DNA of 64,000 nt from positions 186,001-250,000 of the IMG/VR virus record IMGVR_UViG_3300023278_002893; one strand, written 5' to 3'. The position numbers and the translations under genes are program-made. Of the stretch, positions 1-64,000 are shown piece by piece (positions within the stretch are counted from its first letter, which is position 1; the number at the start of each line of letters is the position of its first letter). The notes under the pieces were generated by a model that saw only the letters and a program-made list of their open reading frames with translations, had not been told where the DNA came from and did not search any database. This stretch comes from a virus.

Positions 1-670
1 CAGAAGCTGACGGGACTCGCCGCTCTCGGGTGACTTGCGCCATCTTCTGAGCAACATCGCGTACCATAGATACACACTTTTCGTCTTTCGGATCACAACC
101 AAGGCTTTCTGCGATAGAAGCAACTTCCTTCTCATCGAGTTCTGCCTCGGTATCTTCTCCTGCTTCTTCGGAAGAGGATGCGTACTTAGTCTTAAGAGCC
201 ACAAGTTCACTCTTGTACGCTTCAAAAGATTCGTCATCAAAACTTCGAACCTTAGCATACTGACGCTCGGCCTCGTCACCCTCAAGGGCAACACCTGCGT
301 CTTCCAGGTCGGACATACGTCCGGCGGCAGTTTCCTCACGAGCGAGCGTCTCCAAAGCGGCCTCGGCCACCTCGGCTCGGCGAGATAGTGTTTCAATCTG
401 CGCCTCAAGTTCAACGGTTCTCTCATTAGCTGCAACCTCTGCCTCAGATGGGGCAGTGGTGTCCAGCTGCGCAAGAGCTTCCTCGTACTCGGCAATCTTA
501 GCGTCCTTCGCCTCAAGGGCCGCTCGTAGCTTCGCAAAAGTATCTCGTGCTTCAGTGAGAGCTTCCTCGGCTGCGGTTCGTGCGTGTGCCTCTTCGCGAG
601 AAGATAGCACCTCATCGACCTTAGCCTGGACAGCATTGTTGAACTCTTCAGGAGTCATTTCCTTTGTCAT
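1..670 (-). CDS. Scaffold-like coiled-coil head protein (partial, C-terminus off the left edge)
   Basis: Seen: an open frame from ATG at 670 runs to the window edge without a stop (223 codons). A strong SD (AAAGGAGG) lies 10 bases upstream. The product is acidic, Ala/Glu-rich and strongly helical, with long heptad-like stretches, no Cys in the first 190 residues and no recognisable enzyme motif. It lies downstream of terminase, portal and protease in transcription order, where tailed phages keep the scaffold before the major capsid gene. Inference: internal scaffolding protein that guides capsid assembly and is removed by the protease. A structural minor head protein is the alternative. Confidence 0.6.
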   Translation of the reverse strand, partial: MTKEMTPEEFNNAVQAKVDEVLSSREEAHARTAAEEALTEARDTFAKLRAALEAKDAKIAEYEEALAQLDTTAPSEAEVAANERTVELEAQIETLSRRAEVAEAALETLAREETAAGRMSDLEDAGVALEGDEAERQYAKVRSFDDESFEAYKSELVALKTKYASSSEEAGEDTEAELDEKEVASIAESLGCDPKDEKCVSMVRDVAQKMAQVTRERRVPSAS

Positions 671-841
671 GGTCGCTCTTCCTCCTTTAATAGAGTTTAT
701 ATTGGCTTTGAAGTTTCGTCCCCCAACGTAACTTGTTATCTGCCGTGGCGTGCGCTTTGTGTCACGCTTCCTCTCATCTACTCCGTATCCTATTCCTTGG
801 TTTTAATCCAGTAAACCAATTACTTAATACCTAATACCTAG

Positions 842-911
842 TGTCTTCGAAGACAATCTAGAAACCGTGTCAAACACGGCCTTGTGGTAACAGAGGCGCA
901 CCCCTGTTACC
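842..911 (-). terminator. Hairpin cluster in the 256-base gap before the scaffold-like gene
   Basis: Three inverted repeats lie in a row. TGTCTTCGAAGACA is a perfect palindrome at 842-855. CCGTGT-N3-ACACGG sits at 865-879. An 11-bp stem at 886-911 (GGTAACAGAGG-N4-CCCCTGTTACC, one wobble) is the strongest. Read on the minus strand they follow the stop of the gene at 927-1451, but only short T-runs follow, so termination may be partial or the hairpins may stabilise or process the mRNA. The rest of the gap, 671-841, holds only the SD of the scaffold-like gene. Confidence 0.45.
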
Positions 912-926
912 GAATACTTGTGGTAA

Positions 927-1451
927 TTAACTAGGTAAATCCATTCCCAATAACTTAATAGAAATACTATCAGCGCTGGTTCCTGAAGAGAGAACTGTAG
1001 TAGTACTTCCAAACTTGAAACTGATCGATACAATATTGTTTGTTGCGTCAGTATAAGCCTGGTTAAGAATCAAAGTAGAATCTGCCACATTATTACCATC
1101 GGTTCCACAGGCCACAAACTGTCCCCTGTAGGTCTTTTTAGCACCCGCAGAGCCGACCGACTCAAGGCCACCCGAAAAGTCCACCGCACTACCATCAACA
1201 GGCAACTCCACACAATTAATACCATCAAAATCAGAGGTGCTGTCCATAAGTCTGTAATTAGATTTAGTGTCGTCTAGATTATACTGAGCGATGATAGAAC
1301 CTCTACCGGAACCCTCGGTTGCAATCTTCACTTCCTTACCCTTGACAACAAGTTTAAGCATGTCGTGGGCAGTGTATCCCGAAACCGTAACTTCGTTCGT
1401 CGAGGTCAAAGATCCCTCTGTACTAGCTAGAACTTCCCATTCTCCTACCAT
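927..1451 (-). CDS. Hypothetical head-module protein, 174 aa
   Basis: ATG at 1451 with GGAGG upstream. The product is rich in Ser, Thr, Gly and Val with alternating hydrophobic residues, typical of beta-rich virion proteins, and has no signal peptide or membrane segment. It sits between the protease region and the scaffold-like gene, with an apparent terminator just upstream, so it may be made at its own level. A decoration or head-fibre role is possible. I do not recognise the family. Confidence 0.7.
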   Translation of the reverse strand: MVGEWEVLASTEGSLTSTNEVTVSGYTAHDMLKLVVKGKEVKIATEGSGRGSIIAQYNLDDTKSNYRLMDSTSDFDGINCVELPVDGSAVDFSGGLESVGSAGAKKTYRGQFVACGTDGNNVADSTLILNQAYTDATNNIVSISFKFGSTTTVLSSGTSADSISIKLLGMDLPS

Positions 1452-1505
1452 ACGTAATACCTCCTTTTAGTTTATTTTTTATTAAATAAACAAAGAAAGT
1501 AAAAC

Positions 1506-1525
1506 GGCCCCTATAGGGTGGGGCC
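1506..1525 (-). terminator. Candidate intrinsic terminator
   Basis: GGCCCC (1506-1511) pairs with GGGGCC (1520-1525) around an 8-base loop. On the minus strand the stem is followed by GTTTTACTTTC, a moderate T-rich tail. It lies after the 66-residue gene and before the 174-residue gene, so it could lower or end transcription there. The surrounding gap (1452-1596) shows nothing else apart from the SD of the downstream gene. Confidence 0.55.
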
Positions 1526-1596
1526 CGGCCCTAATAAATATTACGACGCTCATAACTTCAAAGTGTGGTTATTTGAACTATTTAATAACTAAATGG

Positions 1597-1797
1597 TTAA
1601 GGTAACAGAACCGCTATACCACTAGTAACCACATCTACATACACACCACCAACAGGTACACCACTCGCAGTAGCATCGAGAGGACCATTAGCAGTTAAAA
1701 GACCGTTAAATGCAAGTGCTAATCCAAGTTTACCATCATCTCGGTACAGCTGTCCCACAGGGGTTACTGTAACGTTCTGCTGATCTGGCTTTGCCAT
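1597..1797 (-). CDS. Small hypothetical head-module protein, 66 aa
   Basis: ATG at 1797 with a textbook SD (GGAGGAAGGTT). The protein is Gly/Val/Ala-rich with short beta-like runs, no Cys and no membrane segment. Its place beside the prohead protease suggests a small capsid-associated or decoration protein. This is inference from position only. Confidence 0.65.
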   Translation of the reverse strand: MAKPDQQNVTVTPVGQLYRDDGKLGLALAFNGLLTANGPLDATASGVPVGGVYVDVVTSGIAVLLP

Positions 1798-1809
1798 AAC
1801 CTTCCTCCT

Positions 1810-2025
1810 TTATTCAGACTTTCTTGTAAAAATCAGCTGATCTTTTGTTATTTTAAATTCACCAATACTCGCTACAGCCTTCGATAAGAAGACAATAGTA
1901 TCTTGCCTATTAAGAAGCTCAACGGCTTGCTCAACGGCACGTTCCCGATCATCGCCGGCATCCACTATAGTAGGGCCAGATCCGACGAGTAAAAGAAAAC
2001 CAGAAGCTTTCTTGCGGTCAGCCAT
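1810..2025 (-). CDS. 71-codon frame, probably the 3' part of a frameshifted protease product
   Basis: Seen: ATG at 2025 has no convincing SD, whereas its neighbours have GGAGG-type sites. The same frame is open upstream, with no stop, all the way to the A10 run at 2137-2146 inside the end of the protease gene. A -1 slip there would append 109 residues to the protease and end with this frame's last residues. As a separate gene it would encode a 71-residue alpha/beta protein of unknown function. I think fusion by frameshift, or a homopolymer sequencing error, is more likely than independent initiation. Confidence 0.5.
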   Translation of the reverse strand: MADRKKASGFLLLVGSGPTIVDAGDDRERAVEQAVELLNRQDTIVFLSKAVASIGEFKITKDQLIFTRKSE

Positions 2026-2129
2026 AGGATTTAACTCGTGAGCTTTCCTAAATGCGTCTATTTTGTGTCTGAATCTTTCGACAGAGTTGTCGGAAATTAC
2101 GGAAGAAGCGTCAATTGACTGGCTGCTAA

Positions 2130-3545
2130 TTACGAATTTTTTTTTTCAGTCTCAATCACAAAATCCCTAAGAGAGTTTCGGAGAGACTGCGCCTCGTCAT
2201 GAAGTCGAACAATTTGATCTTGTCGTTCCGTTAGGGGCTCTACCGATGCGTCTACTTTATTAGTAACTGCGGGCAGAACAAGATCAGTGGTAAAACTATT
2301 ACCCGGTGTATTAGACAAGAATTCACGTACGGTCTTAGTAAATGCACCAGTGTCATCGGGGTTATTGGTCATAGAGTTTTTCTGATTTCGAAGACACTCG
2401 GGAGCTTTGGCGGTAGCACCAATAACAGGGCAGTGCTCCTCGAACAGAGCACAATAATGCTCCTGAATGACAGCACCTTCGGATTGATCTAGTGCGTTGT
2501 ACTTGGTCAGTCTCTTCTTGAAACTTACACAGGTACCGTCAATATTGCTCCCCACATAACCTGGACCAGGAAGACCACCCCCACTCCAACGAGCGGCTAC
2601 TTCCTTATTAGGGCTAACCGTAAGTACTCTGCTGATTCCTCCGGTCTCCTCATCAAGCTCGAGATAAAGTTTAGGGGCATCTTCGTCCGTCTGAACTGTA
2701 GAAACCTCTACTAAATTATCTGCCATTTCGACCTCCTTGTCAACCTGGGTTTCCCCTGCGGTTTCAGAAAGTACTACTTTGTGTCCTCGGAGATTATCAA
2801 TCATTTCTAGATCCACAACCTGCTCTCCCTTCTCCATCTGCTCACGTCGAGCTGCTGTCTCCATGATGATAGAGTGGGGGTTTGCAGGATTCTTAACAAT
2901 ACCCATCCCACTAAAGGTAATATGTCGAAGAACCCGCGCGACCTGTCGGACACCCATCTCCCTATGACCCGCCATTACCTTTACAAAACCACCTACCAGC
3001 TCATCAGGATCATACCCCAACGCCTGGGCCTCGTCACGTGTGATGATAGTATTGCCGATCTTAATGTCGAAGTCTTTAAAGAAACACTCCATGCTAACCT
3101 TCCACGCGCCTGCAGAAATTTCCTCTGCATACTCGGGGAAGCGCATCTTGTGGATAACACCTGCTACTGCAATGTCCATATCCACACCATCCAGATCCTG
3201 GGAAGCTTTTTCATAATCTGCCATAACTACCAGAGGATCAAACTGGCTACCATCCTTATACATATAAGCACATTCATAGATATGGCCGATGACCTTATCT
3301 TCCTCATGCTCGATATCAATGGCTTTATGCACTACAGTGTTGTGTGCCTTCATCATCTCTGATGGCAAGAAATGTGCACCATTCTTGTTAGTCCCTGCCG
3401 AGACCAGACAAGAGCGCATATATTGAAGATCCTGCTGCTTTTCATCAGGAAAAGCGAGCACGGCAGCTTTCTCCATCGCAGCCTTCTCTACCTCCTGCTC
3501 CACCTCAATGGGTGCATATACTCTAATCTTATTCTCTTCGACCAT
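2130..3545 (-). CDS. Prohead protease with C-terminal extension
   Basis: ATG at 3545, overlapping the stop of the preceding gene (TAATG) with GAGGACAA as SD; 471 aa. The N-terminal 230 residues resemble phage capsid maturation proteases: a motif IEHEEDKVIGHI (about residues 78-89) offers the catalytic His, and WKVSMEC (about 147-153) the Ser. Then follow NPANPHS and a long, probably scaffold-like, tail containing several Cys. In this family the protease cuts scaffold and capsid N-termini during head maturation. It sits between the portal and scaffold-like genes, the usual place. A possible -1 frameshift at its end would extend it to 578 residues. Confidence 0.75.
   Translation of the reverse strand: MVEENKIRVYAPIEVEQEVEKAAMEKAAVLAFPDEKQQDLQYMRSCLVSAGTNKNGAHFLPSEMMKAHNTVVHKAIDIEHEEDKVIGHIYECAYMYKDGSQFDPLVVMADYEKASQDLDGVDMDIAVAGVIHKMRFPEYAEEISAGAWKVSMECFFKDFDIKIGNTIITRDEAQALGYDPDELVGGFVKVMAGHREMGVRQVARVLRHITFSGMGIVKNPANPHSIIMETAARREQMEKGEQVVDLEMIDNLRGHKVVLSETAGETQVDKEVEMADNLVEVSTVQTDEDAPKLYLELDEETGGISRVLTVSPNKEVAARWSGGGLPGPGYVGSNIDGTCVSFKKRLTKYNALDQSEGAVIQEHYCALFEEHCPVIGATAKAPECLRNQKNSMTNNPDDTGAFTKTVREFLSNTPGNSFTTDLVLPAVTNKVDASVEPLTERQDQIVRLHDEAQSLRNSLRDFVIETEKKNS
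2137..2146 (-). other. A10 slippery run at the 3' end of the protease gene
   Basis: On the minus strand the codons GAA AAA AAA AAT TCG TAA contain ten consecutive A. A -1 slip on A AAA AAA changes the reading to AAA TTC GTA ATT and stays open for 109 codons into the next annotated frame. Such runs cause ribosomal or transcriptional slippage in bacteria. They are also common sites of sequencing error. Confidence 0.5.
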
Positions 3546-3725
3546 TTATTGTCCTCCCAACTCGGCTTCAGCTATTGCCGTGGCGGTATTCTCTTCTGAG
3601 TTTTCTTCGTCCTCTTTGAGAACCTTGTAAAGCTCATCTAACTTTTCTAAAGTCTGCTCACTTCTACGCTTAGTCTTTTGCTTAATCTCTGCTACTGTGG
3701 CTTCCATTGATTCTAGGTTTTGCAT
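3546..3725 (-). CDS. Small coiled-coil head-module protein, 59 aa
   Basis: I chose ATG at 3725 because GGAGG lies 10 bases upstream; a GTG at 3743 in the same frame overlaps that SD. The protein is highly charged with heptad-like Leu/Ile spacing (residues 5-45) and an acidic tail. The stop overlaps the protease start. Function unknown; a small scaffold or assembly cofactor would fit. Confidence 0.55.
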   Translation of the reverse strand: MQNLESMEATVAEIKQKTKRRSEQTLEKLDELYKVLKEDEENSEENTATAIAEAELGGQ

Positions 3726-3743
3726 CGGATTTCTATCCTCCAC

Positions 3744-3986
3744 TTAGTCTGAATTCCGTTTAAAGACCTTTATCAAAAGATCTATTGAATCGTCCAGTTT
3801 GTGAGCGAGCTCTTCATAGCGTTCTTTGCTCTCGGTCACATCACTGATTCTCTCACGGTAGAGAGTTAGCAACTGATCTTGTAACTTATTTTTTTCTTGA
3901 TAAAGATAATAAATAACACTACATAGTCCGACTCCTATTAGAGCAAAAAGACCATGCGCCTTAAATATTTCATTTAAGAGATCCAT
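3744..3986 (-). CDS. Membrane-anchored coiled-coil protein, 80 aa
   Basis: One clear membrane segment lies at about residues 12-29 (LFALIGVGLCSVIYYLY). It is followed by a charged helix of 45 residues predicted to be a coiled coil. The layout (short periplasmic or outer N-end, one TM, cytoplasmic coil) is seen in small phage head-module and lysis proteins, but no family is recognised. It lies between the Cys-repeat protein and the protease. Confidence 0.55.
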   Translation of the reverse strand: MDLLNEIFKAHGLFALIGVGLCSVIYYLYQEKNKLQDQLLTLYRERISDVTESKERYEELAHKLDDSIDLLIKVFKRNSD

Positions 3987-4004
3987 AAGACTTCTGCCCT
4001 CCTA

Positions 4005-4262
4005 TTATGCTTGTGATATTGGGGATTCCGGCGCGCAAAGGCCTAAGTTATTTAAAATAAATCCCTCAGGGCACTCAAGAGTGCCTACCGGTTCAGCCCC
4101 CTCCACATTAGTAATAGGGATACAAGAACCCGATTTCGGATCAAAGACTTCCTCAGGTCTACACTGCGGATGGAACTCCTGAGGATCAGTTATCTGACTT
4201 TTGTCAGACCATCCTCTTAGGATTTTCCCAAGTTGGCCGCGATGATCTGGCGAGCATGCCAC
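4005..4262 (-). CDS. Cys-repeat extension frame, likely reached by -1 frameshift
   Basis: Seen: the frame overlaps the end of the 780-residue gene. Its only plausible independent start is GTG at 4262 with a weak AGGA. It encodes two further Cys pairs of the same design as the upstream gene (C34/C47 at x12 spacing; C64/C76 at x11). A G GGA AAA heptamer at 4223-4229 lies in the correct frame to carry ribosomes from the long gene into this frame, giving a fusion of about 850 residues. Function unknown; independent translation is the alternative. Confidence 0.55.
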   Translation of the reverse strand: MACSPDHRGQLGKILRGWSDKSQITDPQEFHPQCRPEEVFDPKSGSCIPITNVEGAEPVGTLECPEGFILNNLGLCAPESPISQA

Positions 4263-6559
4263 AAAAGATGTTCCTGAGCATCAGCGACTGCCTGGTCTGC
4301 ATACCCATCTATCTTAGACGACCTGGCCAATGCATTTCGCAATCTTGCAACATCCACAGATGCGGTATCGTAAGAATCCTCTACATCTGGGGTATGGTGC
4401 ATTAGATTACGTCGAGTATGTCCGACTAGGGAAGGAGGAAAAGCCTCGTTGGGTAGGTCCTTAGCGGCTACCTTGGACTTCTCCTTGTTTCCTTCCTCTG
4501 TCTCGTTTAGAATAACATCAAGAGCAGAGATTATCTTAGCAAGAGACATGTTACCCACAGTGTCTCCTACCGAGGCAGTGTTTCCTGGATTTTGAGGGCT
4601 GGAACCAGCAGGGCGACTTTTGTCCATGCTGTCCAGTGGGCGACAAATTTTATTCTTAGCATCCCAAATAGTGTCCTTAGGACAATCACTGGGGAGATTA
4701 AGTTTGCCAGCTGGAGCATCAACCAGTCCTTCTCTGTTTCCTGGGTTGGCATCAGCACTCTCATCTTCCGACTTACCCTTAAACGCACCCTTACGAGGCA
4801 TGCACTTTTTGGTAACAGGGTTCACGAACTGTCCCTCAGGACAACCAGGACCTCCCTTGTTACCCGGACCAGACGTGGTAGTCTGAGCCTCGTCCTCGGC
4901 GGACTTGGCTTTCTTCTTTTTCTTATTGTCTTTCTTGTCGTCTTTCTTATCTCCGTCTTTGCCCTTTTTCTTATCCAACATCTTCTGGATGAAGGGAGGT
5001 ATGAATGCATCTTCCTCACTGGACTTCGTATTCTTACTGGAGTCTAGAGGATCACAATCTTGCTTATCCGCATTCCAGATAGTACCCTTAGGGCAATCCT
5101 GAGGCAGTCTAGCAGGTCTTCCCTCAGGCAAGGGAGTGATGTCTCTCTTAGCTGCTTTGCTAGTATCCATTTCGATGCACTTACGTGCACCGAAGTTGTA
5201 CATCTGGCCGGGAGGACACTGGAAATTAACAGGGTCTCTTCGACCCTCAGGCTGAACAGCCTGCTCTGTCTTGACAGCATCGTAAAATCCCTGCACCTTA
5301 GAGCAATTCTTAGACTCGGAACTCCATTCCATTCCAGGAGGGCAGGGTCCTTGATTTACCTCAGAAGACTGCTCCTTCTCATAGGAAGACATCCTCGCCG
5401 CAACAATCTCCTCACGAATAGGACGCATTAGGTCATTGATTACTTCAGCAAAATCTAAAGAAGTTTCAGCCTTAGCAAAATTATTGACCTCAATCTCACA
5501 TGCCTTGGCACGTGCTAGAATCTTTCGTCTAAGTGATGCCTTCTCTGAGGAGGAGAGACCCTTCGCCTGGTTGAATCTGGACATCGCGTTTCTAACACGA
5601 GCGCAGGTGTCTAACGGAAACTTCCTCTTTCCAGGAACACCGAACGCACTGTCAGGCAGAGCATTACGCTGAGCGGATTTAATGGGCGCTGCAGACTCAT
5701 TACCTACCAAACTAGGAGAATCAACTGCGGTCGGGTCGTCGCCATACTCATAAACTTCCTGAGGAAGTGCGTGTCCAAAGTGCTGGGACTTATATCCCTT
5801 ACCAGAAAACTCCTCAACTATATAACCAGCTACATCGTGAGAATGTACCTCGTCCCCATAACCCTCGACGGAAGTCTTACCATTACCAGACGCATCTAGT
5901 GTTACTAGATGGGTGTGGCCGTGAAGGGGATCGGGGGAAGTCATAGCAACCTTACCACTCAGATAACGTGCCAGCTCCTGCTTCTCATCCTCAGTAAGTG
6001 CTGCGGATGACATCAGGGTGTCCTTGTTTAGAGGGATACACTGCCTAAGCTTAAAATCAAAAAGCTGCTTAGGGGGGCACTGGAAATTAACAGTGTCTCG
6101 GCGGCCCTCAGGATCCATATTAACAATCTCCTGATGTCCCCCAGTTCCTGGAGCAGCTGCTTCTTCTACTACATACTCGTTAGCCTCAGTCATTGCAAAC
6201 TCATCGCTAGTCTCAGACTCTGCTTCTTCCAGAGTAACACATCGTCTCTGGATAAAAGAAAAAGTCGTGCCCGCTGAGCACGACTCCGGTTCATCCATAT
6301 CATCTGCGTCAATTGCGACCTCGGTCTGGGACAGAACCTCCACAGACGCGGTACCTCGCCACTCAGGGCCGTGATCAACATTCACACTTCGGCTCTCCAA
6401 CGTGTGATCAATGCTGCCCATGGGAAGACATCGACCACTTGCAGGATCCTTACGATGTCCTTCGGGACAGTCTTCGTTCAACTCAATAGCGAACTCTCTC
6501 ATCTCTGTAAGAAAATCTAAAGGATTATTTCCCTCGTTTGATTTATTATTGTCGGTCAT
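4217..6559 (-). CDS. Large head-module protein with eight C-x12-C repeats
   Basis: 780 aa, ATG at 6559 with GGAGGACAT upstream. Eight Cys pairs have identical 13-residue offset: 31/44, 94/107, 161/174, 406/419, 448/461, 489/502, 573/586 and 626/639. They usually read CPxG near the first Cys and CxPL or CxPM near the second. Between them lie a His-rich stretch (HGHTH at 213, HSH at 239) and two copies of a domain common in phage head proteins: LPDSAFGVPGKRKFPLD...RNAMSRFNQ (about 301-360) and a divergent LPNEAF...RNALARS (about 702-747). A Lys-rich low-complexity linker covers 525-552. It follows the portal gene. Function unknown; the Cys pairs could be small metal or disulphide knots. Confidence 0.75.
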   Translation of the reverse strand: MTDNNKSNEGNNPLDFLTEMREFAIELNEDCPEGHRKDPASGRCLPMGSIDHTLESRSVNVDHGPEWRGTASVEVLSQTEVAIDADDMDEPESCSAGTTFSFIQRRCVTLEEAESETSDEFAMTEANEYVVEEAAAPGTGGHQEIVNMDPEGRRDTVNFQCPPKQLFDFKLRQCIPLNKDTLMSSAALTEDEKQELARYLSGKVAMTSPDPLHGHTHLVTLDASGNGKTSVEGYGDEVHSHDVAGYIVEEFSGKGYKSQHFGHALPQEVYEYGDDPTAVDSPSLVGNESAAPIKSAQRNALPDSAFGVPGKRKFPLDTCARVRNAMSRFNQAKGLSSSEKASLRRKILARAKACEIEVNNFAKAETSLDFAEVINDLMRPIREEIVAARMSSYEKEQSSEVNQGPCPPGMEWSSESKNCSKVQGFYDAVKTEQAVQPEGRRDPVNFQCPPGQMYNFGARKCIEMDTSKAAKRDITPLPEGRPARLPQDCPKGTIWNADKQDCDPLDSSKNTKSSEEDAFIPPFIQKMLDKKKGKDGDKKDDKKDNKKKKKAKSAEDEAQTTTSGPGNKGGPGCPEGQFVNPVTKKCMPRKGAFKGKSEDESADANPGNREGLVDAPAGKLNLPSDCPKDTIWDAKNKICRPLDSMDKSRPAGSSPQNPGNTASVGDTVGNMSLAKIISALDVILNETEEGNKEKSKVAAKDLPNEAFPPSLVGHTRRNLMHHTPDVEDSYDTASVDVARLRNALARSSKIDGYADQAVADAQEHLLWHARQIIAANLGKS
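4223..4229 (-). other. Candidate -1 ribosomal frameshift site G GGA AAA
   Basis: Read on the minus strand the zero-frame codons are TTG GGA AAA TCC TAA. They form an X XXY YYZ heptamer two codons before the stop. After a -1 slip the next codons are ATC CTA AGA, in frame with the stop at 4005-4007. A six-bp hairpin (TCTGAC-AAAA-GTCAGA) starts 14 bases downstream. The lambda gpG-T frameshift uses the near-identical G GGA AAG. Confidence 0.55.
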
Positions 6560-6576
6560 TTTCTAATGTCCTCCGT

Positions 6577-8454
6577 TTAACTAGATTTACTTGGCTTTGT
6601 TGGTTTTGTGTTTGGTTTTGTAGATTTAGCTCGGGGCTTACCCCGTCCCTTTCGAGGCCGACCCTCGCTCGGAGTTCCCGTAGGGGTTCTCTGAATGTTC
6701 TGAATATTCTTCTGCAGGGATTGGATCTGATCTTGCATGTTTTTCTGGAAATCTTTAAGATCATCTTCTGTAACTGTAGTAGGCTTACCCCCCGGAGTAC
6801 CATCGCTCGTAGGTGCAACAGCCCCGGGTGCAACCTTGGGGTTGTACGGAGATCCAATAATGCCCAGAACTCCTGCTTGAACTGCGGGCGACTCCTGGAG
6901 CATGTTAGCATACTCGTTAGAGAAGTCGAAACCAAGCTTCTCAATACCGGTTTCATAAGAAATGATTCTTCGATCAATCATACCCTGGATGACGCTCATT
7001 AACATAATCTCATCCTTCAGAGTGTTCTCATCGAACCTAACCTTGGGATAACGATCGAAGCCCATTGCAAGTGCAACCTCTTCGTATTCGTGATCTATCC
7101 AACGTGTAACCACACGCCGGGCGTAATTAATCTCCTCAGCAAATGCCTTAGTGGCTGCCTCTATTGCCTTTGCGTTACCTGAAACCTCACCATCAATAAG
7201 GGCCCTAGTGACTCCCATGGACTGGCTTAGATCATCATTGACTTGTTCGAATTTACTCTGTCCTAGAATATTGTCAATCTCGGGAAAGGTGATCTTCTCT
7301 ACCTCCAGGGTGTGGTTCCACACGACATCAAAACTCTTACTAGAAGTATCGAACAACTGAGCGATTGCTTCTAACTGGGACTGATCAGTAACCGGATGCT
7401 CATCATTACCAATAGTTATCTTAAGAATATAGTTTGTAATTCCATCCAAGGTGGAGAAATCTGCCTTCTTTAATTCTTCCTTGTAGCGAATATCATCCAA
7501 AGCCCTAGAAAGCTTAGGCTTGGGGTACCGCTCATAATCCTGACGTCGATAATCACACTTTCCTACCAACTCCGGTGGAAGCAGCACAGGTTTGTCCTTC
7601 TTTACCTGATCTTTAAGTTCTTTAGGTAGGCTGTTAAGAAAAGCCTTCTGCTCTTTAGTCAGCTTAGAAGTATTCTTAAGCATTTTTTTCAACTCTTTGA
7701 AAGCTTGAGGCTTAAGTAGAGTTTCTGTCTGGTTAAATAACAAAGGACCTTGGATAACTACTAATCTAGGATCTAGAATTGTGTATTGTAAGGGTATAAA
7801 AGCCTTAGACCATATTTTCTTAGCAGCGCCCCATTCCGTATGTGCTTGTAATTTCTGTAGATCAGAGGTAGTTGAGAACATATTAGCTTTGGCTACGCGC
7901 TTGATCGTCTTATCAAAATCTTCTGGCTTCAACTTAGGCGCAAACTTACCCGCAATCTTGAAGGTCCTTACAAGTCCTACTCTAAAGAAGTCAAAGAATA
8001 TCTTCTCAACAGTTTCATGGAATCCAATCTCCCTAGTCCATGTATCATAAAAAAGTTTAATGGCGGGATCATCTATATCATTCTTAAAGCCCTTCGCGGC
8101 AAAGTTGGTTAGTGTGTCAATGACGGTGCCGATGTGTCCTTGAGAATGATAGGTATTAATTGCTGTATCGTAAAGCTGCTCGGGTCGTGCCTGTGTTACT
8201 TGCGGCTTACCAATAAGTAGATCAACATCTACACGTCGAAGCCAATCTCGAGAAATATTACGACCGCCCGTCCAAAACTTCATAGGATGTGGGTCTCCGT
8301 CTTTTCCTGTAAGAAACGCTAACTCCTTAACACCCCTACCCTCGGGACCAACATCAATCTCCATGGAATGAGAACCATCACCATTATCCTCATAGGAGAG
8401 AACTTCAGCATTTTCTAGACCCGCATTAAGCTTCTCTTTAACATCGTCGGACAT
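6577..8454 (-). CDS. Portal protein
   Basis: 625 aa, directly downstream of the terminase large subunit (1-base spacing). Features typical of portals: a mixed N-terminal domain with WLRRVDVDLL, a long alpha-helical middle including NILGQSKFEQVNDDLSQSMG and ARRVVTRWIDHEYEEVALAMGF, a Gly/Pro linker, then a coiled-coil and very basic Lys/Arg/Pro tail (about 575-625). Portals form the dodecameric vertex ring through which DNA is packaged and ejected. The call rests on position plus overall architecture; no single catalytic motif exists for this family. Confidence 0.8.
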   Translation of the reverse strand: MSDDVKEKLNAGLENAEVLSYEDNGDGSHSMEIDVGPEGRGVKELAFLTGKDGDPHPMKFWTGGRNISRDWLRRVDVDLLIGKPQVTQARPEQLYDTAINTYHSQGHIGTVIDTLTNFAAKGFKNDIDDPAIKLFYDTWTREIGFHETVEKIFFDFFRVGLVRTFKIAGKFAPKLKPEDFDKTIKRVAKANMFSTTSDLQKLQAHTEWGAAKKIWSKAFIPLQYTILDPRLVVIQGPLLFNQTETLLKPQAFKELKKMLKNTSKLTKEQKAFLNSLPKELKDQVKKDKPVLLPPELVGKCDYRRQDYERYPKPKLSRALDDIRYKEELKKADFSTLDGITNYILKITIGNDEHPVTDQSQLEAIAQLFDTSSKSFDVVWNHTLEVEKITFPEIDNILGQSKFEQVNDDLSQSMGVTRALIDGEVSGNAKAIEAATKAFAEEINYARRVVTRWIDHEYEEVALAMGFDRYPKVRFDENTLKDEIMLMSVIQGMIDRRIISYETGIEKLGFDFSNEYANMLQESPAVQAGVLGIIGSPYNPKVAPGAVAPTSDGTPGGKPTTVTEDDLKDFQKNMQDQIQSLQKNIQNIQRTPTGTPSEGRPRKGRGKPRAKSTKPNTKPTKPSKSS

Positions 8455-10299
8455 TTATCTCCCCTTCTTCTTCTTCGGCTTAGGTTTCAAAACTGCGGCT
8501 CCGCTTAGACGTACCTTCTTATCGTTCCCCGCCTCTGACATAACTCTTCTCTTGAAGGCATCGGGATCACGGGCTATTTCCATCTTATCCATTATAGCCT
8601 GAGGAATAACTCCTCCAAAAGCATCTTCCATCTCTAAGGATTCTTTATCGCGGCTTCGACCACGTACCACCCCTCCGTGGTGCATGATGTCCTCTGGCAT
8701 ATCCTCTGTCCAGATCAAATCATAAATACAACGAGCTGCTAGAAAAAAAGCGGTGTAAAGATCCTTCTTCTGCTTCCCGTGACCTCCACCTTTAGGAACA
8801 TCGAAATGCTGTTTTCCAGTAGGAGTCTCAGTAAGCTCGATAGATTGCATCTGGTTCTTCATATCCCTAATCGTGTGCCAAGAGTCCTCTTCAGGAATGG
8901 TACCGTCCGTTAATGCTTTCAGTTTTTCACTCTGGGGAACCGATGGGAATAGAATGTCTCGATGCTCTAGTAACCGTAAAGCGTCGTAATTAGATTCCGC
9001 AATGAACTCAGCAGAAAAATTGCACATCGTTAGCATATCACGACCTGCTTTTAACTGGTGAACCTCATCCTCGGGATCAAGTATGGGACCTGCTGTATGG
9101 TTGGTGGGATTCTCTGCAAGAATGTCTTTGATGGCGAGGCCGCCACCCTGGGAATCCATATAGATATGGGTAACATTGAATGCTGAGCAAAGGTCTTCGA
9201 TGGTTTGGGCCATCTTGGGAAAGGGTTGATTATGAATTTCTAATGCGTGAACGACTTTAGCGGGCTGTCCAATCTCTACAACCGCAATGGCAAAAGAGTC
9301 TTCACTTCTAGCAGGATCTATACCTAAACAATAAGACTTACCGGGAGATCCCGCAACCTGAGTTGAGAAAGATTTACTACTACATGCTTCCAACAGCGAC
9401 GCTCTGTAAAAAGCATCTGTGTCGGGAATAAAAGCAGCCTCGTATTCCATCCGGAACTCAAGGCTAGACATTTCTTTTCTTGCGGACTCAACGTTATCTT
9501 TATCGAGGAATCCGGTCTCTAGTAATTTATACGGAACTCTAAAAGCTGCGTACTTAGGATTACCTGCACGCATCTCATCACGGTAGATCTTGTACAGATC
9601 ATACATGTGATTAAAAGTGAAATAACCAGATGATGTAATTATAATTTGGTTGGCGCTGCTGTCAGCGTCCAGCTCCTCTTGGGTGATCAACCCACGCTTA
9701 AGAAGCTCCTTCTGCCTTTTGATCCTCTCTACATTCTCCATAGGATTGGCTACGGTAGCTGCCATAGGACGAATGACCATGTTAAAAATCTCGGGTGGAA
9801 TGTGGGGAAACTCATCACAAACAATAGTAAAGAAACGTGAACCACGAATCTTAGTACCGTCGCCTAGAGGTATCGCTTGTATTAACGACCCCGGCTTACC
9901 CGCCACTGACTTAAATCTAATATAACAATTGTCTGATTGCTGGGTAGGTTTCTTCTCACACGCAGCTCGTAGGATCGGAGACCCTTGATACAAGCGCGTG
10001 CACTCATCAAAAATAAACTTAGATTGACGAAAAGTGGGTGCAATTAATCCTATCTTGTGTCCTGGATACAACATCCCTTTCAGTACAGCAAGCACAGCTT
10101 GGAGAAATGTTTTACCTGAACCACGACACATAATGGCGATGACGTTGCTCTTAGACCACATAGAGCGCAAGACTACTTTTTGGATTTTTGAAAGCTTGAG
10201 TCCCAATAGGTCTTCTGCTGCCATCTCGGGATATTCTCTATAGAACTCAATCAGCTCTGCTGCAGCTGATCTTAATTCCGGATCATCTTCGTTTAGCAT
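8455..10299 (-). CDS. Terminase large subunit
   Basis: 614 aa. Walker A CRGSGKT lies at residues 58-64, and Walker B with catalytic Glu (FFTIVCDEF) at about 156-164. The RNase H-like nuclease domain starts at GIDPARSEDSFAIAVVE, and further acidic residues follow (IYMDSQGGG). The C-end is Lys-rich. It is the packaging motor: the ATPase translocates DNA into the prohead and the nuclease cuts concatemers. It overlaps the putative small subunit upstream (TAATG-type junction) and abuts the portal downstream, the standard order. Confidence 0.95.
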   Translation of the reverse strand: MLNEDDPELRSAAAELIEFYREYPEMAAEDLLGLKLSKIQKVVLRSMWSKSNVIAIMCRGSGKTFLQAVLAVLKGMLYPGHKIGLIAPTFRQSKFIFDECTRLYQGSPILRAACEKKPTQQSDNCYIRFKSVAGKPGSLIQAIPLGDGTKIRGSRFFTIVCDEFPHIPPEIFNMVIRPMAATVANPMENVERIKRQKELLKRGLITQEELDADSSANQIIITSSGYFTFNHMYDLYKIYRDEMRAGNPKYAAFRVPYKLLETGFLDKDNVESARKEMSSLEFRMEYEAAFIPDTDAFYRASLLEACSSKSFSTQVAGSPGKSYCLGIDPARSEDSFAIAVVEIGQPAKVVHALEIHNQPFPKMAQTIEDLCSAFNVTHIYMDSQGGGLAIKDILAENPTNHTAGPILDPEDEVHQLKAGRDMLTMCNFSAEFIAESNYDALRLLEHRDILFPSVPQSEKLKALTDGTIPEEDSWHTIRDMKNQMQSIELTETPTGKQHFDVPKGGGHGKQKKDLYTAFFLAARCIYDLIWTEDMPEDIMHHGGVVRGRSRDKESLEMEDAFGGVIPQAIMDKMEIARDPDAFKRRVMSEAGNDKKVRLSGAAVLKPKPKKKKGR

Positions 10300-10958
10300 T
10301 AGTACCCGTCATCTTCCAGAACTTTATTTAGTTGCGCGGCGGTGTCATCCACCTCAGAAAGTAGTGACTGAACCCTGGCTTGCTGCTCACTCTTCTGCTG
10401 ACGGTCGAACTGAACTACCAAATCAACGATGTTAACGTCTGAGTTGATTTTAGAATCTTTACGATCTACTCTCCGGCTGGACAGATTCTCTTTAGATATT
10501 TGCTTACGTTTCCAAATCTTCTCTAGCGATTGCGATACTGCAATATGTGCCTGAGGGTCATTCTTTGTAGCCTGAAGCAATCTCATTTCCATTACGTCGC
10601 TTTTGGCTATTTCGAAGATATCATCCACATCGGCTGCGGTGGGCTCCTCGTTCTTGAAATCTGTCAGATAACTTACGACTATTCCTGTGAATCTCTTCTT
10701 CTCGGCAGGAGTGAAGACACCCCTCTGTGGAACAAGTCTCTTGATTAGATCGGGACTTAATTTGCGGCCCGCCGTAATTTCCTGCGCCTGGGCCTGATCC
10801 TCACCTTCCTCACCTAGGAGTTCGGGAACTAGAGGACCATCCTTTTGATACTGCTTTAGATTACTCCGGCTGTTAGCATTATTATAATTCTTACTGCCAG
10901 GATCTTTTTCTGCCTTTTTATCTAAATCTTTTTCGTCAATTTTAGGTTTCTTTGTCAT
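10299..10958 (-). CDS. Putative terminase small subunit
   Basis: 219 aa from ATG at 10958 (weak GGAC site); an in-frame GTG at 10973 lacks any SD. The N-terminal 70 residues are charged and probably disordered. The middle is helical (AADVDDIFEIAKSDVMEMRLLQ, AHIAVSQSLEKIWKRKQ) and the C-end forms a coiled coil. Small terminases recognise the packaging site and feed DNA to the large subunit. The call rests mainly on position and helical character; no helix-turn-helix is obvious. Confidence 0.6.
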   Translation of the reverse strand: MTKKPKIDEKDLDKKAEKDPGSKNYNNANSRSNLKQYQKDGPLVPELLGEEGEDQAQAQEITAGRKLSPDLIKRLVPQRGVFTPAEKKRFTGIVVSYLTDFKNEEPTAADVDDIFEIAKSDVMEMRLLQATKNDPQAHIAVSQSLEKIWKRKQISKENLSSRRVDRKDSKINSDVNIVDLVVQFDRQQKSEQQARVQSLLSEVDDTAAQLNKVLEDDGY

Positions 10959-10982
10959 AGGTTTGTCCGGCACAAACAGGTG

Positions 10983-11013
10983 TGAGAGGGAACTGTAGAC
11001 AGCTCGCCTCTCA
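10983..11013 (-). other. Hairpin between nuclease and small terminase genes
   Basis: TGAGAGG (10983-10989) pairs with CCTCTCA (11007-11013). A CTGT/ACAG inner pairing shortens the loop. There is no T-run on the minus-strand side, so it is more likely an mRNA processing or stability element than a terminator. Confidence 0.35.
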
Positions 11014-11042
11014 TCTAACTTACAATTTTTTTAATAGTTATT

Positions 11043-11540
11043 TCAACAAGGAGAGTGTCGGATTCGCTCTGTATGTCCTCTTTTCTCCAATTCCTTAATC
11101 AACTTATCCTTCTCTTCGGGAGAACGCTGAATTAATTTAGTTGTCTTTGCCTTGTAACGTAAAAGCGGAGAATTAAAATCTAAAACCTTAACATATTCTA
11201 TCACCGACTGTATACGTTTTATAACACCCTCAATGTCACTAAAGACAGCACCTGCGGAGACCCTTAGAACTAAAATACCCGCATCTTCCCACAAACGTCG
11301 ATCTCTATCCGAATCCCTACGCCTATTCACGGAAGATTTGTGCCAATTACCGTCTACCTCAACCGCTAGGTTTAGTTCTGGGGAATAAAAATCTAAAATC
11401 CAATTAAGTACAGGTTCCTGAGATCTAAACGAATAACCCTCTAAACCCCGGGATAAGATATTCCAAAGTTTAGCCTCGGGGGGAGTTAGATTTTCACGAT
11501 ATTTCGCTGCCATCTTTTCATTCCTACTAAAATATTTCAC
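11043..11540 (-). CDS. DUF559/Vsr-like endonuclease
   Basis: 165 aa, GTG start at 11540 preceded by GGAGGGGGG. Contains the signature of the DUF559 (very-short-patch-repair-like) nuclease fold: LTPPEAKLWNIL, then FRSQEPVLNWILDFYSPELNLAVEVDG with the catalytic D and E-x-D residues, and RDRRLWEDAGILVLRV. Proteins of this type in phages are often solitary, homing-like nucleases. It is inserted just upstream of the terminase genes, separated by short AT-rich spacers on both sides, which fits a mobile gene. Confidence 0.8.
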   Translation of the reverse strand: MKYFSRNEKMAAKYRENLTPPEAKLWNILSRGLEGYSFRSQEPVLNWILDFYSPELNLAVEVDGNWHKSSVNRRRDSDRDRRLWEDAGILVLRVSAGAVFSDIEGVIKRIQSVIEYVKVLDFNSPLLRYKAKTTKLIQRSPEEKDKLIKELEKRGHTERIRHSPC

Positions 11541-11600
11541 TTATTCCCCCCTCCACGTCCTAGAGGTAAGTTAATTAAAACCATGTATTTTTCAATGTTA

Positions 11601-12089
11601 TCAATGGGATACAGCATTTTCAGCGGAGACGAATTTTTTCAAAAGGTGGACGCTGTCCAATAATTCTATTACTAGATCCTCCTGTGCGAAGATGGAGCTG
11701 CTGCTGTATTGGTATTTTATACACTCCTCGGGAACCGCTTCGATGGGTGTCGTCTCTATATATTTTCTAATATCCCGTAATTCCTTTTCGGACCTAACGT
11801 CCCGCATTGCTTGAAGTAATTTGACTTTATTCTTATCAAAAAATTCTTCAAAACCCGGATACTCCGATCTAATGGAAATAAAACGATCTAGACACTTCTG
11901 TTCCAATCCAAGAAGGCTTTCGGACAGTGCTGCGCGGTGTGCCACAGATTTGGATTTACCAGACATTGATTCACTAATTTTCTTTTTGGTACTGGGATCT
12001 TGTACCTGCCCCGTATGGGACACACTAATTTTATTTTTAGTTTCTTTAGAATGCTTGTAGCCGGGCTTACGCCCTTTAGCTCTAGTCAT
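11601..12089 (-). CDS. NUMOD3-motif DNA-binding protein
   Basis: 162 aa from ATG at 12089, one base after the NusG-like gene stop. The N-end carries two copies of a NUMOD3-type motif (KHSKETKNKISVSHTGQ and STKKKISESMSGKSKS), DNA-binding modules normally found in GIY-YIG or HNH homing endonucleases. No GIY-YIG or HNH core is visible; the remaining 100 residues are helical. It may be a degenerate homing enzyme or a DNA-binding regulator. Its tight coupling to the NusG-like gene is unusual for a mobile element. Confidence 0.65.
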   Translation of the reverse strand: MTRAKGRKPGYKHSKETKNKISVSHTGQVQDPSTKKKISESMSGKSKSVAHRAALSESLLGLEQKCLDRFISIRSEYPGFEEFFDKNKVKLLQAMRDVRSEKELRDIRKYIETTPIEAVPEECIKYQYSSSSIFAQEDLVIELLDSVHLLKKFVSAENAVSH

Positions 12090-12090
12090 T

Positions 12091-12624
12091 TTAGATATCC
12101 TGTACGACGGTATTTTGCAATTCACTCTTCCGCTCCACAAGGTCCTCCTTAAGGTCCTGATCCACCCCTTTACCCAAAAGCTGGGCACCTACTCGAACCT
12201 TGACCATTCCACCGCCGACGGATTTTACCTTCGCCTCAAAACCAGCGAAAGGCCCCTCGAGCAGAACTACAGTATCACCTTTCCTATACCTACTGGTCTT
12301 AATGTCCACAAGAAGTTTACCTTGGTTCTCTTCCATAATACGAATTTCATCCTCGGCAACGATACCGGGGTGATGGGTTGTTATCCAAGGACACTGACTC
12401 ATTTTATGAAAAACTTGATCAGGATTATCATATCTGACAAAGAGATACCCCTCATATAGGGGGCTATCCTTAACTCTAACCCCCCGCTTGGTCACGATCT
12501 CCTGCTTTATCTGGGGGTAAAAATACTTATCTATTTCGGGGACATTCTTCCGTATGTGCGCGATAACGTTCTCGTATCTGTTCCTCTTGATTGACCAGGA
12601 ATGCCATCGTTTTGCAGTATCCAT
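12091..12624 (-). CDS. NusG-like transcription elongation/antitermination factor
   Basis: 177 aa. The N-terminal domain has the NGN layout (KRWHSWSIKRNRYENVIAHI, YEGYLFVRYD, CPWITTHHPGIV). The C-terminal KOW domain is clear (YRKGDTVVLLEGPFAGFEAKVKSV, about residues 116-142). NusG proteins bind RNA polymerase beside the main channel and modulate pausing and termination. A phage copy could help host polymerase read through the long minus-strand operons and their hairpins. SD GGGAGATAGAT; a likely promoter sits 26 bases upstream of the start. Confidence 0.85.
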   Translation of the reverse strand: MDTAKRWHSWSIKRNRYENVIAHIRKNVPEIDKYFYPQIKQEIVTKRGVRVKDSPLYEGYLFVRYDNPDQVFHKMSQCPWITTHHPGIVAEDEIRIMEENQGKLLVDIKTSRYRKGDTVVLLEGPFAGFEAKVKSVGGGMVKVRVGAQLLGKGVDQDLKEDLVERKSELQNTVVQDI

Positions 12625-12649
12625 ATCTATCTCCCCGTCTCTAAAAACA

Positions 12650-12678
12650 ATTATAATAGGTATTTACGAAATACGCAA
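12650..12678 (-). promoter_or_regulatory. Probable sigma70 promoter for the nusG-like gene
   Basis: On the minus strand TTGCGT (12673-12678) and TATAAT (12650-12655) are separated by 17 bases. The -10 is perfect and the -35 weaker. It lies in the only spacer upstream of the NusG-like gene. Confidence 0.55.
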
Positions 12679-12686
12679 GCCAATTA

Positions 12687-13193
12687 TTACTTTTTCTTGT
12701 TTTCTTCTGCGGATTTACGATTCTCACGCATGTTTAGTATGTCCGTCGCGGATGCTAAAAAGCCCGGAATGAAGTCCCTATCCTCCCCGCGGGCCTCAGC
12801 TTCGGGGTTAGCTACCTTAGTGGATTTACCACAGTCTTCACAATATTTCATGTAAGTATGCTCTGATCCATAACTCTCATGTCCACATTCCGCACACGCT
12901 ACTAGAACATTGGTTCTGTGAGAACGAACTACCCTCTTCTTGGGAAACGTGAAAGGTAGTCTATCCAGGATATGCTTATTCTTATCATTATGCTCATGTA
13001 TCATATTCTTGTACTTGGAAGAACCCATCTCCTGCTCAAGGGCGGATTCTCTGCGAGAGATTCCCGGATCCAGCTCTTTACCCATAAGTTCCGGATTCGA
13101 CTTAGCGATCTGCTCGCCAACCTTTTTAGAATCTCTCTTTATAGCATCTACGTTAATCGTAGTCTTGGGTTTATTACTCTTCTTCTTGGGCAC
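12687..13193 (-). CDS. Zinc-ribbon protein, 168 aa
   Basis: GTG start at 13193 with AAGGAGTATTTC upstream. The N-terminal half is Lys-rich and charged. A four-Cys zinc ribbon follows (CAECGHESYG...YCEDCGK, about residues 102-124), then an acidic, Lys-ending tail. Probably binds nucleic acid or a protein partner; it lies just upstream of the NusG-like promoter. No specific family recognised. Confidence 0.65.
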   Translation of the reverse strand: MPKKKSNKPKTTINVDAIKRDSKKVGEQIAKSNPELMGKELDPGISRRESALEQEMGSSKYKNMIHEHNDKNKHILDRLPFTFPKKRVVRSHRTNVLVACAECGHESYGSEHTYMKYCEDCGKSTKVANPEAEARGEDRDFIPGFLASATDILNMRENRKSAEENKKK

Positions 13194-13203
13194 GAAATAC
13201 TCC

Positions 13204-14052
13204 TTAAGTAACGTTCACAGAAATGGTTGAAATACCTTCCGGTGTCCTAAGATACTGAGAAGGGTCTATCTCCAGCTGGGGGTTGGTAGCAGACGTGGAT
13301 CCTAGACGTCCTATCCGTCCGTCCTGGGAACTAACACCCCCTCGAAACTGACCTTCGAAATCATTGATAGCATCATCAAGAATGACTCCTTGGGCGGAGG
13401 TTTCTAAATTGAAAACTCTCGCCTCTATAGACATGGATCCCAGAGCCTGATCGCTAGGAATATTATAAAGGAAAGTAAAGACAGTAGCCTTAGTAATCCC
13501 CTGCTCGCCTCGTGGGAGATTTCGGCGATCGACCGCGGTACCGCTCACGTACAAAGTACAGGACATAATCGACTGGAGGGCGGTAGCCTCCACTCTAATA
13601 GTTATTTGACTTCCACGAGAAACTGAAACCCCAGGAGCAGGTTCTAAAATTCTAGAAGTAGGAAATAGAGCTTGGAAATCAGAAGCAACCAGTTGTTCTC
13701 TTTCTAGAATCTGCGCCGCTTCAATTGCGGCGGCGTCAATAGATCGGGGCGGCGCTTCTGGTCTTAGATCTTTAATACTACCCACCCGAATAACTCGAAC
13801 AGGATTCAGAGGGTCTTGACCTTCAATGGGTACCAGACCCTTATATGATCTGAAGATATCACCTTTCTGGTCTGGACGCTCTTGCTCATTCCAATCTATT
13901 TCTCGTCCTCGAGGATTATCTCCAAGAGGGTAAGTAGGGCGTCTCTTAGTAAATTGATTACCTTCAGCCGTACCACGCTCTACATTATCTGCTGCGAAGC
14001 TGTGACCAAGCCCACGCCCGTCAGTATCGGTTTTATCTCTTCTCTCTACCAT
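13204..14052 (-). CDS. Putative virion protein with Ig-like domain, 282 aa
   Basis: ATG at 14052 with AAGGAGTTG upstream; overlaps the end of the HNH gene. The first 110 residues are polar and probably extended. Residues about 135-225 look like an Ig-type beta sandwich (LEPAPGVSVSRGSQITIRVEA, then SIEARVFNLE). The C-end is Ser/Gly-rich. Such proteins are often structural or neck and tail components. No catalytic motif. The function is inferred from composition only. Confidence 0.6.
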   Translation of the reverse strand: MVERRDKTDTDGRGLGHSFAADNVERGTAEGNQFTKRRPTYPLGDNPRGREIDWNEQERPDQKGDIFRSYKGLVPIEGQDPLNPVRVIRVGSIKDLRPEAPPRSIDAAAIEAAQILEREQLVASDFQALFPTSRILEPAPGVSVSRGSQITIRVEATALQSIMSCTLYVSGTAVDRRNLPRGEQGITKATVFTFLYNIPSDQALGSMSIEARVFNLETSAQGVILDDAINDFEGQFRGGVSSQDGRIGRLGSTSATNPQLEIDPSQYLRTPEGISTISVNVT

Positions 14053-14782
14053 TAGACAACTCCTTAAGAACTTTTATAAATTCCGCATCAGTTTTTGTAT
14101 GTTTCTTTAAATTACAATTAGGACACGTTAAAACAATATTCTTAATAAAGTTATTCCCACCCCTACTCAGGGGTATTTTATGGTCTCTATGAAATCCTTG
14201 CGAAATATCAACTCTACAATAATAACACTCACCCTGCTGCTCAGAATAAATATTTACTATCTCTTGCTGGGTATACCTACCTTTCGCGTTTTTAATAAGT
14301 GCACGTCTGTTGGCGCAGTAGGTGGCTTGATATTCTTTAGTGTGCGATAACCCGTGTGTACGAGAACGTATTCCTGTCAGTTCAGCACCGTAGCAGCCGC
14401 AGCTCACAGAACTTCCATTTCTAAGTTTAGTACCCCGCACCACTCCCATATTACCACATTCACAAACACAGCGGTATGTTAGTTCATTACCTCTACCATC
14501 CCGACGCCTATTAACTATTTGTTCCTTAACTACCCATCGACCAAACTTAGTACCAAGTTTAATTTCTTTCCTGGCGGTTTCCACAACTAAGCAACCGCAA
14601 CTTGCAACGTTTCCTACCTTGAGATGGGAACTTTTGGCAGAGTGTAAATTACCGCAGTCACAAATACATTCCCATCTAATATGCTTACCGCCCCCTCCCG
14701 AAGTCAAAATCCTACTCAGCACAACGAGTCTCCCAAATCTTTTACCTTTCAGGTCATCCACTAATTTCAGACCCCCTCTCAT
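14033..14782 (-). CDS. HNH homing endonuclease with paired zinc fingers
   Basis: About 249 aa. Two tandem modules begin GKRFGRLVV and GTKFGRWVV and end in CxC-DCG...SCGC clusters. They are followed by an HNH core (CYYCRVDISQGFHRDHKIPLSRGG...LTCPNCN). I took ATG at 14782; GTG at 14761 has the better SD (GAGAGGGGG). It overlaps the dNMP kinase gene end and the next gene start, as free-standing homing genes often do near nucleotide-metabolism genes. A paralogue of the same layout lies at 46693-47400. Confidence 0.85.
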   Translation of the reverse strand: MRGGLKLVDDLKGKRFGRLVVLSRILTSGGGGKHIRWECICDCGNLHSAKSSHLKVGNVASCGCLVVETARKEIKLGTKFGRWVVKEQIVNRRRDGRGNELTYRCVCECGNMGVVRGTKLRNGSSVSCGCYGAELTGIRSRTHGLSHTKEYQATYCANRRALIKNAKGRYTQQEIVNIYSEQQGECYYCRVDISQGFHRDHKIPLSRGGNNFIKNIVLTCPNCNLKKHTKTDAEFIKVLKELSNGREKR

Positions 14783-15344
14783 CCAATCTTTGCCATCCAA
14801 TTTCCTCCGCAAGATCGCAAACGCTGAGAAAAAACTCATCCAAAGTACCGTTGTTCTCGATGATCTTGTAGTAGTCTGTGTAGTCCTGCATCGATGTCTC
14901 ACTAGAATGATTGACGCCGACAGTAACCCCACTTCCTTCCCGGGTCACCTTGACTACAACACCACCTACTTTTTTTATTTTTTCTGCTTCGTTCGGATAA
15001 CGCACATCTGAAATAACAAACCTACTAAAACCCTGCGCTCTAAGTCGAGGGATAGTAATATTAAGAACCGTATCAATCCAAATGTCAGGATAAATCTCCC
15101 GCATCTTCTCACCCAATCCCTGCATAATCTCTCGAGGTGTAAGATTGTATCTGGGATCCACTTTCTCTTTGACGGAAACAGGACCGTAACACTGCTCGTA
15201 CGAAAGTCCAAAAAGACTACTTGCTGTACTTTTTAGAGCATCGGCAAACGCTACCCTTTTAACCCCAGGACGTTCTTCCAGGTACTCTGCCGCCGTATCT
15301 TTACCCACCTGGGCAGTAACTCCTAATCCTAAAATATCAATCAT
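14754..15344 (-). CDS. Deoxynucleoside monophosphate kinase
   Basis: 196 aa. The P-loop variant GLGVTAQVGKDTAAEYL at the N-terminus, and DVRYPNEAEKIKK further on, are hallmarks of the phage dNMP kinase/dephospho-CoA-kinase-like group (T4 gene 1 type). These enzymes turn dNMPs into dNDPs for replication. It stands two genes downstream of DHFR and thyA in the same transcript. Its last 29 bases overlap the HNH gene. Confidence 0.8.
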   Translation of the reverse strand: MIDILGLGVTAQVGKDTAAEYLEERPGVKRVAFADALKSTASSLFGLSYEQCYGPVSVKEKVDPRYNLTPREIMQGLGEKMREIYPDIWIDTVLNITIPRLRAQGFSRFVISDVRYPNEAEKIKKVGGVVVKVTREGSGVTVGVNHSSETSMQDYTDYYKIIENNGTLDEFFLSVCDLAEEIGWQRLDERGSEISG

Positions 15345-15345
15345 T

Positions 15346-15651
15346 TTAAATCCTCCAACGATTTATCTTAGTCGCTTTTTCTAGTCGGCTTAAACCTTGT
15401 TTAATTCTATCTGACGATTTTTTTATATCAGCGTTACCCTTCTCTACCTTCTTAGTAATACGCTTGATCTCACCCTTCGCTTGATCTGAAGGACGAGAGT
15501 TAGGCATAATCGTAATATCTATCATAGCCTCTGGACAATCTATTCCTGATTTTCTACACTCACAATAACCCTTGAGGTAGTTCTCATAAGGACAAAAGCA
15601 GGCTACGTCTCCCTCCTCATCCAAATTTACTATAGCTCTAAAATAGGACAT
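15346..15651 (-). CDS. Cys-rich small protein, 101 aa
   Basis: ATG at 15651, two bases after the DHFR stop. A cluster of six Cys (CFCPYENYLKGYCECRKSGIDC, near residues 17-38) suggests metal binding. The rest is Lys-rich helix. It sits between DHFR and dNMP kinase. No family recognised. Confidence 0.55.
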   Translation of the reverse strand: MSYFRAIVNLDEEGDVACFCPYENYLKGYCECRKSGIDCPEAMIDITIMPNSRPSDQAKGEIKRITKKVEKGNADIKKSSDRIKQGLSRLEKATKINRWRI

Positions 15652-15653
15652 TA

Positions 15654-16190
15654 CTAGAGGGTACCTGTGAGGGGATGGGTACCAGTGTATCTGAATCTCT
15701 GATGGATACAATAACTAACATCCCCATGCTTTTCGTCCAACGCAACGTCTCTCTGGATAACCTTGAAATCAAATTCAGACCATTTAGGGAAAAAAGTGTC
15801 TCCCACATATCCCTGGTTATTGGGGATATTGGTAATATAAAGGCGATCTACTCTCTCCAAACACTGCTCGTACAATGACTGCCCTCCTATTATAAATACC
15901 TCATGGTTGCGCATTCCTGCAAACTGTAAAGCGCCATCTATGTTATTAAATACGGTTGCGCCTTTTACTTTGTAGTCAGGATTAGATGAAAGTATGATAT
16001 TATCTCTCTTGGGAAGGGAACATCCAATAGATTCGTAGGTCTTACGCCCCATTACAACTGCATGACCTTTGGTGGATTCTTTGAACCAAACCATATCAGA
16101 AGGTATATGCCAGGGCAGCGTACCGTCCTTACCAATAACCATACGACCTTCCTTGTCCTTGGTGTATGCTACAATCATAGACAAGATCAT
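15654..16190 (-). CDS. Dihydrofolate reductase
   Basis: 178 aa. Conserved DHFR motifs in order: [32 protein letters not shown] (N-terminal substrate loop with the PWH-D core), [14 protein letters not shown] (NADPH site), and [12 protein letters not shown]. It regenerates tetrahydrofolate consumed by thymidylate synthase, whose gene lies immediately upstream with an ATGA stop/start overlap, so the two are translationally coupled. Confidence 0.95.
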
Positions 16191-16984
16191 ACTGCAACCT
16201 CCGCCTTAATGGGCGGGTAATGTCTGTAGTTGAGGAGAGAGATATCCTCATATCTGAAATCATCTATATTCTTGATGTCAGGATTAAGTAAAATCCTAGG
16301 GTGCTCGTGGGGACGACGTGTTAGTTGGGTAGTAACCTGCTTCATGTGGTTGTTATAAATATGAACATCACCGAAGGTATGGATAAACTCCCCCACCGCT
16401 AAATCACAAACCTGGGCGATCATCATCGTGAGTAATGAATAACTCGCAATGTTAAACGGCACTCCCAGAAACACATCGGCGCTACGTTGGTACATTTGGC
16501 AACTCAACTTCCCATCATTGACGTAGAACTGAAATAGTAAATGGCAGGGCGGGAGCTTCATGTTTGGAACTTCACTGACGTTCCACGCATTGACGATCAG
16601 TCGTCTTGAATTTGGATTACTCTTGATCTCCGCAATGACGTCCGATAGTTGATCCACCGGCTCTGTTCCCGGACGTCCTTGCCAATTACGCCACTGAGAT
16701 CCATACACGGGACCGAGGTCTCCATTCTCATCCGCCCACTCGTCCCAAATCCTAACTCCGTTGTCGTTGAGATACTTGATGTTTGTATCACCGCTAATAA
16801 ACCAAAGGAGTTCATGGGCAATAGATTTGAAGTGGATCTTCTTAGTGGTGACTAACGGGAATCCTTTGGCTAGGTCGAACGCCATTTGGTATCCGAATCT
16901 ACTGATAGTTCCCGTGCCTGTCCTATCTCCCTTACTTGTACCACCATCTTTTACAAAGGAAAGTAGATCTAGGTATTCCTGCAT
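16187..16984 (-). CDS. thyA: Thymidylate synthase (ThyA type)
   Basis: 265 aa, matching the E. coli enzyme end to end: [49 protein letters not shown], the catalytic [26 protein letters not shown], and the C-terminal IKAEVAV. Asn in FNIASY is retained, so it should methylate dUMP rather than hydroxymethylate a pyrimidine. It makes dTMP using methylene-tetrahydrofolate. First gene downstream of a near-consensus promoter. Confidence 0.97.
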
Positions 16985-17085
16985 TTTAAAGCTCTCCCAG
17001 TTTTGCTGTGCATTACCTTATCTATTATAAAGTACCTTACCTATCTTATACTATAACTATTAAACCTTTCGCTTTCGTCCCTGTT

Positions 17086-17114
17086 ACTATAAGATAATTA
17101 TTACCAAATGTCAA
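17086..17114 (-). promoter_or_regulatory. Strong sigma70 promoter for thyA-DHFR
   Basis: Minus strand: TTGACA (17109-17114), 17-base spacer, TATAGT (17086-17091). Start predicted near 17079, leaving a leader of about 95 AT-rich bases before thyA. The gap 16985-17122 contains no gene. Confidence 0.85.
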
Positions 17115-17122
17115 GAAAAAAA

Positions 17123-17686
17123 TTAAATATTGTCTTTTTTTATTAGATTGTCTTTTGCCCAAAGAGGCTGAAGGTTAGTATAATGTACCGCCTTCAAAAA
17201 ATCACCCCTATCAGACAGGTCAAAAGATGCCAAAGGTTTAACATGGTCTATATGCCACTCACCGTGGTTATTCCATGACATCCCCGGTTGGAACTTGGAT
17301 TCTAAATGATGTCTTAGAGTTTGTAAAGAACATCCCAAATCTTTCATGGCCGAACCGTTACGTCCAAAACGTAAGGAATTGACTACTCTACTTCTTAAAA
17401 GGCAGCGTATTTTAAAATCTAAATCCTTATGGTATCTGTTCTTTTTATATTCACGGTAATATCTACGCTGTTGGTCTTTGTGAGATTGCCGATATTGTTT
17501 TCTATAAACACTCAACTTCTCCCTATTCCCAGTAGCGTATAATTTGGCGTATTCTAATCTATCTACTTTATTTTTATTGTAGTACTCCTTAAAACAAGAC
17601 TTGCATCTAGGTGTGGGTTTATCTTTTGTCTGGTAAAAATCAGAAATATTTTTGGTTTTACCGCACCCGTTACAAAACTTGGTCAT
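17123..17686 (-). CDS. HNH homing endonuclease with N-terminal zinc ribbon
   Basis: 187 aa, ATG at 17686 overlapping the previous gene's stop. CNGCGKTK...PRCKSCF forms a four-Cys ribbon (residues 5-31). A basic helical linker follows, then the HNH core GEWHIDHVKPLASFDLSD with NLQPLWAKDN, a conserved group of phage HNH enzymes. It ends just before the thyA promoter. A frameshifted paralogue occurs at 23130-23868. Confidence 0.85.
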   Translation of the reverse strand: MTKFCNGCGKTKNISDFYQTKDKPTPRCKSCFKEYYNKNKVDRLEYAKLYATGNREKLSVYRKQYRQSHKDQQRRYYREYKKNRYHKDLDFKIRCLLRSRVVNSLRFGRNGSAMKDLGCSLQTLRHHLESKFQPGMSWNNHGEWHIDHVKPLASFDLSDRGDFLKAVHYTNLQPLWAKDNLIKKDNI

Positions 17687-17949
17687 TTAGATTTATCTTC
17701 CTTTTCTAAGAAATCAGGCATCTGTGCGACAGCCTCTTCGTAGGTAATGTCGCCGGATAAATATTTGTTATAGGGGTGTTTGAAGTTAGGAAGAGTGCCA
17801 CATCCTGGACACGCCTGGGTTCCTCTACTGCCAAATTGATGCTTACCGGTTCCCGAAGCTTTCCAAAGAAATCTCTTACGACATCGCTTGTCTTGTTTAT
17901 GTGGCCTCTTCTTAACTCCGAAACATTGAACAATTCTATAGTCTGACAT
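17683..17949 (-). CDS. Small zinc-binding protein, 88 aa
   Basis: Basic N-half with CFGVKKRPHKQDKRCRKRF, then ACPGCGTLPNFKHPYNKYLSG, giving two Cys pairs able to hold one zinc. It is followed by the HNH gene with a 4-base overlap. Possibly a nucleic-acid-binding accessory; function unknown. Confidence 0.6.
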   Translation of the reverse strand: MSDYRIVQCFGVKKRPHKQDKRCRKRFLWKASGTGKHQFGSRGTQACPGCGTLPNFKHPYNKYLSGDITYEEAVAQMPDFLEKEDKSK

Positions 17950-17962
17950 AAATCACTCCTAC

Positions 17963-18175
17963 TTAAGATCCCTTAACGGGTCCTAGATTACCAGGGCCCG
18001 GACGCGCCGGACCTCTGCGATGAATCGCACCTGAGTTGACATTCTCAGGGGTGTGTCCTGTGGTTTCCATGTATTCGTTTTCATAAGCCGCGACGACGCC
18101 TATAGCCTCCACATGATTTCTTCCACCCTCCAGATCTCGGGTTTCTGCTCTGGGTCGAATGAAGAATCCTCCCAT
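17963..18175 (-). CDS. Hypothetical protein, 70 aa
   Basis: ATG at 18175 shares bases with the stop of the upstream gene (TAATG) and has GGAGG 9 bases upstream. Starts MGGFFIRPRAETRD; rich in Arg, Gly and Pro, probably mostly disordered. No function suggested. Confidence 0.6.
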   Translation of the reverse strand: MGGFFIRPRAETRDLEGGRNHVEAIGVVAAYENEYMETTGHTPENVNSGAIHRRGPARPGPGNLGPVKGS

Positions 18176-18582
18176 TAGTTTTCCTCCTCGGGGTCTATTA
18201 CCGGAATATCTGGTATTTGTAGATCGAACCCCCAATAAACTGTTTGGATTATAATTTCAGTTGCTTTTTTGGCAATGAAAATACTATCCACCTTCTCTCG
18301 CAACTCAGGAGAGGAGGTGTTTTCTAGTAAAGCGGCCACACGTTCCATGTGATCCACCTTGTTTAGGTAAGCTCCCAGAGGCTCACCTCTCACGGACAAA
18401 TGCTGCATAGTCCAATCAAGGGCATCTTGCAGGTCAAGCATCCTGGAGGACGCCTGCTCGATTTGTTCCATAATATGCGTCGTAGGTCGCCCCTGATCCA
18501 GATCGTTCGTTAGACGTGATTCTAGGACGTTTAGTTGGTTATCTAGAGAGTCTCTCTCCAGTACAGCTTCTCCGATTTTCAA
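18175..18582 (-). CDS. Coiled-coil protein resembling the DIP1984 family, 135 aa
   Basis: Begins MKIGEAVLERDSLDNQLNVL and continues as long amphipathic helices, similar in its first 40 residues to DIP1984-type bacterial proteins of unknown function. The C-end is hydrophobic then acidic (IPDIPVIDPEEEN). It is translationally coupled to the next small gene. Family assignment is tentative. Confidence 0.55.
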   Translation of the reverse strand: MKIGEAVLERDSLDNQLNVLESRLTNDLDQGRPTTHIMEQIEQASSRMLDLQDALDWTMQHLSVRGEPLGAYLNKVDHMERVAALLENTSSPELREKVDSIFIAKKATEIIIQTVYWGFDLQIPDIPVIDPEEEN

Positions 18583-18592
18583 AACGGTTTTC

Positions 18593-18832
18593 CTAGTCTG
18601 TCTTTTCTTGGAAGTTTAGTTCTGGAGTAGCGTCTGGGTAATAGAATCTTTTATTCTCGACTAGGATTAGACCCTCGACCACAATCATAGCCGCCTCTGG
18701 ATCTGGGCAAGAACAAACCCATTCTTTGTGTCCGCCTGTGTCCTCTACTTTATAAACCACGCTGGGGCCATTAGAAACCTCTACCACATAATTTCCTGTT
18801 TTTAAAGTCTGTACCTCTTCCTGTTCACCCAT
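18593..18832 (-). CDS. Hypothetical protein, 79 aa
   Basis: ATG at 18832 with GGAG upstream; start overlaps the end of the preceding gene by 8 bases. Contains VCSCPDPEAAMIVVEGLILV; short alpha/beta protein of a type common in phage early/middle operons. Function not recognised. Confidence 0.6.
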   Translation of the reverse strand: MGEQEEVQTLKTGNYVVEVSNGPSVVYKVEDTGGHKEWVCSCPDPEAAMIVVEGLILVENKRFYYPDATPELNFQEKTD

Positions 18833-19184
18833 TTGGCTTCTCCTTAATATTTACTTCTGTTATACCGTCCCACACCTTACCACCTAGATCAGGCTTGAAC
18901 CCATCCAACTCAACGCCAATTTCGCCCGCGGTGTGGAGTCCTTTTGGCGTAATAGTACTTTCGTCTAGTTTGTGACCGTCGGGTAGTTGGTACTCTTCCT
19001 TCTCGGATTGTTTAATGACGCCGTGATGCTTCCCACACTGAAAATGATTCACATCACTCATACCTGCATCGGGATCTACAAACATGGCCCGGTCGCCCTC
19101 AAAGCCTAGATTGCAAGGGGTACCGTCCTTATCTTCCCAATCACAAACGATTACCCAAATACCGCCTTCCCTCTTCTTAGACAT
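18825..19184 (-). CDS. Hypothetical protein, 119 aa
   Basis: ATG at 19184 with AAGGAGTTAGG. The N-half has VIVCDWEDKDGTPCNLGF and HFQCGKHHG, a Cys2/His arrangement that could bind zinc. The C-half is acidic. Coupled to the GNAT gene upstream by an 8-base overlap. Function unknown. Confidence 0.6.
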   Translation of the reverse strand: MSKKREGGIWVIVCDWEDKDGTPCNLGFEGDRAMFVDPDAGMSDVNHFQCGKHHGVIKQSEKEEYQLPDGHKLDESTITPKGLHTAGEIGVELDGFKPDLGGKVWDGITEVNIKEKPNG

Positions 19185-19800
19185 GTCCTAACTCCTTGTG
19201 TGTGGTAAGATCTAAAAGCATTTCGGATCCGGAGCACTGACACTCTGCCCCGCACTTAATACATGGTTTATCTTCGTTGTGATAATTAACCCAATAATCT
19301 TCATAGGTTCTTATCAATTTTCCACCGGCCCGCCTAAAATATTTGAAAGCACTATTACCCGGACTGTTCATCCGGATATGACATACCCCCGCCACCGCCC
19401 CCATTCGTCTAAGCTCACCGACAGATTTATCTAAAAGCATTCTACCAAAAGCCTTACCTCTAAACTCCTCCTCTAGAGCATTACATTTGAAATAAGCTAC
19501 GTTGGAAGGTTCTGGTCCCCACTCTTCGGGGTGCAGTTCTAGAGGGTAATCTTCTATCCAGGTTCCAGGTGCGTACGTTAGTCTAAAACCTATTAATCTT
19601 TCCAGCGTACCGTCTCCCTCGTTGAAATATAAGGTAAAGCTGCAATTACGACCATCTTTCAAACTTCTCTTTAAGATAACTTCCATTTCCTCTTCAGTTA
19701 TATAATCTTTTCCAAAGATCTTATCACCCAAAGATGTAATAGATTTGAAGTCTTTTTCCCTCAAGAACCTAATGGAGTAGGTGTGATCCATTATTCCCAT
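19177..19800 (-). CDS. GNAT-family N-acetyltransferase with C-terminal Cys cluster
   Basis: 207 aa. Starts YSIRFLREKDFKSI (typical GNAT beta1-alpha1). The acetyl-CoA site EEEFRGKAFGRMLLDKSVGELRRMGA lies at about residues 109-134, followed by NSPGNSAFKYFRRAGGKLI. A CIKCGAECQC cluster is added at about 181-190, which is not part of the core fold and may bind zinc or contact a partner. It should transfer an acetyl group to an amine; the substrate is unknown. Could act on modified DNA, a host protein or an antibiotic-like metabolite. Confidence 0.8.
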   Translation of the reverse strand: MGIMDHTYSIRFLREKDFKSITSLGDKIFGKDYITEEEMEVILKRSLKDGRNCSFTLYFNEGDGTLERLIGFRLTYAPGTWIEDYPLELHPEEWGPEPSNVAYFKCNALEEEFRGKAFGRMLLDKSVGELRRMGAVAGVCHIRMNSPGNSAFKYFRRAGGKLIRTYEDYWVNYHNEDKPCIKCGAECQCSGSEMLLDLTTHKELGHV

Positions 19801-19802
19801 AA

Positions 19803-20093
19803 TTAATTACCTTTATCCTTAAGATTATTTAATATTTTGATACATTCAATAATCTCTTCACCCTCCTCGTTAATACTTAGAACTATCTTTTCCGACTCTT
19901 CTTCCGAGATGTAACCCTCTTTGGCATTCTTAAGGGTTCTAATCACCAATGTGCGGAGAGAGTCCAGCCTTCTTTTGTACATATCTCGCCAAGCCGCATA
20001 CTCGGCGGCACTCATTCGTTTCACCATAGGTTCTCCCAAGTGGATATGAATCTCATCGTGTACACGATCCAGCTCTCTATGAATTTTATTCAC
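19803..20093 (-). CDS. Helical hypothetical protein, 96 aa
   Basis: GTG start at 20093 without a clear SD. Almost entirely helical, with HDEIHIHLGEP near the N-end and a Glu-rich C-half. Ends two bases before the GNAT start. No recognised family. Confidence 0.55.
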   Translation of the reverse strand: MNKIHRELDRVHDEIHIHLGEPMVKRMSAAEYAAWRDMYKRRLDSLRTLVIRTLKNAKEGYISEEESEKIVLSINEEGEEIIECIKILNNLKDKGN

Positions 20094-20110
20094 CAGGATA
20101 TCGAAGTGCT

Positions 20111-20353
20111 TTATTTATATCTTTCGTACAGTAATTGCATAACATTCTTTTGACTAACTCCCCAAGTAGTAATTTTACCGCACCTGGGACAGGTAAATTG
20201 TGTGAAAACATCATTATCTATGTCGGGTTTTATCTTGTATAGTCCTAGAGCTTTATCATTCAAACTATTATCGCTAGCCTTCATGTTTTCCGGCACGAAC
20301 ATTTCGTTCATGCATTGATCTGAATCGCAGATTATAGATTTCCATTCTTCCAT
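20111..20353 (-). CDS. Small zinc-ribbon-like protein, 80 aa
   Basis: ATG at 20353 with GGAGTAGTT. Two Cys pairs, CDSDQC near the N-end and CPRCGK near residue 56, suggest one zinc site. Function unknown. Confidence 0.6.
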   Translation of the reverse strand: MEEWKSIICDSDQCMNEMFVPENMKASDNSLNDKALGLYKIKPDIDNDVFTQFTCPRCGKITTWGVSQKNVMQLLYERYK

Positions 20354-20366
20354 AACTACTCCTGGT

Positions 20367-20395
20367 GACTCCCCGGACTACAAGACCGGAGAGTC
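20367..20395 (-). other. Intergenic hairpin after the virion zinc protein gene
   Basis: GACTC-C-CCGG (20367-20376) pairs with CCGG-A-GAGTC (20386-20395), 9 bp plus one mismatch. It directly follows the stop of 20403-21206 and precedes the SD of the next gene. There is no T-run, so a processing or stability hairpin is as likely as a terminator. Confidence 0.4.
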
Positions 20396-20402
20396 TTGTA
20401 CC

Positions 20403-21206
20403 CTATCGTTTACGCCGCTTAGGTGGGAATTTAGTACCGCATGCTCCGCAGAATTTGTCGGATCTTCTTACCCTACTGATACCACAACCTGTACAGTATA
20501 CAGGCAAGAACCTGGGGTTAAGACCGTGATCGGGTGTTCGTCGTTTCCGGGGCCCTTGTATCTTTAAAGTCAGGGTTGTTGGAAATGTAGAAGTTTCGAA
20601 GTCGGCACCCTCTACAAACCTTTGGTTAGAGTTACTTCCCTCTACTGTGGCACCTGCTTGTCCGGGGCTAGCTATGTAGTTGCTTTGAGCTACGCTTTCA
20701 GTACTGGACAAGGTAGAGTTGGAAGTAAAGGTCGTAGTAGTGGTGGCCCTATAACCCCCACCCGCACCAGTATTATCCACTATTGGGTAGGTTGGGTAAG
20801 TGGGACCTTTCGAAGGATAAACCGGGTAAATTGGAATATTCCAATTTAAGTTAATGGGATTTATCTGCTCCAGGTAGAATTCTACCTTTATGATACCATT
20901 CTCAGTATCTGTGGGATCATTGACCCTGCTGTCCGATAGAGATACGAACTTGAAGCGATTTCCCTCCGACATACTTTCGTCCAGGAATCTTTCAAGATCT
21001 AGGGTTTCTCCTGCGTGTAGAATAAAGTCTCCGAGTCCGGACACCTGTCTTCCGTCAATCCACACACGCGCTTTTGCTCTTACATTGTTTTTGTTCTTAA
21101 GTCTAATCTTGTATTCCGAACCAAAAGGTAAAGTAATTTTACCATCGATTTCCCTAACTGGGGAATTATTCTTCAGAACAGCCAATACAAATTGCTGATT
21201 GTACAT
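20403..21206 (-). CDS. Virion-associated-type protein with C-terminal zinc ribbon, 267 aa
   Basis: ATG at 21206, SD GGGAGGAAG. The N-terminal 110 residues form a beta domain (PFGSEYKIRLKNKNNVRAKARV, DLERFLDE) that recurs in large-phage virion or surface-display proteins. The middle is Pro/Tyr/Thr/Ser-rich. The C-end carries YCTGCGISRVRRSDKFCGACGTKF, a four-Cys zinc ribbon. Family function is not established, to my knowledge. Confidence 0.6.
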   Translation of the reverse strand: MYNQQFVLAVLKNNSPVREIDGKITLPFGSEYKIRLKNKNNVRAKARVWIDGRQVSGLGDFILHAGETLDLERFLDESMSEGNRFKFVSLSDSRVNDPTDTENGIIKVEFYLEQINPINLNWNIPIYPVYPSKGPTYPTYPIVDNTGAGGGYRATTTTTFTSNSTLSSTESVAQSNYIASPGQAGATVEGSNSNQRFVEGADFETSTFPTTLTLKIQGPRKRRTPDHGLNPRFLPVYCTGCGISRVRRSDKFCGACGTKFPPKRRKR

Positions 21207-21288
21207 TATGTCTTCCTCCCTTACATACGGGACGCCTACAGAACCCGCTTCATATTTTAGTAGGCATTTTGTTATCGGGGAATTAAAT

Positions 21289-22455
21289 TTAGGCCTCGAA
21301 CCTTCTACCTGAGAAGATCCCAGGATCCTTTCCCGCGAGTATCAAGTCTGCTGTTAATTCACCGGTCGCAAAAGTGAAACCCAATCCGTGTGCTGTAAAT
21401 CCTACGTTATAGAAAATCCTCGGGTCTTCGGACAATGATCCTACCAATGGATATCCATCAGCAGAAAAGCCCATAACCCCAGACCAGCGATAGTCAATTC
21501 GTTTCCCACGCAGAGTGGGGAAATGCTCATTAAGAAAACCTTCCAACTTCTCATGTATAGCGGGATTAACTTCATCTGAGAATCCGACCTCCCTTTCTAA
21601 ATCGACGTTTCGGAAACCGCCAATGAGAACTCTTCCATCAACAAGCTGACGGAAGTAGTCAAGAACGAAGCTACAATATGATGGTTGTAAGAATGGTTCA
21701 ACAGGCTCCGTTACAATAATCTGACCACGCATAGGTGAGACCTTGTCTTTGAACCACGGGAATAGCTGCTCAGACCAAGCGTTAGTACAAACCACTACAG
21801 CATCTGTCTTGATTCGTTTCTTGTTGGTTCTGACAACCAGGTTGTCTTCTTCTACATCGACCCCAAAGACTTCCGCGTCCTCCATTATTTGGACACGTTT
21901 TCCAGTTCTCAAGGCCAGGTGCCACAAGTATTTCATGGGATGAATCTCACCATCATCTGCGTAAAACGCCCCGCCATGGAAACCTTCGGTTCCAGAATAC
22001 GGCTCATCTCGCCATTCCACATTAACGCCTCGTGTTCGCAACGCGGCTACAGTTTCCTTAGTAACCGAGACCTCATGATCTGTTGCCGCTAGCGTCCAGC
22101 TCCCCAACTTGCGATATTCACAGAGTTCTTCTAACTTCTCACGTCCAAACTCCTCAAGCATGAGATTGTGATTATGCTCAGTGAATTTCCAAATACCCTC
22201 TGCCTTGCCTTCTCCATATGCAGTTGTCATACGAGAGAAGTGTTCGGTAGATCCGCAGGTAATAAACCCTGCATTTCTACCAGAGGCACCGTGTCCTATC
22301 TTTCCCTTCTCAACCACAATGATATTGAGGGTGGGATCTTTCTTACTCAGCCAGTAAGCTGTGGATAGTCCTGCCAGTCCCGCACCGATAATCGTGACAT
22401 CGGCATTTAATTCCACACCCAATCCCACAGTGTCCTGCCAATAGGAAACAGACAT
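21289..22455 (-). CDS. FAD-dependent amine/amino-acid oxidoreductase (DAO family)
   Basis: 388 aa. N-terminal Rossmann dinucleotide site DVTIIGAGLAGLSTAYWLSK (about 19-38) followed by VVEKGKIGHGASGRNAGF, the DAO pattern. A second FAD-contact segment is TDAVVVCTNAWS, and the C-terminal GFTAHGLGFTFATGELTADLI closes the fold. Such enzymes oxidise C-N bonds (glycine, sarcosine, D-amino acids) with FAD. A full-length copy is unusual in a phage. Candidate roles are a modified-base pathway or a metabolic takeover; the sequence does not settle the substrate. Confidence 0.85.
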   Translation of the reverse strand: MSVSYWQDTVGLGVELNADVTIIGAGLAGLSTAYWLSKKDPTLNIIVVEKGKIGHGASGRNAGFITCGSTEHFSRMTTAYGEGKAEGIWKFTEHNHNLMLEEFGREKLEELCEYRKLGSWTLAATDHEVSVTKETVAALRTRGVNVEWRDEPYSGTEGFHGGAFYADDGEIHPMKYLWHLALRTGKRVQIMEDAEVFGVDVEEDNLVVRTNKKRIKTDAVVVCTNAWSEQLFPWFKDKVSPMRGQIIVTEPVEPFLQPSYCSFVLDYFRQLVDGRVLIGGFRNVDLEREVGFSDEVNPAIHEKLEGFLNEHFPTLRGKRIDYRWSGVMGFSADGYPLVGSLSEDPRIFYNVGFTAHGLGFTFATGELTADLILAGKDPGIFSGRRFEA

Positions 22456-22470
22456 ATCTATATAATTCCT

Positions 22471-22749
22471 TTATGCGTACTTTATCTTTATTCCGGTTAT
22501 TAGACTTAACCAGCGCCTAACTCCCTCCATACCTGCTTCCCACACAGCGGCAGCTACGTCCCTACGTCCCGTCTGCTCATATACCTCATACATTAGGTTA
22601 TCCACCCGAGACAGCTCTATCAGGAGGATCTTTTGAATCTCTTCTAGTTTTTCCTTATCGAAATTACAAAGGAATGCTATCTCTAGAACTCCTTGGATAA
22701 ATTCCAATCTCATCTCTAACTGATGGACGGGATCTAGTAAGTTTGACAC
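22471..22749 (-). CDS. Hypothetical helical protein, 92 aa
   Basis: GTG at 22749 is chosen because GGAGGTGGGG lies just upstream; earlier in-frame starts lie inside the previous gene. The product is helical with regular Leu/Ile spacing and a hydrophobic C-end (RRWLSLITGIKIKYA). No family recognised. Confidence 0.55.
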   Translation of the reverse strand: MSNLLDPVHQLEMRLEFIQGVLEIAFLCNFDKEKLEEIQKILLIELSRVDNLMYEVYEQTGRRDVAAAVWEAGMEGVRRWLSLITGIKIKYA

Positions 22750-22774
22750 AAGTACTCCCCCCACCTCCCCGCTC

Positions 22775-23155
22775 CTATAAGTAAAATTCGTGTATTCCTT
22801 GATTATACGGATCGTCACTAATATCACAAATCTTAAAATCCTTAGACTTGGAATTAGACTCTACAATTACATATCCGTCAATTAAATGAATTAGAATATC
22901 TATACCATCTTCTGTTTCTTCTAGAAAACCAACAGAGCTGCAAATTTGATGGGCTTTGTCGTACTTCATAATACCTTTATCCCAAAAGAGAAGTTCGACA
23001 TCGTCTAAACAAAGCATAGTGAGAAGTTCTTGTCCTAGATTTTCCATGCCTACTAATAGAATCTTCTTGCCCCTGAAATCCTCTTTACCGTATGCACTAC
23101 GCACAGCTCCTCGAAGAAAGTTAAATATCTTAGTCGCATTTATTGTCATTGTCAA
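22775..23155 (-). CDS. Small Rossmann-like protein, 126 aa
   Basis: Contains FRGKKILLVGMENLGQELL (about 27-45), close to the NAD-binding beta-alpha-beta of amino-acid dehydrogenases (V-x-G-x-x-x-x-G), followed by VELLFWDK, but no catalytic domain. Probably nucleotide-binding or a relic of a dehydrogenase. It overlaps the HNH gene end by 26 bases and precedes the FAD oxidoreductase by one gene. Confidence 0.6.
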   Translation of the reverse strand: MTMTINATKIFNFLRGAVRSAYGKEDFRGKKILLVGMENLGQELLTMLCLDDVELLFWDKGIMKYDKAHQICSSVGFLEETEDGIDILIHLIDGYVIVESNSKSKDFKICDISDDPYNQGIHEFYL

Positions 23156-23868
23156 GTTCCACGGATTTACCTTTACGCAGGTTGTCTTCTGCCCAAAGAG
23201 GTTGAAGATTAGTATAATGACATACTATGTGGAGTTGCTTTTCATCTGCTAAATCAAAAGATGATAAGGGTCTAATATGATCGATATGCCATTCGCCATA
23301 ATTTTCCCAGGACATTCCCGGTTGAAATTTAGACTCCAGATAGGATTTTAGGTTTTCTATACTGCAGCCTAGGTACTCATTTAAATTTTTGTCTTTTCGG
23401 ATATCTTTTAAAGCAGATCTTAGCCTAGATCTCATTGTAACTGCGATACGAAAATTGATATCGTTTTTGAACTTATACCTACGATACTCGTTAGATCGTT
23501 TTCGTACATGTTCTTTATTTTCTTTTAGCCACGCACGGTTGTATTCTTTAACGTGATTAGAATTTTTTGCTCTCCATCTTTTCAAACGTTCCTTATTTTC
23601 TATCTTGTGTTTAGTAAGGGAAGTTTGTGTGTATTGTTTTACTTTTTCGGGATTTTTCTTTCGCCATTCTGCTTGGTATTTTGAATTTATTCCTCTCCAT
23701 TTCTTATTACGAGATAATTCTGTTTGTTTTGTTCTTTTCATAATATTCTTTGCGGTGGATTTTATAACACTCCCTACACCAACTCGATAAACTATCTTTA
23801 GCGGTTTTAGCCACATAAAAATAATCTACAGATTTAGAAATTTTACATCTTCTACAGGTTTTCGTCAT
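23130..23868 (-). pseudogene. HNH homing endonuclease disrupted by a frameshift
   Basis: Seen: ATG at 23868 opens a 53-residue frame with the same N-terminal zinc ribbon as the enzyme at 17123-17686 (CRRCKISKSV...WCRECYK) and stops at 23707. The remaining protein, including GEWHIDHIRPLSSFDLAD and NLQPLWAEDN, continues in the +1 frame to 23130. Joining at AGAATTATC as RLSRNKKW restores a full-length homologue. One extra base therefore splits the gene. It could be a decayed mobile gene or a sequencing error. Reinitiation at an internal ATG could still make the nuclease half. Confidence 0.7.
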
Positions 23869-24490
23869 CAAACTTTGGATTATCATTTAAAAGTTCAGTA
23901 TTCCAGTACGCTACATCCAAGAAATTCACCCACTCCTTGTGAGGAACCATTCCCAAAGGGATACTAATTGTTGGGTGCCACTTAGGCATGGATGGAGCGC
24001 TTAGCAATTTCCAGCCCATCTGACGAAGAGTTCTATCTCCCTTCTTACCATTACATTTGAAGCACGATGCTACGATATTGTCCCAGGTAGTTTTACCGCC
24101 CTTAGATCTAGGAATAACATGATCCAAATTAAGGTCGGCCCTAGTTGGGGAAATACCACAGTACTGGCATTGCCAATTGTCCCGTTCAAAGATGTTCTTT
24201 CTGCTAAACCTGACGTGTCTTTTGGGCAGTTTGTCATAAAGTGTTAGCACGATGACTCTCGGGATCTTGATGTTTATAGAGGGGGAGGAAATGAGTTCGG
24301 CAGAACTAACCTCAACCATCTGCTGAGAAACATCTTGCCAATCATTGAAATTATATGCCTGATAACTATCGGGGTCAATGGCTTTGGCGTGTCCTTGGTA
24401 GAGCAAGTTTATAGCTCTCTTTACAGAACATACCTGTATAGCCAACCAGCTCCGATTCAAAACCAAGGTATTGCCATTAAGTTTGCCCAT
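23852..24490 (-). CDS. HNH endonuclease
   Basis: 212 aa. N-terminal TLVLNRSWLAIQVCSVKRAINLL and the core NWQCQYCGISPTRADLNLDHVIPRSKGGKTTWDNIVASCFKCNGKKGDR are diagnostic of a widespread bacterial and phage HNH family. The two CxxC pairs bind zinc and the DHV histidine is catalytic. The C-end (PKWHPTISIPLG...WVNFLD) is family-typical too. Overlaps the disrupted HNH gene by 17 bases. Confidence 0.9.
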   Translation of the reverse strand: MGKLNGNTLVLNRSWLAIQVCSVKRAINLLYQGHAKAIDPDSYQAYNFNDWQDVSQQMVEVSSAELISSPSINIKIPRVIVLTLYDKLPKRHVRFSRKNIFERDNWQCQYCGISPTRADLNLDHVIPRSKGGKTTWDNIVASCFKCNGKKGDRTLRQMGWKLLSAPSMPKWHPTISIPLGMVPHKEWVNFLDVAYWNTELLNDNPKFDDENL

Positions 24491-24536
24491 AACAAATTGC
24501 CCCTTTGTCTTACAACTATATGATATTATTTCTATA

Positions 24537-24896
24537 TTAGCAAGCGTTAGATCCTTTCCACCCTAACAAACCCTCTATGGCAGCGGTCGATCCCTCTGTA
24601 ATAAATGATAATTGCGACACTGCGTCATAATCCATTGTGAAGGTACAACCCGCTCCTAGTTTGATATCATCTCCCGGAACAAAGCTCACCGCCGTTGTGG
24701 CATCCCCATCATTTACTCTGAAATAAATAGCTACCGAGCTGCTCTTATTTATAAGATGTAGCCTACGGGCAGGTGGGGTTATGGTAAAACCACTTGCCGT
24801 TCCTGTGATATCGCCTTCGAAGTATTTTACTTCATCGAACCCAAGTTCAAGGACAGCATCTACTAATCCTCCGCTATGGGCTATTTGAGTAGTCAT
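24537..24896 (-). CDS. Putative small tail or head-fibre protein, 119 aa
   Basis: Beta-rich, with PPARRLHLINKSSSVAIYFRVNDGD, a pattern seen in small phage virion proteins. It follows the 418-residue fibre protein in the same operon. No signal or membrane segment. Function inferred from position. Confidence 0.6.
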   Translation of the reverse strand: MTTQIAHSGGLVDAVLELGFDEVKYFEGDITGTASGFTITPPARRLHLINKSSSVAIYFRVNDGDATTAVSFVPGDDIKLGAGCTFTMDYDAVSQLSFITEGSTAAIEGLLGWKGSNAC

Positions 24897-24920
24897 TAAT
24901 TTTTACCTCTCTTGTACCCG

Positions 24921-26177
24921 TTATGCTCTAGTTATTCTTCTGCGCCGCCAATCGATTTCAATCTTGATCCGGGTGTCTAGAGTTGCATCCTCTCCGTCCA
25001 TGGAAGCATTCAATCTCTGGTCTCCACTATCTGCATCCCCTGGTCCCATGCATAAACCTATCGGAACACTTGCGTCATAATCAGGACGATTGAAATACTC
25101 CTGCATGACCTCAGTTATACCGCTACTGGAATGAGTAACGATACCGGAGATAGTTAGGAAAGAGGGCATACTGTCCCGCGAAACAGATCCAAAAGGAGCA
25201 ACATTCTCAGTGACTCCGTCCTCATGAATTTGGGTGGGTAGATCAACGTCGATGGGGTAATTAACGTTATTGAACGCCTCCGGTATTCCGTAGGTGGAGG
25301 GAGAACCGTTAGGATATAAAGACGCCCCCGTGGTGTTTGCCTTGAACCCCCAAAGCACGTGAGTGCCTGCGGAGGTATTACCAGTCCAGTTCTTTGCAAG
25401 AACAACTGCGTATCTGGTGCCCGAGACAACATCTGCTGTAATACCTGAACCAGTAGTATGATCAAAACTGATTACAGACTCGCTGGTAGCGATAGTAGAC
25501 ATAGCTTGGTAGTCTCCCAAACCAATCGATCCACCATCAATATCTGGTCTATCATCTGTTCCATCTTGTGAGAGAGTGTTGTAGTATTCAGGTCTCATTG
25601 CGTCTCCCGGATCAAACGCACTTCCCCCTTCTACCTTCCAAACAACCAAATTAGTAGTCGCTACAGTCCCCGTAGCGTCTGCTGTGAATGTCTGACACAA
25701 ACTATCGGAAGTTAGCCAGAGATCATCATTTTCTGAATGAGTTACTGACCCATCTACAGCGATACCCGTCGCGGTGATTCCTAATGTAGCAGCCCCGGCG
25801 GTCTCACACTGAAACTGAAAATCCAGATGAGAGTTAGGGTGTCCGATCCACTGGGCTGTTCCAGAACCGGGTTGAGTCCATTTTCCATCATCAGCAAGAA
25901 GACTGGTATCTGCGGAAAATGCGGTGGAATCTACACGACTAGCAACGAACTTTATTCGAGCACCGGTCACCACCGCAGTTCTAGGAACAGGAGTACCAGA
26001 TACAGCTTCCAAAACAATTAGGATGGAGTGTCTCGCGAAAGGAGTTTTAGTAGCCCTCCCCCAGGCTACATTATCGGTATATAAGAATTCCGAATTTGCG
26101 AAATCTCCATTACTACGCGTGTCTGCATTTCCAGCTATATGGTTCATTTGGTTTGTCTGATATATGGTTGTTCTCAT
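24921..26177 (-). CDS. Putative fibre or receptor-binding protein, 418 aa
   Basis: Ser/Thr/Gly/Asp-rich beta protein. A jelly-roll-like domain (residues about 30-290, with YAVVLAKNWTGNTSAG) matches the style of carbohydrate-binding discs in phage fibres. The stop overlaps the start boundary of the GNAT-like gene upstream, so the two are made together. Receptor binding is inferred. Confidence 0.6.
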   Translation of the reverse strand: MRTTIYQTNQMNHIAGNADTRSNGDFANSEFLYTDNVAWGRATKTPFARHSILIVLEAVSGTPVPRTAVVTGARIKFVASRVDSTAFSADTSLLADDGKWTQPGSGTAQWIGHPNSHLDFQFQCETAGAATLGITATGIAVDGSVTHSENDDLWLTSDSLCQTFTADATGTVATTNLVVWKVEGGSAFDPGDAMRPEYYNTLSQDGTDDRPDIDGGSIGLGDYQAMSTIATSESVISFDHTTGSGITADVVSGTRYAVVLAKNWTGNTSAGTHVLWGFKANTTGASLYPNGSPSTYGIPEAFNNVNYPIDVDLPTQIHEDGVTENVAPFGSVSRDSMPSFLTISGIVTHSSSGITEVMQEYFNRPDYDASVPIGLCMGPGDADSGDQRLNASMDGEDATLDTRIKIEIDWRRRRITRA

Positions 26178-26815
26178 TAGGGAGTCTTCTCGATGTATAA
26201 TACTTTTCGACCATCGGGCAGAAGATCAGGAGCATCGATGAGACGAAGACCACGGGCAGCAAAATCCAGATTCTTTACAGCGAGTTCTGAAGCCTGCATC
26301 TTCTTGAATGCGTCATTGGCGCCCTCGGGCATTTCGAATCGTCTAAAATGCATTGTGACCATCTTCTTTTCAGTGGGGATCTTGGTCTCTAATAGGTATT
26401 GAAATATTTCAAAAGTCCGATTCATCCAAGCATCAGAACCAGGATTACGTAAGAAAGGAGTTACAAGTGCGGATACTTGAATATCATTACCATTTCTTGA
26501 GATGAGTTTGATGCGTATAATGCTCAACCCGCCGATCAACTTACTATCCTCGAAAACACCAAAAAACAGAGAAGGGAAATCCCCTTCACCAATCTGAACT
26601 CTTGAGAATCCTCGACTTCCTTTTTTGTTGGGATGGGAATCACATCTTATATCCCGATGCACCCCTCGATTTTTTATCATGCCTGACAACCTCGCAACCG
26701 CTCTGGATTCCATCTCATCTTTATTCACAAACACAAGATTGCCTACATTGAAGGTTCTGATTTTCACTTCTTCCCTGGGAAGCCTGGGCACACTATTATC
26801 AATCAGTCGCGTCAT
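26177..26815 (-). CDS. GNAT-like fibre-associated protein, 212 aa
   Basis: The central region VSALVTPFLRNPGSDAWMNRTF aligns with VSAMITPGIRNIPGHTANRSF in the protein at 56137-56733. Both sit directly upstream of a fibre gene, so they are paralogues. The fold hint is acetyltransferase-like (GGLSIIRIKLISR beta strand followed by helix) but no clear acetyl-CoA loop is seen. It might modify or help assemble the adjacent fibre. Confidence 0.6.
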   Translation of the reverse strand: MTRLIDNSVPRLPREEVKIRTFNVGNLVFVNKDEMESRAVARLSGMIKNRGVHRDIRCDSHPNKKGSRGFSRVQIGEGDFPSLFFGVFEDSKLIGGLSIIRIKLISRNGNDIQVSALVTPFLRNPGSDAWMNRTFEIFQYLLETKIPTEKKMVTMHFRRFEMPEGANDAFKKMQASELAVKNLDFAARGLRLIDAPDLLPDGRKVLYIEKTP

Positions 26816-26824
26816 GGTATCTCC

Positions 26825-29800
26825 CTATATCAACGTCAGACTAAACTCGTCTGCTGTTCCGCTCTGTGTTGTGGTCTCCATCCAGACAAAGGAGTCAACT
26901 GGAATATTTGGATTGTCGAAACTCGTGATGACCTCTCCAGTATTTCCGCTGTGAGTTGTAGTTCCTCCGGTGATGACTTCTGTTCCTACTCCCGATCTGG
27001 TAGGATCGTGTCTGACCGTCCAGGTAGCTCCGAGTGCTCCCGTTCCTCTGATGGAACCGATCAGCTTCTGAACTGTTCTGGCTGCTGTAGTGTAGAAGAA
27101 GAAAACATCCTCTCCGTTGAAGAGGTTCTCTACTCCAAGATTGTAAGGACCACCTACTGTATCCACATAGTTCTTCGTAGCGAGATCGTCTGAAGCGACG
27201 GGATCGGCTCCACTTACTGTCGCACTGAATCCCCGAGTTCCATCGGCAAGAGCATACTGAGTATGATCATCATCGGGAAGACCGGTGAGTAATCCATGAT
27301 CTGTAATTCCTGCTCCACCTATTACTACTCCCCCTGGGAAGGAAGAGGGAGAAACTCCTCTCAGATCTGTATTGGCTATAATAGTCCAATTATTACTAGA
27401 CTGACGTCTAACGGTCAGACGTGATAGTAACCAACCCACTCCTGCATAGTCTCTGGGGATAGTATATAGAGCGGTGTTCTCAACATCATTGATAGCATTG
27501 GTGTTGTTGTTATAGCCGTCACCGGGGAGATTCAAAAACAGCTTGGTATCCGAATCATTCTCTGCTACTGCTCCCCACAAGACTACATTGAATCTGTCAT
27601 TTGCTCCGATGGACGAACCATCGCTATATGCTGTAATCTCTGACAGAGACTGGATAGTAGTATAGGGAGTAGTAAAGTCATTGAATACATAGATTAAATC
27701 AGCTCCAGAGGTATCGATGGTAGGTGTAGAATGAGTATGGAGCTGATAGATACTACCCGCTGCGACCTGAATAGTAATATCATCTGGAGTTGGTCCGGTA
27801 TCTACCGTAGTAGTCAGGGCTGTTCCAGTTTGCCACTCTGCGTATTGTGATCTGATTCTCTCACTGATAGCGTGGATATGACCAATACCTCCTCGTGAGA
27901 GAGGTTCGTGATTATGATCTGTATATGCGTGGAGTTTCAATGGTCCATCGGTTTGAACCGTGGGTTCTGTTTGAACTATTACTCTTGCTACTCTCGCATG
28001 TTCAGCTGCTGGGAATCCGCTGGTATTAGCAGTTAGAACAAGAGACCCTGCGCTTTCCAGTAGATATACCCAGTTTTCTTGTGGATTAATATCCGTTCCC
28101 GCAGCAGTTAGAATAACCGAATCCGGGACTGAGTGGGTGATATTTACCCCACTGATTTGAACAGTGTTGGTGCTCCCTCCGATTCTATCCAGAGTGAAAG
28201 TGATGTCTGCTCCATCGGAAGATACTGTGTATGTATTATCAGTCTCAGCGATGGTTCCATCATAAGCAAACTCTAAGTTTTCAAGGAAGGTGGTGTTACC
28301 ACTTAGTTCATTTAGGAAGGGAGTATTGATGGGGCTGACTAATATACTACCATTACTTACCCCAGAGGCAACAGCGAGCCCCATGAAGATTACTCTTTCA
28401 GTTCCTGTTGGTAGAACCTTTGTAAGTTCTCCTGGGGTATTGGAAACATAAAGTCTATCGCCTGGTGAAAATGCAGAAGTATCCACATCACGCACCAAAC
28501 CAAAGGTGGTTACATATCCATTACTATTGTTACTGATATCTTCAGTAGCAAGTCCGAAAGCTCCTGATGTGGGATCGGTTGCATCTGCTAATCCGACAAG
28601 GGGTCTGCCTGCCTGAATCCCTAGAATATTCACTGCGGTTCCGTCAGTTATAGTAGAACCGGTTGTATTCCGAGTCCTAACTAATTGCTCTTGACCTACC
28701 TGGAGATTTACACTACCTCCAGGCATACCAAGATTCAGAGTTCCATCATCATCGTTCCAGGATAGTCTACCCTCTGTCGGGGTAATACCATTAACCAGAT
28801 TGAAGTCTATCCATCCGACATCACCAATCCGATTATCCGACATATCTAGCTCACCTTGTAGGGTGCCGGATACACCCTGAATGTGGGTTCCTGCTATATC
28901 TCCTGCTACCGTCAGATTCTGAGCAATCCCCATTCCCGGAGTAGATCCTACAATTCCTGAGATTGTTACTCTTTCCACCCCTCCCCCAGTAAAACCGAGC
29001 ACTGCGTTACCCTTACGATACATCCCCGTGTTGTGCTGCTGCTTGAATGAAAAAGGAGCATCACTCGCATTCCCATCCCCCGCATGAACTCGCTGAACGT
29101 CTTCGATCTTGAAGGAGTTACATTCCAAATGTGAACCAAGGACGGGAGATAGATCTTGAACTATCTCGGTTAGAAATGTTCCAGATGCGGCGAGGAACTC
29201 ATCTCTGAATCCAGAAACTGTAATGTTTTGTCCCAATTCAGAGACACTTATTCCATCAGATCCTGAAATAATAACGTCACCCGTAATCGCATTTACTGAA
29301 TCAACATCAGAACTTTCGACAGCGTCTATCTGAGATTGAAGGGAACCAGAGGTGGCTACAAATTCATCTCTAAAACCGCTTATAGTTACAGTATCACTTC
29401 CTGAAATAACGGTATTGCCATCCAGTCCAAGTATCGCATCATTCTCATTTTTGGCGTATCGAGAGTGGTGGGCGTCTTCGGCTTCAGCGTGTGTTGTTAT
29501 ATCTGTGTCTATTTCAGAAGATAGGGAACCAGATGCCGCAACGAACTCTGCATAGAATCCACTAATAGTATCTACATTGGATCCAGAGACAACGGTTATT
29601 CCATCATCTCCTACAAGAGCGTTGGGAGTACTACCTGACCCTCCCCCGCCACCAGTGGAGGAAATAGTAATAGAGTTAGCCCCAGAAACTACTACAATGT
29701 TACTACCTGCAATAATAGCATCATTCTCATCCTTAGTATATCGGATGTGGTGCGCAGAAGTATCTGATGCGTGAGTGTTGATATCAGAATCAATCTCAGC

Positions 29801-31540
29801 AGCCAGAGTTCCGCTTGCGCTAACGAACTCGGTATAGAATCCAGACACGGTAATGGTTGAGGAACCAGAAATAACTGTAATCCCATCTGCACCTACAATA
29901 GCAGTCGAAGCGGCGTCTATTGAACTCTGTAAAGCACCTGATGCACTAACAAACTCATCTCTAAACCCGCCTATTGCTATAGCACTGGCACCACTAATAA
30001 CGGTTATTCCATTTGAACCTACAAGTGGAAGGCCAAAACTAGAACTAATGGCAATAGCGGGGGATTCTCCAACATAGTTTTCGGTTGGGTTCCCCGCTCC
30101 GGCGCTGTAGAGAGCGTCGATTTCATCTAAGGTCAGCGCTTTGTCCCAGAATAGAATTTGGTCCAGAAGACCACTAAACGGACGGTCGCCTCCACCACCG
30201 TTGGGTTGATTTCCAATACATGTGTTGATTGAAGCCGAAGTGGGAACAAACCCTGTCTTTGAGTCAGTCGCCACTTCGACACCGTCGAGATAAATTTTGT
30301 AAGTACTTCCGTTGTACCACGTGATTAAGTGGTACCATGTTCCAGTACTTAAAGCGGAAACAGATGCCTGCACCTGTGTTCCAGTACCTAACGTACCTGT
30401 TGTTAGTCTAAAATTAATGGTCGTTGAGTTAGGTATCCCAGCCATAAACACATGGTCCGCGGTACTAGTACCGTCCGCTTTGGACCAAATACGAGTATCA
30501 CCGGCAAATGAGTCAGAATTAAACCAACCACTGATTGAGAATTCCGATACATTTGGAACATCTAATGTTCCTATATTAAATCTAGTACCACCTGCCCCGT
30601 CAAAGTCGGCGGCCTGCCCGAAACCTGATTTCCCTGCAGTGTATGTAACCCCTCCCGCGATAGTACCGTCTTGGGAGCCGAAGGAATCGTCTGTATTATC
30701 TTCGAAATCGTAACCATTTGTTATATTCTGGTCGCCGGTAGTTGTTGTAACCGAGATCGACGCGTCTAATGCCTTGATCTTTTTAAACTCAAAAACGGGA
30801 CCTGTTTTTTGAAAAAATACGTCCTCGCCTAGGATTCCTATATTAGTACCAGATACAGCCAGGGATCCTGAAGCCGCTAGGAACTCCGCCCGGAAACCCG
30901 AAACCGTAGTTTCGCCCGCGGTGGGAGTTCCTGAGATAACAGTAATTCCATCTACACCCACCATCGCGTCCGAGACCGTACCGCCCCCACCTCCACCACC
31001 GCCCGCAGTGGAAGATATGGTAATAATGTTAGTTCCTGACACGACTGTAACATTACTGCCTGCCACGATAGCGTCGTTTTCGTCCTTAGTGTATCTGACG
31101 TGGTGCGCACTTGCGTCCGCGGCGTGTGTAATGATATCACCATCTATTTCCGAAGACAGGGTTCCAGAAGCGGCAACAAACTCTGTTCTAAAACCAGAAA
31201 CTGTGATTGTCTGGGATGCTGTCGAAACGACATTTCCATCAGTACCGTCTATTACAACCGCACCTACTACACTGTTTACGCTATCTACAGCACCTCCGCC
31301 CCCACCAACACCGCTAGTACTAATTTCTACAAAATTAGTTCCCGTAGTAACTACAATACCAGAGCCTGCGGTAATTAGTCCCTCTCCCGGAAAATAACTA
31401 TTGAAAGTTGTAACCAATTCGGTATCGTCACGCCCACCAGTTCCTGTAATAACTACCTCACCGAAAAATTCATTGAACTCTAGCTCACTGAGAAAATCCT
31501 CGTCCACTGATTGATGTTCTCTTATTCTAGTCTTTACCAT
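26825..31540 (-). CDS. Giant tail fibre protein with LamG domain, 1571 aa
   Basis: Long beta-repetitive protein. Modules of the form GxxGITVISG...VSGFxxEFVxASGxL...DI-THA-AHHxRYTKDENDAI recur through the first half, interspersed with Gly-rich linkers. A LamG/concanavalin-like lectin domain (SISGWFNSDSF...WYHLITWYNGSTYKIYLDGVEV) occupies roughly residues 270-460. The C-terminal third carries HARVARVIVQT and other fibre-like beta segments and ends in a likely trimeric tip. Binds host surface carbohydrate by inference. First of a fibre cluster with 31553 upstream and 26177/24921 downstream. Confidence 0.8.
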   Translation of the reverse strand: MVKTRIREHQSVDEDFLSELEFNEFFGEVVITGTGGRDDTELVTTFNSYFPGEGLITAGSGIVVTTGTNFVEISTSGVGGGGGAVDSVNSVVGAVVIDGTDGNVVSTASQTITVSGFRTEFVAASGTLSSEIDGDIITHAADASAHHVRYTKDENDAIVAGSNVTVVSGTNIITISSTAGGGGGGGGTVSDAMVGVDGITVISGTPTAGETTVSGFRAEFLAASGSLAVSGTNIGILGEDVFFQKTGPVFEFKKIKALDASISVTTTTGDQNITNGYDFEDNTDDSFGSQDGTIAGGVTYTAGKSGFGQAADFDGAGGTRFNIGTLDVPNVSEFSISGWFNSDSFAGDTRIWSKADGTSTADHVFMAGIPNSTTINFRLTTGTLGTGTQVQASVSALSTGTWYHLITWYNGSTYKIYLDGVEVATDSKTGFVPTSASINTCIGNQPNGGGGDRPFSGLLDQILFWDKALTLDEIDALYSAGAGNPTENYVGESPAIAISSSFGLPLVGSNGITVISGASAIAIGGFRDEFVSASGALQSSIDAASTAIVGADGITVISGSSTITVSGFYTEFVSASGTLAAEIDSDINTHASDTSAHHIRYTKDENDAIIAGSNIVVVSGANSITISSTGGGGGSGSTPNALVGDDGITVVSGSNVDTISGFYAEFVAASGSLSSEIDTDITTHAEAEDAHHSRYAKNENDAILGLDGNTVISGSDTVTISGFRDEFVATSGSLQSQIDAVESSDVDSVNAITGDVIISGSDGISVSELGQNITVSGFRDEFLAASGTFLTEIVQDLSPVLGSHLECNSFKIEDVQRVHAGDGNASDAPFSFKQQHNTGMYRKGNAVLGFTGGGVERVTISGIVGSTPGMGIAQNLTVAGDIAGTHIQGVSGTLQGELDMSDNRIGDVGWIDFNLVNGITPTEGRLSWNDDDGTLNLGMPGGSVNLQVGQEQLVRTRNTTGSTITDGTAVNILGIQAGRPLVGLADATDPTSGAFGLATEDISNNSNGYVTTFGLVRDVDTSAFSPGDRLYVSNTPGELTKVLPTGTERVIFMGLAVASGVSNGSILVSPINTPFLNELSGNTTFLENLEFAYDGTIAETDNTYTVSSDGADITFTLDRIGGSTNTVQISGVNITHSVPDSVILTAAGTDINPQENWVYLLESAGSLVLTANTSGFPAAEHARVARVIVQTEPTVQTDGPLKLHAYTDHNHEPLSRGGIGHIHAISERIRSQYAEWQTGTALTTTVDTGPTPDDITIQVAAGSIYQLHTHSTPTIDTSGADLIYVFNDFTTPYTTIQSLSEITAYSDGSSIGANDRFNVVLWGAVAENDSDTKLFLNLPGDGYNNNTNAINDVENTALYTIPRDYAGVGWLLSRLTVRRQSSNNWTIIANTDLRGVSPSSFPGGVVIGGAGITDHGLLTGLPDDDHTQYALADGTRGFSATVSGADPVASDDLATKNYVDTVGGPYNLGVENLFNGEDVFFFYTTAARTVQKLIGSIRGTGALGATWTVRHDPTRSGVGTEVITGGTTTHSGNTGEVITSFDNPNIPVDSFVWMETTTQSGTADEFSLTLI

Positions 31541-31552
31541 TGTTATCCCGTA

Positions 31553-31897
31553 TTACCCGACCTTCAGAAATTGTAGAATATCGCTATTCCTGATATCATA
31601 TACAAAGGATAGATTGCTGACGGCGGAAACGAAGAAAACATCTTTATCCACAGTCCCGCTGCTACCTGGAAGTTGGAGTATCCCATTTGTAAATGTTTGA
31701 GTATCGTCAATGAACTCTTGTACGCCAGAAACAGAAACTGGGCCTCCTACGGAAGTCCAGCCTACTCCTGGGGCATTAATGTCTATGGTAGTGCCTGCCG
31801 GGACAACGTCTCCTGTTCTAATCAAGAACAGTTTCTCGGTGGTTATACTACCACCGCTGCTGCTACTAACAGGGCAGGTGATTCCCAGCTCTGCCAT
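31553..31897 (-). CDS. Fibre-cluster protein, 114 aa
   Basis: Beta-rich with IDINAPGVGWTSVGGPVSVSG and a DTQTFTNGILQLPGSSGTVDKDVFFVSA segment similar in style to fibre or baseplate adaptor proteins. Lies 12 bases upstream of the giant fibre gene. Structural role inferred. Confidence 0.55.
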   Translation of the reverse strand: MAELGITCPVSSSSGGSITTEKLFLIRTGDVVPAGTTIDINAPGVGWTSVGGPVSVSGVQEFIDDTQTFTNGILQLPGSSGTVDKDVFFVSAVSNLSFVYDIRNSDILQFLKVG

Positions 31898-31898
31898 A

Positions 31899-31997
31899 TT
31901 ATCTTATGTCCGTCTTGGTGTCCTGGTTATTGCTACCAACACTAGTTACCGTCGCTGTGCTCCCGGTGATTACCTGGAAGTTTCTGAGAATGAACAT
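31899..31997 (-). CDS. Very small protein, 32 aa
   Basis: ATG at 31997 overlaps the stop of the Cys-rich gene (TAATG) and has a strong AAAGGAGAC site. The predicted peptide MFILRNFQVITGS... ends at 31899, two bases before the next start. Coupling and SD support translation; function unknown. Confidence 0.5.
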   Translation of the reverse strand: MFILRNFQVITGSTATVTSVGSNNQDTKTDIR

Positions 31998-32203
31998 TAT
32001 GTAGTCTCCTTTTTTTCGTATTTACAATACTCCAAGGAAGTGCTGCAGACCTTAGACATGTTCTGCAGCTTCGGTACTGCAGTATCTAGGGGCGCCCCAC
32101 ATCCTCCCGACTTAACGGCTCTTCTCCCACAACAACCTCGAGTGAAGTTCCACTTAAAATACTTACAATCTTCTTTATCGTAGTTCTTGATAACTGTAAC
32201 CAT
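31997..32203 (-). CDS. Cys-rich small protein, 68 aa
   Basis: ATG at 32203 overlaps the preceding stop (TAATG). Six Cys (CKYFKW, GCCGRR, GGCG, VCSTSLEYC) and many Lys suggest a metal-bound or disulphide mini-domain. Similar small Cys proteins occur near fibre genes, but no family is recognised. Confidence 0.55.
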   Translation of the reverse strand: MVTVIKNYDKEDCKYFKWNFTRGCCGRRAVKSGGCGAPLDTAVPKLQNMSKVCSTSLEYCKYEKKETT

Positions 32204-32364
32204 TACATAGCCTCATAGTCTGTTATAGATAAGAAATCATCCTCATCCATAATTAAAGTCATGCCGTTAAATAAATGAACCATTACTTGACGTACCGGAG
32301 TACCACCACAATTCCAAGTGTAGTATCCCCAATCCGCTATTACCTGATCCAATAATCTAATCAA
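32203..32364 (-). CDS. Small protein, 53 aa, TTG start
   Basis: TTG at 32364 is preceded by GAGAGGGGGG; the frame (starting IRLLDQVIADWGYYTWNCGG) is open to a TAATG coupled to the next gene. No ATG alternative gives a good SD. It fills the gap between the lipoprotein and the Cys-rich protein. Function unknown. Confidence 0.5.
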   Translation of the reverse strand: MIRLLDQVIADWGYYTWNCGGTPVRQVMVHLFNGMTLIMDEDDFLSITDYEAM

Positions 32365-32403
32365 AGGGCGTTCCCCCCTCTCCGCGCAGGGCCCAAGTAC
32401 GCG

Positions 32404-33039
32404 CTATTGTATTGAGTTGGTAATCATTGTTAGAGTGCCAATATAACCACCACCGACGCTGCTATTAAGCATAATCTCTCGCGGCGGAGTTAACCACCCC
32501 GTATTGTCAGTAAGCGCAATCTTGGCTTCCATAAGACATAATAAAAGATCTGTTTTTCTATCAGGACCTAACGCCAGTCTATCATAACGCCATTGCCACG
32601 AAGAATGACCAGCCGACATTGCTGCCCAGTAAAACCTTGCGGGAGTCAGAGACTTCCCAGAACTAGCCTTTTGGATCTCGAAGAACTGACGTGCTATCAT
32701 CTCAGCTCTGGAATAACTATCCTCGTTTCCTTGGCTTATACGGAAGAGTATCATCGCAGTCGCCAGATAGACGTCATATCCCTGAGGTTGTTTGATGTCC
32801 CCGCTGATAAAAATTACAGCGAAGTCCATGGTGCTATCTACCTTCTCTTTGAGAAGATCGGGATCACAGCCTTCCTTGGATACCACATAACTGTCACCTT
32901 CCGAACAAGCCGCATAAAGAGCAACCACCTCATTGTCTTGATCCGCCAAAGATCCCATAAGCATGGGAGTGGGGGCGGTAGTCTTACACGCAGAAAGCAA
33001 CAGCACACAGGCTGTTAGTAAAGAAACTATCCATTTCAT
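32404..33039 (-). CDS. Lipoprotein, 211 aa
   Basis: N-terminal signal MKWIVSLLTACVLLLSAC with a lipobox ending at Cys18, followed by KTTAPTP. The mature part is helical, with a C-terminal half containing ATAMILFRISQGNEDSYSRAEMIARQFF. SD AGGAGCC. A phage lipoprotein could act in lysis (spanin-like) or block superinfection at the outer membrane. It is longer than an outer spanin, so I favour superinfection exclusion or an unknown envelope role. Confidence 0.7.
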   Translation of the reverse strand: MKWIVSLLTACVLLLSACKTTAPTPMLMGSLADQDNEVVALYAACSEGDSYVVSKEGCDPDLLKEKVDSTMDFAVIFISGDIKQPQGYDVYLATAMILFRISQGNEDSYSRAEMIARQFFEIQKASSGKSLTPARFYWAAMSAGHSSWQWRYDRLALGPDRKTDLLLCLMEAKIALTDNTGWLTPPREIMLNSSVGGGYIGTLTMITNSIQ

Positions 33040-33047
33040 AACGGCTC

Positions 33048-33725
33048 CTAAATTATGGTGTCAATTATTTCTAGTAATTCTTCGAAGCCCTCAGAGTTAA
33101 ATAAAGACCAATCCCGCATGGCGGGGAAAAGATCCTTCAATGCCTCCAAAGCCTCGGCAAGATTGGTATCTACCTGAGGGTTATGGGATACCTTCTGTAT
33201 CTCCTGCGTTATTAGGGTTAGATTGGCTTGTAGTACTTCCTTGTTCCGCACGCAGCGGGTTTTAAGATACTCTCCATCTACGTGAGGATACTTCTCTTGC
33301 ATAAACTCAAAGCTAGTAATAAAGGAAAAATCATTAAAGATTATTTCTAACTCCGCAATGGATTCAGCATTCCAATTGTTCTCAGCGCAAAGATACCCAT
33401 AGTGCTTATCTAGCTCTTCATCCATCTCAAACTGCAATCGCATAATGTTAGGGTCGATGGGTGGGTATTTAATCTGATCATATTCCTGTGAGAGCGCAAT
33501 GCGTTTCCAAATATTAAATCCCACCTCACCGAGACTGAGAATAGGTACAGCAATCGCCGCTGGGGGTATAAATGTAAGAACAGCTCTTAGTGCAGAAACA
33601 CTCCTTAGTATATTGTCATCTGACAACATTCGAGGTTTGATCACTATATATTTAGGATCAACTTTCTGATCTTCTTTTTTAGTAGCCTTAAGTATCGCTA
33701 AGGCGGCTCCTAACCAATCTATCAT
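33048..33725 (-). CDS. Hypothetical protein with membrane-like N-region, 225 aa
   Basis: ATG at 33725 is favoured by GGAGGCGACTTGTA. Residues about 45-70 (ALRAVLTFIPPAAIAVPILSLGEVGF) are hydrophobic and could be a membrane segment. The rest is helical and acidic. Sits between the lipoprotein gene and the next helical protein, so an envelope-related role is possible. Confidence 0.55.
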   Translation of the reverse strand: MIDWLGAALAILKATKKEDQKVDPKYIVIKPRMLSDDNILRSVSALRAVLTFIPPAAIAVPILSLGEVGFNIWKRIALSQEYDQIKYPPIDPNIMRLQFEMDEELDKHYGYLCAENNWNAESIAELEIIFNDFSFITSFEFMQEKYPHVDGEYLKTRCVRNKEVLQANLTLITQEIQKVSHNPQVDTNLAEALEALKDLFPAMRDWSLFNSEGFEELLEIIDTII

Positions 33726-33765
33726 TACAAGTCGCCTCCAAAAGCGTTTTGCAAATTCAAAGGAT

Positions 33766-34176
33766 TTACTCTTCGGTTCCAAGGCCTGCGTCCTCGGCTT
33801 CGGTTCCTGTAAGATTTAACTTCTTATCCGCAAAATCCCGCGCCGCTTTCTGAGCTGCTGCCAGAGACGCATCCATGTTTTCAATTGTAGTCTTACCGAT
33901 TTGAATATTGTACTTATTGGCTGCAATCTCAATGGCCTCACCAATGATCCCTGAAGAGATCTCACTCGCCTCCGCCTCTGCGTTGTCGATGATGGCATCT
34001 AGAATAACGTCCCTCTTATCCTTACTGGACAGGTCGTGTCTAAAAGCAACACTAATAACCATAGGTAGGATAGCCTTTACCATCTCTTCTAGATGGTCGT
34101 CGTGTCTCTTCCAAAGTGCCTGAATCCAATCCCATGCCTTACTAAAAAAATCTCGCATTTTCTTTCTTATGCTCAT
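33766..34176 (-). CDS. Hypothetical amphipathic protein, 136 aa
   Basis: ATG at 34176 with GGAGGAAAA. The N-end is basic (SIRKKMRDFFSKAWDWIQALWKRHDD) and amphipathic, followed by MVKAILPMVISVAFR and a long Ala-rich helical tail. Could associate with membrane. Function unknown. Confidence 0.5.
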   Translation of the reverse strand: MSIRKKMRDFFSKAWDWIQALWKRHDDHLEEMVKAILPMVISVAFRHDLSSKDKRDVILDAIIDNAEAEASEISSGIIGEAIEIAANKYNIQIGKTTIENMDASLAAAQKAARDFADKKLNLTGTEAEDAGLGTEE

Positions 34177-34328
34177 TTTTCCTCCATTATCACCCCAGAC
34201 TCTAGATGCAAGTACGCTGGTGATATTTTTTCTATGCGGATTCCGTCAGGATCCTTAGAGACAAGAAGTTTTCCGTCAGGAAGCTCGAACCAATTCACCG
34301 AGTCCCCAACCGAAACCTCCTCCTCCAT
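34173..34328 (-). CDS. Small protein, 51 aa
   Basis: ATG at 34328, seven bases after the preceding stop, with GGAG upstream; a longer version from ATG at 34421 overlaps the previous gene by 86 bases and is less likely. Contains WFELPDGKLLVSKDPDG, a short beta pattern. Function unknown. Confidence 0.5.
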   Translation of the reverse strand: MEEEVSVGDSVNWFELPDGKLLVSKDPDGIRIEKISPAYLHLESGVIMEEK

Positions 34329-34335
34329 AACAATC

Positions 34336-34602
34336 TTACTCCGCTCTAGTGCTAGAATCCCCTCCACTTTCTGCATCCCGTGTACGTTGGCGGGGTTTTC
34401 GTAATCGTTGTTTAACCTCATTCTCCGCTTCCTTCCTCTTTTCTACAAACTTGTCGAACTGTCTCTGCCTTGTGGTTATGAAATCTAGAACATCTAGGAG
34501 TTTAGGCCCCGAATGTCCTGTGAGCCCTACATGAAGTACGTCGTCATCTGGTTGTTCTACGCACCAGACTCTATTAGTATAATCTGTCAAAACTACGGGC
34601 AT
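34336..34602 (-). CDS. Hypothetical protein, 88 aa
   Basis: ATG at 34602 with GGAGATTGAC (a TTG 12 bases upstream is also open). The N-half is alpha/beta, the C-half a charged helix rich in Lys/Arg/Glu (RQRQFDKFVEKRKEAENEVKQ). In the 100-base gap upstream (34615-34714) an imperfect hairpin at 34636-34664 (AGCG...GCAGG/CCTGCGCT) is the only feature seen. Confidence 0.5.
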   Translation of the reverse strand: MPVVLTDYTNRVWCVEQPDDDVLHVGLTGHSGPKLLDVLDFITTRQRQFDKFVEKRKEAENEVKQRLRKPRQRTRDAESGGDSSTRAE

Positions 34603-34714
34603 GTCAATCTCCAATCGTTAATCAAACTCAAAACGAGCGTATAGGCAGGAACCGCCCCTGCGCTTTAAAAAAAACGGGAAGTCCTACCTATTCATTCAAT
34701 AATGTAAGTTGGGT

Positions 34715-34948
34715 TTATTCTATCTTCTCAGATTCATTGACTACTACGTTGGTCAGGCTCTGTAGGTCTCTCTGTTGGTCCTCGGAGATCGACCACTTCT
34801 GAAGCTTAAGTCCCTGTGCAGTTACTGACTGGTGAAGAACTGAAGCCACTCTCTCCGTAATCCTTAACTCTGCAGGGCATTTAAGAGTAGCAATTCCATC
34901 TTCTTCGTCTATTTCAACTTCTAGTTTTAGAATGATATTCTCTGCCAT
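34715..34948 (-). CDS. Hypothetical protein, 77 aa
   Basis: ATG at 34948, one base after the dUTPase stop, with GGAAGGC as SD. Sequence starts MAENIILKLEVEIDEEDGIA and contains CPAELRITERVASVLH. Coupled to dUTPase. No family recognised. Confidence 0.55.
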   Translation of the reverse strand: MAENIILKLEVEIDEEDGIATLKCPAELRITERVASVLHQSVTAQGLKLQKWSISEDQQRDLQSLTNVVVNESEKIE

Positions 34949-34949
34949 G

Positions 34950-35393
34950 TTAATGCCTTCCGGTGGAACCAAAGCCACCATCGCCTCGCGTTGAGGTCGT
35001 GAGGTCGTCCTCTTCTTTATACGTAGTATAGAGAGGCCCTGCAAGAACCGCTTGTGCGATTCTATCACCTACCTCAACGCGAAACCTCTTTCTACCGTGG
35101 TTGATCAGGAGAACCCCAATTTCACCACGATAGTCCGAGTCTATTGTTCCTGGCGCATTCAGAACGGTAACTCCGTGCTTGAATGCCAGGCCGCTTCTTG
35201 GTCTAATTTGCATCTCCCACCCCTCAGGAAGCTCTACAGCAAGACCTGTCTTTACCAGTGCGTACTGTCCCGGCTTTATGACAACGTCCTCTACGGACGA
35301 AAGATCAGCGCCTGCAGACCCTTTAGTTTTATATACGGGAATAGTTGCGTCGGGGTGGAGTTTCTTAATCTTAATTCCACTTTTTCTCAACAC
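34950..35393 (-). CDS. dut: dUTP diphosphatase (trimeric)
   Basis: 147 aa, GTG start at 35393 with GAGGTGACTT. All five motifs are intact: AGADLSS (I), RPRSGLAFKHG (II), GTIDSDYRGEIGVLL (III), DRIAQAVLAG (IV) and the C-terminal TRGDGGFGSTG (V). It splits dUTP to dUMP, feeding thymidylate synthase and keeping uracil out of DNA. Overlaps a dUTPase-fold relative upstream. Confidence 0.95.
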   Translation of the reverse strand: MLRKSGIKIKKLHPDATIPVYKTKGSAGADLSSVEDVVIKPGQYALVKTGLAVELPEGWEMQIRPRSGLAFKHGVTVLNAPGTIDSDYRGEIGVLLINHGRKRFRVEVGDRIAQAVLAGPLYTTYKEEDDLTTSTRGDGGFGSTGRH

Positions 35394-35827
35394 TAAGTCA
35401 CCTCAAATTTGATTTTACTCCCCTTCCTAATGGGGGTAGTACGCACAGGTTTCTTATCACTCACAGGTTCGATCTCTTCGATCTCGACCTTCGCCACTTG
35501 CGTAAGATAACCACGAGCTATGACCGCACCTTCCATTAAATGAAGGGGATTTCCTGCGTGATTTTTCACCGGAATCTCTAAGATCTGCCTTGGGACGGTG
35601 CCGTCTATTACCAGGGTGCCTGGAAACACCTCAGCAGCCTTCTCATAGATTGAGGGGGTACTGAAAATGGTTAGAACGTATCCAGGTTCTATTTCAAGAG
35701 TGATGTCCGTAGGGATCTTCTTTATTTCTGAAGATTGAATTATTACAGGTTTAGCACATACGAAAGTAAAAATGTTATCTTCGATCGGCGCCTCGACACC
35801 CTTTTTATTGTGAAAGCCTACATTCAT
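35393..35827 (-). CDS. dUTPase-fold protein without obvious catalytic motifs
   Basis: 144 aa from ATG at 35827 (AAGG site). The stretch IPTDITLEIEPGYVLTIFSTPSIYEKAAEVFPGTLVIDG and VPVKNHAGNPLHLMEGAVIARGYL follows the beta order of trimeric dUTPases, but motif III lacks the catalytic GxIDxDY and motif V is missing. Perhaps a regulator or divergent subunit of the neighbouring dUTPase, made by duplication. Confidence 0.6.
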   Translation of the reverse strand: MNVGFHNKKGVEAPIEDNIFTFVCAKPVIIQSSEIKKIPTDITLEIEPGYVLTIFSTPSIYEKAAEVFPGTLVIDGTVPRQILEIPVKNHAGNPLHLMEGAVIARGYLTQVAKVEIEEIEPVSDKKPVRTTPIRKGSKIKFEVT

Positions 35828-35844
35828 AATACGCCTTGAAACCG

Positions 35845-35863
35845 CCTGGGGCAAGGCCCCAGG
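35845..35863 (-). other. Strong leader hairpin, 8 bp
   Basis: CCTGGGGC-AAG-GCCCCAGG is a perfect stem with a 3-base loop, between the 98-residue gene and the dUTPase-fold gene. On the minus strand the tail CGGTTTC is only weakly T-rich; a run of eight T precedes the stem. It may attenuate or protect the downstream message. Confidence 0.5.
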
Positions 35864-35884
35864 TCGGTTGTAAAAAAAACTGGA

Positions 35885-36181
35885 TTACGAATTTCGTCCA
35901 GGGTTATTGCTAGTAGTAACTCCCGGAAGAGTTGCATTACCAACAGGCAGCTTACCTGATCGACCAGTACTGACGGTAGCATTGCCGGTGGAGCTACCTC
36001 GGATCTCCTGATTCTGGAAGTATCCTCGGTTCCACGCCATGCCGTGCTGTGCGCCTGTTACGGGGCCAGCCATGTCGGGGTTACGAGTTGACTCGGGCCC
36101 GAATCCATTAGCATTAGTGTCAAAAATTGCTGCAAGTGCGTCTAGGTTGACGACAGTGCCGTCGTGTTGTAGTACACCCAT
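35885..36181 (-). CDS. Hypothetical protein, 98 aa, behind a structured leader
   Basis: ATG at 36181 with GGAGGG as SD. Sequence is Gly/Asn/Thr-rich and probably disordered after residue 20 (PDMAGPVTGAQHGMAWNRGYFQNQEIRG). Its leader can fold as a four-way junction and contains a perfect anti-SD, so its translation may be controlled by RNA structure. Function unknown. Confidence 0.6.
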   Translation of the reverse strand: MGVLQHDGTVVNLDALAAIFDTNANGFGPESTRNPDMAGPVTGAQHGMAWNRGYFQNQEIRGSSTGNATVSTGRSGKLPVGNATLPGVTTSNNPGRNS

Positions 36182-36213
36182 GTTGTTTCCCTCCGTTACA
36201 TTTTTTTTTATGT

Positions 36214-36324
36214 TATCTTGGGCTGTAGTAGTCGCCGGTGAGAAGGACCGGTTAAGTTAGGCACAGAAGGCCTGGATTAGTCTTGAAAAGACAATCACTC
36301 ACTTATGGAGGGGAACCCAAGATA
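36214..36324 (-). ncRNA. Candidate structured leader RNA (four-way junction)
   Basis: On the minus strand UAUCUUGGG (36324-36316) pairs with CCCAAGAUA (36222-36214), 9 bp. This closes three internal hairpins: GAUUGUCUU/AAGAC-U-AAUC (9 bp, 3-base loop, one bulge), AGGC/GCCU (7-base loop CUUCUGU) and CCGGU/ACCGG (7-base loop CCUUCUC). CCCUCC (36312-36307), unpaired in this fold, is exactly complementary to the GGAGGG SD at 36189-36194. The layout resembles cis-regulatory RNAs, but I do not recognise a known riboswitch class. Confidence 0.5.
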
Positions 36325-36326
36325 TA

Positions 36327-36587
36327 CTATCTAGGAAGCTCAGCTTCGTCTATCCTAGATAAATTTGATAGGTTATTTCCCTCAGTTGCGTCCGCCTCCG
36401 TTCTAACAGCGTTATTACCATAAGCACGGAGTCGAACTGGTTTAAAACCATCCCAATGTCTAACTACTAGATTCTCGTCAAACGCGACGAGGGCGTTTAA
36501 ATCCTTTTTACTTATAGTAAGCACATAATCTTCATCCGGTTCCACCTCTGCCAATACCTCTAAATCCACATATACTGTTTCGTCCAT
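36327..36587 (-). CDS. Hypothetical protein, 86 aa
   Basis: ATG at 36587 (AAAAGGAG site); first gene after the promoter at 36635-36663. Acidic alpha/beta protein beginning MDETVYVDLEVLAEVEPDEDY. Its stop is followed within three bases by the structured leader RNA. Function unknown. Confidence 0.6.
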   Translation of the reverse strand: MDETVYVDLEVLAEVEPDEDYVLTISKKDLNALVAFDENLVVRHWDGFKPVRLRAYGNNAVRTEADATEGNNLSNLSRIDEAELPR

Positions 36588-36634
36588 TTCAAAACTCCTT
36601 TTCCTTGTGAGACGAAGTTTCCTCTCAGTTACCA

Positions 36635-36663
36635 ATCATAAGTTCTTTGGCCAAAGTTGTCAA
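36635..36663 (-). promoter_or_regulatory. Sigma70 promoter with palindromic spacer
   Basis: Minus strand TTGACA (36658-36663), 17-base spacer, TATGAT (36635-36640). The spacer contains the perfect 12-base palindrome CTTTGGCCAAAG (36645-36656), a good candidate operator for a dimeric repressor. The promoter overlaps the 3' region just after the cold-shock gene, so it starts a new transcription unit within the operon. Confidence 0.8.
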
Positions 36664-36681
36664 CCCTACCCAGCCATTTAG

Positions 36682-36912
36682 TTACTCCTGCCCGCCTCGA
36701 ACTACGTTCTCTGCTTGGGGCTTACCGTCGTCTGCATGGACAAGATCGAATATAATAACCTCTCCCTGCTCCAGCTTCTTAAAGCCGTCCATGGTAATCT
36801 TAGTCCAATGAACGAATATATCCTGCTCTTTATCTTCGGCGTCGATCACCTCAGGGCTGTTAATAAAACCATATCCTTTCTTAGCATCAAACCATTTACA
36901 AATACCTTGCAT
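36682..36912 (-). CDS. Cold-shock domain protein
   Basis: 76 aa, ATG at 36912 with TAGGAGT. Shows RNP1-like KGYGFINS and RNP2-like DIFVHW motifs of CspA proteins, plus GEVIIFDLVHADDGKPQAENV. Binds single-stranded RNA or DNA and melts secondary structure. In a genome with many hairpins it could keep transcripts open. The 50-base gap to MetAP holds a 13-base palindrome CGGGAAATTCCCG. Confidence 0.9.
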   Translation of the reverse strand: MQGICKWFDAKKGYGFINSPEVIDAEDKEQDIFVHWTKITMDGFKKLEQGEVIIFDLVHADDGKPQAENVVRGGQE

Positions 36913-36984
36913 GATTGTACTCCTAAATTCCACGAATGGATTGCGGGAATTTCCCGTTATTTTAATTATATGTTTTTTATCTGA

Positions 36985-37746
36985 CTATAGGGATAATATC
37001 TCAGGTTCATCCTCAGAAACACACACCATGTGTTCGATGTGGGTGGCTCTGGAGTAGTCCTTAGTTATAATCGTCCATTTGTCAGGTAGTACTCCTAGTT
37101 CCGCTCGCTGGTACAAAAGCATGGGTTCGAGGCAAAATACCATTCCGGGCTCCAAATCTATACCTTTATTGGATGCTCCAAAATTGGGTACTTGGGGCTC
37201 TTCGTGTACCTTCTGCCCGATAGCGTGTCCGCAGAACTGAAGTACATTCTCATATCCGCTGTGGTAAATAGAGGACTGTATAGCGTTACTGATGTCTCCT
37301 AGTTTGTTTCCGGGACGGCATTTATCAATACCCGCATCTAGTGCCGCACGGGTTGCGTCCATAATCTTCTGATCTTTCTCAGAAGCATCTCCTACGGTAA
37401 ACAATCTTGCAAAATCCGCACACCACCCGTTCAGTACTACTCCGCAATCAATAGAAAGCATATCTCCCTCTTCGAGAGGTTCATCATCGGGTATCCCATG
37501 AACGAGCACGTGGTTTTTGGAAAAACAAATACTAGCAGGGAAATCTGGAACTCCGGGAGGTCCAGGGTACCCTTTGAAAGCAGGCACCGCTCCGTGGTCT
37601 CTAATGTAGGAATCTGCCATCTCGTCTAGAAATGTTCCAGTTACTCCGGGGGCAGCGTTCTCCACTAGTAATGCTAAACAGCCGGAAAGAACTTTCGCAC
37701 TCTCCCGCATCTTCACGACCTGCTCGGGTGTTTTAATTACGGACAC
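36985..37746 (-). CDS. Methionine aminopeptidase (type I)
   Basis: 253 aa, GTG start. Metal ligands are visible: DCGVVLNGWCADFARLF gives the two Asp, FCGHAIGQKVHEEP the His, and PMLLYQ and HIEHMV the Glu residues. Removes initiator Met from nascent proteins, and in a phage may ensure efficient processing of virion proteins. Overlaps the transglycosylase by 14 bases. Confidence 0.92.
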   Translation of the reverse strand: MSVIKTPEQVVKMRESAKVLSGCLALLVENAAPGVTGTFLDEMADSYIRDHGAVPAFKGYPGPPGVPDFPASICFSKNHVLVHGIPDDEPLEEGDMLSIDCGVVLNGWCADFARLFTVGDASEKDQKIMDATRAALDAGIDKCRPGNKLGDISNAIQSSIYHSGYENVLQFCGHAIGQKVHEEPQVPNFGASNKGIDLEPGMVFCLEPMLLYQRAELGVLPDKWTIITKDYSRATHIEHMVCVSEDEPEILSL

Positions 37747-38476
37747 GGTTGGGGAATTCTCCAGGAAGAATGAGAGTTACCTCAGTTAGACCTTCGCGTA
37801 CATCAACAATTACATCTACGTCGTCCTCTAGTCCTAGCAAACGAAGGACTTCTACGAGGGCTGCGTATTTACCCTCTGCCTTCTCAGAAGTATCAAAGGG
37901 ATCGAGAGAACCTCGGTGCTTCTCTGACCCGAGAAGTTCATGCCAGGCTATATACCACTGGGTTACCTCAGGTGCGTAATGTGCTGCTTGGGATCTGTAT
38001 CTAGAAGGCAGTGCTTCAATTGCTGCAAGTGCGTTAGCGTGTCCTCCATGAGTAATCACAAGGTACGCAGCTTTACCCCCAGAATTGTAGAAAGTAAGTA
38101 CAGCCTCTAGTTGGACCTTCTTGTCAGTTACCTTACGATACTTCTTGTGGAACAACCACCAGAGAGTCGCACAAACTGCTTTCACTCCCAGATCAGGATC
38201 TGACGCATCTCTCTTAGTAAAGTTTTCCAGTTCCAACGGATCAGGGCAATCAGGCATAGCAGCAATTTGAGCCACTTGCCTAGAACCGATCCCTGTCATC
38301 TGCCCCAAACCGTAAGCCCCTGTGGGACTAACTGCTTCGGGTTTGAATCTAGATTCTTGGGTGATGAGGGCGCGAACGAGATTAGGATCCAGATCAAAAG
38401 ATTTGGAGTGCTCTTCTATGTATATTCTGATTTCTCTTTCGCGACTCTTCGCACCCTGGGAAATAGTTACTGACAT
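37733..38476 (-). CDS. Soluble lytic transglycosylase-like protein
   Basis: 247 aa. LDPNLVRALITQESRFKPEAVSPTGAYGLGQMT is the SLT motif with the catalytic Glu in TQESRF, and AVLTFYNSGGKAAY the second conserved block (N-S/A-G-x-x-A). No signal peptide. Cleaves peptidoglycan: either a tail-associated lysozyme for DNA entry or the endolysin. Overlaps the GMP reductase-like gene by one base. Confidence 0.85.
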   Translation of the reverse strand: MSVTISQGAKSREREIRIYIEEHSKSFDLDPNLVRALITQESRFKPEAVSPTGAYGLGQMTGIGSRQVAQIAAMPDCPDPLELENFTKRDASDPDLGVKAVCATLWWLFHKKYRKVTDKKVQLEAVLTFYNSGGKAAYLVITHGGHANALAAIEALPSRYRSQAAHYAPEVTQWYIAWHELLGSEKHRGSLDPFDTSEKAEGKYAALVEVLRLLGLEDDVDVIVDVREGLTEVTLILPGEFPNRVRN

Positions 38477-39546
38477 TAGTCCCTCCGTGGGTTGCTTTCG
38501 TATCCGTAGTTGGCGGACACCTGCATAAATTCAGCTTTGCGTTGTAGTTCTTTGATATCTTCAGCACCTGCATAAGTTAGTCCGCTTCTTAGACCTCCGA
38601 GGAGATCGTTAATGGTATCCTGTGCAGAGCCCGTCACCGGGGCCCAGAAGTCAGTTCCCTCAGCAACTGTCTTCTCCTTCAAACCCCCGTAGAAATCGTT
38701 CTGGAAATCCGCACTTGCCTGTCCTCTGTACTTAGCTTGTCTTACAGGAACTCCCTCAGAAATGAAAGAGCAGTCTTCTATTTTATCCCCTGTGGTATAT
38801 ACTGCATTACGTGGGTCTCTTTTTTCAGCAGCACTCTCCTCAGTCAGTGCAAATATTTTACCTATCATTACCGTACAAGCCCCTACCGCAAGAGCCTTTA
38901 CAATGTCCGAAGAGTTTCGAATCCCTCCGTCTGCAATAATTGGTACTCCAAGGTGTACAGCTTCATCCGCGCAGTTCTTAATCGCTGTAAATTGCGGGAC
39001 TCCGAACCCTGTGACGTTACGCGTAGTGCATGCAGCTCCTGGGCCGATACCAACTTTAACTGCATCCGCACCTGCATTAACAAGATCATGATAAGCACGC
39101 GCTGTGCATACATTTCCCGCGATGACTTCCAGGCTTGGACAAGTATTTTTAAGATAACTTATGGTATTAATCATTAACTCAGAGTGTCCATGGGCTACGT
39201 CCAATACTACGCCTTTTAAGTGATGCGCCTCGACAAATCTTTCTAATTCTTTAATACTCTCTTTACCTAAACCAGAACTTAAGAAACAGTTCGGAAAGTC
39301 TGACAACCACTTTATCTTCTGAGCAGAATCTGAAAATCTGTGAAATAAAGGAATTCCTCCATTCCCCACAACGACATGTGCAAGCTCCGTACCTATAACA
39401 GTATCCATGTTTGCAGGAATTAAAGGCAGTTCTATTTTTGTATTCTTTGTAAGCCACGTAGTTAATTGGGGCTCGGCCCTGCTACCGACATTACTATAAC
39501 GAGGTACTAAGCATACATCATCAAAAGTTAAACCTCTGCTTATCAT
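38476..39546 (-). CDS. GMP reductase/IMP dehydrogenase family enzyme (CBS-less)
   Basis: 356 aa from ATG at 39546 (GGAGGTACATC). TIM barrel with GLTFDDVCLVPRYSNV, the catalytic-Cys loop VGIGPGAACTTRNVTGFG, IADGGIRNSSDIVKALA and a C-terminal LLGGLRSGLTYAGAEDIKEL. Length and the absence of CBS domains fit GMP reductase (GMP to IMP) better than full IMP dehydrogenase (IMP to XMP). It would shift purine pools during infection. Preceded by a LAGLIDADG gene whose stop overlaps its start. Confidence 0.85.
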   Translation of the reverse strand: MISRGLTFDDVCLVPRYSNVGSRAEPQLTTWLTKNTKIELPLIPANMDTVIGTELAHVVVGNGGIPLFHRFSDSAQKIKWLSDFPNCFLSSGLGKESIKELERFVEAHHLKGVVLDVAHGHSELMINTISYLKNTCPSLEVIAGNVCTARAYHDLVNAGADAVKVGIGPGAACTTRNVTGFGVPQFTAIKNCADEAVHLGVPIIADGGIRNSSDIVKALAVGACTVMIGKIFALTEESAAEKRDPRNAVYTTGDKIEDCSFISEGVPVRQAKYRGQASADFQNDFYGGLKEKTVAEGTDFWAPVTGSAQDTINDLLGGLRSGLTYAGAEDIKELQRKAEFMQVSANYGYESNPRRD

Positions 39547-40019
39547 GATGTACCTCCGTGATTTAATTCGCTCATTTCCAAATAACAACTATCCCTCTTC
39601 TCGGTGATTTCTTTAGGTAAAGTACTACCCTTTCCCCTCCCACCTTGAAACCGGGGAATCTTCATAAATCTATATGCTAGTTTTATCTGTTCTTTTTTAG
39701 TTACACAATAAGGGAATAGCAACTCTAAAATCTCTAATGTTTTATGGCTACAAACTGACCAGCCATATACTATCTTTCCTTTGACTGTTCGTCTTTTTAT
39801 TTCTAAACATTGCCCATCAAAAATCTCAGCAAGTTTTTCTATTGTGGGTTTGTGTGTCATTCTCACAGAAAGACGCAGTGTATAAGAAGGACTTCTTTCC
39901 CGTCTAGTTTTTGTCTTAGCTCCAGGATAAACTTTACCAACACAATTTACCTTTTGAATGAAAATACTACCTTCTCCATCCACTATTCCCGCAGCCCATG
40001 CTAAATCTGTTTTCTTCAT
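39543..40019 (-). CDS. LAGLIDADG homing endonuclease
   Basis: 158 aa. DLAWAAGIVDGEGSIFIQK (residues 4-22) is a LAGLIDADG signature; a single copy means it should act as a homodimer. Basic throughout, with LRLSVRMTHKPTIEKLAEIF as the strand-helix unit. Sits tightly upstream of the GMP reductase-like gene, a typical place for a free-standing homing enzyme. Confidence 0.88.
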   Translation of the reverse strand: MKKTDLAWAAGIVDGEGSIFIQKVNCVGKVYPGAKTKTRRERSPSYTLRLSVRMTHKPTIEKLAEIFDGQCLEIKRRTVKGKIVYGWSVCSHKTLEILELLFPYCVTKKEQIKLAYRFMKIPRFQGGRGKGSTLPKEITEKRDSCYLEMSELNHGGTS

Positions 40020-40086
40020 AATAATTCCTTTTCTTGTGTCCCATGTTTTTATAGAGTCTGGGACTGAACCCTATCTCTGGAGGAGA

Positions 40087-40245
40087 TTACTCAGGTCTCT
40101 GCGATGACTCCTCAACACAAAGAACCAAGACCGCCTTAATTTCAATAACCTCTTTGCTTTTAAAGGGCAGCGGTGCTTCCTCAAAAAGCGCAGCGCTGGA
40201 AATGGTTCCTGCGCACGTAAGGGCGTGTTCGGTTTTTTCAACCAT
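40087..40245 (-). CDS. Small protein, 52 aa
   Basis: ATG at 40245 with GGAGGTGTTT. Sequence MVEKTEHALTCAGTISSAALF...VIEIKAVLVLCVEESSQRPE; one hydrophobic strand, two Cys. It occupies most of the otherwise empty 350-base gap 40020-40371. Function unknown. Confidence 0.5.
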   Translation of the reverse strand: MVEKTEHALTCAGTISSAALFEEAPLPFKSKEVIEIKAVLVLCVEESSQRPE

Positions 40246-40275
40246 AAACACCTCCATAGGTCTTAATTAGATACC

Positions 40276-40314
40276 CATCCTTCTGGATGTCTACGTCTGA
40301 CCTAAAGGACGTAG
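40276..40314 (-). other. Tandem hairpins
   Basis: CATCC-TTCT-GGATG (40276-40289) and CTACGTC-N10-GACGTAG (40291-40314) lie side by side upstream of the 52-residue gene. Neither is followed by a T-run on the minus strand. Possible mRNA processing or regulatory element in the leader. Confidence 0.4.
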
Positions 40315-40371
40315 CCAAATCTAACTCCTTGTCTGATGGGAGCATTCGCCCTCACCAGTTAAATAATAAGA

Positions 40372-40569
40372 CTAATCTCCCGTAACTTCAATGTTGATTC
40401 CACCGGAACCGTAAGGACCCTTCTTTTTTCTCTTCTTTTTCTTGTCCTCGATTGCGGTAAATCGTCTAGTCTTCTCAGACTCCTTAAAGTCCCGGTCTGC
40501 TTTCCAATCCTTAGCAAACTTCTCGCGATCTTTTTGATCGGCGGGAATATGTTGTCTATGCTCTACCAT
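40372..40569 (-). CDS. Small basic protein, 65 aa
   Basis: ATG at 40569 overlapping the cupin stop, SD GAGG. Lys/Arg/Asp-rich (DKKKKRKKKGPYGSGG near residue 43). Could bind nucleic acid. No family recognised. Confidence 0.5.
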   Translation of the reverse strand: MVEHRQHIPADQKDREKFAKDWKADRDFKESEKTRRFTAIEDKKKKRKKKGPYGSGGINIEVTGD

Positions 40570-40931
40570 TAAATCCTCCCATAGTTATCACGGATTCTTT
40601 CCATGTCCGACTCGTCGAAGTCACCAAAAGAAATCTCCATAAATCTAACGTCAAAGCCCTCATTAACATTCTTGACAGAATGCAAAGTGCCTCTTGGTAT
40701 CCAGATAGGGTATTCCCCTACAGCAACGTCTCGCATGAAGATAGTCTCATCACCTACTAGAGCTATAAGTCCCTGATCTAGTGCTATCCACATCTCATCT
40801 CTGTTAGTGTGTTTCTTATAGGACAATGAATGTCCTGCTTTCACTTTAATGATTTTTACAGTAGTTTTTTCGTTCTCACAAAACTTTACGAACTCACCCC
40901 AAGGTCTAGTGGAGACAGTGGGCTCTTCCAT
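40569..40931 (-). CDS. Cupin protein of the mannose-6-phosphate isomerase type
   Basis: 120 aa. Follows the C-terminal cupin of ManC-type enzymes: RPWGEFVKF, VKAGHSLSYKKHTNRDEMWIALDQG (metal-binding H-x-H-like block), IPRGTLHSVKN and ISFGDFDESDMERIRDNYGR. In bacteria this domain interconverts mannose and fructose 6-phosphates. In the phage it might divert sugar for a modified glycan or DNA, or bind a different ligand. Stand-alone phage copies are rare but known in principle. Confidence 0.75.
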   Translation of the reverse strand: MEEPTVSTRPWGEFVKFCENEKTTVKIIKVKAGHSLSYKKHTNRDEMWIALDQGLIALVGDETIFMRDVAVGEYPIWIPRGTLHSVKNVNEGFDVRFMEISFGDFDESDMERIRDNYGRI

Positions 40932-40993
40932 ATTTAAACCCCCTATAAATATTATGAAACTTATTTTAGTAAAACTATATGGTATCTACTGTA

Positions 40994-42310
40994 TTACTCC
41001 ATAGACGCAGCGAGAGTAAGTCCATTACTCACCGCGTGCAGTGGATCCGCTGCGTGCCTAACCTCTGAAATCTCGATAGGCATGTTCACCGCGCCCAGGG
41101 CCTGTTCGAACTTCTGAATGAAGCCTCGCGGTAGAGATGTACCTCCTGCCACTATAAGTGGGACAGGATCCCTGAACTTGGGTAGAGATGGAGAACTTGC
41201 TAGATCGTGTGCTATGTTCTCTAGGGTATATACTAGGAGGTTACCGTAATACACAGAGATCGCAGCTTGGATCTGATTTCCCGGCTCCGGATTCATAAGA
41301 TCTAGATCTGGGTGTTCCTTCTCCTGCTGGATAATGCTAGGAGTAAGGTTAGTTGCCGTGGCTGCCTGTTGATCTACCCAGTCCCCCGATCTAGAGGTAC
41401 TAAAGGTAACCACAGGATCACCTGCGGAAAGAACAGCCACGTTCATCATTCCCGCACCGCAAGATATTGCGATGCCTGTAAGTCCTTCGTCAAGCAACTC
41501 CGAATAAGCAAGAGCTTCCGCTTCATTCATCGGTTGGGCATCAAATCCTAAACTATCAATAAAAGACTTGATCATGTCCTGGTGAAAGAGTTGATCGAAT
41601 TCAGCATCAATGGGTTTGGCAGGGACAGAGAATACCAAAACCTCATTCTCGGTCTTAGGCTCGCCTACAATCCTCTTAATGAGTTCTTGTAGGATAGGAA
41701 ATGCTTCACTTTCCTGGGGAGCTAAAACTCCACGATGCATGGGTCTCCGAGTGGTGATGTGTCTTTCGTTAGCCATTAGGAATGCATCTTCACCGATGAC
41801 ATAAAAACCGTCGTCCTTTTCTATGTAGGGGGCTTTTCGATCATCTAACCCCTTCTTGAGAATGCTTCGATTGATCTTAGATTTCGGCTCTATTTTGATA
41901 AAGCAATCTCGCATCTTCTTGAAACCAATCTTACCATCATTACCAAAGCGTCCGGCAACGAGGAAAGAGGTTCCGACATCAAGACCTACTCCGTTTGGAA
42001 CATCTTCATCAGGCATAATGAACTCCTTCTTCTTGAGAATTTCTCTCTTCTGAATATCTACAGGCGGTTGAAAGGTAGGTACTACTACCTCTTCTTCCTG
42101 TTCTTCCCCCTCCTGCATTGGAGGTGGAGCAGGTTTTTTCTTTGTATCTTTTTTGCGCCGTTTCTTTCCCACTTGCCGACGTACATCTTCCTTGTGACGT
42201 GTCCTTACGTTCCCGGAAGGAAGTTTAGACGCATCAATGGTTCGGATACCGTCTTTACCTGTCTTAACTACTCCCTTCGCCTCCAAATCCCGAACGCGTG
42301 GATCCGCCAT
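40994..42310 (-). CDS. Actin-like ATPase (MreB/ParM superfamily)
   Basis: 438 aa. Actin-fold motifs in order: phosphate-1 NGVGLDVGTSFLVAG (about 106-120), connect-1 NEAEALAYSELLDEG, phosphate-2 GIAISCGAGMMNVAVL, adenosine loop LIVAGGTSLPRGF, and a C-terminal HAVSNGLTLAA. A charged 95-residue N-extension (KKRRKKDTKKKPAPPP) precedes the fold. Such proteins polymerise into filaments with ATP and segregate plasmids or position phage replication. Coupled to 42310-42840, which could be its adaptor. Confidence 0.85.
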   Translation of the reverse strand: MADPRVRDLEAKGVVKTGKDGIRTIDASKLPSGNVRTRHKEDVRRQVGKKRRKKDTKKKPAPPPMQEGEEQEEEVVVPTFQPPVDIQKREILKKKEFIMPDEDVPNGVGLDVGTSFLVAGRFGNDGKIGFKKMRDCFIKIEPKSKINRSILKKGLDDRKAPYIEKDDGFYVIGEDAFLMANERHITTRRPMHRGVLAPQESEAFPILQELIKRIVGEPKTENEVLVFSVPAKPIDAEFDQLFHQDMIKSFIDSLGFDAQPMNEAEALAYSELLDEGLTGIAISCGAGMMNVAVLSAGDPVVTFSTSRSGDWVDQQAATATNLTPSIIQQEKEHPDLDLMNPEPGNQIQAAISVYYGNLLVYTLENIAHDLASSPSLPKFRDPVPLIVAGGTSLPRGFIQKFEQALGAVNMPIEISEVRHAADPLHAVSNGLTLAASME

Positions 42311-42840
42311 TACTTAGATCCCTTTATCTCCCGCAGGCGCCTCAACTTAGCGGCAGCATCTTCCTCCCCCTCAGACTCCTCCGCAAGTGTGTCTCCGTGA
42401 CTAATACTAACCTCAGAATCTTTATGAGCAATAGAGGTTAGGCTGGTGTGCTTCATACCAGGTCGAGACGTGGGTTTTACAAGACCTGTTCCCACCCCAC
42501 CACCTGAGGAATTGGATATAGAGGACACCACTTCTGTCAGCGCCTCCTTAAGCGCGATAGCAAGTGTATCTGCATCAATGCCATTAGACTCAGCGGGTCT
42601 CCCAAGCAATTCGTTCAACTCCAATGCGAGCTTAATTTGCTCGACCTGCTCGGCATCCGCTTCGTGAAGCCTACCCTCCTTAATAAGCTTGAGTAGATTC
42701 TCTCTGTTATACTTACGCCCTCTTTGTTCTTGGGCGGCTCTAGTTCGCCTTTCGGCATCTGCAACACCCGGCACTGTTTTATCTCCCTTCCAAAATGTCA
42801 AGAAGTTTATCACTCCCCGCGCTCTCGACCTCAGACTCAT
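42310..42840 (-). CDS. Partner of the actin-like protein (unknown), 176 aa
   Basis: ATG at 42840 with GGAGGTAATC. Contains a basic N-region, a coiled helix (NRENLLKLIKEGRLHEADAEQVEQIKLALE) and a Ser/Gly-rich middle. Its last bases overlap the start of the actin-like gene, so they are co-translated. ParM-type systems need a DNA-binding adaptor; this is a guess from position and basic character. Confidence 0.5.
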   Translation of the reverse strand: MSLRSRARGVINFLTFWKGDKTVPGVADAERRTRAAQEQRGRKYNRENLLKLIKEGRLHEADAEQVEQIKLALELNELLGRPAESNGIDADTLAIALKEALTEVVSSISNSSGGGVGTGLVKPTSRPGMKHTSLTSIAHKDSEVSISHGDTLAEESEGEEDAAAKLRRLREIKGSK

Positions 42841-43222
42841 GATTACCTCCGCTACCCGAACCGTTTTCCAGCTTTACAATATGTGATTTCATTTCTGCTA
42901 TTTCTCCAGCATGCTTGTTCACTCTCTTCTTATTACCAGAAAATAAATCATAAGACTTGGAAGCCGTCATATAAGTAGCGACCGCAATGAGTAATTGACT
43001 CATCCCAAACTTCCCCACCTCCACAACATTCCCATCTAAAACTTCGAGGATCTCCAGTTCCGGGGTATGCCAAAACCACCACAGAGGGCAAACGACTAAC
43101 GCAACGACAAAAGACACAACATCAGCCTTATACCTGAAGGAGAAGTTCTTCTTCAAGAGCTGAGTTATGAATATGATTATCGGAACCGCTGCTGCGTTGC
43201 CTAAGAGGGCAAACTCCTCCAA
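42779..43222 (-). CDS. Putative holin, 147 aa
   Basis: TTG start at 43222, preceded by AGGAGG. Three hydrophobic segments (about 7-24, 37-54 and 74-90) and a charged coiled C-end. This shape is holin-like. Overlaps the next gene by 62 bases, suggesting tight regulation. Other small membrane proteins in the window are rival candidates. Confidence 0.55.
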   Translation of the reverse strand: MEEFALLGNAAAVPIIIFITQLLKKNFSFRYKADVVSFVVALVVCPLWWFWHTPELEILEVLDGNVVEVGKFGMSQLLIAVATYMTASKSYDLFSGNKKRVNKHAGEIAEMKSHIVKLENGSGSGGNHESEVESAGSDKLLDILEGR

Positions 43223-43232
43223 AGGCTACCTC

Positions 43233-43766
43233 CTAATATAATCCTCCAAGCACGTCATGTGCTACTTGCTGAGAATTCATCTTATCTCTCAGAACATGGC
43301 TGTGGTCATCTACGTATTCCAACAGAGCTTCGAAATCCGCGAATATCTGAGTAGTTTCACCGATCAACCACGTCGGTATATCCTTTAGGGTAAAATCGGT
43401 TACCAGATACACTGGGCGACCTTCGCGGAAAGATTCCCACGCTTCAGAGATGGTACCCGCACCCCGCTGGACGGACTCATCGTAATATACGATAATGGCG
43501 TCGGACATCTGGATCGCATACATGTCCTTTCGGAACAGTACTTTCCGCACCAGACTTCTTACCTCATCCAACTTTCCATCACACTTCAGTTGGGTTAGGC
43601 GTGTTTGGATTGGGACGTCGTGGTCGAGTTCCTCTTCGACAATCTCAAGCTTAACAGGGTTAATCGCCTCGTGCCGTCTATTTTCGAGTTCCTGTGTAAC
43701 CCACTCTCTCCAACCCATTCCCAAATTCTTCTTGTACTCCATGCCTCCTGATAAATAAAATATCAT
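43233..43766 (-). CDS. Nucleoside 2-deoxyribosyltransferase-like protein
   Basis: 177 aa; starts MIFYLSGGMEYKKNLGMGWREWV, the conserved LSGxM...W pattern of this fold, then QMSDAIIVYYDESVQRGAGTISEAWESFREGRPVYLV, with the E-x-x-x-A/GTxSE core. These enzymes swap bases on deoxyribosides, or (DNPH1-like) hydrolyse dNMPs. Coupled by ATGA overlap to the nucleotidase gene upstream. Confidence 0.75.
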   Translation of the reverse strand: MIFYLSGGMEYKKNLGMGWREWVTQELENRRHEAINPVKLEIVEEELDHDVPIQTRLTQLKCDGKLDEVRSLVRKVLFRKDMYAIQMSDAIIVYYDESVQRGAGTISEAWESFREGRPVYLVTDFTLKDIPTWLIGETTQIFADFEALLEYVDDHSHVLRDKMNSQQVAHDVLGGLY

Positions 43767-44371
43767 GCGTAATACTCCTTAGCAACCTCCACCATCTCTC
43801 TCCAGTTATAGACACGGGTGAGTCTGCCTTTGTTGTCCTCAAGTTCGTGAGGATCTGTGGACAGGTGTTGATTCCAAGGTTGATCCCTCATAATAACATC
43901 AATACCTGCATTTACTAAATTTGTTATTTGCCAAACCTCGTCTTCGATCATGACTTGGATTCCAGATAACTTACAGAATTCAGCCTTATCCGAAACGTGG
44001 AATATGTCGTCATAATAAGCGGTGTTTTTATTTAACCACTTGCGGGTATCTTCCATAATAACAGGATGATTTTCACGAGCGGTGACAAAGTAAATCTTTA
44101 TATCCGGCCCAAGTTGTTTTTTAAGATCCCGAGTGAGAAGACTATTATCTTCTTCAAGTGGGGGAATCTTGGCAAACAACCGGTTTTCAATATAAAGAGT
44201 CTTGCGCATATCCTTTGGACGGGTTTCTCTAGTTAATCCGAAGACCTCTTCAATATGATATGCTTCTATTTCATAATCTGGTTCTAACCCGTAGTGTTCT
44301 TTGAGTGCGGGAATTGCACCTGCCATATAGTCCGCCACACAACCATCGCAATCGATTCCAATTTTTTTCAA
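43763..44371 (-). CDS. HAD-family 5'(3')-deoxyribonucleotidase-like protein
   Basis: 202 aa, TTG start with AAGGATGG. Motif I GIDCDGCVADYM (D-x-D nucleophile), motif II FVTARE, motif III Lys in VSDKAEFC, and motif IV VMIEDEVWQI. Dephosphorylates (d)NMPs. With the deoxyribosyltransferase-like gene it would trim or recycle nucleotide pools. Confidence 0.8.
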   Translation of the reverse strand: MKKIGIDCDGCVADYMAGAIPALKEHYGLEPDYEIEAYHIEEVFGLTRETRPKDMRKTLYIENRLFAKIPPLEEDNSLLTRDLKKQLGPDIKIYFVTARENHPVIMEDTRKWLNKNTAYYDDIFHVSDKAEFCKLSGIQVMIEDEVWQITNLVNAGIDVIMRDQPWNQHLSTDPHELEDNKGRLTRVYNWREMVEVAKEYYA

Positions 44372-44385
44372 TTATCCATCCTTAT

Positions 44386-44628
44386 CTAGTAGAAATCTGC
44401 GTCTTCTGGTTCATTCCCATAACCTAGCTCATATGCCTCGTCAATATCCAGATACATATGGGTGGGCCAGAAAGAAATACGTCTTCGGGTTTTGGGATAC
44501 CAGTCCTTACTATACTTACACTTGGGAAACTGATCACACCCCACGAAGAGCGCACCGCTTGCTTTATTTGTTCTTTTTACGGTGGCTCCCTCGTTGCAGT
44601 GGGGACAGCTTTGTCCTGTCTTCTTCAT
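44386..44628 (-). CDS. Topoisomerase-type zinc-ribbon protein, 80 aa
   Basis: ATG at 44628 with GAGGAG. CPHCNEGATVKRTNKASGALFVGCDQFPKCKYSKDWY is the classic C4 zinc ribbon of bacterial topoisomerase I tails, here alone. Likely binds DNA or a replication protein. Overlaps the neighbouring gene by 65 bases. Confidence 0.7.
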   Translation of the reverse strand: MKKTGQSCPHCNEGATVKRTNKASGALFVGCDQFPKCKYSKDWYPKTRRRISFWPTHMYLDIDEAYELGYGNEPEDADFY

Positions 44629-44848
44629 CACTCGGCTCCTCTTCTAATGAACCAAAATAACTTGTAAGCCATTCATTTACGCCGTGAATCTTATCGGGAA
44701 CCACGTCAGTGATTATACGCCATTGCTTATACTCTTTATTGACGTAGGCTATTACCAACTCTTCGTCCCAGATGAAGGAGAGTTTATTCTCGTCTCTCCA
44801 CTCCAGGCTCCTTTCAGCAATAATACGATTTAATTCCCGGGAAGTCAA
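44564..44848 (-). CDS. Hypothetical protein, 94 aa
   Basis: TTG at 44848 overlaps the previous stop; SD is poor. Sequence contains WRIITDVVPDKIHGVNEWLTSYFGSLEEEPSDEEDR. Overlaps the zinc-ribbon gene at its 3' end. Function unknown. Confidence 0.5.
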   Translation of the reverse strand: MTSRELNRIIAERSLEWRDENKLSFIWDEELVIAYVNKEYKQWRIITDVVPDKIHGVNEWLTSYFGSLEEEPSDEEDRTKLSPLQRGSHRKKNK

Positions 44849-45159
44849 TTAATTTGTGCCCACCGAAGAGCAATTTCCCTCTTTTCCACCAAAGAGGTTG
44901 ATGCCTTTATAACATCTCCTACATTGTCGGGAAGCTGGTTATTGATCTTCAGGTACTTTAGTAATGCGTAATCTATTAGAGCATCTATCTCAAGGGCGTC
45001 CGGAGCATCTGGATCACCAGCAATACCACTCATAAGTCGAAGTTTTATGTCCCGGTACTTACTAGATGCGGTAGCCAGCATAAGACCGAAAGAATCCAGA
45101 TCCTTCAATTTGGAACCCTTCGCTTGTAGAAAATATCGAGCCTTAGTAATATCATTCAT
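44845..45159 (-). CDS. Hypothetical protein, 104 aa
   Basis: ATG at 45159, with GAGG 11 bases upstream and, curiously, TTGATA-N17-TATAAT ending only four bases before the ATG. Predicted helical; contains SFGLMLATASSKYRDIKLRLMSGIAG. Follows the HolA-like gene. Function unknown. Confidence 0.55.
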   Translation of the reverse strand: MNDITKARYFLQAKGSKLKDLDSFGLMLATASSKYRDIKLRLMSGIAGDPDAPDALEIDALIDYALLKYLKINNQLPDNVGDVIKASTSLVEKREIALRWAQIN

Positions 45160-45188
45160 TTCAATTATACCTCATATATGTATTTTTA

Positions 45189-45926
45189 TCAAGGCGTGCA
45201 AATTTTTATTAGCGACATCTGCAATAACATCTTCTCATCATACTGCCAAGTCCTAATGAGACGGTCTAGCTTCTGCATCTCTTGCAGGGCGTTGTCTATA
45301 TCCTCACCCGACCACTCTCTGAGGGCAGGCATGGTCTTCTTGACACGATAGACGTGCTGCTTGATTTCCCTAGCGATAACTTCCGCTGAGCTTCCCTGGT
45401 GCTGCTTGATCTTCTTCAATAGAAGGATATGACCCGAGAGCAGCGAGAATAAAGCCAAAGGATTATAATCATTGGCAAACAGAAGATTACTCTGTTGGAT
45501 GACCCGCGCCGCATTCTTAAAGTTCAAAGAATCCAGCAGGTCAAATGGTTTTATCTCTGGCTTATTTAGTTCCTTAACGATGAAGTTCTTCTTTACTAAC
45601 TTACCCAGTCTCGTAGTCTTGTTCCAGGACTTGGATATTAGGATAAGAGCGTTGGTAGGTATCGGGTTCTCTAATAGAGAAGATGCCAGTTCTTCTATCT
45701 GTCCAAACTTAGTATCTGCATTTCTGATCACGATAACTTTTGAATCGGCGAAAAGATCATTTGCATTATATTCAGTAGTTAGATTACCAATACGTATATC
45801 ATCTATAGCGGCATCGTAACGCAGCCAAGACGCGGACGCATACTGCTTCTCTAGATCAGGAAGATACTTCTTCTCAATCATATCTGCATCGTCTCCATAG
45901 ACGAAGTAGAATCCTTTTACTGGCAT
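45189..45926 (-). CDS. DNA polymerase III delta (HolA-like) clamp-loader subunit
   Basis: 245 aa. FYFVYGDDADMIEKKYLPDL at the N-terminus, ANDLFADSKVIVIRNADT and the helical LFSLLSGHILLLKKIKQH collar region match bacterial delta subunits. Delta opens the sliding clamp. Together with the DnaX-like protein it implies a phage clamp loader of bacterial design, while most phages use T4-type loaders or none. Shorter than E. coli delta (343). Confidence 0.75.
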   Translation of the reverse strand: MPVKGFYFVYGDDADMIEKKYLPDLEKQYASASWLRYDAAIDDIRIGNLTTEYNANDLFADSKVIVIRNADTKFGQIEELASSLLENPIPTNALILISKSWNKTTRLGKLVKKNFIVKELNKPEIKPFDLLDSLNFKNAARVIQQSNLLFANDYNPLALFSLLSGHILLLKKIKQHQGSSAEVIAREIKQHVYRVKKTMPALREWSGEDIDNALQEMQKLDRLIRTWQYDEKMLLQMSLIKICTP

Positions 45927-46267
45927 ATATGTCCTTGTTCTACAATATAACGCACAGAGACCAAACTTTCTGCAACATCGTGAAGTGCCCGTACTTTATC
46001 CCCAATGTACTGCTCGCATTCATTTATATCAAATCTGATAGGAGCTGCTGTGGAGATAAAGGGCGGATCATACAACCCATCCGCGGTTGTAACATATATT
46101 TTTTCGAAGAATTTATTGAGTTCAAAAATATCTTTGTTTAGCTTCCGTATATAAGCATACGCTGCCGTCTTATCTCTCATAGAAAACTCTTCATATTTTC
46201 TCAACACCCCTGCAATCTTCTGATGGATTCTATGAATGTCCTGTACGTCATGTACTGCTTGTAACAT
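45917..46267 (-). CDS. Hypothetical protein, 116 aa
   Basis: ATG at 46267 with GAGGAG. Helical N-half (HDVQDIHRIHQKIAGVLRKYEEF), beta-like C-half. Overlaps the HolA-like start. Located inside the replication block; function unknown. Confidence 0.55.
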   Translation of the reverse strand: MLQAVHDVQDIHRIHQKIAGVLRKYEEFSMRDKTAAYAYIRKLNKDIFELNKFFEKIYVTTADGLYDPPFISTAAPIRFDINECEQYIGDKVRALHDVAESLVSVRYIVEQGHICQ

Positions 46268-46318
46268 AATAAACTCCTCATTCTCCCCTAAAAGACAGAC
46301 GTGTGTGAAAAAAAATTA

Positions 46319-46696
46319 CTATAAGCTTTCTTTAAACTGGAAAGTTCCTAGTACCTCAAGTCGATCACTGAATATTTTGACAGCCTTACGAAATAACCTC
46401 TCAACAGCATCTGCATTTTCAAAAGTAAGATTCGCGTATTCCACTATTTGAGACTCTCTATTACGACTAAAGTCTGAAAATTTCAAAGCTCTCTTTTTGA
46501 TTACACCAGGACGCTCGATTTTTTCTCTTATCTGGAAAATTTCCAGATAGAACTCGTATCCAAACTGTATGTGCTCTTCAATGATTTTATGTTCTTCATC
46601 TGTGACGTCCAAACTTAAGTTTATGGAATACAATCGTCGCAGATCCGACTCCAGATCTCTATTACGTGTATAACTCTTTTTAATGTTAATTTTCAT
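46319..46696 (-). CDS. Hypothetical helical protein, 125 aa
   Basis: ATG at 46696 overlapping the HNH stop. Lys/Arg/Glu-rich, helical throughout, with NRDLESDLRRLYSINLSLDV and ENADAVERLFRKAVKIFSD. No recognised family. Confidence 0.55.
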   Translation of the reverse strand: MKINIKKSYTRNRDLESDLRRLYSINLSLDVTDEEHKIIEEHIQFGYEFYLEIFQIREKIERPGVIKKRALKFSDFSRNRESQIVEYANLTFENADAVERLFRKAVKIFSDRLEVLGTFQFKESL

Positions 46697-47400
46697 TTTT
46701 CTTTCCCCTTTGCCTGAAATTCTTTTTCAGTCATTGTGCCCTTCCTTAAATTACAACTTGGGCAGGTTAGTGCTATATTTTCTTTAGTGTTACTTCCATT
46801 ACGACTGAGTGGTGTTTTGTGATCTGCGTGATAATCTGTAGGTAGTTTGGTTCCACAATAATAACACCTATTGTTCTGTATTTTCAATAAATCTTCTAAA
46901 TCTCCAATTGTAAACCAATTACTTCTTCTACCCTTCCTACGACGCCTCAACAAACTATGAACTTTATAATATCCCAAAGTTCTAGATTTACCATGGGTAG
47001 TTACTGCTTCTAATTGTCCGCAGCCGCAACTTCTTGTTTTCCCAGATCTTAATGTTGCGCCTTTAGTGACGTGAATGTTTCCACAATCACAAAGGCATTT
47101 GAACCTCATGTTTCCCCACTTGTCTTGATGAGAAAATTCTAACACTTTCAACTTTCCAAAACGACCACCCTTACGTACAGGTTTAAGTTGTCTTTTGTGG
47201 GTAGACTCTGCGATGAAGCACCCACAACTTCTAGTGTGTCCTCCACGAAGAGATTGACCTAGGACCTTCTTTTCTTTTCCACAATCACAAATACAATCCC
47301 AGGTAGTTCTATTTGAAAGTTTAGAACTGGATAACCCCACAACCAGAAGTTTGCCAAAACGTTTTCCAGTATGATCGTATTTTAACGGTCTCTTACTCAT
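46693..47400 (-). CDS. HNH homing endonuclease with paired zinc fingers
   Basis: 235 aa, same architecture as 14033-14782: GKRFGKLLVV and GRFGKLKVLEF modules with CICDCG...SCGC and CLCDCGN...SCGC clusters, then CYYCGTKLPTDYHADHKTPLSRNG...LTCPSCN. Inserted between the DnaX-like gene and the replication operon with 4-base overlaps on both sides. Confidence 0.9.
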   Translation of the reverse strand: MSKRPLKYDHTGKRFGKLLVVGLSSSKLSNRTTWDCICDCGKEKKVLGQSLRGGHTRSCGCFIAESTHKRQLKPVRKGGRFGKLKVLEFSHQDKWGNMRFKCLCDCGNIHVTKGATLRSGKTRSCGCGQLEAVTTHGKSRTLGYYKVHSLLRRRRKGRRSNWFTIGDLEDLLKIQNNRCYYCGTKLPTDYHADHKTPLSRNGSNTKENIALTCPSCNLRKGTMTEKEFQAKGKEK

Positions 47401-48368
47401 GTTATCAAAGACATTCTAATGATGCCCATTTCAAGCACCGACTTACTGTTAGGTGTGGCGGTGAAATTCCTCTCCACATCCAAACAAATGTTGAACAGGT
47501 TCTGCAGATGGTTCAAATCAAACACAGGGGCATGTTCTGGCAAATGCTGACGTGCGGGAGTCTTCATTCCAAAATTCTCGAGCGAAAAATAATACCACCA
47601 TTTACCCAAAGTCTGAATGATTACACGTGCGTCTTCTTTTTTCCTAAGGTTTCCCACCAGTTCCAAAGAGGTTGCGAGATCTGCAGCGTAAAGAGAACTG
47701 ACCAAATCAAAGTAAACAGAAGCATTACTTTCAACATCTTCGCCTGAAAGATACTTTTGTAGAAGGGTGAGTCCGTCTCGAACACTTCCCTCAGCACGGA
47801 TTGCAACATCATGAATCACCTCACTCGATAGGCTAAGACCTTCCTTTTCAGATACCTGCTTGTAATACTCATTCAGGGTATCTGTATCTACATCCGTGAA
47901 TTCATACAAAGCACATCGAGACCTTACGGTCGGGATAAGCTTGTGCGGTTCCGTGGTGGACAGAATGAAGGTTGTATTGGGCGGTGGTTCTTCCAGGGTC
48001 TTGAGTAGGGCATTGAACGCGTTCTTAGAAAGCATGTGCGCTTCGTCAAGGATAATAACCTTGTGACCCTTACTGGAGTACCTAATTCCTTCAATCATCT
48101 CTCTCACGCTATCTACGCCTGTGTTAGACGCAGCGTCGACCTCACTTACCACCATTGACATCTCAGCTTCAGATAGTTCTGGATTGAGAAGTCTGGCTAC
48201 AATCCTGGCGGAGGTGGTCTTTCCACATCCTCTTGTACCGGCAAAGATAAGGGCGTGGCCAAGGGTACCCTTCGTCAGTGCGCTTTCTAATTGCTTTACT
48301 GTCCCATCCTGGCCAATGACCTCAGAGAAATCCTGGGGTCTGTACTTAAGCGCTAATACATCGCTCAT
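47397..48368 (-). CDS. dnaX: DNA polymerase III gamma/tau-like clamp-loader ATPase
   Basis: 323 aa. YRPQDFSEVIGQDGTVKQLESAL, Walker A GTRGCGKTT, the AA-x-NTGVDSVRE and HKVIILDEAHMLSKNAFNALLKTLEEPP (Walker B), sensor STTEPHKL and the SRC motif TVRSRC. The four-Cys zinc module normally between Walker A and B is missing (ARLLNPELSEAEMS instead), and there is no tau tail. It should load a sliding clamp with the HolA-like subunit. Cys replaces Val in the P-loop. Confidence 0.93.
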   Translation of the reverse strand: MSDVLALKYRPQDFSEVIGQDGTVKQLESALTKGTLGHALIFAGTRGCGKTTSARIVARLLNPELSEAEMSMVVSEVDAASNTGVDSVREMIEGIRYSSKGHKVIILDEAHMLSKNAFNALLKTLEEPPPNTTFILSTTEPHKLIPTVRSRCALYEFTDVDTDTLNEYYKQVSEKEGLSLSSEVIHDVAIRAEGSVRDGLTLLQKYLSGEDVESNASVYFDLVSSLYAADLATSLELVGNLRKKEDARVIIQTLGKWWYYFSLENFGMKTPARQHLPEHAPVFDLNHLQNLFNICLDVERNFTATPNSKSVLEMGIIRMSLIT

Positions 48369-48390
48369 AGTTAAATCCTTTCCTTATGTT

Positions 48391-48624
48391 TTACTCCAAC
48401 AGACCTAAAGCTGCCTTTACCTTGTCGTTATGTGTGTAGTCCTCGGGATCAACCTTCCAGTTACCCTTCATCCGATGACGTCCCCAATGGGCGCCGCAAT
48501 CATCACAGATGAACCAACGGGTGTCGGGCATCATTCTTAAGAACCGATAATCTGAGGGCGCGTCCGTCATTGAGGCGTCGCAGCACTTTGAACGGATGTC
48601 CTCGTAACTTCTTTCCTCTGCCAT
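48391..48624 (-). CDS. Small zinc-finger protein, 77 aa
   Basis: ATG at 48624 with AAGGAG. SKCCDAS near residue 12 and WFICDDCGAHWGRH (about 37-50) give four Cys plus His for one zinc. Directly upstream of the DnaX-like gene. In the gap 48625-48759 I see only a GGTCTC/GAGGCC hairpin and no convincing promoter. Confidence 0.6.
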   Translation of the reverse strand: MAEERSYEDIRSKCCDASMTDAPSDYRFLRMMPDTRWFICDDCGAHWGRHRMKGNWKVDPEDYTHNDKVKAALGLLE

Positions 48625-48759
48625 GTTGTTCTCCTTAAAACGTAATTTTAGCTAGGTTTATTTGTAGCACACTTTGATGTAGGTACACCAATAGAGAAGA
48701 GTGTTATAGGTAACTCTGTAATGTAAACAGTGAGGGCCTCTAACGAGACCTTTATACTA

Positions 48760-49026
48760 TCACTGTCGATTGTGTCGCCCATTTATAATATTCCTCAATC
48801 TGCGAAGCTTGAAAGGCCATCTGTCTTTTAGTATCCGGGTACATTGTTCTCGACTAACGGCAGAATACACATCTCCGCCTAAGAGTCTAATAATTATCTT
48901 CAGTCGCTCTCGTACTATATAAACACCAACTTCAGAAAGGTGCTTTTTATTTACGAGATTGATTACAACACTGATGGACTTATGCAGTCGCTTCTTCTCT
49001 ACCGGTGTGAGAGTTTTGTAGAGCAT
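48760..49026 (-). CDS. Hypothetical basic protein, 88 aa
   Basis: ATG at 49026 inside the end of the DERA gene, with a GAGGAG site, overlapping 47 bases. Helical and basic; ends RRLRNIINGRHNRQ. Could bind nucleic acid. Function unknown. Confidence 0.55.
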   Translation of the reverse strand: MLYKTLTPVEKKRLHKSISVVINLVNKKHLSEVGVYIVRERLKIIIRLLGGDVYSAVSREQCTRILKDRWPFKLRRLRNIINGRHNRQ

Positions 49027-49699
49027 TAAACTCCTCCATTATCTTCACACCTGCACTAGTTCCTAGCCTGTCTGCTCCCGCTTCAATCATCGCCAGTGCG
49101 GTATCCAAATCACTTATACCCGCCGAGGCTTTGATCAGGGGGCGAGAAGCATTGCCCCTTAGTTCTGACCAACGCGCAACATCTTCTACCTGGGCTCCGG
49201 CACTGCCGAACCCGGTGGAAGTTTTAATGTAGTCTATGTGCGGCGCGTAGTCCTTGATATAATGGAAAATGGTATCCTTTTCTTTCTCGGTCAGATAGCA
49301 AGTCTCCACGATACATTTTAACGTTCCTCCAGCATTGGAAGCAGTTTTGCCCATCAACTGGAGTTCTTTAATTATAAGATCAAACTTCTTGTTTTTCAAT
49401 TCACCATAGTTCAGAACAAAGTCAATCTCGTCAATCCCACGCCCAAAGAAATAACGTGCCTCTTCCACCTTAAGTTGGAGAGGGATGTTGCCGTGGGGAA
49501 ATCCTACAACTGTACATACTTTGATGTGTGAATAACCTGTTGTATTTAACACCTGTCTAGCAGGCACTGCCATATATGGAGATAAACAGATTGCTGCGAA
49601 TTCATATTCAATTGCTTCGTCCAGCAATTTCTCGAACTGTTCTTCAGTGGCATTCGGCTTGAGAAGCGAATGATCTATGTAAGTATTAAGAGGTCTCAT
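48980..49699 (-). CDS. deoC: Deoxyribose-phosphate aldolase (DERA)
   Basis: 239 aa from ATG at 49699. TIM barrel with YIDHSLLKPNATEEQ, KVCTVVGFPHG, LKCIVETCYL (first active-site Lys), DYIKTSTGFGSAGA (Schiff-base Lys) and IKASAGI. Splits deoxyribose-5-phosphate to glyceraldehyde-3-phosphate and acetaldehyde, or joins them. It may salvage host DNA sugars or limit toxic intermediates. Overlaps the gene upstream by 14 bases. Confidence 0.92.
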   Translation of the reverse strand: MRPLNTYIDHSLLKPNATEEQFEKLLDEAIEYEFAAICLSPYMAVPARQVLNTTGYSHIKVCTVVGFPHGNIPLQLKVEEARYFFGRGIDEIDFVLNYGELKNKKFDLIIKELQLMGKTASNAGGTLKCIVETCYLTEKEKDTIFHYIKDYAPHIDYIKTSTGFGSAGAQVEDVARWSELRGNASRPLIKASAGISDLDTALAMIEAGADRLGTSAGVKIMEEFNALQNSHTGREEATA

Positions 49700-49967
49700 T
49701 ACGTCTCTCTTTTTCTTTTTCAATGGCTTGATTGAATACCGTAGATGCTCTATCTAAATGTTCATCGGTCCAATACTGGAGAAAGAATACCTGGTTCCCA
49801 AATAAGAGAGCAGTGCCTGCCCCCTCGACGTCGTAAAAATCAAAACCAAGTTCCTCTCCCCGTTCCTGGGTAAAAGTAAAACCTTTCTCCGTAGTAGTAA
49901 CCTTATTACCATCAGAATCAACATCACCTACTACATAAGTGCCCTTGCTTTCTATAATGTGCGTCAT
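49686..49967 (-). CDS. Hypothetical protein, 93 aa
   Basis: ATG at 49967, overlapped by the DERA start. Beta-rich with TFTQERGEELGFDFYDVEGAGTALLFG and a charged helical end. No family recognised. Confidence 0.55.
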   Translation of the reverse strand: MTHIIESKGTYVVGDVDSDGNKVTTTEKGFTFTQERGEELGFDFYDVEGAGTALLFGNQVFFLQYWTDEHLDRASTVFNQAIEKEKERRNETS

Positions 49968-49982
49968 TTTTAATCCCTTTCA

Positions 49983-50354
49983 TTAAAATACTTCATGTCC
50001 CATTTCTCTTATGAAGTGTATGATATCATCCTCTAAATCATCAAAGGCGGGTCCGTGATCCCATTCTTTCAAATGGGCCAGTTCGTGCGACAACGTTGAT
50101 AATATAGTCTTACTCGATAGCGCTATGCGCGGTTTGTTTAACTGGTGTAATCGAATATATAAAATCTTTTCGTTACAATTCCTTTCGTCAATATGTTTAG
50201 CACCAATACATTTTTTACAGGGCCAGCAAATACCGTAATACTGGGCTAATTTCTTAGTTTCTGGCACGATCTTTCCATAGGTCATTCCGAAATGTGCACA
50301 TACCTTATCCGCAATTTCGTGCATGTCTTTCCATAGAATGATACTATTTGTCAT
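49983..50354 (-). CDS. Zinc metallopeptidase-like protein, 123 aa
   Basis: ATG at 50354 with GGAGGTGATC. Active-site motif LSHELAHLKEWDHGPAF, an HExxH plus downstream His typical of SprT/YgjP/WLM-like zinc peptidases. An upstream WPCKKCIGAKH Cys pair may add a zinc site. Cytosolic; could cleave DNA-bound host proteins (SprT-like) or a specific target. Confidence 0.8.
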   Translation of the reverse strand: MTNSIILWKDMHEIADKVCAHFGMTYGKIVPETKKLAQYYGICWPCKKCIGAKHIDERNCNEKILYIRLHQLNKPRIALSSKTILSTLSHELAHLKEWDHGPAFDDLEDDIIHFIREMGHEVF

Positions 50355-50403
50355 TTAGGTAGATCACCTCCAGCGTATTTGTTTATCTCCTATAGGTAAA
50401 TTC

Positions 50404-50880
50404 TCAGACTGCGAATTTTTCGTCATTGGCTTGTTCCACGCGGCGGGCCATAGTAATCTCTCTATCAAAGAAGAATCTAATCTCTCTATCAACATCTACA
50501 TCGTTAGCGCTGCCGTGTATTGCGTTTAGAGTAATGTTATTGTGATCCCCGAAGTCGTGTCGTATAGTCCCAGCCGTTGCCTCTGCGGGATGTGTCGCAC
50601 CAATTAATTCCCGAAACTCACTAATACCGTCGTGTTTCATTATTACCATTGGCCATACCGGACCCGCACATATAGTGGTGATCAGGTTAGGAAAGAAATC
50701 CTTATCCTTGTGCTCTTCATAGAAGAACTCCGCGCCCTCCTTGTGAATCTGAACTGATTTGACAATCAATATTGCAAATCCAGCATCTTCGATTCTGGAA
50801 ATAATCTCACCCACTTTTCTGGCTCTAACGGCGTGGGGCTTAATCATCCCCAATGTTATGTGATCTACGGTCTCATTCAT
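50404..50880 (-). CDS. ndk: Nucleoside-diphosphate kinase
   Basis: 158 aa. GMIKPHAVRARKVGEIISRIEDAGF, the active-site NAIHGSAN (phospho-His) and ATHPAEATAGTIRHDFG all match NDK. Converts dNDPs to dNTPs with ATP, completing the dNMP kinase-NDK route. The 4-base overlap couples it to the gene upstream. Phage NDKs are uncommon; here it is full length. Confidence 0.95.
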   Translation of the reverse strand: MNETVDHITLGMIKPHAVRARKVGEIISRIEDAGFAILIVKSVQIHKEGAEFFYEEHKDKDFFPNLITTICAGPVWPMVIMKHDGISEFRELIGATHPAEATAGTIRHDFGDHNNITLNAIHGSANDVDVDREIRFFFDREITMARRVEQANDEKFAV

Positions 50881-51134
50881 TTTGTACGCACCCTAACTCT
50901 GACTTTCCACCCTTCATCCGAGGAGCCCCTCTCCCAGGTACTATCAGGATAGAATATTTTCATTACGTGGATAATATAGTTCCAGTTGTTCTCAGTGTTG
51001 GGCATACCACCATTGAGAAGTAATTCTTTCGCGCTCCAAGTCCCAGCACGCCATTGACCTGCGTTCTCTCCCTCCGTTGATAGGAGAGTATCAATTCCTC
51101 TTACTAAACTTTCATGTTCTTGGACGGTAGGCAT
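50877..51134 (-). CDS. Hypothetical protein, 85 aa
   Basis: ATG at 51134 overlapping the previous stop. Contains WRAGTWSAKELLLNGGMPNTENNWNYIIHV and WKVRVRVRTK. Acts perhaps with NDK, its neighbour. Not recognised. Confidence 0.55.
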   Translation of the reverse strand: MPTVQEHESLVRGIDTLLSTEGENAGQWRAGTWSAKELLLNGGMPNTENNWNYIIHVMKIFYPDSTWERGSSDEGWKVRVRVRTK

Positions 51135-51646
51135 TAGTCCCAGGCCTCGTATATTAGTTTCTCGATCTTATCTCTGTAATTTCTCATTAAATACATCTCA
51201 AATAGCATTCTCTCCCAGAGATCGGGATTACTGATTCCCAGATACTTATCCCTTTCCAGGGCAAGTTTTATCTTGATCACGTTGGTTAGTTGATGTCGCC
51301 AGACAAAGAATTCTAGATATGCGGTATCTAAAGTTGAGATTTGTGCCGCATTTCCTTCGTCCAGCGAAGAGCCTGCGGTCAATTCCCATAAGCGCTCACA
51401 GCGCGCGTTTCGATCTCTAAGCTCTTTTATATTGGATGCGTCACCCCCTTCCACTATGAAACGCATAAAAGCACTGTCCATCGCAATTACACAGCTTCTG
51501 GCGGACATTAGAGACGTGTGATAGGTAAATCTTTGTTCGTTCCGCGCCATTTCCTCAGTAAGGGTATCCACACCACTCCTGTACTCTAATCCCAAAGCTC
51601 CCAGTAAAACTACAAGCACGAGTAATACAGAAAGCACTATTCGCAT
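51134..51646 (-). CDS. Membrane-anchored helical protein, 170 aa
   Basis: N-terminal hydrophobic segment MRIVLSVLLVLVVLLGALGLEYRSG (TM or uncleaved signal), then helical, charged ectodomain with three Cys and no lipobox. ATG at 51646 overlaps the previous gene. Inner-membrane topology with periplasmic body is likely. Possible lysis (inner spanin-like) or exclusion protein. Confidence 0.6.
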   Translation of the reverse strand: MRIVLSVLLVLVVLLGALGLEYRSGVDTLTEEMARNEQRFTYHTSLMSARSCVIAMDSAFMRFIVEGGDASNIKELRDRNARCERLWELTAGSSLDEGNAAQISTLDTAYLEFFVWRHQLTNVIKIKLALERDKYLGISNPDLWERMLFEMYLMRNYRDKIEKLIYEAWD

Positions 51647-51954
51647 CAGAACCTCCCAATATTAAGCAGTTGTGGTTTCTCTTCCTCCATATCTTTTAAT
51701 GTTCGATTAAGTCCCTCTACTAGTGTCTTGACTTCTTCCAAAGGTACAGAAACTATGGTAGTAAGTCTTGCGATTTCACTACCAAAATGATCTTTGATTC
51801 TCTTCTTATCGGCGGTCATGGTGTCAGGATCTTCCTTTTGAAATGACACATAGACCTCGCCCTCACCACTAATACCAATGAAATTACAACCAGGACATTC
51901 TACCTCTATGAAATCCCCCAAACGCTTCTGAACAGGATCATTTTTTGAGTTCAT
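51646..51954 (-). CDS. Hypothetical protein, 102 aa
   Basis: ATG at 51954. Contains VECPGCNFIGISGEGEVYVSF, a CxxC that might be half of a zinc site, and a helical C-half. Overlaps the 55-residue gene by 17 bases. No function. Confidence 0.55.
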   Translation of the reverse strand: MNSKNDPVQKRLGDFIEVECPGCNFIGISGEGEVYVSFQKEDPDTMTADKKRIKDHFGSEIARLTTIVSVPLEEVKTLVEGLNRTLKDMEEEKPQLLNIGRF

Positions 51955-52105
51955 CTAGCTCCCTCCATCTGAAATAGAAATCAGACATTGATGTGTGGAT
52001 CCAAAGAGCCGCGCCCGGATTCTTCTCTACCGTAGATTTAACTAGTTCCAGCAGCATCATCTTTGTTATATAGTCGAGCATTGGGGGTTTATCTTTAGGA
52101 GCCAT
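51938..52105 (-). CDS. Small protein, 55 aa
   Basis: ATG at 52105 inside the previous gene's end. Starts MAPKDKPPMLDYITKMMLLELV and continues WIHTSMSDFYFRWREL. Helical. Not visible as a long frame but supported by its fit in the tightly overlapped chain. Function unknown. Confidence 0.5.
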   Translation of the reverse strand: MAPKDKPPMLDYITKMMLLELVKSTVEKNPGAALWIHTSMSDFYFRWRELDELKK

Positions 52106-52247
52106 TATTATTATAAACTTCTTCTGTTTTATTTACCATGTGGATTAACCAAACAGCCTCTATCATGCAGGCGTTCATATCCTCAAGGGGAATTGAATGG
52201 TCATCTAGTACCTCTCGCATATATTTTAGCATTGGTAGTTGGGCCAT
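52095..52247 (-). CDS. Small protein, 50 aa
   Basis: ATG at 52247, with GGAGGATAGCTT as SD. MAQLPMLKYMREVLDDHSIPLEDM, a helical protein that resembles its neighbour in size and Met content. Ends overlapping the next start. Function unknown. Confidence 0.5.
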   Translation of the reverse strand: MAQLPMLKYMREVLDDHSIPLEDMNACMIEAVWLIHMVNKTEEVYNNNGS

Positions 52248-52809
52248 AAGCTATCCTCCTCGCCTCTTCCAGATCGTATAGAAAATCCTCTTCGATCTTC
52301 GTATTTCGGTTACGTAATACGTAGGACGGATGGTATATAATGGAAACTAAGATATCCTCATCAAACGGTAGGGGTTCTACCCTCCCGCGCTCCTTGGTGA
52401 TCTTGATCTTGCGCCCAAGGAGATGGCTTGCTGATATTCTACCTAATGTTACTATAAGTTTAGGTTTCAGCACAGATACCTGGTCTTTCAACCAAGGCAT
52501 ACATGCCTCTACTTCTACTGGTAAGGGATCACGATTATCAGGAGGACGGCACTTGACGATATTAGTAATGAATACATCACTCCTATCTAATCCAACCTTC
52601 CTCAGAGATTCGGTCAGTATTTGACCGGATCTCCCCACGAAAGGTTCCCCTTGGTTATCTTCATTTTCTCCAGGTGCTTCCCCCACTATCATTATTCCCC
52701 TCGAAAGGAGGTTGGTACCGGGAATGGGACTCCTGCACGTTTTGTGCAGATCACATTTGGTACATAGTAGGATCTCAGAACTACAAATACTGACCATGTC
52801 CTTCACCAT
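52201..52809 (-). CDS. Uracil-DNA glycosylase family 4 (Fe-S type)
   Basis: 202 aa. CTKCDLHKTC with later VKCRPP and EACMPWL supply the Cys ligands of the iron-sulphur cluster. The motif GEAPGENEDNQGEPFVGRSG and YHPSYVLRN are diagnostic of type 4 UDG. Excises uracil from DNA. Combined with dUTPase it would suppress uracil in phage DNA, or could damage uracil-containing competitor DNA. First enzyme after the 53.1 kb promoter. Confidence 0.92.
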   Translation of the reverse strand: MVKDMVSICSSEILLCTKCDLHKTCRSPIPGTNLLSRGIMIVGEAPGENEDNQGEPFVGRSGQILTESLRKVGLDRSDVFITNIVKCRPPDNRDPLPVEVEACMPWLKDQVSVLKPKLIVTLGRISASHLLGRKIKITKERGRVEPLPFDEDILVSIIYHPSYVLRNRNTKIEEDFLYDLEEARRIAYGPTTNAKIYARGTR

Positions 52810-53095
52810 TTACTTCCTCTCCACTCACCGTAGTGGGTGTTCTCTTTCCTCCCATCATGGAAGGATCCATTTGCATCCCCATGGGCATCCCCTCCATTCC
52901 AGGCATTCTGTCGAACATCGAAGGATCAACTTCTCCGCTGTCCATCATGTTCTTTAGATTTTCTTCATATTTTTTCTGGATTCGCCGGACATACCACGTG
53001 CCAAAAGTTACGCTTATCAATTGAAGCAAAATGTTGCCTAATACGAACGCAGCCAAAACCGACCAGAATATTTCCCAACTAAAACCAAAGAGCAT
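52781..53095 (-). CDS. Small membrane protein with Met/Gly-rich tail, 104 aa
   Basis: One N-terminal membrane segment (SVLAAFVLGNILLQLISVTFG, about 12-32), a basic helix (RRIQKKYEENLKNM) and a Met/Pro/Gly-rich acidic tail (FDRMPGMEGMPMGMQM). Start 22 bases downstream of a perfect promoter. Function unknown. Confidence 0.6.
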   Translation of the reverse strand: MLFGFSWEIFWSVLAAFVLGNILLQLISVTFGTWYVRRIQKKYEENLKNMMDSGEVDPSMFDRMPGMEGMPMGMQMDPSMMGGKRTPTTVSGEEVNGEGHGQYL

Positions 53096-53116
53096 TTATG
53101 GTCTCCTTTATATTCA

Positions 53117-53145
53117 ATTATATTTATTTTGGGGGGTGATGTCAA
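53117..53145 (-). promoter_or_regulatory. Perfect-consensus sigma70 promoter
   Basis: Minus strand: TTGACA (53140-53145), a 17-base spacer containing six C in a row, and TATAAT (53117-53122). Starts the unit that includes UDG, NDK, metallopeptidase, DERA and onward. This is the strongest promoter sequence in the window. Confidence 0.92.
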
Positions 53146-53216
53146 GTCGTTGGTCCTTCCTGACTTAAGTATTGAATTTTTTTTTTAGCGTTTCGAAATC
53201 CGACTTCCCCTTTGTG

Positions 53217-53351
53217 TTATCTTATCCGTCTGTATTCCCTCTTAAATACATTCAGTTTCAATAAGGTTTTCCGTGATACGCCTGCTCGCTGTCGATCGGA
53301 AAATTCTTCCCATAGTTTATCTTCCGATCTCGTCACCCCCGCATCCCCCAC
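53217..53351 (-). CDS. Possible 44-residue protein in a 440-base gap
   Basis: GTG at 53351 with AGAGAGG 8 bases upstream; an open frame encoding GDAGVTRSEDKLWEEFSD... ending basic (REYRRIR). A perfect 8-bp inverted repeat (GATCGGAA at 53294, TTCCGATC at 53322) lies inside it. The rest of 53146-53536 shows no gene. Weak support: it could be untranslated. Confidence 0.3.
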   Translation of the reverse strand: MGDAGVTRSEDKLWEEFSDRQRAGVSRKTLLKLNVFKREYRRIR

Positions 53352-53536
53352 ACCCAATTCCTCTCTCAGAGCTGCTCACTCTCTTGGTTTCTAAAGACTG
53401 GACTCTCTAACCCATATGGTATTCCCTCTTATGGAGAAGGTATAGATCAGTGGGTGATCCTCTCTCTAAAGGATCTACACTTGCCCCATCAGATTATTTG
53501 ATACCCGCGCGATAATATTAGGTTTTTACACCCTTT

Positions 53537-53785
53537 TTACCGCCCACCTTGTCCGCAACCGAGATGCTTGTTTCTCCGGTTCCTAGCATGCGATGTTGTC
53601 CGGGGCGCTCCCGCATCATAGGGACTCGCTACGCTTCGTCCCGGGGAGCCATTGGGAGGAGGATACACCTTCTCCCATTTCGCCTGATCTTCTCTGTCTC
53701 TCTTCTCCATCCTGAAAATTATATCCTCAAGAACCTCTACCCGTTGCTCCAGAATTTCCATTCTCGACTTCGATGATGCTGGCAT
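53537..53785 (-). CDS. Small protein with leucine-zipper-like N-end, 82 aa
   Basis: ATG at 53785. Residues 9-30 (MEILEQRVEVLEDIIFRMEK) form a short coiled coil. The C-half is Gly/Ser/Arg-rich and probably disordered, ending NKHLGCGQGGR. Function unknown. Confidence 0.55.
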   Translation of the reverse strand: MPASSKSRMEILEQRVEVLEDIIFRMEKRDREDQAKWEKVYPPPNGSPGRSVASPYDAGAPRTTSHARNRRNKHLGCGQGGR

Positions 53786-53788
53786 ATT

Positions 53789-54088
53789 TTAATCCTCCGC
53801 CATTTTGTTCATGACTTCGTAGGCCACTTCGGTACAAACCTCAGCTACGGTTTCCATCTCCTCATCAGTTAGGGGATGAAGCTCTTTCATGTTCTTCATC
53901 AAAACTCTCCTGACAACACCTGCGATCTCGCCTGGGGTTAATTCAGAAACTGGCAAGTAGCCAATTTCTTCTCGGGCCAGGAGAATTTTCTCTTCTATTG
54001 TAATCTGCTCGAGGTCTTCCATTGAATACTCATCTGGATTGTTTAATTCCGGTCTCATGCTCTTTGGTTCCTCTTCGTTGTTTAACAT
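53789..54088 (-). CDS. Hypothetical acidic protein, 99 aa
   Basis: ATG at 54088. Helical and acidic: MEDLEQITIEEKILLAREEIGYLPVSELTPGEIAGVVRRVL. It ends two bases before the zipper-like gene. No family recognised. Confidence 0.6.
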   Translation of the reverse strand: MLNNEEEPKSMRPELNNPDEYSMEDLEQITIEEKILLAREEIGYLPVSELTPGEIAGVVRRVLMKNMKELHPLTDEEMETVAEVCTEVAYEVMNKMAED

Positions 54089-54160
54089 TTCTTTTCCTTT
54101 TCTCGTAAGCGGATAATTTTATTTGCCGCCTCCAAAAATTCTGCTAAGTGCGGGTAATTA

Positions 54161-54325
54161 CTAACTATCTCTACTTAGAAATTCCTCAATTGCCTTATGT
54201 ACCCTCTCTTCTGCTTCTAAGATAATACGATGGCGTTCTTCCTCAGCCTTCTTCAGTTTTTCTACAATTTCGAAACAAATGCTTCCATTGATTGGAGTAT
54301 CATCCGTATTTATTCCGATGGACAT
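54161..54325 (-). CDS. Small helical protein, 54 aa
   Basis: ATG at 54325 with GAGGGAGATACT. FEIVEKLKKAEEERHRIILEAEERVHKAIEEFL is one long amphipathic helix. Follows the lectin-like fibre gene. Function unknown. Confidence 0.55.
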   Translation of the reverse strand: MSIGINTDDTPINGSICFEIVEKLKKAEEERHRIILEAEERVHKAIEEFLSRDS

Positions 54326-54365
54326 AGTATCTCCCTCTAACTGTTTATTTGTGCTGCGGGAATCA

Positions 54366-56132
54366 TCAAGGCTGATCTGTGACAACACTGTTAATACCCG
54401 TAGCTGTGGCCCCTGTACCCGCGGCAATATCTATAATACCGGCGTAGTCAGTTCCCACATTTGGAAAATCATCTCCGGGCTTCCAATAGTGTATCAAGCT
54501 CGCACTACTTGTATAAGTCCCAGAATCTGTCGTGAGGTCGTAATCAAAACCTCCCGAAACTAGAGTCGGATACTGCCCCGGCTCTAGCGCTATATCCCAT
54601 ACCCCTATATGTCCTAAACTACCAGACCAAGCCGCTAGCGATGGTGCTGTGTCCTCTAAGAGGTCTCCTACGCGGAGTTGACGTCCACCCGTTGGCTCGT
54701 TCATGTTGCCAGTTCCGGAAAATAATAAGGTTTGGTCCGTGACAAGTAAGCCCTGATCGTATGCGATCAGGTTGGTCCCGTCCCAGACGCATGAGAAATT
54801 CCTCCACTGATTATGCTTCTGGATCTTATTGAAACGCGTTATACGTAATCTACGACCTAGAGAGTTTCCCAATTCTATGACAAGCTCTTCTTCATATTTG
54901 GAGTTTTCTAGTTTGGCCGCCCATATCAATATCTCACTTCTAGGGGTGCTCCCCTTTAGGTGTAATAACGTTCTATGACTATCAATTGCTGCTTGTGGGA
55001 CAAACAGGGTGGGTTTCAACCAAAAACCAAACGTCCATGCATTCCCGATACCTATTTCTTGATTGGGGGAACTTTCTAATCTATCACTAGATCCCCCAAA
55101 TTCTGTGGCTACTGAATTAGTTACCCCTACTCCCCCAGTAGTTAAACTAACCGCCCATTCTTGTGTCGCTGTCCCCGAAAGAGTAGAAGTTACAACAACT
55201 TTGAAATCCTGGCTCGGTTGTTGGCTTACATGTGGTATCCAAGCAACTGACCCTGTTGTGGGGGATATAGTCGCCCCCTCCGGATTAGTTTCGAATGTAT
55301 AAGTCAAAGTCAGGTCTTCGTCGCTTCGTGCATCCACTTCATAGGTGTAAGACTGAGACGTTAGACCTGAAGTAGTTGGTATCCCTGAAATTGTTGGATC
55401 GTGGTCATTGTATTGTACTATTAGGCGGAAACCACCCCCCGCGCGATCTTCTGCATCAAAGAAAACCCGTTCTTCGTCCGACCCGTCCCCGCTACTGCTA
55501 TTATACCAATCCAGGGCAAATGCGATTCCTGAGATTGTCGGGTTTGTACCCCGCCACGCTTCTAAGTTCTCAGCAATGGCATTTGTAGGGGCGGCTGAAA
55601 GTTCAAAGTCTGGTGAATAGTCCGGATCACCGATTGATCCTGAAGTACCCGTCAAGAAGTCACCACTGTCGTAAGTTATTGTACCTAATTCCGCCCCGCC
55701 GAAAACGCGTGATCCGCTAATAGTGTCTGATAACTCACCCGTAGGGAAAGGAAAATCAGTCGAACTTGTATAAGCCCCCCATCCTCCGGAAGTTCCTGAA
55801 AGGGGGACAGTCCAAACACCATCATCTTCGAGCATAAACACACGGAAACTATTATCAGTATCTGTTATAACTGGATTCAGGAAGAACGTGGTCTTCCAAT
55901 TAAGCTTTGCTTTAACATATGACGACCTGTTGGGGATGATTGATAAATCATAATAAAGAAATACCGCATCCGTTGGCTCAAATCCCTTACCTCCAACAGC
56001 CCCTACCCAGAGCTGCTCGGGGGATTCCGGGAGAGGCCAATGCGTCTCTTCATCGACATTGACGCGTACATCCCCCAAAAATCCATGACTATCACTTTCG
56101 GATACTGCGAAACTAGATTCCCGTAATACCAT
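54366..56132 (-). CDS. Lectin-like fibre or adhesin, 588 aa
   Basis: Three parts. About residues 50-260 resemble a DNRLRE/CBM-like domain (DAVFLYYDLSIIPNRSSYVKAKLNW). About 265-345 is a putative Ig domain (SGLTSQSYTYEVDARSDED). About 365-560 is a LamG-like lectin (NAWTFGFWLKPTLF, WRNFSCVWDGTNLIAYDQG). No signal peptide, so most likely a virion component that binds host glycans. Co-transcribed with the GNAT-like gene upstream. Confidence 0.7.
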   Translation of the reverse strand: MVLRESSFAVSESDSHGFLGDVRVNVDEETHWPLPESPEQLWVGAVGGKGFEPTDAVFLYYDLSIIPNRSSYVKAKLNWKTTFFLNPVITDTDNSFRVFMLEDDGVWTVPLSGTSGGWGAYTSSTDFPFPTGELSDTISGSRVFGGAELGTITYDSGDFLTGTSGSIGDPDYSPDFELSAAPTNAIAENLEAWRGTNPTISGIAFALDWYNSSSGDGSDEERVFFDAEDRAGGGFRLIVQYNDHDPTISGIPTTSGLTSQSYTYEVDARSDEDLTLTYTFETNPEGATISPTTGSVAWIPHVSQQPSQDFKVVVTSTLSGTATQEWAVSLTTGGVGVTNSVATEFGGSSDRLESSPNQEIGIGNAWTFGFWLKPTLFVPQAAIDSHRTLLHLKGSTPRSEILIWAAKLENSKYEEELVIELGNSLGRRLRITRFNKIQKHNQWRNFSCVWDGTNLIAYDQGLLVTDQTLLFSGTGNMNEPTGGRQLRVGDLLEDTAPSLAAWSGSLGHIGVWDIALEPGQYPTLVSGGFDYDLTTDSGTYTSSASLIHYWKPGDDFPNVGTDYAGIIDIAAGTGATATGINSVVTDQP

Positions 56133-56136
56133 TTAG

Positions 56137-56733
56137 TTAAGGGTTGCGGCGGATAGATACGTGCGTGCCATCTCCTAATTTAGTATGTTGGAAATTTCCA
56201 ACTAGTGGCGTAAGAATGTCAGATACTCTGTCTGAACGCCATTGATGTCCAAACTCCGTAGGAAAATCCCACTGCATAAGTCTGAATATTTTATTTCCGC
56301 CCTTAAATTCTAGATCCGTCTCAAGAAATGCCTTCATTAGGAAAGCAAAGGATCTATTAGCGGTATGTCCTGGTATATTGCGAATACCCGGAGTTATCAT
56401 AGCAGATACTTCCATTAAATTCCCATCATCGGATTCTGTACGTACATTATAAAGATTACATGTACCCAGAAGCACATCTCGTTTATTGTTCTGATCTAAG
56501 GTATAGACTCCAAAATTGACTACACCCAAGTCATCGTCATAAGTAGGGGAATCTCTTCTACAGAGGAAGACGTCAGGTTTATCTGCGAGTTCAATTGCTC
56601 GGAATATAACCCTTCTGAGAATTTTTATCGCCTGATGACGCCGATCTCTAGTCATATCCCTAAAATGAACGAGTCTTATATCCGCGCCGCGGGGATTAGT
56701 AATTGTAAAAGGCTTTATGGCAGGTAATTTCAT
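56137..56733 (-). CDS. GNAT-like fibre-associated protein, 198 aa
   Basis: Paralogue of 26177-26815 (shared VSAMITPGIRNIPGHTANRSF and the following helix). Contains YDDDLGVVNFGVYTLDQNNKRDVLLGTCNLY as a GNAT-like beta pair. Starts four bases after the neighbouring gene's stop and sits 4 bases upstream of the lectin-like fibre. Function unknown. Confidence 0.6.
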   Translation of the reverse strand: MKLPAIKPFTITNPRGADIRLVHFRDMTRDRRHQAIKILRRVIFRAIELADKPDVFLCRRDSPTYDDDLGVVNFGVYTLDQNNKRDVLLGTCNLYNVRTESDDGNLMEVSAMITPGIRNIPGHTANRSFAFLMKAFLETDLEFKGGNKIFRLMQWDFPTEFGHQWRSDRVSDILTPLVGNFQHTKLGDGTHVSIRRNP

Positions 56734-56737
56734 TTTA

Positions 56738-57052
56738 CTAACCTCTAGGGTTCCTCAGTTGATTGAGGTGGTGGATTGCCAATACGTCATCCGCCGCATC
56801 TGCTAAATTCTTTTCATCTAGGGGATCAAGTACTAAACCCAAAAGAGACTCAACCTGACGAGGACCATATTCCTCATTCAGTAGAGCCTCTTCATTTGTT
56901 TCGTCAATGGAGATAGAAGTGTGGTGATGCATTTTATCTCGCCAATCTGCTTCTAGTAAATCCGCATCGTCACACTTTTCAGTTGGCGCAAAAATACTCT
57001 GTTTGCGACGCGTCTTCAGTTCCTCCTGAAATATATCATTGACCTTTGTCAT
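56738..57052 (-). CDS. Hypothetical acidic protein, 104 aa
   Basis: ATG at 57052. Charged, helical, with MHHHTSISIDETNEEALLNEEYGPRQVESLLGLVLDPLDEK. In the early-type block between the fibre set and the 57.9 kb promoter. No family recognised. Confidence 0.6.
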   Translation of the reverse strand: MTKVNDIFQEELKTRRKQSIFAPTEKCDDADLLEADWRDKMHHHTSISIDETNEEALLNEEYGPRQVESLLGLVLDPLDEKNLADAADDVLAIHHLNQLRNPRG

Positions 57053-57056
57053 TGTT

Positions 57057-57428
57057 TTATGTCCTATTTACCGTTATTCCTAGTGGTATTCTAAGCTCCA
57101 TAACGTTTTCTTGGCTGTACTCCCGCATATTTGGCGAACTAGACTTACTTGACGCTCGCCTCTCAACCGACCGCTGCAATAGCTGTTCCTCTATTTCTTC
57201 AATGGTGAAAGGAAGATCAACAGTCTTGGCTTCTTTAATCAGACCCCACTTAGGTGTGAGTTTCTTTACGACCCAAGCAGTAAATCGTTCTTTTATGGAA
57301 ACCGGTTCTGGCGTAAAGGTCACGTACCACAATTCGTCTTGGATCGCATCCCGCATAATTTTCTTTTCTTCGGCGGGGAGATTTTCTTCTTCACGTTCCC
57401 CCACCTTAGCTACTAGTTGTCTTGGCAT
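57057..57428 (-). CDS. Hypothetical protein, 123 aa
   Basis: ATG at 57428 preferred (AAGGAGAAGG upstream). Alpha/beta with ELWYVTFTPEPVSIKERFTAWVVKKLTPKWG and an acidic helix IEEIEEQLLQ. The stop lies 4 bases from the next start. Function unknown. Confidence 0.6.
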   Translation of the reverse strand: MPRQLVAKVGEREEENLPAEEKKIMRDAIQDELWYVTFTPEPVSIKERFTAWVVKKLTPKWGLIKEAKTVDLPFTIEEIEEQLLQRSVERRASSKSSSPNMREYSQENVMELRIPLGITVNRT

Positions 57429-57786
57429 TACCTTCTCCTTCCTTAAATATCTGCCCATCCGCCATCATCTGACGCAGGGAAGAATAATATCCTACGAATC
57501 TCTGGAAGATCTCATTGTAAGTCTGAGTGAGTTCTTCTTTACTTCCCGTGACGGACAATACTCCTTCATTGGCCTCCTCGGCGGTGATGAGGCCCTTCTC
57601 GGTGAGAAGGTCTAGTGTCTTAAGGCTGACTGACATGTTCTCGGTCAGCAAATATAGGAGAGCATTGAAGTTTGCCTTCAGCTCGTCCTTGTCCATGTCC
57701 CCTCCTAGCAGGGGCACTACTACATCGTCGGGTCTATCCTCTGGTGGGGTTTGGGTCAGATTAAGAGACCCCGTTACGTCAATCAT
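57406..57786 (-). CDS. Hypothetical protein, 126 aa
   Basis: ATG at 57786. The first gene of the P(57.9) unit. Helical with ENMSVSLKTLDLLTEKGLITAEEANEGVL, a recurring pattern of small phage proteins that form coiled coils. Overlaps the next gene by 23 bases. Function unknown. Confidence 0.6.
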   Translation of the reverse strand: MIDVTGSLNLTQTPPEDRPDDVVVPLLGGDMDKDELKANFNALLYLLTENMSVSLKTLDLLTEKGLITAEEANEGVLSVTGSKEELTQTYNEIFQRFVGYYSSLRQMMADGQIFKEGEGNAKTTSS

Positions 57787-57843
57787 GGTAATCCTCGTGT
57801 GTTAGCAAAGTGGCAGCTAAATGGTTGATATCGAAAGGTTTAG

Positions 57844-57878
57844 TGCGATATCCTTAGCAACATACTAACTATATCGCA
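57844..57878 (-). other. Leader hairpin downstream of the 57.9 kb promoter
   Basis: TGCGATAT (57844-57851) pairs perfectly with ATATCGCA (57871-57878); an inner TTAG/CTAA pair shortens the loop. It begins within about ten bases of the predicted transcript start, so it probably protects the 5' end or controls initiation. The gap 57787-57928 holds only this and the promoter. Confidence 0.55.
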
Positions 57879-57891
57879 GTATCCGCAAACA

Positions 57892-57920
57892 ATTATAAGT
57901 TCTGCCGCGCGTAATGTCAA
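57892..57920 (-). promoter_or_regulatory. Perfect-consensus sigma70 promoter
   Basis: Minus strand TTGACA (57915-57920), 17-base spacer, TATAAT (57892-57897). Transcribes the small genes at 57.8 kb and below. Confidence 0.92.
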
Positions 57921-57928
57921 TGTAACCC

Positions 57929-58111
57929 CTATAATAGTAGGGTGTGGTAAAACCACTTATATAAGGCTAATAGTGAGGTAATACAGATACTTATACCTCC
58001 AAGCCAATAACCTAGGTTCCAGGATTTCTCACATATATAACACTCCTCTCCGAGCCAATGGATAAGGATCAGCCAGAGCAGAGACACCGCTATGAGCGCC
58101 AGATAAATCAA
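57929..58111 (-). CDS. Two-TM membrane protein, 60 aa
   Basis: Hydrophobic segments at about 2-18 (IYLALIAVSLLWLILIH) and 34-51 (LGYWLGGISICITSLLAL), with CYIC between. ATG overlaps the previous stop. Small phage membrane protein of unknown role. The promoter at 57892-57920 lies just below it. Confidence 0.6.
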   Translation of the reverse strand: MIYLALIAVSLLWLILIHWLGEECYICEKSWNLGYWLGGISICITSLLALYKWFYHTLLL

Positions 58112-58275
58112 TCTTCTATGTCCTCGTCCAGTTCGTCCGAGGTCACACCGACCAGGAGACGAATGGCCTCGAATAGATTTTTCAAATCGGTGGAAGAAAC
58201 ATATCCCTCCCAGATTTTATACTTGTTCCAGTAAAGACTGGATCTTCCCCTTCTGTCAGTATGTAGTTCGTACAT
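58108..58275 (-). CDS. Small protein, 55 aa
   Basis: ATG at 58275 (AAGGAGCAGTTA) shares bases with the upstream stop; an earlier in-frame start lies inside the previous gene. Contains LYWNKYKIWEGYVSSTDLKNLFEAIRLLVG. Function unknown. Confidence 0.55.
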   Translation of the reverse strand: MYELHTDRRGRSSLYWNKYKIWEGYVSSTDLKNLFEAIRLLVGVTSDELDEDIED

Positions 58276-58583
58276 TAACTGCTCCTTAATGGTCCAAGAA
58301 CTTTCATGTTCTGTGCGATCAGCCACTCCCCGCCTTGGCTGTTCGGTCTCTTGAAACTAACGAAGTCGCGGATCTCAACTTTGTACCACACCCTACCTTT
58401 CGTCGAGAGGTGAGGGGCGCTCGGTTCGCGACCAGCGTGCCAACCGGGACGGTGCGCAAAGCCTTTTGTTGGAATGTCCTCAGCGGGGAGCCACACCCCG
58501 ATCGGGATCCGTTGTCGTGTTCCGATGAACAGAGGCCCGATGGTACCGTCCTTGCGTTGTTTAAACAATTTGTAAGCTTTCAT
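58275..58583 (-). CDS. Conserved phage hypothetical protein, 102 aa
   Basis: ATG at 58583 with GGAG 7 bases upstream. The sequence (YKLFKQRKDGTIGPLFIGTRQRIPIG, KGFAHRPGWHAG, SQGGEWLIA) matches a protein family frequent in phages and phage-derived islands, function unknown to me. Leader is only about ten bases from the P(58.6) start. Confidence 0.7.
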   Translation of the reverse strand: MKAYKLFKQRKDGTIGPLFIGTRQRIPIGVWLPAEDIPTKGFAHRPGWHAGREPSAPHLSTKGRVWYKVEIRDFVSFKRPNSQGGEWLIAQNMKVLGPLRSS

Positions 58584-58599
58584 CTTTCTCCTCAAACCA

Positions 58600-58628
58600 A
58601 TAATACGAGAAGTGTTCCCCCGTGTCAA
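58600..58628 (-). promoter_or_regulatory. Near-consensus sigma70 promoter (first of the minus-strand genes)
   Basis: Minus strand TTGACA (58623-58628), 17-base spacer, TATTAT (58600-58605). It marks the switch point: transcription goes left from here, while the small genes to the right are read on the plus strand. Confidence 0.85.
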
Positions 58629-58804
58629 GCACTATCTTCCCCTTTTCACTCGGGGTGGTTTATGATCTATATAGTGGCAAAGAAAGTGATTCCAACGAGA
58701 ATAATAAGAGAGAATAGAGAGGATGTCAAATAAATGACTAGGAGGTCAATATACATCTTCCCCCTTGAGATATAATGGGAGATAATATTGCCTTAGGGAC
58801 CCTA

Positions 58805-58886
58805 GCATAGTTACCTCACCTTGTGAGGTAATCATTGTTTATACCCCCCTCCTCCGTCGAGGGATATACACATTGATTAACTATGC
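58805..58886. repeat. Nested inverted repeats at the divergence point
   Basis: Outer GCATAGTTA (58805-58813) pairs with TAACTATGC (58878-58886). Inside is TTACCTCAC-N3-GTGAGGTAA (58811-58831) and a TATACCC/GGG-A-TATA pairing. A second copy of the TTACCTCAC palindrome (one mismatch) lies at 58905-58925. The stretch 58629-58987 has no gene on either strand apart from unsupported micro-frames. Likely a control region. Confidence 0.5.
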
Positions 58887-58987
58887 TACACGCGCTACCA
58901 CTTGTTACCTCACTGCGTGAGCTAATAATTCTCGCTTCGCTCGAATTAGACATGTCGTCTACTTCCAGCAAGCTGAAAGGAGACACC

Positions 58988-59026
58988 ATGTCACGACACG
59001 GAGGTCGCAAGCTCCCTCGTCACTGA
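58988..59026 (+). CDS. 12-residue micropeptide frame
   Basis: ATG at 58988 preceded by GAAAGGAGACACC, the same SD context as the larger plus-strand genes. Encodes MSRHGGRKLPRH, basic. Could be a leader peptide, attenuator frame or real micropeptide. Very short, so low confidence. Confidence 0.35.
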   Translation: MSRHGGRKLPRH

Positions 59027-59056
59027 GCTTGTCTAACGCAGCACTCATGCTGCACC

Positions 59057-59082
59057 GCACGGAGAGCTACGCTCTACCGTGC
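59057..59082 (+). other. Hairpin before the SD of the next gene
   Basis: GCACGG-AGAGC-TAC-GCTCT-A-CCGTGC gives an 11-bp stem with one bulge, ending a few bases before GGAGG. A smaller GCAGCA-CTCA-TGCTGC precedes it. It could control access to the SD or protect the transcript. Confidence 0.5.
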
Positions 59083-59095
59083 AGGAGGTATGACT

Positions 59096-59284
59096 ATGTC
59101 ATCCCCCACGCTCGTGCTCCGTGTTCCGACCTGCGACGCTGTCGATTGCATCGACCCCAGCGCAGGGTGCTACCCCGCACTCGATGTCTTCGAAGATATC
59201 GAGCTGTGCGTACATCACGAGAGTGAGTACGCCACTGCGGGTCGCATCAATGAGAGCGATCGACTCGTCGATCACTCTTCCTGA
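59096..59284 (+). CDS. Small Cys-containing protein, 62 aa
   Basis: ATG at 59096 with GGAGG 7 bases upstream. SSPTLVLRVPTCDAVDCIDPSAG, four Cys, acidic. The coding sequence holds several inverted repeats (for example GATCGAC-TC-GTCGATC). Function unknown. Confidence 0.6.
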   Translation: MSSPTLVLRVPTCDAVDCIDPSAGCYPALDVFEDIELCVHHESEYATAGRINESDRLVDHSS

Positions 59285-59290
59285 TGCTTG

Positions 59291-59313
59291 GGGACCCCCC
59301 TCTGGGGGGTCCC
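59291..59313 (+). terminator. Strong 10-bp hairpin after the 62-residue gene
   Basis: GGGACCCCCC (59291-59300)-TCT-GGGGGGTCCC (59304-59313). Perfect stem, no clear T-run, so perhaps a barrier or partial terminator. Confidence 0.45.
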
Positions 59314-59395
59314 TGTGGTTACCTCTCCGAGGTACCCTTCTATCCCTCGCTTCGCTCGGGTACCCCATCACCACGTGGATCTCGCTGCGCGAGCC

Positions 59396-59432
59396 CTAGT
59401 TGCATCACTTCGTGATACAATCATTTCTCGCT
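59396..59432 (+). promoter_or_regulatory. Recurrent 37-base intergenic cassette, copy 1
   Basis: CTAGTTGCATCACTTCGTGA followed by TACAATCATTTCTCGCT. It is repeated with one base change at 59899-59935. A five-bp hairpin ATCAC-TTC-GTGAT is centred in it, and the SD of the next gene (CGAAAGGAG) follows in both. The TGNTACAAT-like segment may be an extended -10. Operator, promoter or RNA element. Confidence 0.55.
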
Positions 59433-59454
59433 TATCACTCGAAAGGAGTATGAC

Positions 59455-59628
59455 ATGCCCAGTCTCGTCTTCGACTTTGACTGTTCCTGTGAGGTCCTCC
59501 CTTCGGGGGACCTCTGGTGCTGCGATGTGTGCAGCACCGAAGCTGACCCTTGGGGTCAGCTTGCTACCGAAGAATCCGATCGGATTCTCGGACACAACAC
59601 CTTCCTCGATATCTCTCGAAAGGAGTAG
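59455..59628 (+). CDS. Small Cys-rich protein, 57 aa
   Basis: ATG at 59455 (GAAAGGAG site). FDCSCEVLPSGDLWCCDVCSTE gives five Cys in a metal-binding-like pattern. Within 59491-59588 the coding sequence consists almost wholly of hairpins, including AAGCTGACCC-TTG-GGGTCAGCTT and the palindrome AGAATCCGATCGGATTCT. Function unknown. Confidence 0.55.
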   Translation: MPSLVFDFDCSCEVLPSGDLWCCDVCSTEADPWGQLATEESDRILGHNTFLDISRKE

Positions 59629-59631
59629 ATC

Positions 59632-59754
59632 ATGCTCGAACAATTCGCTATCGCTCTTGTCCCCACCATCGCGTTGCTCTTGGTGGGTCGCTTGATCTGG
59701 ATCACCGATCCAGAGGTCAAGCGACTGCGCAAAGCTGAGCAGAAGCTCAGCTAG
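59632..59754 (+). CDS. Small membrane protein, 40 aa
   Basis: ATG at 59632 with AAAGGAG. One TM (IALVPTIALLLVGRLIWI) and a basic tail. The frame contains a 17-bp stem (59687-59703 with 59707-59725, 2-base bulge) and AGCTGAGC-AGAA-GCTCAGCT. Function unknown. Confidence 0.55.
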   Translation: MLEQFAIALVPTIALLLVGRLIWITDPEVKRLRKAEQKLS

Positions 59755-59760
59755 CGCATC

Positions 59761-59790
59761 GGACCCCCCTAACGGGGGGTCCTCTTTTTA
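59761..59790 (+). terminator. Intrinsic terminator
   Basis: GGACCCCCC-TAAC-GGGGGGTCC followed by TCTTTTTA. Clear rho-independent terminator for the first plus-strand block. Confidence 0.85.
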
Positions 59791-59837
59791 CAGCACCGAC
59801 CCGCTTCGCTAAGTCGGTCTTGTTCATTTACTCGTGA

Positions 59838-59856
59838 GTACCCCCTTCGGGGGTAC
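59838..59856 (+). other. 8-bp intergenic hairpin with TTC loop
   Basis: GTACCCCC-TTC-GGGGGTAC. In RNA this can fold with a UUCG-type loop closed by C-G, very stable. One of several such stems between plus-strand genes. Confidence 0.6.
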
Positions 59857-59898
59857 CAACGAGCACCGCTCGTTCCTCGCTCTCGTCGTTCCTCCTCA

Positions 59899-59935
59899 CT
59901 AGTTGCATCACTTTGTGATACAATCATTTCTCGCT
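59899..59935 (+). promoter_or_regulatory. Recurrent 37-base intergenic cassette, copy 2
   Basis: Identical to 59396-59432 except TTT for TTC in the hairpin loop; again followed by TCGCTCGAAAGGAG and a gene start. Conservation of non-coding sequence between two short genes suggests a shared function, probably promotion or regulation. Confidence 0.55.
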
Positions 59936-59954
59936 ATCGCTCGAAAGGAGATCC

Positions 59955-60185
59955 ATGTTTATCATTCTTCTCGATTCCTCGAAGAACGAACTCCGCGTCG
60001 TCCGTGCTGACTCTGTCAGCGACTCCGGGACGCGGGTCGTTGTGGTTCCTCACCACAACGGTCACTCGTACGACTTCGAACTCCCTCCGGGAGTCGAAGC
60101 CTTCGCAGACCTCGCTACCTTCGACGATGTCGAAGCTGCGTGGTCGTCGGTTCGCACCGACTTCTGCCCCTCGCTCCACCCCTAG
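59955..60185 (+). CDS. Hypothetical protein, 76 aa
   Basis: ATG at 59955 with AAAGGAG. Beta then acidic helix (FIILLDSSKNELRVVRADSV, DFELPPGVEAFADLATFDDVEAAW). Inside the coding region CTTCGA-A-CTCCC pairs with GGGAG-TCGAAG. Function unknown. Confidence 0.65.
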   Translation: MFIILLDSSKNELRVVRADSVSDSGTRVVVVPHHNGHSYDFELPPGVEAFADLATFDDVEAAWSSVRTDFCPSLHP

Positions 60186-60214
60186 CGGGGTGGGGTGTCC
60201 CCCTTCGGGGGTAG

Positions 60215-60271
60215 TTACCTCACTCTGTGAGGTAATACTTCTCTGGGTACTAGCGTACCCTTTGAAGTATT
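60215..60271 (+). promoter_or_regulatory. Leader with two overlapping hairpins before the 159-residue gene
   Basis: TTACCTCAC-TCT-GTGAGGTAA (60215-60235) matches the palindrome of 58811. AATACTTC (60234-60241) pairs with GAAGTATT (60264-60271) around GGGTAC-TAGC-GTACCC. The two share two bases, so both cannot form fully. CGAAAGGAG and the gene start follow. Confidence 0.5.
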
Positions 60272-60304
60272 ATCTTTCTCGTTAATCTCTCGAAAGGAGA
60301 CTCT

Positions 60305-60784
60305 ATGCGTTGCTCGTTCTGTAACGATCCCCGTGGGATCATCATGGTTGATGGTATCCCCGAGCCCTGCTGTGATGAGATCATCACGCAGCAAGTCCGC
60401 GAAGTACGCGGCATCTGTGTCAATTGTGGGGAATCCCACACTCGCATGAACGAGGGTGTAGACACCCTCTCCGCCATGTGCTCCGATGAGTGCCTCACCG
60501 AAGCCATGGATCGCATCGAAGCAATCGCGCTGCGCGACGATTGTGGCGGTGAGATGCCCGACCAGGAGGTCATGGACCTCCATGACTCCGTCGATCGTAT
60601 CGACGCAGCCAACCTCGCGTGGTACCGCCACGCGGGTCAGTACATCGACAACGGTGTCGATGACTGTCTCGGTACTCCTCCCTTCTGGTTGGAGTACTCG
60701 ATAGAGCGCGACGCTCTGGAGAGCGATGCACGCATCGCTAAGCTCCAGAACGACGAGCACAAGTACGGGTGTATCCCGTTCTAG
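60305..60784 (+). CDS. Cys-rich zinc-type protein, 159 aa
   Basis: ATG at 60305 (GAAAGGAGACTCT). CSFCNDPRG...PCCDE, ICVNCGESHTR and MCSDECLTEA give three Cys pairs, so probably two zinc sites. Then an acidic helix-rich C-half. Largest product of the island. Many perfect stems lie in its coding sequence (for example GGAGGTC-ATG-GACCTCC and CATCGACA-ACGG-TGTCGATG). Function unknown; possibly binds nucleic acid. Confidence 0.7.
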   Translation: MRCSFCNDPRGIIMVDGIPEPCCDEIITQQVREVRGICVNCGESHTRMNEGVDTLSAMCSDECLTEAMDRIEAIALRDDCGGEMPDQEVMDLHDSVDRIDAANLAWYRHAGQYIDNGVDDCLGTPPFWLEYSIERDALESDARIAKLQNDEHKYGCIPF

Positions 60785-60869
60785 TGCTCTGGTCCCCCTA
60801 GCGGGGGACCTACCGCTCCGCTCTCGCTTCGCTCACTAGTTCCTCCACTTCGTGAAGGAGGTCACTCAC

Positions 60870-60944
60870 ATGACCAAGTTGATCCTGTGCACCTACGCTC
60901 CGCTGCTCTACTTGCTTGCGGAATTCGCTTCACTCATCCCTTAA
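60870..60944 (+). CDS. Micropeptide, 24 aa, hydrophobic
   Basis: ATG at 60870, GAAGGAGG eight bases upstream. Encodes MTKLILCTYAPLLYLLAEF..., a single membrane-type helix. The SD lies within the hairpin CCTCC-A-CTTC-GT-GAAG-GAGG, so structure could gate translation. Confidence 0.4.
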   Translation: MTKLILCTYAPLLYLLAEFASLIP

Positions 60945-60962
60945 CCAAGAAGGAGCTACGCT

Positions 60963-61016
60963 ATGGATGATCTCGACCGCGACATCCAGGACGTCATTGA
61001 CGACCTGTGCGAATAG
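60963..61016 (+). CDS. Micropeptide, 17 aa, acidic
   Basis: ATG at 60963 with AAGGAG. Encodes MDDLDRDIQDVIDDLCE, a strongly acidic helix, reminiscent in charge of DNA mimics but far too short for a claim. Followed by a 15-bp hairpin. Confidence 0.4.
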   Translation: MDDLDRDIQDVIDDLCE

Positions 61017-61022
61017 ACCCAT

Positions 61023-61058
61023 GTGGGTAGGAGTGCGTTACCGCGCACTCCTGCCCAC
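61023..61058 (+). other. 15-bp hairpin
   Basis: GTGGGTAGGAGTGCG-N6-CGCACTCCTGCCCAC (one wobble). No T-run follows. The region 61059-61240 holds GCTTCGC repeats, a short ATCAC-TTC-GTGAT copy at 61171 and no gene. Confidence 0.6.
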
Positions 61059-61240
61059 CCGCTTCGCTCGCTACGCTCGCTCGCTCCTCTAAGAGCAAGG
61101 GAGGACTCTGTTGAGTCCTACTCCAGTACCGCTCGTCCCTCGCTCTCGCTTCGCTCACTCCCCTTCGGGGATAGTCCCATCACTTCGTGATCGGTAGTAC
61201 ATTTTTTTCGCTCATCGCTCAAAAAGGAGTCCTCCATTGG

Positions 61241-61399
61241 ATGGATGACACCCCACAGCTACCTGCCCGAGCACGGCTTGGTAGCACCACGGGGGCCGTA
61301 GTGCTCCCTCCGCTGCGAGACGCAGTACAAGCAGTGACCTGCTTGTGGCGGAGGTTGATCAGCTCGCTTCGCTCGCTAACGGATGCTCCGCATCCTTAG
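61241..61399 (+). CDS. Possible protein, 52 aa
   Basis: ATG at 61241, GGAG 11 bases upstream. Contains PARARLGSTTGAVVLPPLRDAVQAVTCLWRRL; basic. Composition follows the repeat-rich background (SSLRSLTDAPHP is encoded by GCTTCGC-type repeats), so it may be spurious. Confidence 0.35.
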   Translation: MDDTPQLPARARLGSTTGAVVLPPLRDAVQAVTCLWRRLISSLRSLTDAPHP

Positions 61400-61412
61400 A
61401 GACCCGGAGCGT

Positions 61413-61427
61413 CCCCCCTACGGGGGG
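61413..61427 (+). terminator. C6/G6 hairpin
   Basis: CCCCCC-TAC-GGGGGG, followed by TAGTTTC. Weak terminator or barrier after the preceding small frame. Between here and 61524 there is no gene except SD sequence for the next one. Confidence 0.4.
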
Positions 61428-61524
61428 TAGTTTCACCGCTGCGCGATGAAGTATCGGTTCTTGCGAACCTCGTTGTTAGACCACAGTGGTCTGATGCAGG
61501 GTTCGCTTGATAGGAGGACATGAC

Positions 61525-61881
61525 ATGTCCAATGCAGTAAAGACCACGATCAAGAAGTTTTCGTTCACGAAGTGGATCAGTGAGATCGAAGGTTCGGGTG
61601 CTCGCGTACTCGGATTCTGTGAGATGACGGTCTGCGTCGATGGTCTGGAGTTCACGTTCAGTGACCTGAAGGTTCGCGTGAATCAGAAGGGTGAGCATCA
61701 CCTGTGCGCACCGAGTCGTCGCTACAAGAACTCCGAAGGTGCCTGGAGGACGTCGAGCGCGTACAAGTTCGACAATTCGACGTATGCTGCTCTGCGCAGT
61801 TTCGTCTACGGTCGCGACGAAGTGAAGGTCGCGATCGACGAAGCCGCGGATCTCGAAAAGGAGATTCCGCTGAGCGCGTAG
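61525..61881 (+). CDS. Basic protein with possible SpoVG-like segment, 118 aa
   Basis: ATG at 61525 with TAGGAGGACATGAC. A beta-rich middle (LEFTFSDLKVRVNQKGEHHLCAPSRRY) follows the order of SpoVG proteins (inducible DNA/RNA-binding regulators), but similarity is weak. Basic N-end, acidic C-end. Could be a regulator of the early block. Confidence 0.5.
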   Translation: MSNAVKTTIKKFSFTKWISEIEGSGARVLGFCEMTVCVDGLEFTFSDLKVRVNQKGEHHLCAPSRRYKNSEGAWRTSSAYKFDNSTYAALRSFVYGRDEVKVAIDEAADLEKEIPLSA

Positions 61882-61886
61882 TACAT

Positions 61887-61947
61887 AGCAGTACCTCTAA
61901 GTAGGGGTACTGCTAGTCCCACCCCACCGCTTCCCGGGGGGTGGGAC
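61887..61947 (+). other. Two strong hairpins
   Basis: AGCAGTACC (61887-61895) with GGTACTGCT (61906-61914), and GTCCCACCCC (61916-61925) with GGGGTGGGAC (61938-61947). Sits 5 bases after the stop of the previous gene. Confidence 0.6.
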
Positions 61948-62103
61948 CTCGCTCTCTTTCTGCTATCACGCGTGCTCATTGAGAAATGAAGGACTCTGAT
62001 GAGTCCTCCTTTATTGACGTTCGCTTCGCTCTCTCTCAGTTCCTCCGCTTCGCTCCCCCCTTCGCTATAGTCTCCGCATTCTCTGGATGCGGTTACTATT
62101 ATA

Positions 62104-62134
62104 AGAGACCCTCTAACGAGGAGTCTCTTTTTTT
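62104..62134 (+). terminator. Intrinsic terminator ending the hairpin-rich island
   Basis: AGAGAC-C-CTC-TAAC-GAG-GA-GTCTCT followed by seven T. After this the base composition returns to that of the rest of the genome. Stretch 62135-62496 has no supported gene; on the minus strand 62239-62427 is open (63 codons, no start except ATG 62325) and may be a relic. Confidence 0.8.
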
Positions 62135-62496
62135 ATTGACGCGCGCTGTTGCTCGGTGGATTCGTTCGGTACTGTTCATTCGGTGGTTGATTCGTTTACT
62201 CTCATTTGTTAGGGCACCACCCCAGTAGACGAAACTAATTACGGAGATATCAATTCCTTACGGAAACGCTGATTTACTCGTCGTCGCTGTGCTCCTCGTT
62301 GTTCCTTCTTTTTTTGATCTTTCATCTCGGTGCACCATTCGTAGAGATATCTATGGATGCACGCCCGTCGGATACGTAAGTACTTGCAATACTCCGACAG
62401 TGCTTTATCGATACGTCTAGGTAGTTCCTAGCGGACGAGATGGGAGATCTTTTTTCGCGGCCGCTCAAAAAAGCCTATTACAAGGAGATTAGAAAC

Positions 62497-62628
62497 ATGG
62501 AACACATCCTCAAGAAGATGGCTGTACCCAACATCTTGCACTGCGCAGAACTAGTGGTTCTGACCATCGTCGTGCATTTGGCCTCAGGATTGGTATTCTT
62601 ACCATTATTCATCCCGAGGCAAGAATAA
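62497..62628 (+). CDS. Small membrane protein, 43 aa
   Basis: ATG at 62497 with AAGGAGATTAG. HILKKMAVPNILHCAELVVLTIVVHLASGLVFLPLFI carries one or two membrane segments. Composition is like the rest of the genome, unlike the island. Function unknown. Confidence 0.55.
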   Translation: MEHILKKMAVPNILHCAELVVLTIVVHLASGLVFLPLFIPRQE

Positions 62629-62661
62629 ACCCAACCCCGAAGAAGATAGGAGATCAAACCC

Positions 62662-62727
62662 ATGTTCTACACAATACTACTAATGGTACTGAAAGAATAC
62701 AAGGACAGCAACAATCCATTCACCTGA
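62662..62727 (+). CDS. Micropeptide, 21 aa
   Basis: ATG at 62662, TAGGAGATC upstream. MFYTILLMVLKEYKDSNNPFT, hydrophobic N-half. Follows the previous membrane protein gene. Low confidence because of its length. Confidence 0.35.
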   Translation: MFYTILLMVLKEYKDSNNPFT

Positions 62728-62888
62728 GAGACCCCTCAGTTGAGTTAGACCACCCAGGAGGGATGGGACACTGGTAGGTGGTGGTCAGCTTTTACCAGGC
62801 GGTGACATCATTTTGCTCGGCGGACAAATCAATAGTAATTTCAAATAGATAGAGTAAATATGTAGGGCTCTGACGTTACTACAGTAGG

Positions 62889-62951
62889 GGGTTTCGCGCG
62901 TCCCTGTCCAGGTGACTCATTCATTAGGAGATCGATCTCTGGGTGAAACCC
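62889..62951 (+). ncRNA. Candidate structured element in an empty 800-base stretch
   Basis: GGGTTTC (62889-62895) pairs with GAAACCC (62945-62951), 7 bp, closing two small hairpins (CCT-GTCC-AGG and GAGA-TCGA-TCTC). It is not a tRNA: 63 bases, no T-loop. The rest of 62728-63543 shows no gene, only minor inverted repeats. Confidence 0.3.
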
Positions 62952-63543
62952 TTCTGTATTGCTTCTTACGAATTATTCACTATACTCAGAATTTTCACCC
63001 GCCGGATAAAACACCCAATATCACCCTGTACTCAAACTGAATAAGGCTAGAACCCCCCTAGACAAGAAGAACTCCAGTAGTGCCCTCTGTTAGAGCCAAT
63101 TGTATTACTGCTTTAGCAGATTCATTGCAAGCATGGTGATGATTTACCTGTTGTACTCCCAGTATGCCTCTGTATCGATCCATGCTCATCGATCGATGTA
63201 GTTGATTTCATTGAGGAATTTAGTGTAGTGAAATGGTAAATGCCAATAGGTCGATCAAGTGGGTGTGATCGAGTACCCCGTATTAGTTGAATAGGTCGGT
63301 CTGTGTTGGTGCTTTGGCACCCCATGAGGGGTCTAGGTTGTTCCTTCATTTTGATGTTCTGTGCTCCCATGTGCTTGGTTTCGTTGATGATTGGAGCCGG
63401 GGGTGGAGTGTGAGGGGAACGTGTAGGAGAAGCGAAGTGTGAGCGTCTCAGGTACCACCTGTGAGAGCTAGTGAGTACAGAGGAGAGTTAATCCATTACC
63501 GGTTTCTACCGGGAACATGCCTATTAGAGGCGGGAGAACTATT

Positions 63544-63834
63544 ATGTTGGAGAAGAGACAGCCGAGAGGAAAGACAATAAGATGCTGGAGCAGGAACGGT
63601 GAGCCCCTCGATCCCGGTGCAGAACTCCACATGGAGCTGTTAAAACTAGAACACGTGTACTGGCGCAATGAGCTGACAGCGTGCGACGATTGCGGCACAG
63701 CTATACCCAATCGCGATCTTCGACTTACTCCATATGGATTGGTATGTGAGGATTGCAGAGAGACCGTCAAGAAGACAAGAATCAACTTGGGTAGGTTTCT
63801 ACGTAAATGGGAACCTAGCGGAGAGGCATGCTAG
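63544..63834 (+). CDS. Zinc-finger protein, 96 aa
   Basis: ATG at 63544 with GGGAG; an in-frame ATG at 63517 has no good SD. CDDCGTAIPNRDLRL...CEDCRE is a C4 zinc finger similar to the DksA/TraR C4 finger. The N-half is basic with a short coil. Possibly contacts RNA polymerase, as DksA/TraR-type proteins do, but the coiled-coil arm is short. Confidence 0.65.
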   Translation: MLEKRQPRGKTIRCWSRNGEPLDPGAELHMELLKLEHVYWRNELTACDDCGTAIPNRDLRLTPYGLVCEDCRETVKKTRINLGRFLRKWEPSGEAC

Positions 63835-63892
63835 ACTGTTTTATCCGCCGCTGAAAAATGCCAATAACCCTGGGAGGGGAAAGGAGAGAATC

Positions 63893-64000
63893 ATGGACAG
63901 AACACTACTGGAAGCATCTGGACTGGCCTGTCATCGTAGTACCTGTGAGGAGCAGGCTCAATGGGAAGGCTACGCTGACACCTACAGGCCTATTACAGGA
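63893..64000 (+). CDS. Partial CDS running off the right edge
   Basis: ATG at 63893 with AAAGGAG. The first 36 codons (MDRTLLEASGLACHRST...) are open at the edge. Too short to classify; two Cys and a His are visible. Confidence 0.55.
   Translation, partial: MDRTLLEASGLACHRSTCEEQAQWEGYADTYRPITG

Follow-up and report, generated by a model that had tools for sequence, protein, structure and literature searches.

A conserved slip site predicted to extend a cysteine-repeat protein of the head module in very large bacteriophages

The gene for a 780-residue, cysteine-rich protein almost certainly ends in a programmed -1 ribosomal frameshift site that would give rise to a C-terminally extended form, as indicated by sequence comparison across relatives. 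The best explanation of the observations as a whole, to which we assign a probability of about 0.95, is that ribosomes slip back by one base on the heptamer G GGA AAA, making forms of 780 and ~851 residues. A fraction of the ribosomes would slip just before the UAA stop, with the P-site moving from GGA to GGG and the A-site from AAA to AAA, probably aided by an RNA stem that starts right past the stop. After slipping, they would read 72 further codons, and the protein of ~851 residues would carry ten Cys-pair units instead of eight. Unslipped ribosomes would release the 780-residue form, which is presumed to be the main product. The phages carrying the site are a family of very large, mostly uncultured bacteriophages.

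Gene order and the 780-aa protein

The window, i.e. the whole stretch of 64,000 nucleotides that was analysed, corresponds to positions 186001-250000 of a 297,725-base virus record. On the minus strand, the gene order is terminase, 625-aa gene, 780-aa gene, two small ORFs, 471-aa gene, and a 355-aa head-protein counterpart. The genes of this series that lie inside the window are as follows.

8455-10299, minus strand: terminase large subunit (PHROG match, E=1.7e-28)
Between the terminase and the 780-aa gene, minus strand: 625-aa gene, in the portal position
4217-6559, minus strand: 0-frame gene of 780 aa, with Cys-pair repeats, a DUF6582 domain and a C-terminal stretch common to all relatives
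2130-3545, minus strand: 471-aa gene, in the protease position

The 355-aa protein lies past the window edge, and its close counterpart in the relative L061 gives a hit to a major head protein family (E=1.6e-12). No family match was found for the 625-aa gene; the labels portal and protease are taken from gene position alone. The 780-aa gene thus stands among structural genes (terminase, portal position, protease position, major head protein), and this order bears out its placement in the head module, as proposed in an earlier, sequence-only reading of the window.

The 780-aa ORF begins with ATG and ends in ...LGKS* (final codons TTG GGA AAA TCC TAA). Its protein matches DUF6582 (E=1.1e-7) and the CBM_14 profile (1.3e-15), both above the curated cut-offs, and we take its C-terminal stretch, shared by all relatives, for a second copy resembling DUF6582. 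The match to CBM_14, a peritrophin-A chitin-binding domain, differs from the known domain in spanning one Cys pair and ~22 of the 53 profile positions. A whole CBM_14 domain with the full Cys set was rejected for the 780-aa protein, whose best stretch covers profile positions 28-49, and CBM_14 was likewise rejected for the window's extension (15.8 bits vs a cut-off of 22.1). No sequence match to the 780-aa protein was found among solved structures.

Other ORFs of these phages were noted by reading. HNH-type endonuclease ORFs are scattered among structural and metabolic genes of the window (17123-17686, 23130-23816, 46693-47400), and another separates the 625-aa gene from the Cys gene in L015 (3354-3893), a place where the window has none. 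The terminase large subunit ORF of L061 (399-3470) encodes 1023 aa and has an apparent intein-like insertion compared with the 614-aa window protein. Metabolic-type genes in the window (16187-16984, 38476-39588, 48980-49723, 50404-50880, 36985-37746) resemble thymidylate synthase, IMP dehydrogenase, deoxyribose-phosphate aldolase, nucleoside diphosphate kinase and methionine aminopeptidase, and a 438-aa ORF at 40994-42310 reads like an actin/ParM-type ATPase.

The slip site and the -1 extension

The end of the 780-aa gene and the frame that follows it contain these features.

4223-4229, minus strand: slippery heptamer G GGA AAA, in phase (preceded by TT, followed by TCC TAA)
4217-4219, minus strand: 0-frame stop TAA, one codon past the heptamer
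4005-4226, minus strand: -1 frame extension, 73 codons and a stop (dN/dS 0.09 against the nearest full relative, L015)
4122-4163, minus strand: extension Cys pair 1 (CRPEEVFDPKSGSC), both Cys invariant in 13 aligned extensions
4035-4073, minus strand: extension Cys pair 2 (CPEGFILNNLGLC), both Cys invariant in 13 aligned extensions

A ribosome that moved back by one base after AAA would translate K-ILRGWSDKSQITDPQEFHPQCRPEEVFDPKSGSCIP...CPEGFILNNLGLCAPESPISQA and then meet a stop. The -1 frame is open down to the stop at 4007-4005, which amounts to 73 codons with the shared Lys and 72 beyond it, and it includes the pairs C-RPEEVFDPKSGS-C and C-PEGFILNNLGL-C, both resembling those of the 0 frame. 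The sequence-only reading had reported exactly this, 72 further open codons with two more Cys pairs of the same design. It had also placed G GGA AAA two codons before the stop; the heptamer is indeed present at 4229-4223 in the right phase, with one sense codon in between and not two.

Such an arrangement is rare in the window. Among its 198 stop-to-stop ORFs of at least 80 codons, one, the 780-aa gene with its G GGA AAA, has GGGAAAA or AAAAAAA directly before the last sense codon together with an open -1 extension, a background that refers to the window only. The sole other AAAAAAA matches near a stop belong to the 471-aa gene and an HNH-type ORF.

Conservation of the slip site in relatives

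Relatives were collected by IMG/VR scans with the protein, the extension, the neighbouring 625-aa protein and profiles of each frame, and by one scan of GTDB genomes. This yielded 22 metagenomic contigs with 21 distinct sites; L011 ends 35 nt past the stop, and statements on the extension cover the remaining 20 sites. An X XXY YYZ heptamer is found in 0-frame phase at the same place in all 21 sites (nine G GGA AAA and 12 A AAA AAA, clade members not being independent of each other). The 0-frame stop, TAA or TAG, follows one sense codon past the heptamer in 20 of the 21 sites and immediately after it in L084, and the -1 extension measures 73-294 codons in the 20 sites not cut off. On the tree, the heptamer switched between the GGG and AAA types approximately three times (bootstrap 2-3; well-supported branches alone force one switch), and despite these switches it is slippery throughout. 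A scan with the 0-frame end only, not selected for the extension, found neither in-frame fusions nor extension-free versions.

The conservation of the heptamer in homologues, suggested earlier as a check, is therefore complete among the distinct sites. What had been called hard to explain by chance can now be said more firmly, as an in-phase heptamer with an open -1 frame at 21 of 21 sites excludes chance. Homologues with a -1 stop or a strong separate start had been named as evidence that would speak against a frameshift; the relatives show no -1 stop ahead of the Cys pairs, and no separate start recurs consistently among them.

Outside this set, L037-L041 encode more distant versions of the 625-aa protein (about 44-49% identity) and are without the Cys gene at this place. 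Among named phages, the sole match spans 62 residues in Streptomyces phage Frankenweenie, in a region where no head genes are annotated. The L061 contig (WJJK01000045.1) was probably misbinned: it comes from this phage lineage but has been assigned to a Candidatus Altiarchaeales MAG.

The two heptamer types also bear on the idea that RNA polymerase slippage, and not the ribosome, yields the second frame. We consider this very improbable. It would suit the A7-A8 runs in 12 sites and the A9-A10 run conserved in the neighbouring 471-aa gene, but nine sites, including the window, have G3A4, no known polymerase slip site, and the codon phase, the stop next to the heptamer and the stem downstream typify slipping by the ribosome. 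As for the ribosomal slip itself, in E. coli G_GGA_AAG is highly shift-prone, and A_AAA_AAA is much less shifty than A_AAA_AAG (PMC5009743). Since every heptamer found here ends in A, and A_AAA_AAA is the weaker form in E. coli, the efficiency may be low, or the tRNA-Lys of the host may differ.

Coding evidence for the -1 frame

Conserved coding continues in the -1 frame past the 0-frame stop. Across the 13 aligned extensions, the four Cys, an FDP motif and their surroundings are kept, and dN/dS ranges from 0.07 to 0.36 in the computable pairs, many pairs being saturated at synonymous sites. Judged from these alignments, the extension is under purifying selection. Over the 12 codons that precede the heptamer, -1 frame identity averages 0.18, compared with 0.68 in the extension core, and a -1 stop falls within these 12 codons in seven of 18 sites. 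By this comparison, similarity in the -1 frame starts at the heptamer and not upstream of it.

This pattern has consequences for the view that the extension is a separate gene, an 85-aa ORF translated from its own GTG at 4262 without any frameshift. Within the window's clade (L012, L015, L009), the GTG at -36 is preceded by an AGGA-like sequence ~8 nt upstream. However, the stretch from the GTG to the heptamer is unconserved in the -1 frame, and a gene with its own start would have no need of a conserved heptamer. Moreover, 11 of the 15 sites with directly following Cys pairs have no ATG, GTG or TTG from the point where the -1 frame opens up to the first Cys pair (the exceptions are L012, L015, L009 and L026), which removes independent initiation as a general explanation, and in several sites the -1 frame opens just 1-6 codons upstream of the slip point. 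A separate gene thus seems extremely improbable; the GTG with its weak ribosome site could at most add to the extended product in the window's clade. The chance of an assembly or sequencing error, or of a recent frame-breaking mutation in one long gene, is close to nil: a single added base would join both ORFs, but 21 distinct sites, assembled separately, show the same arrangement, both frames are under selection, and a decaying gene would lose the slip site and the RNA stem.

RNA structure downstream of the slip site

For programmed ribosomal frameshifting, a structured stimulator is in general well supported by the comparison of relatives. Compared with its nearest full relative, the window shows almost no DNA change over ~80 bases starting at the heptamer. 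In the window's clade, the 30 codon columns that follow the slip have a synonymous codon identity of 67-100%, vs 14-46% in the next 48. Three elements were considered in the window.

4168-4214, minus strand: stem S1, GGATGG (4214-4209) with CCATCC (4173-4168), candidate stimulator common to relatives
4193-4208, minus strand: inner hairpin TCTGAC-AAAA-GTCAGA, 77.8% of cells paired in the subgroup
4181-4216, minus strand: alternative outer stem, GAGGAT/ATCCTC, which the window's sequence adopts in its MFE fold

The inner hairpin starts 14 nt past the heptamer, where the sequence-only reading had placed a 6-bp hairpin. The stimulator is probably more than this hairpin, and its commonest element is S1, which encloses the hairpin in the window's subgroup. 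S1 (GGAUGG/YCAUCC core) starts 6-8 nt past the heptamer and is 94.4% paired in nine sequences, with a compensatory change from A-U to G-C in L061. A second subgroup has a register-shifted stem of 10-11 pairs, GCACUGAGGGU with ACCCYCAGUGC, whose partner lies 6 nt further on (87.9% paired). Taken together, structure 5-9 nt past the heptamer was found downstream, with S1 in 14 of the 15 sites that have an aligned Cys start; measured against a null of reshuffled synonymous codons, the S1 score is unusual at the 5% level or better in 12 of 15 sites. In the window, S1 alone is no better than this null (178/400) and it is the total folding energy that is unusual (13/400), a pattern that holds for the window's three-member clade. 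L057 folds weakly, and L030, L031 and L059 form a group with a different downstream sequence.

In the window itself, the stimulator may take the form of S1 or of the alternative outer stem, both around the inner hairpin. The alternative stem was rejected as a shared element, being poorly kept in the relatives (66.7% of cells paired). We also rejected a pseudoknot pairing TCCTCAGG with CCTGAGGA, which only the window's closest relatives keep intact (65.3% paired across nine sequences), and a Shine-Dalgarno stimulator upstream of the heptamer, seen by eye in some relatives only. No match was found in Rfam.

Extension payloads and a second frame change

What follows the Cys pairs differs among relatives. 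The window's extension ends there, many relatives add a short module ending SAAIAICRSRLKQ, and L030, L031 and L059 have an insert ahead of the Cys pairs. The extensions of L009 and L084 contain a ferritin/Dps domain (PF00210; E=1e-21 and 1.4e-18), a domain that L061 encodes nearby.

L009:8037-8918: ferritin/Dps, in the extension
L084:4237-4984: ferritin/Dps, in the extension
L061:8438-8953: ferritin/Dps, in a separate neighbouring gene

An internal ATG in L084 could also start the ferritin part. An AlphaFold2 model of the extension was of low confidence (pLDDT 59, pTM 0.24) and suggests small hairpins across the Cys pairs. By analogy with known phage systems, the extended form is plausible as a minor virion component. 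We lean slightly towards both forms entering the head or neck, where a minority of subunits would display the extension as a module for binding or stabilisation.

A second frame change is indicated at the end of the 471-aa gene.

2137-2146, minus strand: A10 run ending the 471-aa gene
1813-2145, minus strand: -1 continuation of the 471-aa gene, ~110 conserved codons

An A9-A10 run ends this gene in all 15 relatives examined. Its -1 frame has no universal start; L061, L020 and L042, for example, are without ATG, GTG or TTG until >200 nt past the stop. No shared stem is evident by eye. The long A run is compatible with either origin of the frame change, a -1 slip by the ribosome or slippage of the polymerase. 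The odds seem to us about even that the head module uses two successive programmed frame changes, one in the Cys-repeat gene and one in the protease-position gene, the first serving as a socket that puts varied C-terminal modules on a fixed minority of the copies of one head protein. If so, these modules would include the DNA-binding or iron-binding ferritin/Dps domain of L009 and L084.

The recoding site is well supported and apparently undescribed; the kind of mechanism is known, and the gene family and payloads are new to the open-access papers searched. Open-access titles and abstracts yielded no precedent for chitin-binding phage capsids, jumbo-phage head frameshifts or Dps frameshift fusions. 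Gene callers would report the 780-aa protein without its tail, or a spurious small ORF. Our results suggest frameshifting as a means by which large phages control the amount of a head-protein module. As the slip point is conserved while the payloads change, with ferritin/Dps in two cases, the idea of frameshift-gated display modules can be put to a direct test.

Comparison with known systems

The sequence-only reading had compared the site with gpG-T of lambda. As to the heptamer this is apt, as gpG/gpG-T shares the G GGA AAR type and a -1 slip shortly before the first ORF ends. The comparison does not extend to function, because gpG-T is a tail chaperone absent from the virion (PMC5009743), with a different gene, position and product. 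A site of the lambda kind, in the tail module beside the tape measure gene, was rejected, the 780-aa gene being in the head module.

In gene 10 of T3 and T7 (10A/10B), a -1 slip near the end of a head gene yields a minor, C-terminally extended virion form (PMC5009743). Our site is similar in both the position of the slip and the C-terminal extension; however, gene 10 encodes the major capsid protein, whereas here a separate gene between the portal- and protease-position genes would be extended, and the sequences are unrelated. In lactococcal 936 phages, frameshifting adds a C-terminal module to the major tail protein (MTP-TpeX), where TpeX is, in several subgroups, a host-binding carbohydrate-binding module (PMC6669499). 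The 936 phages and the SPP1 tail protein share with our phages a programmed frameshift that adds a C-terminal module. They differ in that a tail tube protein receives a BppA-like CBM, whereas here Cys-pair units, a short module or ferritin/Dps would be added to a head-module protein. Judged by analogy, T3/T7 gene 10, SPP1 and 936 TpeX would be better functional parallels than lambda gpG-T.

Follow-up and report, generated by a model that had tools for sequence, protein, structure and literature searches.

The point at which the two gene arms of a ~298-kb phage diverge raises the question of why small genes and the spacers between them should be packed with perfect inverted repeats, and whether RNA, DNA or mutation accounts for them. 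Perfect inverted repeats seldom occur within protein genes and are difficult to account for, since their arms must serve two codes. The window analyzed here is a 64,000-nucleotide stretch of the phage record, and all coordinates refer to it.

Hairpin excess in the first rightward gene block

In the region 58800-62135, 42 perfect hairpins (stem of at least 6, loop 3-8) were found, against 4.7 +/- 2.3 (maximum 10) in 100 dinucleotide shuffles. This bears out an earlier note on this DNA, which had described an island of inverted repeats here. Across the genes that open the rightward arm and the spacers between them, coding sequence included, their density is about 9 times that expected by chance, and the stems cover 18% of island bases. 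Three control stretches gave 7, 11 and 3 hairpins against 4.0, 3.9 and 2.2 in dinucleotide shuffles. Over nearly the whole 297,725-bp record there are 1.66 +/- 1.24 hairpins per kb (maximum 6), whereas the kb bins of the island hold 13, 19 and 7; for stems of at least 8, the island bins hold 7, 4 and 2 against 0.11 per kb elsewhere. In 200-nt bins the density peaks at 59.0-61.5 kb, and to the left of the divergence point hairpins are lacking. The example at 59491-59588 is as the note described it. Its wording of a region built almost wholly of hairpins, one every 20-40 bases, was too strong: mean stem spacing is ~80 nt, and the last gene (61525-61881) has none. A second record is identical across 7 kb and the same design is present in diverged relatives, which makes an assembly artefact unlikely.

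The excess extends into genes, as had been claimed. The ORFs contain 24 hairpins against 8.0 +/- 2.2 under synonymous-codon shuffling, or 21 against 4.0 when only loops of 3-4 are counted; shuffles that also keep dinucleotides raise the ORF expectation to 11.4 +/- 2.5. Control genes had 14 hairpins against 13.3 shuffled. Island G+C is ~56-57%, above most of the phage, and the hairpins might be an ordinary outcome of G+C content or codon bias. This is scarcely credible: dinucleotide and codon shuffles, the controls proposed in the earlier note, preserve composition but yield many fewer hairpins, which contradicts it, and downstream stretches of 55-65% G+C in the relatives L067 and L068 are mostly without the excess of the first unit.

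Cassettes, leader hairpins and phage context

Small genes follow one another in the island as cassettes. Most cassettes open with one covarying leader hairpin, and CCCC...GGGG (C/G) hairpins lie between them. The leader copies were defined by alignment, covariation count and model search. The features are as follows.

58600..58799, unstranded, divergent promoter region; a promoter scan gave sigma70-type promoters reading leftward (-35 at 58729 and 58628)
58800..62135, +, hairpin-dense island; spans the first gene block to the right, between the divergence point and a terminator-like hairpin (62105-62131)
58808..58831, +, leader copy 1, 9-bp stem
58902..58925, +, leader copy 2
59096..59284, +, ORF, 62 aa; 2 coding hairpins, no excess over synonymous shuffles
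59291..59313, +, C/G spacer hairpin GGGACCCCCCtctGGGGGGTCCC
59397..59420, +, leader copy 3, before ORF 59455
59455..59628, +, ORF, 57 aa, containing the example above; 3 coding hairpins (synonymous-shuffle mean 0.43)
59632..59754, +, ORF, 40 aa, likely membrane peptide (by eye)
59761..59789, +, C/G spacer hairpin, then T run; likely internal terminator
59838..59856, +, C/G spacer hairpin
59900..59923, +, leader copy 4, before ORF 59955
59955..60185, +, ORF, 76 aa; 5 coding hairpins (synonymous-shuffle mean 1.30)
60176..60211, +, two C/G hairpins (60176-60193 and 60199-60211), abutting leader copy 5
60212..60235, +, leader copy 5, before ORF 60305
60305..60784, +, ORF, 159 aa, Cys-rich; 10 coding hairpins (synonymous-shuffle mean 2.62)
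60791..60810, +, C/G spacer hairpin
60837..60860, +, leader copy 6; SD of ORF 60870 within its 3' arm
60870..60944, +, small ORF with C-terminal ASLIP, also in L069 and L068
60963..61016, +, small ORF, 17 aa, with SD
61159..61171, +, C/G hairpin abutting leader copy 7
61172..61195, +, leader copy 7, before ORF 61241
61241..61399, +, ORF, 52 aa
61413..61427, +, C/G hairpin abutting leader copy 8
61428..61451, +, leader copy 8, before the SpoVG-like gene
61525..61881, +, SpoVG-like gene, 118 aa; zero stems of at least 6
62105..62136, +, terminator-like hairpin and T run (GAGACCCTCTAACGAGGAGTCTCTTTTTTT), closing the island on the right (by eye)

The model search gave these eight leader copies and, elsewhere in the phage, three weaker matches, among them sites before the SSB gene and a SpoVG-like gene; every copy and match lies on the + strand. 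Covariation was supported by 14 double changes against 4.2 in shuffles, a score reached in 0 of 500 shuffles and far lower in slid controls. The covariation is among paralogues and could itself stem from template switching. Found before several genes, that for SSB included, the leader is a candidate regulatory element of compact size in a little-known group of jumbo phages. The C/G hairpins number 8 in the island and 11 across ~286 kb elsewhere, and lie 0-83 nt upstream of 6 of the 8 leaders. No Rfam family matched 58600-62300 at E<=1, and no tRNAs were found.

The phage encodes a single-chain, two-barrel RNAP. A PF00940 search for a T7-type RNAP gave no match, its controls being likewise silent. 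The sigma70-type promoters point to a bacterial host. A terminase search found one contig in an Altiarchaeales MAG, too little for a host call. Tubulin is a marker of nucleus-forming phages; a tubulin search, whose control worked, found none.

In three related phages, too, the first unit at this divergence point is rich in hairpins, though their stem sequences differ, and the two ATCTTCCCC strings in 58600..58799 recur in all three (by eye). In the relatives, one SpoVG-like gene of the first unit has 14-bp coding stems and its distal paralogue none; among SpoVG-like genes, stems are restricted to the proximal copy of L067 and L068, at unconserved positions. Proteins kept by relatives without the stems, which the earlier note would have counted against its reading, were thus found in part, SpoVG-like proteins being kept with or without stems. 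The SpoVG-like identity is a lead only. The protein at 61525-61881 falls below the curated cut-off of PF04026, the weak matches, to relatives, scoring 18.6 and 18.5 bits against a cut-off of 29.6; comparison with 2ia9 gave E 0.35, and a moderate-confidence structure model had no fold match. Homologues of the 159-aa ORF were sought, phages included, and none was found. Searches with island proteins, leader DNA and the string ATTGTTTATACCCCCC returned only the identical record, a known relative and unrelated matches, and the adjoining leftward proteins and the SpoVG-like alignment as queries added no further relatives.

RNA folding or DNA hairpins

Selection may have built the first transcripts of hairpins, against RNases, antisense RNAs or RNA-targeting defence, or as targets of phage proteins such as the SpoVG-like one. 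The excess is limited to one block from divergence point to terminator, synonymous sites take part, 5' leader and 3' C/G hairpins would flank short mRNAs, and local folding z is as low as -8. Listeria SpoVG binds RNA via an apical loop (PMC4959528). However, stems are perfect, with no excess of G-U over A-C, the bottom strand folds equally well, start regions are only marginally less paired (p=0.065), and stems are missing from the block's last gene. Loop energies gave z 0.1 for top-strand RNA and -5.7 for the bottom strand; the DNA energy tables hold no GNA triloop bonus and hence do not test it. Plus-strand mRNA folding is not favoured, because G-U pairs are not in excess, loops are untuned for plus-strand RNA and many spacer loops are of a bottom-strand type. 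Selection at the RNA level seems rather unlikely. Of the earlier proposal that codons are constrained to fold, the tie between codon choice and hairpins holds in several ORFs and a need for mRNA folding is unsupported. The region is the first rightward unit at the divergence point, and the RNase or antisense protection that the note suggested is not borne out by the pairing and loop data.

Loop sizes peak at 3-4 nt, whereas those of control hairpins show no preference between 0 and 20. The loop sequences fit DNA better than mRNA. The top-strand form c(TNC)g/c(TNNC)g, which is c(GN(N)A)g in bottom-strand DNA and is shared by many spacer loops, occurs in 23 of 62 loops in the island and L069, against 0 in mirror orientation and 9 of 565 in the control; in the same set, 15 of 38 triloops have the template-strand 5'G/3'A and closing C:G, and none the mirror. 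Bottom (template)-strand mini-hairpins, supercoil-extruded or single-stranded, may be recognition sites for phage RNAP, SSB or replication proteins, in the way of the early promoters of N4, where extrusion demands the same closing C:G, 5'G, 3'A and strand (PMC4496689). The phage RNAP, and the SSB gene behind a leader hairpin, are consistent with this. However, the hairpins far outnumber promoter needs, half of them lie within codons, the G...A loop rule fails in about half of the leaders (CTT, TTT, TCT), the loop bias is missing in L067 and L068, and the T7-type RNAP search was empty, though without positive control. We consider such sites unlikely. The single-stranded or cruciform DNA of the earlier note fits the loop evidence better than mRNA folding does. 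A stronger version, in which the template strand, codons included, is packed with extrudable c(GNA)g/c(GNNA)g mini-hairpins as a recognition or replication platform for phage RNAP and SSB, is quite improbable; if true, such a hairpin-coded early region would far exceed the few promoters of N4.

Possible template switching and known systems

We tentatively prefer a mixed origin, in which selected cis hairpins bracket early cassettes and coding hairpins come from a DNA-level process such as template switching. In a lineage of jumbo phages, the island would be the gene block that opens the rightward arm, with small, probably early genes in cassettes, each set off or controlled by its spacer hairpins. 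The coding hairpins would be mainly generated and kept perfect by the DNA-level process, and be tolerated within the protein code, not selected for mRNA folding; the simplest such process would be template switching during replication, or fold-back synthesis, close to the GC-skew minimum. The perfect and mostly unique stems, the small loops, the unconserved stem positions and the bottom-strand bias of spacer loops speak for this reading, and the lack of that bias in L067 and L068 speaks against it. That minimum coincides with the island and may reflect gene orientation rather than an origin. There is documented evidence that template switching makes and mends perfect stems (PMC8794818), and coding palindromes have been proposed to arise by it (PMC6649704). 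On its own, however, a mutational process leaves unexplained the confinement to one block in several diverged phages and the hairpin-free leftward side. With an identical sequence as the only close record, no template-switch event could be reconstructed.

Multiplication of mobile palindromic elements, of REP or Rickettsia type, would also give recurrent hairpins. In the island 12 of 42 hairpins resemble another one at >=80%, and leader and C/G hairpins recur, but 30 of 42 stems have no such counterpart, coding stems least of all; the recurring ones hold fixed pre-gene positions and covary, and no GTAG/GGAG-footed REP unit was seen. This origin is very improbable. REP and Rickettsia elements (PMC3733652, PMC3767692) resemble the island as short palindromes between genes, in Rickettsia also within them, but are genome-wide copies of shared units, while the island has mostly unique stems in one block.

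N4 virion-RNAP promoters (PMC4496689) share with the island a short stem, a 3-nt loop, template-strand c(GNA)g and early phage genes. They are three in number; the island has dozens of hairpins, codons included, a different RNAP type and loops of which only some fit. Template-switch RNA hairpins (PMC8794818) have the same perfect Watson-Crick stems and possible single-event DNA origin or repair, and were shown by ancestral reconstruction, whereas no intermediate is shown here. Coding palindromes of Nematomorpha mitochondria (PMC6649704) are, like those of the island, perfect inverted repeats with unique stems that lie in protein genes and come and go among relatives, with pairing via codon degeneracy and template switching proposed. 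In both, stems exceed the codon-preserving expectation and positions are unconserved, the latter in the SpoVG-like genes here. The Nematomorpha palindromes reach 284 bp and belong to an animal mitochondrion, where the respiratory genes that hold them are conserved. Island stems lack long arms, measuring 6-15 bp around loops of 3-4 nt, sit in tiny phage genes and are accompanied by C/G spacer hairpins and a leader hairpin in several copies. Dense, strand-biased coding repeats that recur in diverged relatives could separate RNA-fold selection, DNA-hairpin selection and template-switch mutation, the question of selection versus template switching having previously been raised for RNA genes and animal mitochondria.

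Hairpin density and coding sequence

The island (window 58800-62135, + strand), the first rightward gene block, holds 42 hairpins with a perfect stem of at least 6 and a loop of 3-8, versus 4.7 +/- 2.3 in dinucleotide shuffles. This upholds the hairpin-packed island of the earlier note, although its spacing of one hairpin every 20-40 bases was about 2-4-fold too dense. Island bins carry 13, 19 and 7 hairpins per kb, against a mean of 1.66 and a maximum of 6 outside (piecewise scan of the remaining record, minus 6 kb at 160-166 kb). The parent viral record has 297,725 bp, of which the window is bases 186001-250000. The island lies at the split of the leftward and rightward gene arms, since cumulative GC skew declines from ~52 kb to ~245 kb and rises thereafter. 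Leftward sigma70-type promoters adjoin it.

Hairpins had also been claimed within genes, and here too the counts agree: island ORFs contain 24, versus 8.0 +/- 2.2 under synonymous shuffling and 11.4 +/- 2.5 when such shuffles also keep dinucleotides. With loops of 3-4 nt there are 21 versus 4.0 +/- 1.8 under synonymous shuffling. The signal is located in ORFs 59455, 59955 and 60305, and the last island gene (SpoVG-like, 61525-61881, +) has 0 hairpins. The ORFs are predicted to be real genes from their SDs and open frames, because no homologue was found, the SpoVG-like ORF and the ASLIP peptide excepted; from position and gene size we infer that they are early.

Spacer elements and loops

The island spacers are built from modules. 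A leader hairpin of 24 nt (consensus TAGTTnCnTCACTTCGTGAnGnAA) is present 8 times in the island, and 6 of the 8 copies are preceded by a CCCC...GGGG hairpin 0-83 nt away. Its stem shows 14 double-sided changes versus 4.2 expected, a count drawn mostly from paralogues rather than independent events; the covariation score is 0.50 versus 0.155 expected, and at most 0.11 with the partner slid. Outside the island the genome has three weaker matches, all oriented like the island copies:

before the SSB gene encoded by the phage (leader copy L008:7281-7304, outside the island, ~90 nt upstream of ORF 7393-7923)
before a second SpoVG-like gene
before one further ORF

The spacer elements look selected because of covariation, fixed cassette place and single orientation. 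There may be more than one transcript, since a hairpin resembling an intrinsic terminator lies at 59761-59789. A mirror-symmetric string, CTCGCTTCGCTC, recurs in island spacers (e.g. 60825, 61060, 61147), and CGCTTCGCTC occurs 8 times in the island, always on the + strand.

Loop sizes in the islands peak at 3 and 4 nt, those of this phage's control hairpins being flat over 0-20 nt. Among 62 loops of 3-4 nt (stem at least 5) in the window and the related contig L069, the top strand reads c(TNC)g or c(TNNC)g in 23, versus 9/565 elsewhere in the phage, and c(GNA)g or c(GNNA)g in none (0/62). Because some spacer hairpins resemble one another by relationship, the effective sample is smaller; 13/27 non-redundant loops still fit. 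The closing pair in window spacers is C-G in 21/26 and G-C in 0/26. Loops of the d(GCGAAGC)-type GNA and d(cGNNAg) kinds are exceptionally stable in DNA, and top-strand c(TNC)g is, by complementarity, bottom-strand DNA c(GNA)g. Against letter-shuffled loops, energies computed with RNA parameters give z 0.1 for the top strand and -5.7 for the bottom strand (-4.0 on the repeat-removed set). The loop-sequence bias is absent in the relatives L067 and L068, and is therefore a trait of the window's closer lineage.

Relatives and SpoVG-like genes

Comparison covers one lineage and three partly comparable relatives; the only close record is identical, so it shows no substitution pattern. The divergence point is kept in L067 (295.8-kb record), L068 and L069, where a contig end interrupts it, and the first rightward unit is hairpin-rich in each; in L067's phage the homologous bin has the highest density among 98 kb examined. 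Their DNA is mostly unalignable with the window, except for the L069 leader.

The first SpoVG-like copy has perfect coding stems of 14, 11 and 9 bp in L068 (p=0.003, paired bases) and of 9 and 8 bp in L067 (p=0.003), at positions that are not conserved. Relatives keeping the proteins and losing the stems had been named as evidence against folding constraint; the distal copies of L067 and L068 indeed show no significant excess, but their first copies do carry stems. The window's copy has none. Taken together, stems thus track position, not protein.

Three SpoVG-like paralogues lie on the rightward arm (record positions 247525, 252816, 270573), and the relatives' second paralogue ends in an acidic NPF-type tail resembling that of this phage's SSB. 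A tiny peptide, membrane-like and with ASLIP as its conserved end, is encoded by a GCTTCGCTCAT string:

window 60870-60944
L069 158-238 (-)
L068 11202-11285 (-)

In all four phages TGTCAA-N5-ATCTTCCCCT adjoins the leftward promoter (window 58600-58800; divergence points of L067, L068 and L069), with a second, TTCCCC-type string ~70-135 nt away; together they are a possible shared operator.

Origin of the hairpins and known systems

The coding hairpins look DNA-made because they are perfect, unique, movable and without wobble; G-U mismatches are not in excess over A-C in island stems, numbers being small. Template switching, a DNA-level process, can both generate and mend perfect stems (PMC8794818) and was proposed as the origin of Nematomorpha coding palindromes (PMC6649704). 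What a DNA-made origin chiefly leaves unexplained is restriction to a single block in several diverged phages. A functional reading would account for this better, and RNA-level protection by the hairpins and an N4-like DNA function are therefore kept as rivals. In N4 promoters, a 5'G and 3'A with a closing C:G pair enable short-hairpin extrusion on the template strand (PMC4496689).

The terminase shares 28.6-31% identity with its counterparts in Bacillus phage Staley and Microcystis phage MaeS, the closest phages with annotation; viral contigs contain 41 loci related to it, including one in the 295.8-kb record. A 75% identical terminase lies on WJJK01000045.1 (L076), binned to an Altiarchaeales MAG, probably a mis-binned phage contig. 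Many HNH-type or related endonuclease-like ORFs, interspersed among phage genes, were called by eye:

window 11043-11540
window 14033-14932
window 17123-17686
window 23130-23816
window 23852-24490
window 46693-47400

The phage also encodes a single-chain RNA polymerase of 1054 aa, with a homologue in the 295.8-kb relative, motifs NQHGNKG and NSLGSMNLDFDGD, and matches to both large RNAP subunits:

L087:6734-9898 (beyond the window, at 26.7-29.9 kb of the record), matching Rpb2 domain 6 and Rpb1 domain 2 (DFDGD)

It is reminiscent of YonO/crAss-type phage RNAPs. Open-access full-text literature yielded no phage region of this design, weak evidence of novelty. Two other phages reach 4-5 hairpins per kb and the N4 early region up to 8, against 13 and 19 in two island bins.
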